DNA from: Xiphophorus maculatus
Lineage: Eukaryota; Chordata; Actinopteri; Cyprinodontiformes; Poeciliidae
Reading direction: 5' to 3'
Length of the DNA stretch: 64,000 bases
NCBI RefSeq assembly: GCF_002775205.1
Contig: NC_036461.1
Location: 10,763,015 to 10,827,014, forward strand
Shown here: in pieces, positions 1-64,000 of the stretch
How the letters are laid out: each line of letters begins with the position of its first letter
Numbering within the stretch: the first letter of the stretch is position 1
Position numbers and translations under genes: made by a program
Notes under the pieces: generated by a model
Told to the model about the DNA's origin: nothing
Seen by the model: only the letters and a program-made list of their open reading frames with translations
Databases searched by the model: none

Positions 1-1193
1 AAAATTTTTACCTAAATTTATAGATTGTAGTTCTAGTCGGTTGAACTCTTACCGTTCTGGCAGGATGGTTAGTGTATTTTCTAACTAGATAATGTCAGAC
101 TTCTGGAGTCTGCATGTGGGGTACCACAAGGTCCAGTCTTGGAGCCTATCCTATTTCTTCTCTATACTCTCCTAGCTCAAACAATCAAACAGACTGGTTG
201 AAGAGAATTTCAATAAATGAAAATCATCTTCTGAAAGCAGCATTTTGCTTTTACTTTGGTTATCTGTGTTTAATAATAAAACTTATTAACGTGACAGGAA
301 AGCAAAGGGCAGAAGAACTGTTTCAGGAGGTAAACACATTTTATAAAGTAGTGAGAATCAAATTTTAAGTGGTAACTCTGAATTGCTTTTTTTCATTAGA
401 AGTTATCTGATTATTTAGTTATTTTAGTTATAAATCATCAGTGCAAAGTAGTAGACACCGTCTCCAAGAGGTTCAGATAGGTTTGGGAAGGTGGGAGATG
501 AAAAATGATGAGAAGCATGATAAACAATACAGTTCCCCTGATCTAAACTCTTCATTGTCAGATTTTTGTTTTATCAGTTAAGCAATTTATAGTTCCAAGA
601 AGGCGAACAATGTTGGCTGGATACAAACAAGTCTAGTCATAACAGCATTTTCCAAGAAGCTTTGTTATTATTCGTCCTGCCCACATTGCTCAAAGAAGGA
701 GCAGTTGAACAGTGAGAGACATGTTCGTCTTTAACTACTTTGACATCATAAAGTTAAAACAGCTCTGCAACCGACTAATACAAGAATCAGAATGTTTTAA
801 ACTGCTTTGTTGCTCAAGAAGACATTTTTGTCACGTAACAAAGGGTGTGACCTGACACACACACCCAACAACAGGGAGTTGCTTTCTCCCTGTTCTCTCT
901 CCAACAGGGAGAAAACAACTGTCCACCCATCAGTCAACAAAACTGTTTGTCTCCGGGCACATTACTTAGTTCGGCTGATTGACTTCTGTCAGACTTAGTT
1001 TTAAATGAATACCAGAAGAAAGAGGAGGGTGGATTCTGTGTTATGATCTATAATTATTGTAAACACTCAAGAAGACAACTGTGAGGTGTGGCAATAAGTT
1101 CAACTAGTTTCAACCATGCTGTCTGGCATCAAATCCAAATAAACTGTTCTGTTTTATATTAGACATAATCACCAAAATTATTATTTTTTTACT
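1..1193. other. Intergenic, no gene seen
   Basis: AT-rich sequence with only short open frames (for example 114-368 and 807-998 on the plus strand). None has recognisable domains or flanking splice signals. I see no RNA gene and no repeat I can name. Confidence 0.5.
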
Positions 1194-1258
1194 AAATGTC
1201 AGCTAATTTTAAGGAAATTTTTCAAATTACAAAATTTCCATATAATTAGCTGACATTT
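1194..1258. repeat. Near-perfect inverted repeat (28-bp arms, 9-nt loop)
   Basis: The left arm (1194-1221) begins AAATGTCAGCTAATT. The right arm (1231-1258) is its reverse complement with two mismatches near the middle. The loop is about nine bases. The hairpin lies at the edge of the Sleeping Beauty-like remnant that starts near 1261. It could be a minimal palindromic MITE or a chance cruciform former. No clear target-site duplication was found. Confidence 0.75.
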
Positions 1259-1260
1259 GG

Positions 1261-1640
1261 CATAATCCCCTTCAATTCATTGACTTTGTTGTTGCCAAAC
1301 CACTTTGTAACCAATTTGGCTATATGATTGAGTTTGTTGTGCATTTGAAAGACCCTTTTGGACTCAAGCCCCATGTTCCTGGTTGATGTTTTGAAAGGTT
1401 GCATTCATGTATTTTTCTTTCCTCATTATGCCATATTTTGTAAAGTGCACCAGTACCTTCTGCAGAAAAATATCCACAAAATATGGCCCTGCCATCCCTG
1501 TGTTCTCAAATCAAAGGTGTGTCCAGAAATTTAGATTTTTTCACTGACTGCATATAGTAGATAATTTATGTTGCTTCTAGAGTAACTGCTTCTTTCTTGC
1601 TGAGTTGACACAAGACTCATTTCTTTATGGATAAAGACAA
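1261..1640 (-). mobile_element. Tc1/mariner remnant, Sleeping Beauty-like family
   Basis: Reading on the minus strand, this stretch follows, with many differences, the transposase region of the salmonid-type Tc1 elements recalled from fish genomes. Examples are the blocks around 1290-1370 (CCAAACCACTTTGTAACC, then AAAGACCCTTTTGGACTC) and 1590-1640 (CTTTCTTGCTGAG, then GACTCATTTCTTTATGGATA). Terminal repeats are missing, so it is an old internal fragment with no coding capacity. The family assignment is by memory of the consensus, not by alignment. Confidence 0.6.
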
Positions 1641-2401
1641 TCTCTCAGCAGTTTAAGTAAGGTGACTGGCCTTTTGATTTACATTTTGTGTTGATACACA
1701 CATTTTGAATGAAAGCACATTCTTCTCTGGGATGCAGAGCTTGTTTCCCATAATAGCAGGACATTCCAAGCCTATTTCAAATATTGACATGACTTTCTTT
1801 TAAACTTCTGACATAATAATTATGCACAAACTATTATGATTATACATGTGAATATGCAGCAATTGCTGCATTTTCAATATGATTTTCTTCCCTCGGGTGG
1901 CTCAGCCAGGGGGTACCACTGGGAAAAATGTTATTACTCAGCTCATAATTATGTTACCATTGCTTCTTTGCATGTCCTCTATTAAAGGCACAGTGTAACA
2001 AAAAGTTGGCCTTACATTTTGGGCGGGTCAACAGAGGCTTTTGTTTCGAGCAAAAAGGTTTATCACCCAGAGCAACATTGCGACTGGGAGAGCAGCAAGT
2101 GCTCAAAAGCAAAACAGGTTTTCTGTCAGTTACATTCTGAACATGTTTCCCATGGCTCTTTGCATGTTTTGTTAATGTGAAGTGGATCCCTGCCTATGTT
2201 GAACACAGTGTGTATTGTACAAAAAAATATGAATGGAGATCACCAATCAAGTTAATTAAATAACTTAATATTTAATTACTTCTCTTTGGGAATATATAAA
2301 GAGCTATTTACTCTACATTGCATTTGATTACGCTGAGTGTGAAATTTAAAATGGTGAAAACAACAGGTTTTCCAATGACACTGAAAATAGATTCTCCAAA
2401 A

Positions 2402-2909
2402 CAGTGGTTCTCAAACTTTTTTCAGTGATGTACCCCCTTAAAAATATATTTTTAGTCAAGTACCCCCTGACACAGGCAAAACATTTTTGGAATAAAAAAG
2501 AGGTACAGTGCTGTAAAATCACTGTCTGATTTATTAAAGCCAAACAACTTATATCAGTGAACCTGACAAATACATCCATATTGCAAACATTGCATGGTTA
2601 AACAAAAAAGAAAAACAGAAGACGGTGACCACCAGGAAGGTATAAAACCAGTCAAAACTGAAATATGCAAAACGCTGCTAATTTATATTGGTCTCTGTAA
2701 TGGTACAAAATTAAATATATACATAAATAATAATTCAGTGCATGAACACACATTTATATTTTATCGAACTTTTTACAAACTAATTTTTCCCAAGACTTAT
2801 TATGAGGAGCCTACTGATTTTTTAAAGATATTTTGAAAAGCTTCACGTACCCCCTGCAGTACCTCCACGTACCCCCAGGGGTACGCGTACCCCCATTTGA
2901 GAACCACTG
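2402..2909. mobile_element. hAT (Charlie-type) non-autonomous element
   Basis: The ends form matching terminal inverted repeats: CAGTGGTTCTCAAACTT at 2402 and the reverse complement of the same motif ending at 2909. Direct repeats of GTACCCCC lie just inside both ends. The flanking octamers CTCCAAAA and CTCTAGAA agree at six of eight bases, which fits a decayed 8-bp hAT target-site duplication. The 508-bp element contains only short open frames and no recognisable transposase. The terminal motif is the same type as that of the mammalian Charlie/MER5 group. Confidence 0.8.
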
Positions 2910-3339
2910 CTCTAGAACACAGTTTGAAGAAATTCACAAACTGACTTCCGTTATTCAGTTTGTGAAAATCAAATCTTTTTGGAATGTTTCATTTTAAAGG
3001 GCACCATTCACCTTCAATCTGGGTAATCACTCATCTGCAATTAATGATGAAAAAAAAATCATATTATGAAGTAGCTAATGACACAAACCGTCATCGTTTT
3101 GCAGGCGTGTCTCTTTTTACAATAGTTTAGGTTGTTTGGATTGGACAAATCTAAAAACAAAGCAAATATAAGGACCTGCCCAGCCCTCGGGTGTTAGGGA
3201 AAAGGGTCTAAATTGTGCATTTGGGCTGTCACTAAACCTGGCAAAAGACTGCCTGCTTTTTCCAGCTGCACTCAAATCTTCCCTGTTCTGTAACTATCTA
3301 AGAGACGTATTTGGGCATAAGAGGGCAGGACTCCAAAAA

Positions 3340-3428
3340 CACACCCACTTTTATCAGCTCAAAAACCACCACATAAATATAGCTGCAAAACTGACTTTAG
3401 GCACATATTCATTTCATCTTGAGCTCAG
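3340..3428 (+). promoter_or_regulatory. TATA promoter and untranslated exon 1 of the small His/Gly-rich gene
   Basis: A CACCC box (3342-3346), a GATA-factor site read on the minus strand as TGATAA (3351-3356) and a TATA-like ATAAATA (3373-3379) lie in order over 40 bp. Initiation would fall near 3400-3408. An untranslated exon would then end at the donor CAG/GTATGT, after 3428. CACCC plus GATA is typical of blood-cell promoters, but tissue specificity here is only an inference. Confidence 0.55.
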
Positions 3429-3581
3429 GTATGTACGGGGTGATTATTAGACTTTGACTACAAGGAGTTTGAATGTTTCCATTTTTGCAGTCATCTTTTC
3501 TCTTCTGCTGAGTTTCTTGATTACTTTGTCTTGGTTTTTAATAGGAAAACACTTGTGTTCTACTTTCATCATCAAGCCAAA

Positions 3582-4406
3582 ATGAGCGATAGTAAGTCTC
3601 TTTGATTGTGAAATATTAATGAGATAATTAATTATGAAATTAATTACCGATTTTTAGATAATAAAAAAAGAAAGAAAAATGCTATCTTGAAGGAAAGTTA
3701 GCTAATCCTCACAGTCCTCCTTTCCTTTTTTTTGTTTTTACCCATATGAAGCAAGAGATCAAAGATGCGTAATGCGATGCCTCAAGCAGTAATTTCTATG
3801 CCGTTTGTATTGTAGGATGATGTGCTGAGTTTTAATTTTAATTCTTGTTAAAATACTAATTTATCACCTTTTTTTGCCTTCAATCTATTACCACATCAGA
3901 ACAACCAAAAAAGCCAGAACAGGTAAGTTAGTTTTACTTTCATCAGTCATTATAAGCAAAATGTGTGTTTGTATGTATTTATTTACTTATTTATTTTTGT
4001 CATCGGCACATAAGAAGGAGGGATCAGGACCCGGATGTGAAGGAGTAAGATTACTTCTCCAGATCGTTGCTAAATTTTTATGAAGTTTTATTTAATTGAA
4101 CAATAATAATGTTGTTGTTGTGTGTGTGTGTGTGTGTGCGTGTGTGTGTTGTGTCTTTCACAGGAGGATGGAAAGGTACAACCTTAACTTCTTGGAATTT
4201 AAGTGACACCAGTTTTAATTTTTGTTCTATTTGTAAAATTGTTGCATTTTTATGGCTGCTTAAAGGGGAAAGGGAAAAGCCAAGAAAAGGGGAAAGGTCA
4301 CGGACATGGTCATGGAGAAGGACAAGGTCATGGACATGGAGGAGAAGGACACGGTCATGGACATGGAGGAAAAGGAGGCGGTCCAGGTGGAAAAGGCGGC
4401 AAGTGA
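3582..4406 (+). CDS. Small lysine/glycine/histidine-rich protein, unrecognised (71 aa)
   Basis: I do not recognise this gene. Exons: untranslated about 3403-3428, then 3545-3591 (ATG at 3582), 3900-3922, 4015-4044, 4164-4175 and 4266-4406. Every junction is GT-AG and the frame stays open, giving MSDKQPKKPEQ, then KEGSGPGCEG, then EDGK from a 12-nt microexon, then a 46-residue last exon of GKGKSQEKGKG followed by GHGHGHG-type repeats. There are eight His alternating with Gly, a strong positive charge, one Cys (residue 19), no signal peptide and no membrane segment. His-Gly repeats bind transition metals or nucleic acids in other proteins; such a role is inference only. Exons 3 to 5 are symmetric or very short, so alternative splicing is plausible. 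The promoter and poly(A) signals around it support a real transcription unit. Confidence 0.7.
4121..4149. repeat. (GT)n microsatellite
   Basis: Dinucleotide TG run with a few interruptions, located in the intron just upstream of the 12-nt microexon of the small His/Gly-rich gene. It lies about 15 bases from the acceptor at 4162-4163 and could influence microexon recognition. Confidence 0.9.
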
Positions 4407-4429
4407 AAGAGACCACTGAGGAGACCCTA

Positions 4430-4515
4430 AATAAAATGATGAAAAGCCATTATTTTGTCAAAAAGATTAATGTATGATTGTATTGCATTCCTCATTAAAT
4501 AATCTACAAAATAAA
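4430..4515 (+). other. Poly(A) signals of the small His/Gly-rich gene
   Basis: AATAAA occurs at 4430-4435, only 24 bases after the stop codon, and again at 4510-4515. Either would give a very short 3' UTR, in keeping with a compact, highly expressed gene. Confidence 0.6.
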
Positions 4516-6470
4516 AAGCTTGGCTCTTTTATTCCCTTCCAAACTGATCCTTTATCTTGAATAAACAACATTAATATCAAAGTACAATAAAATAACACAA
4601 ATCATTATAAAACTCCATAACACCAGTGAGAAAGAAACTAAAATAAAGCTTACGTACGAAAAATCTTTTCTTGCCAAAAGATGTAACCACTAAAGTCAAT
4701 GTAAGAAAAACAAGAAAAGGTAATTCTGTGAAAAAAGTGTGACTGTTTGAATGCATCTGGTGTTTTCTATCTATGAATGAGTAGAAAACAAGAACAGGCT
4801 GCATGATAATGGTAATGATAATAATAATCAAACCTACAATGAGGGAACTGATTAGTTTTCATCTTGGACAGGTTTGCAAGGCAGACAAATCTGCTTCCTG
4901 AACTTAACTCAAATGTGTGGTTTTGTCTGCACCAAAAGTATTCATATCCCTTAAATTTTTTTTAGAAGTTGTCATGCAAGTAAACTTCTATCCATTTATC
5001 ATGGTTGTTTATACACATTAAATAAATTAGAATATGCCTCCTAGTTGGTAAGATTAAAAGTACTTTTTGAAATTAACAATGAATAGCTTTCATTAAACCC
5101 ACATCTCTATGTTTTTTATTGGTCTGATGCAAAATTTTAATCCCAACTATCATGTTTTTGTTAACTGCAAGTGAATAATAATCACAATTTAAAAAGGCAA
5201 AAACTCAAACTAGTTTTTAAAGAAATTAATACAAAATCCTGTTTGCAGTTTGCAAACAGGATGTATGGAGAATCTATGGAGAACTCTTCAGCATCTTTCT
5301 ATTGCTGTAGGTCCTTTTTATCAAAGAGCACCACCCACAAAACTAGAAGTTGAACAATAATAATGATGTCAGCAGTGGAATCAAGTTTGTGCATGTGTGA
5401 AAAAATAAGGCAACCGTTGGTTACTAATTATCTTCGTTTGCCTGTAAGTTTCCAGAACCACAATGCCTTTGCAAGTGTGGAATAGGTTGAAGAGCTGCAT
5501 GTGAGGTTGTTTTTTTTTTTAAGTTAACTCGAATGCAGCTCTGGAAATAAAGGCTACACAGTATTGGGCGTGTCAGGAATGAGCTCCCATCAGCTGTCAG
5601 TTAGATTTATCTGTATTGGCTACATCGCCTGATTGTCATTTTTCAGATCTACGTTTTTTTCGTATGAACAAGTAGAGACAGTGAGGTGTATTCAAAGTTG
5701 TGTTCCGGTAGTGAATTGTAATGTTTGTAAAACACTCATAAAAAGTCGTATTTTCCCTTTCTTTTATTGTATTGTACTATATGATCTTGGTTTACTTTTC
5801 CTTTTTACTTACATATTTCTAACTGGTTTGCTGTCTTTATGTGAATTATTAATGTGTTGATGTTTTTATGAGGTTTTTACGTTTAAGTTTGCACAAGACC
5901 GAGTTGATGTAACAAAAGGGACTTTTTTGAAAAAAACCCAATAAAATAAACATTTAATAGTGCACCATGTAGTCTTCAAATTAGATTTCATGAGAACTGG
6001 AAGACCTTTTACATCTTCAGTCACATGCTTAGTTTTTTGCTTAACATACTCTGAGTTTAAAGTTAATGCATGCAATGTGCCCAGCTGCAAAAGCTCAAAT
6101 CATAAACACTTCTCCACTGCATTGGCTAGGTATTTTATCCAACTTGTTGAAGAAACATTTTATTTTCCTTTAATCCTCTTCCAGTAATTTGGTTTTGAGA
6201 ACATGGAATTTTTTTCTTTCTAATAAACATTATTGAAAGTTTAGCATTAACTGTAAACCTACTTTTTTAACTTGTGGATTACCTGCCAAGCTCCTCTGCA
6301 TTTGTAAAGGTCATGCATTTTTACTTTGGAGCTGGTCCAGATAATATGTCTGTCAGGTTTTGCAGTTGTTAAATTGAACATGTATCCAGAACAACAATTG
6401 AGGGATGTTCATGTTGAAGAAAAACAAAAGTAAACTCAGATGATGATTCCAATTAAAGCCACTTTATTTG
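4516..6470. other. Intergenic, no gene seen
   Basis: AT-rich spacer between the small gene and the 3' end of MTHFD1. It holds only short open frames without splice or domain support and one short perfect hairpin at 5236-5262. No RNA gene or repeat family was recognised. Confidence 0.5.
5236..5262. repeat. Short perfect hairpin (12-bp arms, 3-nt loop)
   Basis: ATCCTGTTTGCA is followed by GTT and then by the exact reverse complement TGCAAACAGGAT. It is not attached to any gene or recognised element. Confidence 0.85.
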
Positions 6471-6472
6471 GT

Positions 6473-7202
6473 CCTTTTTTGGTAGATTAAAAAAAAACAG
6501 GATTTAAAACATAATGAAGCTAAATTTCACATTTCCATACATTACATTTCCATACTTAATTGAAAAACAATTTGCTCAGATCAACAAATTTACTAGACAT
6601 AAAGTCTTTAAAGACAGCATTACATTTAGGTTTTAAATGGTAAGTACAGTATTTATTTATTTTTTTTAAAAAAGAGGCAATTACTCTTTAAGAAAAAGAA
6701 ACTAGAGAACTAGCCTTCAATGTAGTGTTAACAAATATAAACAGAGAGCTAATGAAAGGCTTAAACGGTTGTGTTTGTTGATTTAGGAGTTCTAAGATAT
6801 GAAATGCGTTAGATTAGTCAAAAATAATCTAATGAAAAATGTCAATATGATAGTTTGTTCCAGCAAAAAGGTCCATCACAGACCAGTTACAGCACAAAAA
6901 TCTGTTCTGCAATTATATTCCTAGAATCATCAATTCATGGAAGCATCTTTCTGGAAAAAGACACTCAATCACACATGATAGGATGGAAGCAGCTCAAGGC
7001 GCCTCAAGTTAAAACTCGTCCAGTGTTATTAAGGCTCTGTGGGGTTGATGGGTGTTTCTATAGACTCTGAGAGGGAAAAGGAAGCAGAAAGAAAGATATT
7101 TAACCATTGCTAACTCCTTCCTATCAAACAGGAATGAAGTGCCTTCCTGTTTCCTGTTTGCATTCTATATTACCTCAGTCATATAGAAAGGATGGATTTT
7201 CT
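6473..7202 (-). other. Probable MTHFD1 3' UTR
   Basis: On the minus strand AATAAA occurs at 6657-6652 and 6478-6473, giving a 3' UTR of about 0.55-0.75 kb. No other gene is seen here. Confidence 0.45.
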
Positions 7203-17362
<10,160 letters not shown>

Positions 17363-17539
17363 ATTCGGTCTGTCTGTGTCCGAAGTGATGGTGACCAGTG
17401 CAGGCTCGCTCTCTAACAAGAAGAAACGCGTGGTGAGATTAGCTCTCCAAATTACGCTTATTCAAAAGAAGCATGTTTGTAATTACGTCGGATGCATCAG
17501 CAAACATAGCACTACGCTTAAAAATAACCGTAGAACTTT

Positions 17540-17625
17540 CTGGAATAGGCCCAATCACGGAGCGTAGTTCACTGACGTCACTAGGAGAGGCGTTACTTTA
17601 CGTGAATACGGACCAATCAAATAGC
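17540..17625 (-). promoter_or_regulatory. Probable MTHFD1 promoter with palindromic CRE and CCAAT boxes
   Basis: A full CRE palindrome TGACGTCA lies at 17573-17580, about 210 bp upstream of the MTHFD1 ATG. CCAATCA motifs lie near 17551 and 17612. There is no TATA box. The first coding exon directly follows the untranslated leader, so initiation probably lies between about 17365 and 17540. Confidence 0.5.
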
Positions 17626-17880
17626 TACCCAAAAAAAACATTAGATAGGTCTTCTGACCAGTAGCATTTGAGAAACGTTTTTCACACAGTAGAATTAAAA
17701 GAGTAGATGCTACATCAGCTAGCTGTGTCACAGCGCGTCTTCCACACTGAGTTTTAATCGACAGGAATCACGGTTTTCCTGACAACAAAAATGGCCAAAT
17801 ATAGTTACAGGTCTACTAATTAAGCAAAATTAAGCTTTGTATATAGAGGTAACACTAACAACAGTAACTATATATGAGTA

Positions 17881-17988
17881 TATTTCACTCTTTCTTTTCG
17901 TCTATTTTCATTTCGCTTTTTTCTTTCCATTTCTTTTCTCCTCCTTTCTTTCCTTTCCTTTTCCTTAATTTTCTTTTCTTTTCCTTCA
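17881..17988. repeat. Polypyrimidine tract between divergent genes
   Basis: About 108 bases that are almost purely T and C on the plus strand, with partial mirror symmetry. It lies midway between the MTHFD1 and C14orf28 starts. Such tracts can form triplex (H-) DNA and exclude nucleosomes. Confidence 0.8.
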
Positions 17989-18024
17989 ATATATTACATT
18001 ATTTTTACGAAAAGCGCGACACTC

Positions 18025-18140
18025 ACAACATGGCGGTGATTATGGCGTATGACTATTGCACTCACGGGACATCTACTCTGCATGCTCTGCATGTCCGAAC
18101 AGATTAGGGCGTGGCTGACGTAATTCCTGCAAGCCAATCA
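18025..18140 (+). promoter_or_regulatory. Probable C14orf28 promoter
   Basis: A YY1-like AACATGGCGG lies at about 18028, with a second ATGGCG at about 18042. A CRE half site GCTGACGTAA lies near 18115 and a CCAATCA box near 18135. There is no TATA box. This arrangement fits a housekeeping promoter firing to the right. Confidence 0.4.
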
Positions 18141-18459
18141 AATACCCAACTAAATGCACTACAACTTTCTTCCAACCAATTGCGATCCTATATTTCTCTT
18201 TTGTAAAGAAGACTGAACTAGTGTAGCTCCGCAGAAGGTCACCAGAGGGCAGTACCGTGTTTGCATATGATTAAAATAAATATCCTCAGAAAAGCCTGTG
18301 TTTATGTAGGTCAAATGAAGTGCACGCTGCTTTATTTGGGATCCATTTGGAGACGACAACTCTGAAATATCGGCAGAAAGTGCGAGAAAATACCATTAAG
18401 AGCTTCTTATTTTATCGAGCTTCAAGTGTGACGGGAGACATGACGAAAGACGGAAAGCT

Positions 18460-20483
<2,024 letters not shown>

Positions 20484-20837
20484 CCAGTTGGACACGGTGC
20501 AGCACTTGAGTGAACACATCAAACATCCAGTCTTTTTTTCCAGCATTATTCCTGTTTTTGCCATTTTATATCTGTTATGTTTTTTTTTTATCTTTTGTGA
20601 ATAATTCATGGTCTTAATATACTTAATTTGCTAGAAGACAGTTGTTTATGTTTTGTTTCAGCTGATTGCTTACTCCAAACATGCTGATAATTATACATTT
20701 TATGGAGGCATGCTTGGAATCCAAGAGTACAATGGACTATAATAGTTCTGCAGCGGATCCTAAAATTGTACACATCTCCTTTTTAAATGTTTTTCTTTTG
20801 TTAAAAAAAGATGACAATGATTATTTTTAATGTTTTT

Positions 20838-20873
20838 CCACCTTCAGCTGGATGTATATCCAGTTGAAGGTGG
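20838..20873. repeat. Hairpin (16-bp arms, 4-nt loop) in the C14orf28 3' UTR
   Basis: CCACCTTCAGCTGGAT, loop GTAT, then ATCCAGTTGAAGGTGG. One G-T wobble position interrupts an otherwise perfect stem. It lies between the stop codon (20483) and the probable poly(A) signal (21137), so it should be in the mRNA. Confidence 0.8.
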
Positions 20874-21159
20874 AGTTTAATTATTTTTTTTACAATTCAA
20901 CTGAAAACAAAATTGTTTGCAGAAAAAATACTAGATGCAAAATTTTAAACTGAAACTTTTGATGCAACTTTTGATTCAGTTTCAGCATTCATCATCCTTT
21001 CTTAGGTACCTGTCTGTATCCCACAACCAAAGTTTAGTAATATTACCCCACTTTTATTACAAAGGTTCTCAGTCTTTTAGGTTATCAAAATACCTCTTGT
21101 CCACAGATGATTCAGGTGACCATTATGATGCTGAATAATAAAATCCATACTCATCTTGA

Positions 21160-24100
21160 GTGTTTTGAGTCAAAGTTGACTCATACAACTCCCCACTAAT
21201 TCATTAAGCTCGATATAAAAGCCCTAATTCTGTCTTGAAGTTTTCCATGATCTCTTCTGCTGATGTCTAGCGTTGCTTTTGTGCCAGGCTTTTTGCATCT
21301 TCTGGAGTTGTAGCCAGATTATCTTTAATATGAGTTAATCTAATTTACTATAACTAATGGCAGTTGTAATCACAAAGACTGAATGGTGAAATTCATCAAA
21401 AGGCAGTTCAAGAAATGGTAGGTCAAAGGTGGACACATTTATTGCCACCGAGACCTTTTTGTTAGCTCCTACCCAACAGATATATGCTTTTTTTTTTATT
21501 GACTCCTACAGGAAGTATCTATTTGAAGGTGCAAAACAAATTTTTAAACTACTTATTGTAGCTTCATTCTTAAACAAATAAAACATGACATTTTAATAGG
21601 GGGTGTGTAAATTCCTGAGATTTGTTGTCTGTTAATAAACCCTCTGTTTGTTCATTCTATAAACCAGTAAGTAAAATAGTTTTAGCATTTCTTACATGAC
21701 TCAATCTCAGCATATTCCTTAAAAAAAGAAGAGTACTTGCAGCTTTGATTTTTTTTTTATATATATTGCTTGGGGGATGTCCAGCTCAAGTTTAGTGTTC
21801 TGATTTAAGCACACCAACCCTTATCTAAAAATTAAACTGGTGCTCTAATTACACTGTGGCATAAAAGAAACCTCAAACTAACTTCTGTGTTTTATGCTGT
21901 AAAGTTTTTACTCAAAAGTGTGGATGCTAAAAACACAATGTCAGTTAAGTGGTATGAATTTTTTTTCTTGTAGAAAGGTTTGATTGATTTGGGCTTTCAT
22001 GGCCTGAAGCACTCAGCAAATCCATGCTGAAATCTTCCCATCTCAGCAGTTTCGCAGCTTCCATGTTAGATGTTCAGATTTTTTTTATCCTCTTAATAAT
22101 TACTGTTTTCACATAGTGCCTCTGTCAAGAAAGCTCCGACATTATTTTTTTTTCCTGAAAATATTGCCTTAATATAAATAAAAATATTTTTGAACACATC
22201 CGTTTTAGATTTTTATTCTCTGAAACATGCATATGAATCTAACAAAACAACACGCAGCCATGGCTTTTTTTTTTAAGGCAGGCATTTATTTTAATCTGGG
22301 TACAAGTGCACCACACAAACTGACTAAAATGTATGTAAAATGTCTTCAAATAAAACGTGAAAAGCTACAGTTTTTGTTATACACGATGTTATCTTTGACT
22401 TCCAGCATTAATCCACAGGATATTAAGAAAAAAAAAGTTGAGACTCCAGACACACTGTGAGAAATGGTTAAAAAAAAAGGAGAGAAGCAGAGTGGTCGTT
22501 TTGGCTAACACTGACATCAGTTTCACAGGAGTTTTCTTCCTCTCAGACACAAATGTAAAGACCGGCAGCTGAATGCAGACTTTAGGTCGTTAAAAAGTCA
22601 TCCATCTGCTTTCTTTGTACAAGCACTTTGGTGAGAGTGATGGCAGAGAAAAAAAAAGATGTTGGTTAGGCCTCAACAAAAATGCATACGTACTCCCTTC
22701 TTTTTTCCAGATTCACGTTTGCAGATTTTCATCACTTTTTCTTCCAAAATGCATTGCAATAGCAGTCAGCATTTACCACAGGAAGAAACAAACAAAACAA
22801 ATGTAAGGAAATTGATGCTCAATCAGTCATGGCAGCAGACATTAATTTCAACTAATGTAGAGGTGAACAAAACTTATTTTGCATTGGACTACAAAAACTG
22901 GATAAAACAACAAGTAGCCATGGGCTGGTTGCAGGTGTATAAAGGTTAAGAAGGTTTTAGTTTCAATAATGCTAGACCTTTCTAGTATATCTTCCCCTCC
23001 TCTACTTGGTGCTGCATACTGCCATCTACATGGCTGAAAGGAGGATCACATTCAAAAAAGAGAAATTTCCCCTTGTAAAAAATCTCAATCTTTGTGTGGT
23101 AACTGAAGGAAAACCAAGCACTCATGTTCAAAAAGAAGCAGGGGGTATGTGGGATTTTTGTGCTTCCACAACTGAAATAAGATTTGATCAAATTCTGTTT
23201 TGAACATGTACTCTGCCATCCTTTTGCACAGTGGCACCTTGGGCCAAGAGCCATAATCTATCTCAAACACTGATACTGAAGCAGCCAATTATGTTACAAA
23301 TATCAGCTTCCTATACTTCTGCTACTCTATAAGAAATAGAAGAGCAAAAAAGTAGGAATAACTCATTTTCCATTTTAAAGAAAATCTCTAGTATTTCGCT
23401 ATATTTTTTTATGAACATTTTTTTTGCTTAAATACCATGAATCATTAATCAAGGTTAGCATCTCGATCCTTGCCTAAAGAAAGTATAAATAAATATAAAC
23501 ATTATTATAGAATTACAAACTGGTTGCTTACAAATTCAGTTCAATTAATTGGAAAGTACATATGTAGAAGCAAACATTAAGAAACAAATTAGGAACAACT
23601 GGACAAATTTGCTAAGTAAATGACATTGTAACTTTTCATCCAACAACAAAAATTTCACAGAAGACAAAAGCAAAGTGGCAAAGTCTGTAGTGTACCTCAA
23701 TGTGGTAAAAGCTAACCTGTTTTACTTTAGCCTATCATCTATGATAAACTGTAACTGAAATGAACACATCCCATGTACAAGAACAAAATGACAAAGGGTC
23801 AGAGATTCCCTCAGATTCTCCATTAATGTCCACACGCCATGTGGGGTTCTGTTACAGCAATGTGAGATGCCTTGGCTTTTTAAAGAGACAAACACAAAAC
23901 ATTTTCAGTCCAAAGAGAAAAAAAGAGTCTTATTGCATCATCTAAATGCCATTAGCTTAAAACAAAAAAAAAGAGAAAAGAATAAAACAGGTAATCAAAT
24001 GACAATATGTGTCAAATATTTTGGTAAGTGCAATGCAGAGAGCTTGGTTAAAAGTTGTGCAAACACCAGCACATGTAAAGTGACTAGACTTAAAAATGAA

Positions 24101-26063
24101 CAGTGACTCAGCAAAACGGCACACACCTACTCTCCCTATTAGAGAGCTCTGCTGCTTAATGTGTTGCAATATTTCTCTTGAGGATGGGTGGGATAGGGGA
24201 CAACTTGGCCTGAGTCAGCTTGCACAAACTTCGGCGCTTCGTCTTTGAAAGCCACATAACATGGAAGAAAGCAACACTAATAGGTGCATTTTAAAAAATT
24301 GAGTGTTTCATTTCAATAATTCTAAAGGATAAAGGTTATTTAAATTTTTTACCTACAGAGTGATGTATTCAAGTGTTTGTTTAGTGTAAATGCCATGGCA
24401 AATAAGAAACTTTTTTTAAGACGTGTTGTGGCCCAAAGAATTGACTGATAGTCACTGACCGCCTACACAAGAAGAGTAAGTCACAAAAGGTGATTGGTCA
24501 AGATGCTGGCTGTTTCTATACCCATATGTGTGAATATGTTAATGGAAAGCTAAGTAGAGGGAAAAATGTAATGGAAAAGGGTCCATAAAGAACTGTACCA
24601 ATTTTTTCAGAGCGCTTTCCTGTTTTGCTAGTTTTATGGAGCTTCAGATTTATTTCCAGATTTATTTTTCAGATTTATTTCCATTTCTTTTACTTCACAC
24701 AAGTACTGATTGATTATATTACAAACTAAATGAATGCATTAATATAATTAAATATTCATAAATATAACTGAAGCACTTTAGATATATCACTCTGTGGGTA
24801 ATAACTCCATAAAGTTTTAAACGTTTTTTTTCTTTCGAATTTATTTTTTTTTTAATGATATTACAGTTTTTAAAACATGCACCTTTATAAGAAAAAAATT
24901 AGTATTTTCTTTCCCTTTTTATCGAAACTTATTTTATTGCATGGTGAGGGGCCATTTAGGATGTCATGCATTTAAATGCCCATAAAGCAGATTGCTAGGA
25001 TCAAATGTAAAAAATGACCTGGAGATTAAGCATACACTGACTAGAACATGTGCAGCAACCTAGACAAACAGCTAAGTCCTGAATCCTAAATATAGCACCA
25101 GTTAATATTGTGGACAAAATTGGCTGAGAGACGTTTCAACCATTATAGAGACAAGTGCGTTCATGACCTGACCTTTAAAATTTGTTGATTTTTTTTATGA
25201 AATAATGGAGGATGACGCAGAAACGCGTAGGCGACAAACTAAGGGGGAAACTCCTCCCTCTCGAGTGAATCAAATCATACACATTCGCACACACATTAGT
25301 GACCCAGTGCAGATAAACATTTACAGGCAATGCACTAGAGGATATATTTATCTATATATTTAATTTATACTATTTACAAAAGAGAAAGGCAGCCCTTTGA
25401 GGAAAATATAAAGTTTCTAAGTTTGCTCTTTTTTCTTCCTGTGAAGCACTGATTTGGACGCAGAACTCGTCGCCTCACTGAGCTCGAGCATTAGTTCTAC
25501 ACGCGGACAAGTAACAAAAAAAAAAAAAAAAACGGATCCATCCGACATGCACATACCCTCTCGTGCATACACACCAACAACCACAGGTTCGCACAAAGAC
25601 ACAAGCAAACTGCAGTGTTCTACAAAACTGTAACATAGTTCTGAATGCAGCTGTAAATCTTAAGCATTAAACGTACTGACGTGTAAAATAGAGGACATAA
25701 ATGTCAGCTAATGTAACAAAAATTTCCTACAACCCCCTGGGACATGGCTCGAAGTACTCGTAGTGGTCCGGCAGCACTCGTATCCAGGTGCCTGCGCCAT
25801 CTTCCATCCAGACATCTTCCTCCCTTCCCTCTGCTGCACAACCTTTACAATTTTACATCTCTGCAGCGAGACTGGGATCCCCTCCATCCAACCAGCCAGC
25901 TATTTGTGCACACCCAGCCACCCAAGCAAACGCTCAGATGTTCTTTCAGGTGTGCATTTGCTCCTGGAGAACGAATGTGGGGAAAACAGGAGAGCAGGTA
26001 ACAAAAAAGAAAAGTTTTCTTTCAGAAATTGTTTTACTGAGTCCTAGCTGAACAGGCCATTGG
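21160..26063. other. Gene-free stretch, probably mostly KLHL28 3' UTR
   Basis: I see no coding exon here. KLHL28 is transcribed leftward into this stretch. A minus-strand AATAAA at 22290-22285 is a candidate poly(A) signal that would give a 3' UTR of about 3.8 kb; shorter forms are possible. Simple A or T runs occur (for example poly-A near 25516-25532). Confidence 0.35.
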
Positions 26064-29000
26064 TCAAAGGGCAGTCAGACCAAAATTGCAACGGCAGTAC
26101 ATCATGCCGCTGGAGTCCAACCAGCTGTCTGAGATGGGGTCGTAGCGCTGGACAGTGTTCAGGTAAGACGACCCGGAGTGCCCTCCTACTACATAGAGGT
26201 AGTTGTCCACAATGGCAGAACCAACACCTGCAAGATGAATGGTGCATTACATCAGCAGAACAGCACTGAATTGAAGCGCCACCAAGAAAACCGTTTATTA
26301 AAAACCTACCAGTACGAGGTTCGTTCATTGGCCGACAGGCTGTCCACTGATTCTGATGGGGGTCGTACCTCTCAATACTGGACAGGTGGGACACTCCGTT
26401 GTGCCCACCCACCACAAATATGAAGCCGAGCATGACACCGACACCAAAGTTGATCCTCTTGTCTGCCATGGGGGCTACCATTTCCCAGGCGTCCTTGCTG
26501 GGGTCGTACCTCTCCACACTGAAACAGACCAAACGCAGTAAGAACATACCAGAAAAGGGTCTGTCTTAAATTATTCAAATCCCTAAAAAGTGCTTGCCAG
26601 CTCTAGATATGGCTTTTACATTCATTTTAAAATGATAATGTCTATGGCACCCACCACAATTAACAGCACTTGTGGTGTTAATTATAAAAAGTCAAACTTC
26701 ACATAGTTAAAAAAAAATAAAATGTACATCTTTAGTCTGTTTCCTAGATTTATTACCAGACAATTACACAAATATACATGCCACACACTATTTAGTTTCT
26801 TAATTGCATGTTTTACTCATAAAATCATATGTTCTTTTTTGTATCGACTGTAACTTGATTTTGTATGAAAGCATTGTCGCTTTCTGACCTTACCATGCAC
26901 ATAACCACTGCATATCATTTCATTTGTGACAGACTTCACCATTTTTTAAATATAATTTTGTCCTTAATGCTAGGGTTCTTACAGCTGAACTAACTCTGAT
27001 CAGGTGCTCTGTTTGAAAATCTATAATAGACTTGTCAAATCTGAATTGGGTCATCCAACACTACCCACAGATTCTATAACGTCCAGTTTAGATGATAGTT
27101 ATAAACACATTTATGTTAGAAATTTTGGGATTAAAAAACAAAATAAAACAAACAGCAATTATGAATTCCATTATTTATCTGTAATACTGACTATGTATTA
27201 CTTTAGCATGTAAATTGCAAGTATAACACTTTGTATTATTTTAATATCGCAGTCCAAACAGTTCTTTGCAATACAAACAAAGCACACACTGACTTTGCGA
27301 CAACGCTATATATTGTGCAGCCTGTCAATTCGATTTTCCTCAAATATAAAAAGAGAGAACTGAATTTTTATGTATACCCAATTCAGCAGTTTTCTGACAC
27401 AAGGCAGTTTATGAAACTACAACTGCAAAGAGTAAAGTTAACTAATAATGAGGCAATTGCAAATCTGACAAAAGTAAGAAAGTCCTGACAAAACAAAAGA
27501 ACATTGGGAATCTGGGATTGTTTTGCAGCTCAGTTAAAAGGACATACAAACCACAAGAGGATGAGGAAAATGTTCCCAAAGGTTCTCTGTCCAAACACAT
27601 TCTCCTGCAGGGCTTTGGGTGTCAAAGAAACAAGCAACTGGGATTCAGCTATAGGATGATCAACAACACAAATGCAGGCACCCTCTCCATGAGACATCTC
27701 CAACACTTCTGTAAAAATCTTCTCTGCACTTATTAACGAGCTAGTGAGAGTTTTCTCAGCAACACTTGATATCCTTCACATAATTGCGATCTCTATTTAT
27801 AATCCAGCAAGATCATAAGAAGAAAAGCAGCTTAGGAAGTCTAAAAATCATCGATAAGATCAAAGATCAGACCATGACCAGTCCAGAGACTCCAGTCACA
27901 TGTCAACAGTAGATAACAGGCAAACAGTCTTTTCATCCTGATTTTGTTTAGGAGATTCTAGAAGGAATCAAACCTGTAAAATAATGTTGCTCAGAAAGAT
28001 ACCCCACAGGGTAAAACGATGAACAGCATTAAGATTTTTAACAAGTGCAAGTAAGTAACACAAATCAGCAATTTCATAGAGTCTGACAACACTTTTCAAC
28101 AGGTTTCTCAGATTTGTGTTGTACTCCAATCGTTACCTGTTCATGTGTGCTGGGCCATACCCTCCAATAGCATAGATCATGCCATCCAACACAGCCGTAG
28201 CAAAGCAGCTGCGGGACTTTGTCATGGGTGCCACCGGTTGCCATTCCTTCAACTTGGGGACGTATTTCTCAACAGACTGCAGGTAGTACTGGCCGTCATA
28301 GCCGCCCAAAGCATACAGCTCTCCAGCCTGGACCACCACCCCAAGTGTGCTGCGACACTCGGCCATATGCTCCACCGAGGACCACGTGTTGCTTTCAGGG
28401 TCCCAGGCCTCCACCGTGCTCTCATGCCTCCGATAGCTGATGCCCTGCCTCATGTGCGTGGCGATGCCTCCCACTACGTACACTTTGTGGTCCAGCACAG
28501 CCACTCCAAACTCGTACCGGGGGACGCTAAGAGGGGCCAGTCCGATCCATGAGTCAGTCTGAGGGAAATACATTTCCATGCTGGAAGAGGGAAAGTGGAA
28601 AATCCCTTAAAAACTTTACACAAAAATTTTAAACCAAGAAGCATCAATCAAGTGCAGAATGAACCTTTTTTTTTTTTTTTTTTTGGTTTGATCAGCCCAC
28701 CCTGATGATTAGCAGGTCCAATCCAGAAAAATCTGGGGTTTTTCTAATCATTAAATATATCAAAAATAATGTAACATTCAGAATTTTTTCCTCATAAGTG
28801 CATCAAGGAAGAGCACGTATGTTAATCAGAAAGGTTAAGTACATGTGATTTATGATTAAAAGGGATCAGTCTTGTAATCACCTTATTTTCTGTTGAATTC
28901 AAAACTACTACCTCTATCAAAAGAACCTGCAGATTTTTATTTAAAATAAGTTTTAGTTCTAACAAAAAAATATAAAACAAATATCAAAAATCAAAATCTC

Positions 29001-30025
29001 AATCAGTCAATTCAGTGCAGCTCTCATTTGAAAGAGCAAGCAATGATTACCTTTCTAATGTGGCAAACAGTCCAGCCTTGCCTCCTACTGCAAGCAGCAC
29101 CTTGGGGGCACACCTGGGCCTCGCTGACAACACAGTCTGATAAGAAAGTCTGTGCTCAGGCATAAAATGATATTTAAGGGCCTCATTGAGCAGGTGTTTG
29201 CATGCATGGTCGTCTCGTATAAGGTGGTTGGCTTCATATAGGCGAGTGAGGAATTTGACGCTGAGAAGTGGAAGGCGAACACAGTGTAACAACTGAGCGA
29301 GATGCTGCTGTCTCTCTGTTAAGTCATATTTGATCCATGATTCCAAGGCGTAAAACACAGTCTCCTCCGTGTCTACCTTAAGACAGTCATTAGAAACTAT
29401 TTCATCCAGCTCCGCTCTTGTTAGTTCAAAAAACTCCTCCGTCTGACAGACCTCTTCAAAGTTCTCACAGATAAACTTAGTAGCAGCCAGGCACAGGTCA
29501 TGGCAGCCATATGTCTCTGCGAAGCGGGAGATCCCTATACAGTTCCCAGCATCCAGCTGGCTTTCTAAGAAGGAGCAGCACTCCTTAAGTACTAGCTTAA
29601 CCTGGAGTAAATTGGCAGCCGGCAGCAGGGATTCAACTGTTTCCTGGGAGATAAACACCGTTCCCGTGTATGCGTACTCCACAATGGCCTAGGAGAAAAC
29701 AAAATGTTAGTGAAACAATATAACAACCATTAGTACAGTTACTGTCTGCTGGATCTAAGCGTACCTGCAAAGCAGCCTCATCAATGCACTGGAACTCCAC
29801 CTCAGAGGTCTCCTTTTCTGAGAGGTTACCTGTAAACATGGCCTTGAAGTAGGGGCTGATGCTGGCCAACACAACTTTATGGGCATGGATCTTGGCATCA
29901 CCCACTCGGAGAACGATGTCACACAGTTCGTGATCCTGCCGCAGGAGCTGGAGACCCTGCAGCAGCTGCTCCGAGTGAGGCCGTGTGAGACTTGCAAACA
30001 TATAGTTCTGGTCCTGCTGGTCCAT
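26064..30025 (-). CDS. klhl28: Kelch-like protein 28 (BTB-BACK-Kelch), complete
   Basis: Probable substrate adaptor of a Cullin-3 ubiquitin ligase. Coding exons 5' to 3': 30025-29765, 29688-29051, 28580-28137, 26518-26310, 26227-26064. They give 571 aa, the same length I recall for human KLHL28. The BTB domain lies at about residues 20-125 (HELCDIVLRVGDAKIHAHKV), BACK at about 130-235 (ISRFAETYGCHDL), and six Kelch blades run from about 280 to the end, with Gly-Gly pairs such as VYVVGG, LYALGGYDG and FVVGGHNG. It ends CNFGLTAL. The acceptor of the first coding exon abuts the ATG exactly (AG at 30027-30026), so the 5' UTR is wholly in an upstream exon. It is head-to-head with TOGARAM1. Confidence 0.97.
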
Positions 30026-30842
30026 CTGGAAACATAAACCCCAGAAATCACTGCAGTGCATGGGATGTGGGCATGGTTAAGGCCTTTGTGTGTTACTTGA
30101 AGCTCTAGCTAATTAGAAAAATGCTGTCTTTACATTTGTTTTGAAGCAGCACAGCATTTATTTCCCTCAAGCCAAAGCAAATAAGCATTATCCTCTAAAT
30201 CCAGTGCTAACACTGCTCTAAGACAACCAAAACGTATTACCTAGAAAGTGCGAACAACTGGACACAAGTAAATCCAAATCACCGGCTGTCAAAGGTGAGT
30301 GTTTAAGCTACATGACAGATTACAGGAATGCAAATGTCATGTAAATAATTAGGGCCTATCTTTGTGTTTTTAACGGGAGATGCCACTTGATCAAAACTCG
30401 CTAGCAACCTAGCAATAAAGAAGCAAACATAGTCAACACAGTAAAATCAGGCTAAGAGAACGCTTTATTTTAAACGATTTCTTTCTCTGCAACGAATACA
30501 GGTTTATCGACTGGCTTTGATCTGAGTAAAAAATTGGGTACTAATAAATTTTAGCATCATTGCATTGCAGGTTAGCCATTAAAAATAAACACGGATTTGT
30601 GTGCTGGCTGCATCACTGACTAATATATACAGTAACATGGCTGACAGATACCAAACGAGACGCTCCAACTGGCTTTAGGAAAAATTTGTATTTTGTTAAA
30701 ATAGGAGAACCAAACCTGTATTATATGGTGCGTGCAGATAGCGACCGAATATGCGGTAGCGACGGCAGACCACAGGAAGGCTAACAAGAAAACAACCGAC
30801 TGCCAACCAACCTAGCCACAAAGCTAAAAGACGAGCACTCAC

Positions 30843-30890
30843 AATGACGAGCTACCAGGACGGAACACCCACTTCCGTTACCTTTCACAA
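30843..30890 (-). promoter_or_regulatory. Probable untranslated exon 1 and start region of KLHL28
   Basis: On the minus strand a donor CATT/GTGAGT ends a putative exon at 30843. The surrounding 30720-30880 is locally richer in CpG than its flanks. The next exon begins at the ATG (30025), so such an exon is required. Confidence 0.45.
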
Positions 30891-32260
30891 TAAATCCCAT
30901 GGAATTTATTCTTAATAAATTCAAAACAAAATAATTTGATTTTATTTTGAAATACTAACAAAAATATGTATCGATTATAAGCAGCATTAACAAGTAACTA
31001 AACATTATAGTACTAGGTTCGAGAAAAAAAAATATAATATATAATATAAAATAAATTATTACCATATGCTATTTCAATGTTGTGAAAACATGTTTCTCTG
31101 AATACAGTACTCCCACACCTTAGCACCGCATTGTTGATAATTTTATGTAGGTCTTAACAACTTCTGTCTTCTTGACATTGCATCAACATAAGACTCATAA
31201 ATTGAAATCGCTGTGTAGAAAAACGTAAATTTTCGTTAATATATTAAAGTTAAACGTGCATCTATTTTTAGTGTATTGAGGACATATACTTAAAAAATTT
31301 GATTGTGGCACTTCTAAATATTTATGGCATTTTTTTATTTCAATATTTATTCTAGTGCATTTTTAAATAACGACAAAATACATTTTCATAACATATTTAA
31401 ATGTGCAAAAACATTTTTATTAGCACTGTCCTACAAAGATGTACTCTTTTTTAAAAATTACACATTTAAATATGTGGCTGTTATGATGGCAAGCATGCAC
31501 GTCGACAGAGTCAGTCCATTTAAAGATGGCTCCAGTCTAATTGCTTAAGAAAAACTCGACCAGGTCTAAACGAACATTTAAAAAACAATTTCTATTTGTG
31601 TTAGTAAGATAAAATTTATAGTCACAAACAAATTATTTTAAAAAATAAAATAATTTTGTTTTTGTTGCAGTGCAAGTATTTTATCACCCATCACCCGCAT
31701 ACATTTTAATCTTCCAGAATTTGGTTTAGTAGTAGAACATTTGCTATGACCAAATATGTAAACTAAAAGAAATTAATGTGAAAAACAAACCAGAGTGACA
31801 GAAAACGTGCAATTAAAAGTTTATCATTAAATTAACTGATAAACTTAATTAACTCATCGTTAGGTCTACCGGTTAGAACGTAGAAATTTGAGGCTTCAAC
31901 TTTAACTAAATCCGCATTTTTCTTTTATTTTCTAAATAAGAACTTTTTCTCTCTCTCGTGTTTCGTTTCCATTGCCTAACTTTAGATCTTCATTCTTCTG
32001 TAGCTCTGTTATGGTGATGACGATGACGACGACGACGATGATGATGATGATGCTTCCGCCTGGAGGAGCCAGGACTCCAACTCGCGTCACCATGGAAGCA
32101 CTCAGTTTGCGACATGCATTCGCCATTTTGCTGCCTCGGTGTGTGTATGTGTGATTGTGTGTGTGTGGGGGGGCTCCTCTAAGGCTGAATACCTTCATAG
32201 CTTCCAAACATTCAACTCTTCAGCCAACGGAGGAAATATCCACATTTACTAACAGAACTG
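30891..32260. other. Spacer between KLHL28 and TOGARAM1, no gene seen
   Basis: Very AT-rich divergent spacer. It contains AT-only simple repeats around 31028-31066 and no supported open frame. The right end grades into the TOGARAM1 promoter region. Confidence 0.45.
32022..32052. repeat. (GAY)n trinucleotide repeat
   Basis: Tandem GATGACGATGACGACGACG followed by GAT units, just upstream of the probable TOGARAM1 start region. Confidence 0.8.
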
Positions 32261-32264
32261 TCGC

Positions 32265-33942
32265 CGCTTGCAGCATGACACGAAGAGGCTGGACGTCGGA
32301 GCAGTAGATAGTTTTTACGTTGGGTTAACGAAGAGGAGGAGGGCCAGCAGAAATGTAAGGTCTGTTTTCTTTCTAACTTTGCTCGCCCAGATACTCCTCA
32401 CCTAACACGGTCAAATTAAGCGGAGTGGCATGTTAGCTACTCTTTGGTTCGGTGCTAACTGATGACCCTGGGTAACGGTAACATGTAATAAAAAAAATTA
32501 TTACTTAGCATAAAGCGGGTAAGTGCTCCACTAGTGGCATTTTTAAGTACATAATGTTAAACTGGGTATGTGCAATTAAATACATTTGCAGCAAACACTG
32601 TTTCAACCACTGCGCTCCGTAGCTACCCAGAGCCACAAGTGGTTGTGTTCATTTTTCTAAAATGTAGCAGGATCCTTGATGCCTTAACGGGGCAACATTG
32701 TGGGTTTTTGATTAAAGCCTTCTCCCATGTGTTACAGCCTATATTGTTTCAGTGGTGCTAAAAACGACACCAGACACAAATTTGTCCTAAAACATGACAA
32801 TAATTTAGAAAACGTCTAAGTTACACAAAGGATTTTGAGAAATCTTGAAGAAAATAACAATAATAATGAATAAGAATAAGAAGAAATAGTAAGAAAACAT
32901 CTGATTTTTCTTTACATAAATGGTCATGTAAACTTACCGAGCCAAACAAAAGGTTTCTTAAAACAACTTGATTTAAGAAGAAATGTTTAAAAAAGAACAG
33001 AGCACAGACTCTTAGAAGAAATCCCAACATAGTGTTAAAGATTCTTTAAATTAAAATGTCATCTTTTTTGTCTTTTCTTGTTGTTGTTGATGTTAAATAA
33101 TGCAATCTTTTTAAATAATGTATAAAACAATAAAAATACTAATTAATGTAAAAATAATTTATACTAAATTGGTCATTGATAAATAACATTAAATGCACCG
33201 AAGATAAATTGTTATCTTATATGTTATATAATTTGTTTTAGAAACTGGTTATTCTATATTTATTTCTCTGTTTAATTGACAATACGGTAACATAACAAAA
33301 GCAAACACACTAAAGAATTTCATCCCTTTGTTACTCCAATAATATGCACATATTTGTCCATCAGTGTTTAAAAAAATGCTTAGTCATTTATTTCCCCAAT
33401 AATGGCAAGTCATGAAAAAATCTGACTTCTTTACTACAATGTCCTCAGCCCTTCCTGTGAGCTTTAGTTTCTGAGGCGGTGTGCATCTGATGTGGAGAAC
33501 AAGGGCAGTTAGAGTCCCTCAAACTAGCCAGATATTATTTGCATGCAGAGTTTGAAAACACTGTATCTGAAATATAATATCCAACCAATGATTGCATCCA
33601 AGCAATTCAATACAACTGCAATGGTGATTGAAATTTAAAATATACTCTACCTTTTGATAATATTCTTGGCTTTTTTGAATCATCAAGATAAGTGTCAGGA
33701 TTTTGTTGTGGTGTTTTCCACTGTGTTGCTTTGCTTCTTTTCAACCTTTGTGGTTCATTTCTTTTCTTAATTTTCTTAATCCTGTGTGTTGCATTTATAG
33801 ACCGATCAACAGGACCTTAGTTCTCCATCATCAGCTGCTCAAGATGAAACCACAGAGTAAAGGGGAGGAACATTATTGTCCTCGCTGGAATCTGTTTTCC
33901 TTTTTGGATTCTCAAATTTGACAATCCATAAATCCGCCAACA
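32265..33942 (+). other. Probable TOGARAM1 5' UTR exons and intron 1
   Basis: A donor AAAT/GTAAGG ends a putative untranslated exon at 32354. An acceptor TTTATAG at 33794-33800 opens the next exon at 33801, which runs into the ATG at 33943. An in-frame TGA at 33919-33921 lies upstream of that ATG in the same exon. A separate uORF frame ends at the same TGA. Confidence 0.5.
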
Positions 33943-36900
33943 ATGATACCTGGATTAATCTCCCAGGAGATACATGACCAGCTTCTGGACTCAAAGAATT
34001 ACCAGAATCGCACAAACGGGGTGGAAAAGCTTAAATGCATCCTCTCAGAAGTGGACATTAAATCAGTCACACCTGGGAGTGTTGAGGAGTTCATCAATTT
34101 TCTTCCCCGACTTCTGGATGACAGTAATTTTAAGGTGCTACATGGCACCTTACAGGTTTTAAACCTGCTAATACAGAAGCTGGAGACTGGCGTTGACAGA
34201 TTTTTGAAACATATAGTTTTTGTTGCCCTGAAGGCCCTCGGTGACACTCGTGCTGTCACCAGAAATGAATACCATAATGTGTTTCAGCAGCTGATGAAAA
34301 CTACTCCACCGCAACAAGTGTTGGACCTCATTATCGGCAACTTGAAACACAAGAACTCCAGGGTCCGGGAAGACGTCCTGAACATCGTCATGGCAGCTTT
34401 GCTCACTCATCCTAGGAAAGATTTTGATATTCCCAAGCTATGCTTCGAGGTTGCACCATATCTGGTGGACAACAAAAAGAAGGTCCGCCACGCTGCTTTG
34501 GAGTTATTCGCTGTTTTTGACCATTACCTTGACACAGGAAAGAAGCAGCCATTAATGAAAGCTTTGGACATGGTTGAGCTTAATGAGGACGCAGAAGGTC
34601 TGATGGCAGCTGTGCACGCAAGACGAGCGAGGCGCATCCTTCCGAAGCTGACCTCAGAGGGAATTGTGGAGTATGGCCTGGTGGTGCCCAAACCCGGACA
34701 GTGGTCCACAGGACAGCACGCATCTGGGGCCGATCTGGACTGGGTGATAAACGGGGGCCGGACGAACAGCGCCAGGAGCTACAGGACAGAGCATGACAGT
34801 GATCTGCTGTCCGGCTATGGCAGCTTAGGCTCCCTCACTGACGATCCAATGTTTCAGAGGAGGATTGTGAGCGCAGGCAAAGGGAAAAACAAGCTACCCT
34901 GGGAGACGTCGACTGATAACGAGCTGCAGCAAAGCACCACACCTAACGGGAAGAGCCTTGAACAGGTGAGCCCTGTCGTTCTTTTCTCACTGTTTTATAT
35001 TTTCAGCTATGTCAACCTAGCTAACTGCTGTTTTTGGCAAAACAATAAAGCAAAACGATAATTGTAGTTGTAATGAAATCATCTACAACATTTATTTGTA
35101 ACTTTGACACATATATAAATAAGCAAAATAATAAACAAATTATATTTGGTAGTAATTTCATCAGTTTTTTATTTTTGCATAGTAGCTTTTTAGTTAGTAG
35201 GGCTATCTGTTCCGATAGTCTGTCTGTTCTTTTTCCTCTATGGCAATTTTATCTTTTCTTTTCGTTAAAAGTACTTTAAACTATAGTGACAGTATGAAAG
35301 AAAATTGCTGTGATTTTGAAAGTGGACACCGTTTCACCTTTAGTTTGCATGTTAATAAATAAAATATGATGTTTAAGCAGAAAAGCTGTGGGTTTTTTCT
35401 CTTGTGTGCCTTTTGTTTTGGAGAAAATATAATGTTGATTTGCTGAAATGTGATTCCCTGCATTTAACTTTTTGAAAATATTGTTTTCAGATTCTTTTCC
35501 TGACGTTCACATCCAAATAATCCAAACGAGCAACAATAAAGTGTTAGTGGTTGCACTTTCCTCAGAGACAGTTTGAGGGTAAAATTTTCCTAAATATAGC
35601 AGCTATTTGTCATGGTGCAGTATGGATGGAGCGCAGCAGCAGTGAGGGAGGGCTGAATCTTATTTTGTTCATCCTCTTTGGGTATGAGTCATAATATTGC
35701 CTCTATGTCCATAAAGCTATTTATTTGTCGAAAACAATAGAAATGTATCATCAAATATTTGGGATAAATAGAAATAAACAGTTGGAGCTTTGCACACTAC
35801 ATCAGGTGGAAATAGATGACTCATTTTGTTGCACCATGACACTGTTTCTCTAAAGGTGAGCAGAAACAGTTTTTAGAGTAAGCCTCAGTCAATCCTCTTT
35901 TTTTTTTTATTAAAACAGGTAATCATATTGCAGGAGCTAACAAAAGAACTTGATTTGCCACTGTAGCTCATCTAAAAATGCGTGTTTGCTGTGGTATGCC
36001 ATATTTAGTGTTTGACAGCAATGTTCCAGCTTAGACTCATTTGGAAAAAGCTTGTGTTTACACTGGCGCGGGTTTCCAAGCAACACGTGTAACACACAGC
36101 ATACTTTATCGACAGGACCATGAAACATAATTGGTAATATCACAGGGTCACGCTTGTAAAACATGGCTTGTTTAATTTTCTGCAGTTGATTCTTGTCACA
36201 GCCAAGTGCTCTGCTGTGAGTGTTTTTCAGATTGTATTTAGTGGGAATAACTTAGACATAGTGGAGTTAAGTACAAATTCATAAAAATGTTAGAGAGTCT
36301 ATTATTTGTGGTTATTTTTCATACCTTCATGAACTTATGTACATGAACAAAGCTTTTCAGTGACAAGAGAAATTAATTGTACAGATTATATCATCTCTTA
36401 CCTGAACAACACATATATTCTGTCTAGAGAATATATTTACACCAAGGCCTTTGTTATGTTTGAGGATCCTTTAAGCTAATTACTTGAACTCGATCTGGTA
36501 TTGTTGCTGCTGTCAAAATAATGAAATTTCTGCACATCTATAGGTTTTAAAGGGGGACTCCAGCTCGATTTCCAAGAAGGGAGAGACCTACATACCAAGT
36601 TTCAGTAAGTGCCAATACTTTTTCTCCTCCTTTTCATTTCCTAAGAGTGCACCAAGACTGGTCATCATGGTCAGCTGCAGCATTGCTCATAGAGAAGGTT
36701 TTACTGGGAAGGAGTCACCGTTCTATATGTCATCGAGCTTTAGGGTGAGTGTGTCAAGCTGCTTGGTGCCAGAAGAGACTCTGGGCTAAATTCTCTTTTA
36801 CTATTTCATGCCTCCATTTCATTCTTGCACATTGCCATTTGGTTCCTTCCTACTTCCATTTTGTATTAAAATAAATAACTATAAATGCTCAGATCTTCAT

Positions 36901-39900
36901 TTATAAGAGTATGTTTTTCCCCCTTCACTCCTCATTCTCAGTTCTCAACCCTATATTTAGAAGTGTTATTTTTGTGGAGAAGTGGGAGAACTAAGAGACA
37001 TGGCAGTGTGGCTCTTAATAGATTTTCAGGGGCACACTTAGAAATGAAGGGGTAGCAGCTGTGCTTTGAACAGAGTTACTGTTTGGTCCTAAAAAGTCGT
37101 GAAATATTGCAAATTAAGTGATCATAATATTAGACCCTAAAAAGTCACTAGATGGCCAGTGGACACTTTTTGTGATGTCATTGCAAACACCCGGTACTAT
37201 AGGACAGACCTGAATTTAAGAAGTTTAAGAATACTTATATTTACCTTTCTTTGGCAATAAAATAAGTTAAAAAGTTATTCATTACTCAGTTGTAAATATG
37301 ACAGTATTTTTCAAAAGATAAATCAGAAAGCCTTAAATTTATCTCAATGAAAACCAGCATCACAATCAGAAACGTTTATATATTTTAATGGCACAATACA
37401 TACTGTAATGTTTATTTTGATGTGTATACTATTAGAAGTAGATATTTGTTCCAAAGTTACATTTGGTTCATATTTCTGTTAATCCTCAATGAGACTAAAA
37501 AGCAGTCTAGCAATTCTAATTAAGGGAAAAGTTAAGTTGACATTTATGGGTATATTGGGACTCCAATGTTTGCTTATTTTCAACAGTGAAACCCAATTAT
37601 CTATAAACTTCTAAAAGAAGGCTCCCGTTTTTGTGAGATATTTTACCACTGCTTTAAGTGTCAAGGGACAGGGATGGAAAAATGGGATTCAGACTTTCTA
37701 TTTCACCCTGTTTCCACTGATCATTTTTTATACCAATTGATTTATTAAATGCTAGAGGTTATTTACTAAAAATAAGTCAAATATACCTTTGATAGGTTCT
37801 GCTGAGCCACAGAAGCCCCTGTCTCCCAGAAGGAGGGAAACCCCTGCAGGTCTCAGAAGAAGTGGGAGCCTCAACTTGGACACAGATATCTTTAAAAGCA
37901 CAAACATCTCTGACCCAGATGTTGGTAAGCAGTTATTTTCTAGGGTGTCTCCCAGCAATAGTTAAGTGAAAATACATGATTGCATAAATTTACATGATTG
38001 AGTTGCTGACAACAATCCACACCATGCTGATTGTCGAGCAGTTTACAAGTATTAATTGGTTTGATTTTTTAATGCAATATCTCATAGTGGCACCCAAAGG
38101 ACGTGTGCTCTCGAGGAATCCCAGTGTCGAGCGAACTTTCTCTCTTCCCTCCAATGCTTCCACACCCGGCTCCTTTCTTCTGCCTTCCTACCCCCTGGCT
38201 ACATGCACAGGGGGCATGCTAACTCCAACACTGTCCCGCCATCATGCAGACTCTTCCCTCTCCATGTCCAACACTTGGCCCAACAAACGAGAGACCAGTC
38301 CTCAGCAGCAAGGAACAAGCCCTCGGAGAGAGAAAGAAGACACAGCAAAGGGTAATTTAGTAAAATAGCGTTAGTGTGTGAAATGGAAAATATTGTTTTT
38401 GTCTCTTTTTAGGTTAACTTGCTTTTTGCCCTTGCTGTCTTAGGAGACCTCTTCAGTGTGCAGTCTCCTAGGCCTCTTCGAGCCTCCCTTGTGAGTTCCT
38501 CTTCCACCTCATCGTTCAGGCGAGCTCTGAGCAACACCAGGGCAACTTTCACCATCTCACCGGTGCAAGCCCATTCTCATGACGACCAGAGATCAAACAC
38601 TCCAGCCAACCAGCAGCCAGACAGTAAACTTAACCTGGACTTTGATAGCATCAGCCCCTGGCAAGTTCCTCAGGAAGAAGAGCCTCTGGACATGCAGGAG
38701 GTAAGAAAAAGTGTCTTAATGTAAACCCTTGTGTTGTGTAGTTTTGCTGGTTTGCTAATTTTGTTTGCCACTTACAGATGCTAAACTCTCTACGCACCTT
38801 GCGAAACAGCGCTGCCAAGAAGAGGGCCAAAGTGAGCCTCGGCAGTCCAGATCCTGACAGCCCTGACTCAGCACTCCAGGTCGACCCAAGGCTGGATTCA
38901 CCATTACAAACATCTCCAGTGCTTACCAGCTCAGCCAGTGAGAGCGGGCTCTCAAGTCTGAGTTCAGCTGCCAACTTCAACAACTTTAAAGCAAGGTCAG
39001 GGATCTCCTTTTTTTTTATAAAGCTTGTTAGACAGCTGTAAAAAGTACCGGTATTTGCTTCCATAAATATTTCTTCTTTTTCAGTTTTTTTGTCATATCT
39101 AAAGGTTTTAGATCATCAAACACAGTTAAAATAACACAAACATTTCCAATGCTGATTTCATTTATTGAACGAAAGAACAAACTCTGCCCTATGTAAAAAA
39201 AACTAATTGCCTCGCTTAGTAAATATTGTTTTAACTGTGATTAACCAAGTTTTTGGAAAGCTGATACTTTTACACATACATATGCTGGAATGTTGAGAAG
39301 GTTCTTGGTACTTACTAATTTAGTGAAAGAAAATGTCACAACGCAGTTTCCCTGCATAAGCTCTCACTTGTCATATTTGTCAGCAGTCCCAGAAGCTCTG
39401 CCCCTTCTGTAATGAAACAACGGATTGCAAGAGTGCCTTCTGAAAAACTACGGTCGTCTGTGTCCATGGATTTCAGTAGCTTTCAAGGTACAGAAAACAA
39501 TGAATGTTTTATGTTTAGTCTTTTTTGCCTCTGTTTTTTTCTGACTTTGGTTTACGTCTTTTTAAGGAATGTACCGGAGAAATGACCTGTCATCTGAGGT
39601 GGGTGTTGTTGGACAAGAAGTTAATTATTGCAACGGAACAATGAAAACTGAGGAAGAGAAAGTGCTATTGTCTCCTCCGCTGGTCAGAGCAGCAGTCCGC
39701 AAACCCATCAGAGCTTTGAAGATTGTCAAAGGTCAGCTAGCAGTGATAAATTGTTTGTTTTTTTTTCCTGGATATACAGTTGAAACTCTAAGTTTACATA
39801 AAGTGAAGAAAAAGACATTTACAGACCAAACGTCTTTTGTTTTTCTAGATTACCGTATTTAGAATTCAGAGTATTTACTAAATGACACAGTGAGGAAAGA

Positions 39901-42900
39901 TAGTTGACATTCAAAATGAGGGAAAGCCCAGCTGATGATGTCATGGCTTTGGAGATTTCTGATAGATTTACTGATACATTTCAGTTAATTGGAGTCACTG
40001 CTTTTTTGTTTGACTCAATGATAAAGTCAAAAAGAAATCTGCCAAGTTACCAAAGAAGAGAATTGTGGAGATACACAAGTCTGGTTCATCTTTAGAAACA
40101 ATTTACCGATGCTTGAAGATGGCGACATATCCTGTGGTCTGATGAAACTAAGTTGGAACAGTTTGGTCATAATGACCATCCTAATAATTGGAGGAAAAAC
40201 CGGGATGCTAACTGTAACATACCTGGGGTTGCAGCATCATGCTGTGGGATAGTATTACTGCAGGAGGTACTGGCACACTTCCTAAAATAGATGGCATCAA
40301 GAGAAATATTTTATTGAGTATGTCTTTTTATTCAGTGTATGTAAACTTCTGGTTTCAACTAAGCTTTATATATTCTTTTGATGTGAAACTATTTGTTGTG
40401 ATTTATAGGGTCACAGAGAACCAACAGCTGTAGGAATTCACCTGGTGCAGACATTTCTGTACCTGAAGGAGTGATAGGGAAAGGTCAGTATTTAATTTAG
40501 TGTAACAATACAATTACATTTTATTGGCTGAATTGTGTGACACATTTTTCTCCTTATTAGTCACATTACTACTTTGCATAATCTGTGCCATTTCAGGTAT
40601 TCAACTGCTAAAACATTGAAGAGTTGTAGAGTGTGCTCCTGCTAATTATAACTTTAATTCTTTTTAAAATGTAGAACTTCTTGTAAAACCTTCCCCATTG
40701 AAAAGAATGGAAAATCTTTAAGGTTCAGCTATTTGTAACAACTTGCAGATACTTTATACCATTTAGGCTTTAAAACAAGATTTTGTCCTCTTACTGTTTG
40801 ATTCAGGATTTTCCTATCTCTAGCTATTTTTGTAAGATGACAGTCTTAGTTTCAGTTTTGGTGATATCTTTTTCGCTCTTTTTTTTTTTTTTGAGAAAAA
40901 GTACTTTTTATGCAAAAACATATAACATAAACACATTATGCTTCCTTTACATCAACCAAAAATTATATCATTTTATTTATTTTGAAAATATCTCCATCCT
41001 TCCAGCTGTAAATGTGTTATCTCAGTGTTTTGTTGAGCAATGCTAATGGCTTTCCCTCATGCTTTAAAGGCATGTGTGGTACTACAGTATCCTCCAACCG
41101 TCCAGGAGCCACGCTGTTACTAGAGCAGGGGGATTTGGCTGCCAAACCTCCCACTGATCCTTTAGCAGGCATCTACAGCCGTCAACTAGATGGCGATGAC
41201 AGCTCACATCCCGAAGAGCCCAAAGTTAGTCTCACTCTTTTTTGGCGTTGATCCGTAGTGCATCAATCATTCCCAGGTGATTTATGACGTGGGTGCTTTC
41301 TACCCACAAAATGTGCAGGAAATTATGAGAATAGTCAGGACGGGTCGGGACAAGACAAGAGCGCAGAATCTGGAGCAATTTGAGGAACTGTCAGGTAGAG
41401 GGGACGAAACAAGAGACAAGATTCGCCATCGCGTCCGACAAATGTTGTCTGATTCACCCACAGAAGGAAAGGAAGAATTAATCATCAATGGTAAGATACA
41501 GTGCCTTCTAAAGTATTCATACCTATTAGGTATGTTCACATAATACTACTTCAAATCACCAACGTTTTCACAATTATTAACAAATAAGGATCTGAAAAGT
41601 GTGGGGGGGAATTTCTGTTCAGCCGTCTTTCACTGCTGTTACAGTTATTATCCTCAGCCCAGTTTGGGATATTTCTCCATTAGCTGGGGATATCTAGACG
41701 GGAAATATTGAAATTTGTATCAGCAAGATATGATGGAGAACAAGTCTTGTCAAGTCTCCGCTACAAATTTTTATTTGGGTTTAGTTATGGATTTACATTG
41801 GACCATTTTAGAATAGGTTAAATAGGTCTTGATCTACAAAAATCCCAATAAAATACATCTGTTGAAAGGTGGCAAAATATAAAAAAATCCAAGGGGTTTG
41901 AATAATTATAGTAATCTACTTTTTTTTCCTTTTGTGTTCTGTGATTCTGATATTTTTTTCTTTTTATTAATCTTCTGTAGATTGGCGTTTGAACGGCAAC
42001 ACGCTGATATCCACCAAGTCAGATCTTCTCTCTGATGAATCCTCCATCAGTGCCACCAGTCCTGCCAGTCCACCAGAACCTCAAAGTCCAGTAAAAAGCT
42101 CAACCACACCCCACCATCCCAGCCCCCCTACATTACCTCCCAACTCAAAAAATGTGTCCCGCCTTAGAAGGGCACCTAGCCTGAGCAGAACCCGACCTTC
42201 GCTGTCCCACAGTTCAGGTCAGTGGATAAAAAACCCCCCACAATTTGTCATTGGAGATTGAAGTTGTTTTATTTACTTTCATCTGTTGTGATGCCAATTC
42301 CTATTTAACATCACCCAGAAGCTTTCTTTATGAATAAAGTAGTACTTTCCTAAATAAAGTTGATCATTAGATGCTCAACATCCCCAAAATGACTTTTTTT
42401 CCAGGATTATGGAATTGTAAAATGAGTTCAAATCTGTCTGTCTTTTGTTTTTTTCTTTGCACCGTTTTAGATGAGTTGTGCCACGCCACTTTAAGACACA
42501 AGAAAAATCTGTCCGCTCCTTCGGAGCTTTGTCCCTTTTCAAAGCCCGACCTGGTGCTGACTCAGAGTTTCAACCTCCTGAATTCAGAGGACTGGTGAGA
42601 GAAAACTTTAATTGTCCGCATTTATTAATCTGAGGTATTATTACTTTGATGAATCACGAAGAATATCCAAAAAAATCTAACTGCAATTCCTTAATATTTT
42701 TTAGGGAGAAGAAGATTGAGGGTCTGATGTTCCTGCGCTCTCTTGCTTACAACCATGCAGACACACTTCAAGGCAAACTTCATGAAGTTTGTCTGTGTCT
42801 CACCCAAGAGGTAACAACGCTCAACCATTTGACAAATTAATATTTGAAAGCTGAGATCTGGATTTGTGAACCACTGAGCCATGTTTTTACTGAATCACTC

Positions 42901-45900
42901 ACAGAGCAGATTACAATGCTTGGGAAAAGTATTCAAACCTCTTGCACCTTTTCATACTTTGTCGAATTACAACTACAAACTTTGTTGTATTTTATGGAAA
43001 CTTGGGTGTGATTACTTTTGCAAGGTGCTACATTAATATGCTAATTCAGATATTGGCAAAGCCAACATTTTGCATCTCTAAAATTTTACTTTGTCATAAT
43101 GGAAATGTCCAGTGCTAACAGAAAAAGTCAAGTAAATTCAGGTTTCCTGTTTCTTTTCCTCATTACGCCAACAAATATTAAAAAACTAGAGTCTTAAATT
43201 AAAAACATTTTATTCCTCCAGCCTAAATGAACTGAATTAGAACAAAAGCAGCACCTCATTCAGCCACTGTTTGTTGGAAATGTGCCTCATCTCTATTCAC
43301 AATTTGGTGGTGTTGTGACAGTATTGCTTGATGGTTGTTTCATTGTTTTCAAAGTGCTACAGACTACGAATGTATTACTTTTGCAGCAATCCCTGACAAA
43401 TTACTATTAGCTGCTGCTTTTCTGCCACCTGTTGGTGATAAAAATCAAACTGCTCTGACAATTTAACAAATCTTGAACATGTAGTGACAGAGATTATAAT
43501 AAACTACTTTCTGTTTTCTCCAATCAGGTGAAGAACCTGCGTTCAGGGGTTTCCAGGGTGGCAGTGTGTACCCTTGGCGACCTGTACACACACCTGCAGA
43601 GACTAATGGACCAAGAGCTTGAGGGGACAGTTAAAGCGCTGCTGCAGAAGGCCGGGGAGAGTAACACTTTTATCAGGCAGGATGTCGACGCAGCGCTGGA
43701 TTGCATGGTGCAGCACTGCACTCCGACCCGCTGCATTGGTGCTTTGCTTACTGGAGGAATCAGGTTGGAATGAAAACAGGGTAAAAATTAATTTGACATA
43801 AAGTCTATACATTTTTGATTGCTGAATTTGTTTTTCTCTCTTTCTGAAAGTCATCTTAACCCAGTGGTGAGGAAGTGCACTGCTCAGCATCTAGCTAATC
43901 TGTTAGAGAAGGTTGGGGCTGCCCGCCTCCTGTCTGGAGGTAAAGATCTTACTGAAAGAATTTTACCTGCCATTACCAAACTTGCACAAGACTCCTCCCA
44001 GGAGGCCAGGTATGTAGAAAGTTGTAATGTTCCAACGTGTCACATTTTAAATTAGCATGTTCAAGTGTAACTTTGGTGTTTTTCTCACCCAAGATCTTAA
44101 ATGGTATAATTATTGTGTTTTTTTCCCACAGGTACTTTGGTCGTCGAATGCTGCTATTTCTGTCATCTCACCCTGACTTTGACAAGAACCTGGAAAAATA
44201 TATTCCTACCAAAGACCTGCAAACTGTCAGAGACACTGTCTTGACTCTCAGGACAAAGGCATGCATTTTATTTTCTTACTGACATTCTAATCTTTGGTGG
44301 ATGTCACCTAACCTTATGATTGGTTTTAGGGTCTCGGTGAGATCCCCCAAGACTCTCAGTCAGCCAGAGGAAGACGCTCGCTCCCAGGCAGCGGAACAGT
44401 CAGGGCTTCATCGCTCAATGGAGAGCAACTCAACCAGACCAACAGGTCAGAGCACATTGGTTTGCTTTGTCTTCTTTGTGGCTATTGGCAACTGTGCTAA
44501 CCTATGACTTATCGTTTTAATTTGTCTGTGTTGCTACGTGAGTAATCTGAGTGATGTGAATAGTTTTGCTAGGTACTAGATATCAAACATCAGAAGATGC
44601 ATTGGAACAAATTTTACTACCAACAATGTTTAATTAAGCTTTGTATTTTCTAACTGCAGGGAGTTGAACAGCCATTACGGTTGTAAACATCAGACACAGA
44701 GTATTGCAGACAAAAACGAATACATAAAGCAGATCTCAGGTCTGCTGGGTTCAAAGGACTTCAGAGAGCGGATAAAAGGCATCGATCAGCTAGTGGCTGA
44801 CTGCGAACACAATCCCAACATGGTTGTCAATAGTATATTTCCGGTTGGTGCAATAAATAATTTCTTCACTCTGTGAAAATGATTATTGTAATTAAAGCCA
44901 CTGTGAATGTTTAGTAAGGGGAAAGGCAAAAGGCAACTGTTTCACTGTTGCCTTTTGCTTTGTTGTATTTTAGGTGTTTGATGCCTTTAAAGCCAGACTG
45001 CAGGAGTCCAACAGCAAGGTTAACCTTTACGCCCTGGAGTCTCTGCAGAAAATAACCCATTTGCTGAAGGACAGCTTGTCCCAAGTGGTTAACATCCTGG
45101 TCCCAGCAATTGTGGACAATCACCTCAACTCCAAGAATAACGCCATCTATTCTGCTGCTATCGGAGCTCTGAATGCACTTATTTTTAATCTTGGTAATTC
45201 TTCTAAACATTTTCAGCGTAATTTCTGAGTAAGTGGCGCTCTGTTATAGTGTTTTTTCTTTTACTTGCACAGATAATATTCTTCTTCTTCAACCTTTCTG
45301 CACCAAGGCCCAGTTTTTAAGTGGCAAAGCTAAGATGGATCTCATCGAAAAGGTTGCAGGTATGTTTGACATAATATTACATGTACCTCTCAACAAATTA
45401 CAATCAGACAGAATGATATATTTCAAATATATATTTCTATTGCTTTTGATGATGAAGGCTTTTTCACCCTGTGCATGATGATTCTATGGGCTATGAAAAG
45501 TATTTTCCCCACTTAAAGATTTTTTGTTTTGATTTTATTTATTTATTTATTGTTCACACAAATGTTTTAGATCAAGCAAATTTCAACATTAAAGAAAATA
45601 CAAAAAAGAAGTGTATTAAACAGATTTCATTCATTGATGGAAAAAGTTATTTTTAAATAGCTAGCTAGGAGTCTTTGTGGAGAAGGTTTGGCCCATTCTT
45701 TGCTGAAATGTTTTAATAGCCACAATGGAGGCTTTTAAGTATGAAGGGCATACTCAAAGTCTAGGCTTTGACTGTGAAATTTCAAAACTTTTACTCTTAG
45801 ATTTTTATTTGAGCTGATCAAAAAACTTAAGAGCATTGTATGAGTTCCACCTCTATAGTTGAATTACTAAAATCTTCTAATTTAGAGTTGTACCAGTATT

Positions 45901-46212
45901 ATAAACAGGCTAATTGATGCAATGTCTCACTCATTGTCAACATATTTTCTGCTTCCAGGTCTTGTTAAGGAGCTCTATCCTCGCAAGCCTCAGATGGTGG
46001 AGCAGAAAGTCTTGCCCTTACTGTGGCACCTTCTTGGTACCTCCACCCACAGCGGCAGCATCCACGGCAGGAGTGGCAGCGTTCGGACCGCAACGGCCAA
46101 GCTGTGCCAAGCACTTCTCACCCAAATGGGGTCGAGCCTGAACGAATTCGCTGCCTCCCAGCCTACTAATGTCCAGAAAGGTTTAAACGAGCTTCTGAAG
46201 ACCATAAAATAA
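33943..46212 (+). CDS. togaram1: TOG array regulator of axonemal microtubules 1, lacking the mammalian first TOG domain
   Basis: Ciliary microtubule regulator built from TOG domains. Coding exons: 33943-34965, 36544-36604, 37796-37924, 38088-38351, 38444-38700, 38778-38995, 39384-39487, 39567-39731, 40409-40483, 41070-41224, 41277-41490, 41981-42217, 42471-42594, 42705-42810, 43528-43763, 43851-44009, 44132-44258, 44330-44445, 44660-44843, 44974-45193, 45273-45359, 45959-46212. The frame is continuous for 1504 aa; human is about 1720. Residues 1-215 match mammalian TOG2 (DDSNFKVLHGTLQVLNLL, HKNSRVREDVLNIV) and SAGKGKNKLPWE follows. A low-complexity linker (about 340-990) keeps SLRTLRNSAAKKRAK-like sequence. 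TOG3 lies at about 1000-1220 and TOG4 at about 1280-1500 (FDAFKARLQESNSKVNLYAL). The mammalian TOG1 is absent. Intron 17 (44259) has a GC donor. Exons 10-12 are less conserved and their ends are less sure. Confidence 0.93.
39381..39386 (+). other. Tandem (NAGNAG) acceptor of TOGARAM1 coding exon 7
   Basis: The acceptor reads CAGCAG. Use of the first or second AG keeps the frame and adds or drops one Ser codon. Such sites are commonly spliced both ways. Confidence 0.55.
39774..40365 (+). mobile_element. Internally deleted Sleeping Beauty-like Tc1 element in TOGARAM1 intron 8
   Basis: The left end TACAGTTGAAACTCTAAGTT and the right end GTGTATGTAAACTTCTGG with TTTCAACTA are the two inverted-repeat ends of the salmonid-type Tc1 family. 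Between them are collapsed transposase blocks, including CACAAGTCTGGTTCATCTTT, GGTCTGATGAAACTAAGTTG and GCAGCATCATGCTGTGGGAT. At about 590 bp it is far shorter than a 1.6-kb full copy and cannot encode a transposase. Confidence 0.8.
41497..41917. mobile_element. Tc1 MITE-like remnant in TOGARAM1 intron 11
   Basis: One end reads TACAGTGCCTTCTAAAGTAT and the other, near 41870-41917, contains AATCCCAATAAAATACATCT and GGGTTTGAATAATTATA. These are the two ends of the common fish Tc1 family in inverted orientation, with a decayed, shortened centre. The element starts only a few bases after the donor of coding exon 11. Confidence 0.65.
42912..43032. mobile_element. Short Tc1-type MITE (about 120 bp) in TOGARAM1 intron 14
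   Basis: The ends TACAATGCTTGGGAAAAGTA and, reversed, TAGCACCTTGCAAAAGTAAT form imperfect inverted repeats of the common fish Tc1 type. The interior is just the two ends joined through a TTTGTCGAATTACAAC segment. TA dinucleotides mark both borders. Confidence 0.65.
45486..45880 (-). mobile_element. Tc1/mariner remnant, second family, in TOGARAM1 intron 21
   Basis: Blocks TATGAAAAGTATTTTCCCC, TTGTTCACACAAATGTTTTA and GTTTGGCCCATTCTTTGCTG match in order the reverse strand of another abundant fish Tc1 family, whose ends read GAAAAAGTATTTGCCCC. It is old and lacks one end. Confidence 0.6.
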
Positions 46213-47036
46213 AGGAAAAGCAAGATCCAAATGTTGAAAAAGAACATCAAGACTGATCTTACTTGAAACAAAAGAAATGTTCTACGTTTCTTATAGTGCC
46301 TGCACTTTTATATCAATATAAAAAAAACTAACATCTTAGGTTGTTCCAATTGTTTTATCAGTGATATTTACATCGGTACAGAAATGTTAACATACTGATA
46401 TCAGGTCTTATTCCTTCTCAACCTGCTCTCTCTGCACTTTGAAAAGTAGCTGATCATCAAAGTTTCCTCCATTACGCACTGTTGACAAATCAGAGACACT
46501 ATCACAGAATGTAAAACCGAAATGCACAAGGTCAAGACAGGGAGCCCAAAGGTGTATATTTTTGATGTTTTATCAAAGGTGATGTGATATTTTTTGAAAT
46601 GTCATGCAGATGATTTGAAGATTTGTGGCAGGAGATTAAAAAAATGGTATGAAATACTTTTGTACAGCTCAGTTGTGTATTTGCACAGTATTAGCTTAAT
46701 GTTTAAGTATGGTGTAAATTGATGGTTATAATTTATCTAATGTATAATGGTCTGAAAATCATTAATGATGTGTTGAGTTTGTACTCTGTTTTCTTTGTTT
46801 GCATGACCAAGACTTTTAAACAGAATCAACCTTGTATAATCTCTGTGGGGGGGATGGGTGTACACAGAAACCTAAAAGGTTGGAAAAAGTTGTTTTTACA
46901 CCTGTGATTGCCTGAGAAACAGCAAGAAGTCGGCTCTGTTTCCGTCTCTGTATCGTGCCAGTCTTCAAGTAGCCTTTTAACTGAAATGGTGATTTATATT
47001 TAACTGATTTGTGAACTAAAGAAAAGAGCTATACGA

Positions 47037-47228
47037 ATAAACGGTTTATTTCCCTAATACTAAACTTCACCTTTTCTTTCAGGGACTACATAATATTTAG
47101 AAAAAGGTCAAGAAACATTCTGGTTTCAGGTCAGAAAGATAAGTGCTGTTTTGAATTCCAGTTAGTCAGGTATGACGAATTTAAATATAACCAGGAGACA
47201 CAAATTTTAAAGTTAAATCACCTTTATT
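47037..47228. other. Facing poly(A) signals of TOGARAM1 (+) and CCDC28B (-)
   Basis: Plus-strand AATAAA at 47037-47042 ends a TOGARAM1 3' UTR of about 0.85 kb. Minus-strand AATAAA at 47228-47223 ends a CCDC28B 3' UTR of about 1.85 kb. The two transcripts would stop less than 200 bp apart, tail to tail. Confidence 0.55.
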
Positions 47229-48080
47229 CTGGATGAAGTTGCTGGAGAGTTCCATGGGTTTTTTTAGGGGGGGGGTACAGTATACATTTTCACATTGTAC
47301 ATTTTAATTATGACCCCTAAATGCAAAATGACAAACATATTAATTGAATAATCTGAGTAACTTAAAAGTTATGTTGAAAAAGACAACTGGAAACCCACAG
47401 CCCTTAAATTAGTTTGTAAGAGAGGGGTTGCAATAAATTAAAACATGTCCAAGCTTTCAATTAAAGAAAATATAAAGTTGTACTGTTTTAAAAAAAACTG
47501 ATTCAATTAAAAGCAAACTCATATACAGAAGGAAATATTTCAAGTATAAGCTAAGGGATACACAATCATAGGGAAGAACACTGACTTGACATCTGTCCAC
47601 CAGTTATCGTCATCCTTCACAAGAACAATAAGGATGCCTCTCTTTTTTCCACAAAAAAAATATCATTGCTAAAGTTGGCTATTCAGAGTGCTGCATGAAA
47701 CCATACTAATGGAAAGGTAAGTGGAAGGAAAAAAACTGCACAAGCAACAGAAACAACCCTACAAGTTTCACAGACATGGCTTCATTTTTCAGAAGTTGGC
47801 ACTTACCAACACGGTTAACAGTGCCGATACCTTGTTTAATAAGTTTGGTATCACTGTGCTTGATTGGCCAACAAACTCAACGAATTTATAGTTCAGATGA
47901 AGAAAACACACTAGAGCCACAGATGAAAGCAATGTGAAGCAACTCATAAGAGTTACTTATTGGCGAGTCATCAACTCATACACTACATTAGTATACTTTT
48001 CACTGGGCCAACATTTATTGATTCAAAATCTGTTTTCAATCCTCAAATTACCACAATGTAATAGAGCTAAAAAAAAAATT

Positions 48081-48145
48081 AGCTTCACCTTTTCAATTCA
48101 ACTGTAATAGCTGAACTGTAATAGTTGAATTGAAAAGGTGAAGCT
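48081..48145. repeat. Perfect 23-bp inverted repeat (19-nt loop) in the predicted CCDC28B 3' UTR
   Basis: The arm at 48081-48103 begins AGCTTCACCTTTTCAATTC and is exactly reverse-complemented at 48123-48145. Partial pairing may extend into the loop, which repeats CTGTAATAG. On the minus strand this lies between the CCDC28B stop codon and its probable poly(A) signal. Confidence 0.85.
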
Positions 48146-48681
48146 CATGTAACAATTATGTTATAATTAACTGACATGCACCTGCAATGTTCAATACGTT
48201 TTGCACAATTAAAGTAGCTGCCACTTTGAAATGGCACTGTACAGAGAGTACATACTTTCCATAGAGGTCTTCTTGTATGAAACAAAGATTTTTCTAGTTT
48301 TTGTAGCAAGAACAGAAACTTCAACTAAGTCTGACTCACAAATAATGAAAAGTAATAGCAAATTTTACATTCTGAAACATTACCTTAGCAATATATATAA
48401 AAAACAAACATTTTGTGCAGTAGATCACCAAAGTTTAGCTTAAATCGCATCAGTTTATTCATCAGATCATAAAACTGAGAGAGACGTTGATACTGACAGC
48501 AAAGCTACCGTAAAACCTCTGCTGCAATCAACATGCTGCTGTTTAAAGGGTCAAATATGTTTTCCAGTTAAACACTGGTACAGATGCACCGTCTGAAACG
48601 AAGCAACATGCACTGAATGGCATATAAGTGCCAGTATAAATTCACAGCTCATGGAATGTGCTTCTTTTGTCACAGAAATTT

Positions 48682-48709
48682 TTTATTTATTTATTTATTT
48701 ATTTATTTT
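48682..48709. repeat. (TTTA)n microsatellite
   Basis: Seven tandem TTTA units. A T-run of about 22 bases follows at 48829-48850. Both are within the predicted CCDC28B 3' UTR. Confidence 0.9.
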
Positions 48710-49078
48710 CTTTTAGTCAAACCCACTTTTGCCAAGAAAATGTTCAAAACCTAAATGCATTTTTTTTCCCAACATTCCAGTTCAGACTAGTTTGCGGTCA
48801 TGTTTCTGTGCTATGAATGAGGCGTTTGATTTTTTTTTTTTTTTTTTTCTGGTTGCGCTCTAATTTAATGCTCTGCTGCATCCAGTCATTGGAATGTCCT
48901 CTCAGCTCCACTGACTGAGTGGAAAAATGGCCTCCTCCCTCTCCTTTGGACCTTCCTGGTCCCGTTTCTAAGGCAACTGGTTTAATGCCATGGTAACCTG
49001 CTCTTTTCGATATTTTTATCTTTTTGTGATGTTCAGAAAAGATTAGCGCGCCATGAACGTTCTGAGCACCTTGCTCCG

Positions 49079-52202
<3,124 letters not shown>

Positions 52203-53732
52203 GACAGCTCATTTATGTTTGTTGTTCCAGTGCAGGTAACACACACAGCCCAGCTGGTGTGCAGGATGTCCCGAAAAAACAAAAGTAGGAAGCTGAAGAG
52301 CAGCAGTCCTCCTGCCCCCATCCCTCTAGGAAGGACTTGGACTGTGCCAAAATTAGTACTGCAGAAGAAGAATCTATCTCTGCGCATTAGGGGATGATTT
52401 AATTATCCAAGAGTAAAGCATTCCAGCAAATCTCAAATCACATTTAGGTAAAAGGCTCTGTTGATGCTATTTTTTTTTATTTATTTACTTACAAAGAAAA
52501 TAATCCTCCAAGAATTTTTACCCTTTCATAATACATGGTAAAAAATAAGACAAAATCTCTAAAAGCTAAACTGCAGCAGTAGTAATTTTTTAATGCAACC
52601 ATCTGGTTGCAGCACTGGATACTTTAAAGAGCCTCTAACATGATCTACAGAGATAAGCCTTAATAGGATGTGGATGATGCATAAGAGCACTTTGTGTTTT
52701 TTAGATAAACAGGTTAAACTCCATCTGAACAGAGACAAGCTGAGGTTTTGTGTTGCGCTACATGGATTTTGATTGTGAGGTTAATCCAACTACCAAAGCT
52801 CGCCACAGCTCCAAATTCATCTTGATTAAAGAGTGTTAAAAGCAGAAACGTAATAATTTTTCCCTGACTGGCTCTGATTGTAAATCGGCAGGTCAACTGC
52901 CGAAAAAAAAAAAAAGTTTCATTTTTATTAGTACTTTTTTCCCCATCAAAAATTAGGAACTCCCACTATTCCCATTAATAAACCACAACACGTTTTCTCT
53001 GTACTACTTAAAAATATGCGTTGATGTTTAATTAAAGATGTGATTCAAGACCACAACGTCTTATTTGTTTTATGTTTTCTCCACAGGAAAAACATCTGAC
53101 TCACCATGTCAGAACTCAAAGAAAACCAGTATTATAAACACATTTGTTATGTTTTATATGAATTTTCCTATGGCCTTTGGAGCTAGGATATTAACAGTGG
53201 CTGACAACAGGCTAACAGTTATCAAACAGAGGGCTCTTTAAGAAAAAGCAATGCTCATCTTAGTCTTAGGCTTTTGTGGGCCCTCTGCTGGTGGGGGAGC
53301 CCTACACAGCTGCTTTGCTCACTTATGCCTTTGGCCGGCTTCAAATTATAGTTGTAACTTCTAATATTTATTTCTTAAAGTCTGAGATGATTTTCTAATT
53401 TAATTAATGTTCAAAACAGCGTGCTTTTTAAAATGGTAAACAGGACTACATTACTGGGATTGTGACCTTACTGCGCGCCCTTTCTCTAATCACACTGGAT
53501 GATAACAGCGTCAGGTCGCCTTCAAGTGCGTTCCAAAGATGGCCACTAGTAATAAACAAAGGCAACTTTGTGCGCTGAAATCCTCATTTCTATGCGGTAC
53601 ATCTGGACTAGAAAAATAATAAATGAGAAACAATGTGTGAACAGCAAAGTGAGTTGTATGCTAGTAAGTTCTGTGTGGCAGAAGACGCGTAAACGGGTTT
53701 ATGATCCACAGACTGACACAAATAAGACTTAC

Positions 53733-54065
53733 CGAATCAATTACGCACCACAGAGCCAGCCGGCTGGGCTCGGTGTCGCATTTCTCCTCCTCTGCGACCG
53801 AAACCGTCAAAGCACACTTTGTACTAATTAACCTCTTGAAATCACGAAGGAGGTAAATGATCTGTCCAGCAGCTGTGAAGTGTGAAATTACCGACGAGAT
53901 GTAACGCGCGACATCATCGACGCGGAGCCGGGGAGCTGTTGTCTATATCCGTCTTAAAGGGCCAGCACGCCCCGGCGTGGCAAGGAATTCTGCGACCGTC
54001 TCATGAGGTGACTCAAGAGGGCGCTGTTCTCACTCTCACCTGTTCCCACAACTCCACTCATGCGC
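53733..54065 (-). promoter_or_regulatory. Probable untranslated exon 1 and promoter of CCDC28B
   Basis: On the minus strand a strong donor GATTCG/GTAAGT ends a putative exon at 53733. The adjoining 53870-54065 is locally GC- and CpG-rich (CGACGCGGAGCC, CCCGGCGTGG). The acceptor that joins it to the ATG exon is not certain; TTCTGCAG at about 52360 is one candidate. Confidence 0.45.
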
Positions 54066-54329
54066 AGTACCTTGGAAAATGATCATACGCTTAAACGTTT
54101 TGCATATTTTGTGACGTTTCAACCGGAAGCTTTAAACATTCTACTGGGATTTTATGTGATGACTGAAAAAAAAGAAGCAAAAGCTGTAAAGTGAAGACGC
54201 ATTTTATACAAACGAAGCAAAATAAAAATGTCAAGATTTTAAAACTGTACAATTCCGTTCAGTATGTTAACCCACTTTTGCTGAGAAAACCATAAATGAA
54301 ATCCAGGACAACCAATTCAAAAAATTCAG

Positions 54330-54935
54330 TTACTTGAGAAATAGTCACTCTGTTTGGCTTAATAGGCTTCAGGCATTTTCTAGAACACTATGGGCACTCT
54401 GGTCAAATTAAACCAAACTGAGCTTATTGTCATATAAACAAAAATCCACAGCTTATAGAATACTTGTACAGACAATCTCCAAAATGAGTCATGTTGGTTG
54501 TAGTATCATGATGTTGGACTGTTTTTCTTCAGCAGATCAGAGCTAGTCAAAGTTGATGGGAGAATGGATGGAGCTAAACATGGGGCAATTCTGGAAGAAA
54601 ACCTGCTAGATCATGCAAAATACTTGAGGCTGGGATAGAGATTCATCTTCTAGGAGGAAGATAGTAAACATATAACCAGATCTATAACAGCATGGCTTAG
54701 ATTGAAGCTTATTCGTGTATTTGAATGGCCTAAAATTTAGACATATTACAGTTTAGAATCTGTAACATGATTTTAAAATTGCTGTTCACAGGTCTTCCGT
54801 TTAGGACTAATCAGACTGATTGAGTTTGGATTAGTTGCTAAAACCTAACAGGCCCAAAGACGTCTTTCTTAAAATCTATAAAGCTGGTAGAGACACACCT
54901 CAATATGCAGATATTTTTCACAGTAATTTGTAAGG
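54330..54935 (+). mobile_element. Tc1/mariner remnant upstream of CCDC28B
   Basis: Plus-strand blocks follow the common fish Tc1 transposase region in order: GTTGGTTGTAGTATCATGAT, TTCTTCAGCAGATCAGAGCT, AAACCTGCTAGATCATGCAA, TGAATGGCCTAAAATTTAGA, AAATTGCTGTTCACAGG and AAAGCTGGTAGAGACACACC. It is broken by many changes and its 5' part is missing. Confidence 0.75.
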
Positions 54936-55479
54936 AAAACCATAGCAAAAATGTAACCTTTTCAATTTTCAGGTGCTAACAGGCTATAAAAATTGTTAAT
55001 AAACCCATACAATCTTCAAAGATGTCCTTAAAATCAGAGGAACTTCATCTGCTTCTGTCTCCACTTTGTCCCCTTAATGCTGTTCAATCTACTCTTCAAC
55101 AATTTTATGCTACATTAACCATCCAGGAAAAAGAGGATGTTTCCGACGTGAAGTATTAATGTGGAGCATACCAACAGTCTGAAAACTCAATGCTGCTATG
55201 AAAATTCGTTGTCAATAGTTGCATTGCACCTGTGTTGCAGTTAACTTTTTCTGATGTAAGTTCAAATCTGCACAACCTATGAACAATTCAAGAACATCAG
55301 ATTTTTCTATAAAAGGTTTTAAAGTCAGGAATTAATAAATATGAAACACTTTTTAAAGTAATACAAAAATATTTATTTTTCTTATGGCAATTCAGAACAA
55401 AACTGACACAAATCTGGCTTGTAGAAAAAATACAGAACTCTTAGGCATGTTTATCTTGTGACCAATGACAACTGGAGTT

Positions 55480-60613
<5,134 letters not shown>

Positions 60614-61288
60614 TCACCTTTATGCTTCCTGTCTAGCTGCGTGACTCCCACTCTCTTTTCTTGCACCTGTTTACATTAAGGCAGTGAGTCAGTAGCAGTA
60701 CACTGGAATGAATCAATCGTGCAGAATATGCAGCTTATACATTTTTTTAAAATCATACATTTATTTTTAGTTGTGTGCGTACATCCTATCATTTCATGTA
60801 TAATTTCATTGTAAAACATTGCTCAGCGGTTGCATCAAATAGAGCCAAAACAAACACTGCCTTACAACCTAAAAGGGGTCATTGCCATTATAAGCACCTG
60901 AAAATATCCAACAAAACTAAATGACAAGAAATATTTCATGCAAAATAAGCATGCATAGAGCCTCATGTTGGTGGTGCAAAACAGGTTTATTCAAGCTGCA
61001 TAGCGTCCCAAATTTGGCTGCAGCTTTTGCGGAAGCTGTCATTACACGTTAGCAACGCAGCTACAACTGCTGTCTTTCTGCTTTGAAAATATACCACGGG
61101 TCGTTTGCATTTGAGATCCTTAGAACAAGAGGGGGGAACAACATGGATCACAACAATGAGACCCCTGTCTTTCCGCCAAAACCACGCTTGATTAAATATC
61201 AAGATTCAGGCCTAAGCTAACAGAAAGCTAACTGGCTAGCAGGCTACCATTCAGGTAAACAAGACTACGGAGGAAAATATGCGCTTAC

Positions 61289-61440
61289 CGCGGCGGGTGG
61301 TCAGTAGGAAGCTCGTCTGTTTAAATGATAACGGATTAAATTGTCAGATTTATCAAAACACTGGCTGTTTTTGCACTGAAACCAGCCAAGACACTCATTG
61401 TTGATGTGAAGCAAGTCGCTGGTGGGTGGGGGCGCGGATA
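61289..61440 (-). promoter_or_regulatory. Probable untranslated exon 1 and promoter of TMEM39B
   Basis: On the minus strand a donor CCGCG/GTAAGC ends a putative exon at 61289. Local sequence up to about 61435 includes GC-rich stretches (GCGGCGGGTGG, GTGGGGGCGCGG). The next exon upstream of the ATG is not resolved. Confidence 0.4.
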
Positions 61441-62448
61441 TTAAATGTGGGAGGAGGAGTTATTTAAAGGGCCATTCAGACACTTACTAATACAACACCA
61501 GTATGTACCAATTAAAATACCAAATATTATCAAATAAGTTATTTCAGTAATACATAGATAAATGGACAATTATAGATACCACTTGAAATAATTCTGTTTT
61601 ATGCTGCTGTCCATTCCACTTTTATGCCAGAAACACTAGAGCAGGAAATATTGTGTTCCCTGAAGTGAGCCTTTTCAGTACTGAGTTTTTGGATTCTTTC
61701 CATCCAGTTTTCCAACAAATTCTTATACTTTGTACAATTGTTTCTACATTTACCAGTTTTTGCAACGTTCTTGACATTTTGAGAACAAATCAGTAACTTG
61801 GTTGGCTTGAATTATCTGCACGTTTCAAATAATGCTGCATTTGGCTGACAGTTTTCCAATCAGTACATGCACATGGTATCAGGAAAAAGTTGACATTGTT
61901 GTAATCAACTGCAGCTTTTATAAACACAGCCAGTTTGGCTTAATAAACTCAGGAATAAAAATCTGACAAGGGATTCAGTTTAGAAATTAAAAATCTCCAT
62001 GCTTCCATATTTGTCAATTTCTTCTCAAGAGCTGAAAAATACTTTCAAGACCTATAAACCCTCTAAAAACTAATCACACCAAGGTGTATGTGCACAAAGC
62101 TGGGAAAATGTACTCCTTTACATGTCTTTTTGCTTCTCATACTTGAGATAACCTGAATAGAGCAATTTTCAATTGACAGTTTCAAAATCAGACCACTATT
62201 CAACCAAATTTGACACAGTGCTGAAAATATACCAACTGCAAGTTGTCTCATCCTTTGCAGAAACCAACAGGAGGTATTTGTGATGGTTGTCAAAAACATT
62301 ACTGTAGAATAATTTCAGCCACATTATTATGTTTCTATGCATGAAAAAAAAAGTCAGTATTCAAATTAGAGAATAATCTGAACTTTGACTATACCACTCT
62401 AGAAGTGAGCTTGCTGCTGTTATGAACTCCATGTTTATGCTGCTAGAA
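61441..62448. other. Intergenic, no gene seen
   Basis: AT-rich spacer with no supported open frame. The minus-strand open frame at 62299-62063 has no splice or domain support. Confidence 0.45.
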
Positions 62449-62637
62449 CAGGGGTGCCCAAAGTCGGTTCTCAAGGGCCGGCATCCTGCACCTGGTGGTA
62501 GAAACAACCTTCTCAGCATGTCAATGTTCTTCTTAGGCCTTCTAACAAGCCATCATTGGATCCAGGTGCGTTAAACCAGGGAGGGAACTAAAACATACAG
62601 GATGCCGGCCCTCGAGGACCAACTTTGGTCACCACTG
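62449..62637. mobile_element. hAT-type MITE with perfect 8-bp target-site duplication
   Basis: The 189-bp element has inverted ends of about 40 bp: CAGGGGTGCCCAAAGTCGG on the left, and its near reverse complement on the right ending CACCACTG. Both include GGGCCGGCATCCTG. The octamer TGCTAGAA flanks it exactly on both sides (62441-62448 and 62638-62645). This is typical of a hAT insertion and implies a recent one. Confidence 0.9.
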
Positions 62638-62987
62638 TGCTAGAAAATCGAATAATGCGTCTGATATTAAAACGTTTTCACATCCTAAGCATTTCTGTGG
62701 ACAAAATGGAGAAAAAGCAAAGGCAAATACTCTCACAACTGACATCTAGGCATCTAAAGAGACTTTAAAGAAAACACAACTGATAAATAAAAAAAAATTT
62801 ATTTTCAGATTTTTTTTTCTACAAAACATGATTAAATGAGTTGTAAAACATTTCAAAAAGTTAGAGTCGTACCCCAAAGTTTGGATTCAAATATAAAAAT
62901 TAAAAAAGCCACTCCAAGCTTCAGCAACACTTCTTCAAGCACCTCATTCATAGAAGAGGTGAAATTCAGCCATCAAACCAGACTCAT

Positions 62988-63782
62988 TCACTTGGACAGC
63001 ATTTGGTCCAAGTAGCCCTTCACAGGAAGCCTGCTTGGTCTCACTTTGCAGGGAATTTCAAATGAACCTGCAGAGCACAGCAACAACAGTCAGCAAACTT
63101 CATAAATCATCAAAACCTGATTTTGTTCGTTTCCAACTGACCTTACAGGCCTGAGCTGCTGGAGTTGAATCTATCAACTGCACCAACACAGTTCTGATAA
63201 CCTAAAAGGAGAAAAAGAAATGAGATCCAGAACACACAAATGTCCAAATACACCAAGTGAGCAACAAAACATGCAAAACTAATTTTATACTAAATAAAAA
63301 GTATCATGCAACTCGAGCTGAAGAGTTTTTGCCCATTAATGGAATGTTTTAAGGCTTTGAGTGCAGCTACTCATTTTCATTAAACTACATTCTACAGAAA
63401 TAACCAAGATGGATATAAGTATTGAGTGGAATGAAACAATTATTGGTTTTATTTGAGCAAGAGTTGCATCACAACCACATGATACGTTTTGTGCGTCTTA
63501 ATTTTGCTCGGAATAAACTACTGAATATCACAGCATAATTTTGTACTTTAATGGTTTTGATGTTTTGGATGACTTGCATTACTTAAACATGTTTTGCACA
63601 GAAAATAAAATAAAAACAGAACAAATCTAATAAATGAGTGTTGGGGTTAGTTTTACCTTCTTGTGGCGACCTTTAGGCTTTTAGAATCCTCTCCTCTGCG
63701 ATATTTTTCTTTTATAAAAAGCAGCCAGCATGACTTTGCATCAAAGTCAAGTAAGATCCCTGCAAGCTTGATTTGGGGAATA
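62988..63782 (-). CDS. C-terminal exons of an unidentified gene, cut by the window edge
   Basis: Three exons on the minus strand join in one frame: 63782-63657, 63193-63147 and 63067-62988. They give about 84 residues: IPQIKLAGILLDFDAKSCW, then LLFIKEKYRRGEDSKSLKV, ATRRTVLVQLIDSTPAAQAC, SFEIPCKVRPSRLPVKGYL and DQMLSK with a stop at 62990-62988. Splice phases agree (2 and 1) only if the middle exon uses the AG at 63195-63194 and the donor CCT/GTAAGG. I do not recognise the protein. Its basic, mixed composition does not suggest a membrane protein. A minus-strand AATAAA at 62803-62798 would be its poly(A) signal. The 5' part lies beyond 64000. Confidence 0.55.
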
Positions 63783-64000
63783 CTGTTGAAATTCAGTCAT
63801 TTTCAAGTGGCTGGAGATACATTGCGCTCTTGAGAGCTCTGAGAGATACACTAACTAAAGATTAATGACAATACATGTTAAAGCACTGCATCATTGTCAA
63901 GTCAAACATGAATTTGGCAGCACATAATCTCAAGTAATGAGCTTTATTACGTGTTTTTTTTTAAGGTGACATTACAAGTGCCATTTAGTTTGGATAAACA
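63783..64000. other. Edge of window, probably intron of the unidentified gene
   Basis: No further exon of the minus-strand gene could be placed in these last bases, so they are probably intronic. Confidence 0.35.

What the first reader, a model, noticed from the sequence alone, without database searches (positions are those of the whole stretch)
3403..4515. Unrecognised compact gene for a Lys/Gly/His-rich 71-residue protein
Six exons, five consensus junctions and a continuous frame encode a short basic N-terminus followed by eight alternating Gly-His units. One coding exon is only 12 nt (Glu-Asp-Gly-Lys). I recall no vertebrate family with this layout. A cytosolic or nuclear metal- or nucleic-acid-binding peptide is possible, but that is inference. 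Genes this short are usually missed by automatic annotation.
Basis: partly seen in the sequence, partly recalled or inferred. Interest (0 to 1): 0.78.

Follow-up and report, generated by a model that had tools for sequence, protein, structure and literature searches.

The report
Small Gly/His-rich fish protein gene
A stretch of fish DNA beside the MTHFD1 gene probably encodes a tiny, shapeless protein rich in glycine, lysine and histidine that may hold metal ions, but neither RNA nor other fishes could be checked.

Summary
The six exons, continuous frame, 12-nt exon, 71 residues and eight Gly-His units exist as described. 'Five consensus junctions' is too strong: all obey GT-AG, but the exon-4 acceptor scores -3.6 bits, below all 15 MTHFD1 acceptors I placed in the window, and the exon-6 acceptor is weak. 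Junctions plus frame are not beyond chance: 83 of 162 other 1113-base stretches hold an equally good four-intron chain. T is 19/216 in coding exons, 254/609 in introns. This test singles out the frame only partly. Upstream lie a TATA-like box and a GATA/CACACCC pair found once in 64 kb. No paralogue, Pfam, PDB or Rfam relative was found. I judge a real small gene 65-70% likely; its disordered product probably binds Zn/Cu through HGH arrays that suit METTL9. Function is inferred; expression and conservation are untested.

The parts
3263..3379 (+). Promoter-like stretch: MRE-like 3267, GATA-type sites 3294 and 3351, CACACCC 3340, TATA-like ATAAATA 3373
   Evidence: Motif strings (21 tried) and expected numbers; function inferred; the GATA/CACACCC pair was noticed by eye before it was counted.
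3403..3428 (+).
3545..3591 (+). Exon 2, 5' UTR and first 10 coding bases (ATG at 3582)
3900..3922 (+). Exon 3, 23 nt coding, strong donor
4015..4044 (+). Exon 4, 30 nt coding; doubtful acceptor; skipping keeps the frame (61 aa)
4164..4175 (+). Exon 5, 12 nt coding (EDGK), strong acceptor
4266..4406 (+). Exon 6 coding part, Gly/Lys/His-rich; TGA 4404-4406
4296..4383 (+). 27-nt (nine-codon) tandem repeat, 3.1 copies, coding the Gly-His blocks
4407..4515 (+). 3' UTR with AATAAA 4430 and 4510, ATTAAA 4494

Best explanation
It is a real, compact protein-coding gene on the + strand, with no second copy of exon 6 found in the genome, ending about 2.7 kb from the coding end of MTHFD1, which faces it on the other strand. 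Shown: the sequence features and the exon agreement beyond chance. Inferred: the product moves freely in cytosol and nucleus; its three Gly-His blocks bind Zn(II)/Cu(II) loosely and reversibly; its five HGH motifs can be methylated by METTL9, which lowers that affinity; and the TATA plus GATA/CACCC upstream region gives tissue-restricted expression, erythroid or gut at a guess. My odds: real gene in this frame 0.65-0.7; metal buffering as its main role, given a real gene, about 0.45. The confidence below is for the statement as a whole, with its mechanism held loosely.
For: 0 of 1086 overlapping stretches of the same genome give a chain with none. The form without exon 4 passes too: at 15 residues or more, 0 of 400 shuffles and 5 of 1086 stretches have a chain, none with as good a splice score. 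T is 19/216 in coding exons and 254/609 in introns. In exon 6 the 12 T before the stop codon all fall on third positions, and GC3 is 0.24 against 0.30 GC in intron sequence. In 15 Gly-X units 18 of 27 adjacent changes fall on third positions (p 4e-4 if independent, which they are not). TATA-like box, GATA/CACACCC pair and poly(A) hexamers are suitably placed. No hydrophobic 11-residue window (highest KD -1.08), disordered by charge-hydropathy, five HGH motifs. A DREV (METTL9) family gene is in the genome. METTL9's HxH rule and the loss of zinc binding on methylation: PMC13027442, abstract and passages.
Against: Splice signals plus frame are ordinary: 83 of 162 stretches do as well, and without the composition limit 40 of 400 shuffles reach the model's mean per site. 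Acceptors of exons 4 and 6 are weak. Codon usage prefers frame b; frame b also has a chain with 2 such residues and a slightly higher splice sum, 36.4 against 35.9, and at 15 residues frames b and c have chains with none (38.1 and 20.8). The hydrophobic-free criterion was chosen after seeing the protein. Allowing 2 such residues, 47 of 1086 stretches have a chain, 6 of them as good per site (4, which looked at one chain per stretch); allowing 4, 189 and 35. No RNA, proteome or orthologue was available. Metal binding and METTL9 action were not tested.
Confidence: 0.5

Rival explanations
1. A spliced non-coding or poorly translated RNA, or a young transcript whose last exon happens to hold a purine-rich minisatellite; the open frame has no function.
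Against: Exons 2-5 match exon 6 in composition in 0 of 400 shuffles and 0 of 1086 stretches; the first ATG of the mRNA opens this frame; third positions carry most of the variation.
Confidence: 0.2
2. No gene: AT-rich intergenic DNA with a purine-rich low-complexity patch onto which a model was fitted.
For: 83 of 162 other stretches support as good a four-intron chain; weak acceptors.
Against: Exon agreement and T contrast; TATA-like and GATA/CACACCC sites upstream and poly(A) hexamers downstream.
Confidence: 0.15
3. A real gene read in frame b of exon 6 (a Lys/Glu/Met-rich, helix-like tail ending after 4419), with another first exon.
For: Preferred by codon usage; open through exons 3-6 and reachable from an ATG at 3431 with a splice sum of 36.4.
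Against: No ATG in exon 2 in that frame (sequence); third positions would be 83% GC against 58% in MTHFD1; repeat variation would fall on second positions; 0 Pfam families. Its own-genome search did not complete.
Confidence: 0.08
4. A real gene whose product acts on chromatin, like the HMGN1-type micropeptides of zebrafish.
For: Small and charged; short fish HMGN1 proteins were first taken for lincRNAs (PMC10188112, abstract and passages).
Against: 0 Pfam families up to E 10; no Arg in the protein; residues 1-25 are not basic.
Confidence: 0.05

Closest known systems
Shepherin I (Capsella Gly/His-rich peptide)
   Same: Glycine- and histidine-rich peptide; complexes with Zn(II) and Cu(II) described (PMC10698721, abstract).
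   Different: A plant antimicrobial peptide. Here there is no signal-peptide-like stretch, the first half is Lys/Glu-rich, and the gene has six exons.
METTL9 substrates with HxH tracts (SLC39A7, S100A9, NDUFB3)
   Same: Tracts of alternating His with a small residue between them (PMC13027442, abstract and passages); here five HGH motifs.
   Different: Those tracts are parts of larger proteins; here Gly-His blocks make up much of the product. Methylation untested.
HMGN1 and zebrafish linc-mipep/linc-wrb micropeptides
   Same: Short charged fish proteins (87 and 93 aa) first taken for lincRNAs (PMC10188112, abstract and passages).
   Different: No HMGN match in Pfam; Gly/His-rich and without Arg.
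Hpn and hisactophilin (recalled)
   Same: Cytosolic His-rich proteins: a nickel store and a pH-sensing actin binder (recalled).
   Different: No sequence comparison made; other taxa; hisactophilin is folded (recalled).
Metallothionein (recalled)
   Same: Small cytosolic metal-binding protein; one MRE-like site lies upstream here.
   Different: One Cys in 71 residues.

Membership tests
METTL9 substrate (HxH tract protein) | HxH with a small uncharged middle residue in disordered sequence | tested here: met
   Five HGH motifs, disordered by charge-hydropathy; rule from PMC13027442, which says the motif is required but not always sufficient.
METTL9 substrate (HxH tract protein) | 1-methylhistidine in the protein | not testable with these tools
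   Needs mass spectrometry; a DREV (METTL9) family gene is in the genome.
Gly/His-rich secreted antimicrobial peptide (shepherin type) | Secretion signal (recalled as a feature) | tested here: not met
   Highest 11-residue hydropathy -1.08; 0 of 71 residues A/I/L/V/F/W/Y.
HMGN | HMGN profile or Arg-rich nucleosome-binding core (core recalled) | tested here: not met
   0 Pfam families up to E 10; no Arg.
Metallothionein | About one third Cys in clusters (recalled) | tested here: not met
   1 Cys of 71.
Protein-coding gene | Spliced transcript | not testable with these tools
   No RNA data held.
Protein-coding gene | Frame conserved in relatives | not testable with these tools
   No other fish genome is offered by the tools; in the own genome only this copy of exon 6 was found.
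Protein-coding gene | Exons agree with each other beyond chance | tested here: met
   0 of 400 shuffles, 0 of 1086 stretches; criterion set after seeing the protein, and only partly specific to the frame.
Protein-coding gene | Codon usage favours the proposed frame | tested here: not met
   A gene finder trained on 1349 codons of the window prefers frame b.

The most novel reading that the evidence does not exclude
A fish gene, perhaps restricted to its lineage, whose product is little more than a disordered HGH array: a dedicated cytosolic zinc/copper buffer switched by METTL9 methylation, expressed in blood or gut cells, and possibly born when a purine-rich minisatellite was captured as the last exon of a young transcript.
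Probability: 0.12. Interest if true: 0.75.

Novelty: new member of a known kind. Interest (0 to 1): 0.4.

Why it matters
If expressed, it adds a small, easily overlooked gene with coding micro-exons of 12, 23 and 30 nt to a fish genome, and a protein rich in METTL9-type motifs that would be a clean test bed for histidine methylation and zinc. If not, it shows how easily a six-exon model can be drawn: about half of other stretches of equal length match it on splice score and open frame.

Tried and rejected
Hyperosmotic glycine-rich protein of salmon, a recalled name: searched; passages of two of the five papers listed gave no sequence and no link; dropped.

Strings GHGHGHG and GHGHG in papers: 6 and 27 papers; by their titles none is about a fish protein of this kind. 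Other listings gave no candidate: 20 of 25 papers listed; 1 paper; 20 of 593 listed. They cover open-licence PMC text only, so they do not show that the gene is unpublished.

Second MTHFD1 locus: the only strong second FTHFS place is on C15. Its FTHFS exons are 58-92% identical and its N-terminal part 33-38%, which I read as MTHFD1L (inference), so no ohnologous copy is expected there. The ORF comparison of the window with 60 kb of C15 showed no match from 3403-4515, but with the low-complexity filter on.

Frame c of exon 6 gave a Pfam BRF1 hit, E 0.0036, 18 bits, below the cut-off of 25: taken as chance. NCBIfam gave one hit at E 2.6: chance.

Repeated element: in the own-genome DNA search the 60 matches other than the locus itself lie in query 556-600 or 694-758, that is, in introns 3 and 4. 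Rfam: 0 matches at gathering score in the window.

Splice matrices and motif strings are recalled, not from a call. Structure prediction was not run: a disordered low-complexity chain would give a meaningless model.

Full report
What is there. The window is C19:10763015-10827014 of a genome of 704,300,149 bases in 101 contigs, which by size and contig count I take for the platyfish (recall). The coding parts of exons 2-6 are 10, 23, 30, 12 and 141 nt; the introns are 116, 308, 92, 119 and 90 bp.

Neighbours. MTHFD1 lies on the - strand from about 7.2 kb: FTHFS, THF_DHG_CYH and THF_DHG_CYH_C match. Further on are BTB/BACK and kelch matches on the - strand, a TOG-domain match, a CCDC28 match and a Tmp39 match. 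In the 10 kb to the left a - strand coiled-coil gene looks like CCDC9 (by eye; no Pfam hit). The candidate and MTHFD1 are convergent.

Splice sites. With recalled vertebrate matrices the donors score 9.7, 5.6, 12.7, 4.6 and 3.0 bits and the acceptors 2.9, 3.0, -3.6, 10.5 and 0.1. As a yardstick I picked by hand, from sites shared with the C15 paralogue, 15 MTHFD1 acceptors (-2.95 to 12.0) and 14 donors (2.9 to 11.8) (phases not checked). The candidate's donors fit. Its exon-4 acceptor is below all 15, its exon-6 acceptor below 14 of 15. Exon 4 is 30 nt, so an mRNA without it keeps the frame (61 aa), and that form has the better splice score: +4.8 against -4.1 bits after a charge of 10 per intron.

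A gene finder with codon usage from 1349 codons of the window prefers another frame of exon 6, and 16 of 170 segments, this one among them, reach the region's best score. Junctions and a continuous frame are therefore no evidence by themselves.

Exon 6 encodes only Gly and hydrophilic residues. If exons 2-5 were drawn by chance they need not match it. None of 400 dinucleotide shuffles has one, even with 2 such residues allowed. None of 1086 overlapping real stretches has one; with 2 allowed 47 have a chain, 6 of them as good per splice site; with 4 allowed, 189 and 35. Without any such limit 40 of 400 shuffles reach the model's mean per site. For the form without exon 4 (at least 15 residues), 0 of 400 shuffles and 5 of 1086 stretches have a chain, none as good per site. 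The limits of the test: the criterion was set after seeing the protein, and it is only partly specific to the frame. At 20 residues frames b and c give no chain with none, but frame b gives one with 2 at 36.4 bits; at 15 residues frames b and c give chains with none at 38.1 and 20.8 bits. What it shows is that T-poor exons lie between T-rich introns (19 of 216 against 254 of 609) at usable splice sites, which chance does not readily give.

Which frame. The repeat is open in all three + frames. In frame a the 12 T before the stop codon all sit on third positions, and third positions are 24% GC, near the 30% of intron sequence; in frame b third positions would be 83% GC, against 58% in MTHFD1. 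Among 15 Gly-X units 18 of 27 adjacent changes fall on frame-a third positions (p 4e-4 if independent; repeat duplication makes them not independent). The array is a 27-nt, nine-codon repeat of 3.1 copies; its copies also differ in amino acid (codons). Frame b has no ATG in exon 2. I favour frame a, against the codon-usage result.

Promoter and ends. CACACCC at 3340 and a GATA-type site at 3351 form the only such pair within 20 bp in the window; a second GATA-type site is at 3294 and one MRE-like site at 3267. I tried 21 motif strings, so some hits are expected. GATA plus CACCC before a TATA box is common in erythroid and some gut genes (recalled; one review came up in a listing, not read). 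Poly(A) hexamers are at 4430, 4494 and 4510.

Relatives. By protein, only this exon 6 in the own genome, 5 candidates scored; by DNA, no other match outside introns 3 and 4. Pfam none, NCBIfam one chance hit, PDB two weak hits to ribosomal protein S10 at E 0.1 and 0.27, Rfam none in the window. The tools offer no other fish genome, so orthology, dN/dS and age are open; 'lineage-restricted' is speculation. Further own-genome searches did not complete.

How it most likely works. Shown: no hydrophobic stretch, disorder by charge-hydropathy, eight His with five HGH motifs. Inferred: a freely diffusing peptide whose neighbouring imidazoles bind Zn(II) or Cu(II) loosely; Zn(II) and Cu(II) complexes of the Gly/His-rich shepherin I are described (PMC10698721, abstract). 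METTL9 methylates the second His of HxH with a small middle residue, and this diminishes zinc binding in known cases (PMC13027442, abstract and passages); a gene of that family is present. A methylation-tunable metal buffer is my best guess. Chromatin binding like that of the HMGN1-type micropeptides (PMC10188112, abstract and passages) is less likely, since HMGN features were tested and not met.

Verdict. A probable small gene (0.65-0.7) with a guessed function.

Noticed in passing
window 2395-2916: An element of about 500 bp with 21-nt inverted end arms (86% complementary), about 490 bp upstream of exon 1; by eye a non-autonomous hAT-type transposon.
   Followed up: partly
window 4119-4154: A TG microsatellite in intron 4, ending about 10 bp before the acceptor of the 12-nt exon; its length could affect inclusion of that exon (inference).
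   Followed up: no
window 4267-4419, + strand, frame b: The alternative frame of exon 6 reads as a Lys/Glu/Met-rich tail and is preferred by codon usage; its own-genome search did not complete.
   Followed up: partly
window 4268-4474, + strand, frame c: A Pfam BRF1 match below its cut-off (E 0.0036), probably chance.
   Followed up: no
L010 8899-10000: Another stretch bounded by 'agtgtttctcaaac' and 'gtttgagaaagact' ends at the left edge of the window (by eye); possibly a related inverted-repeat element.
   Followed up: no
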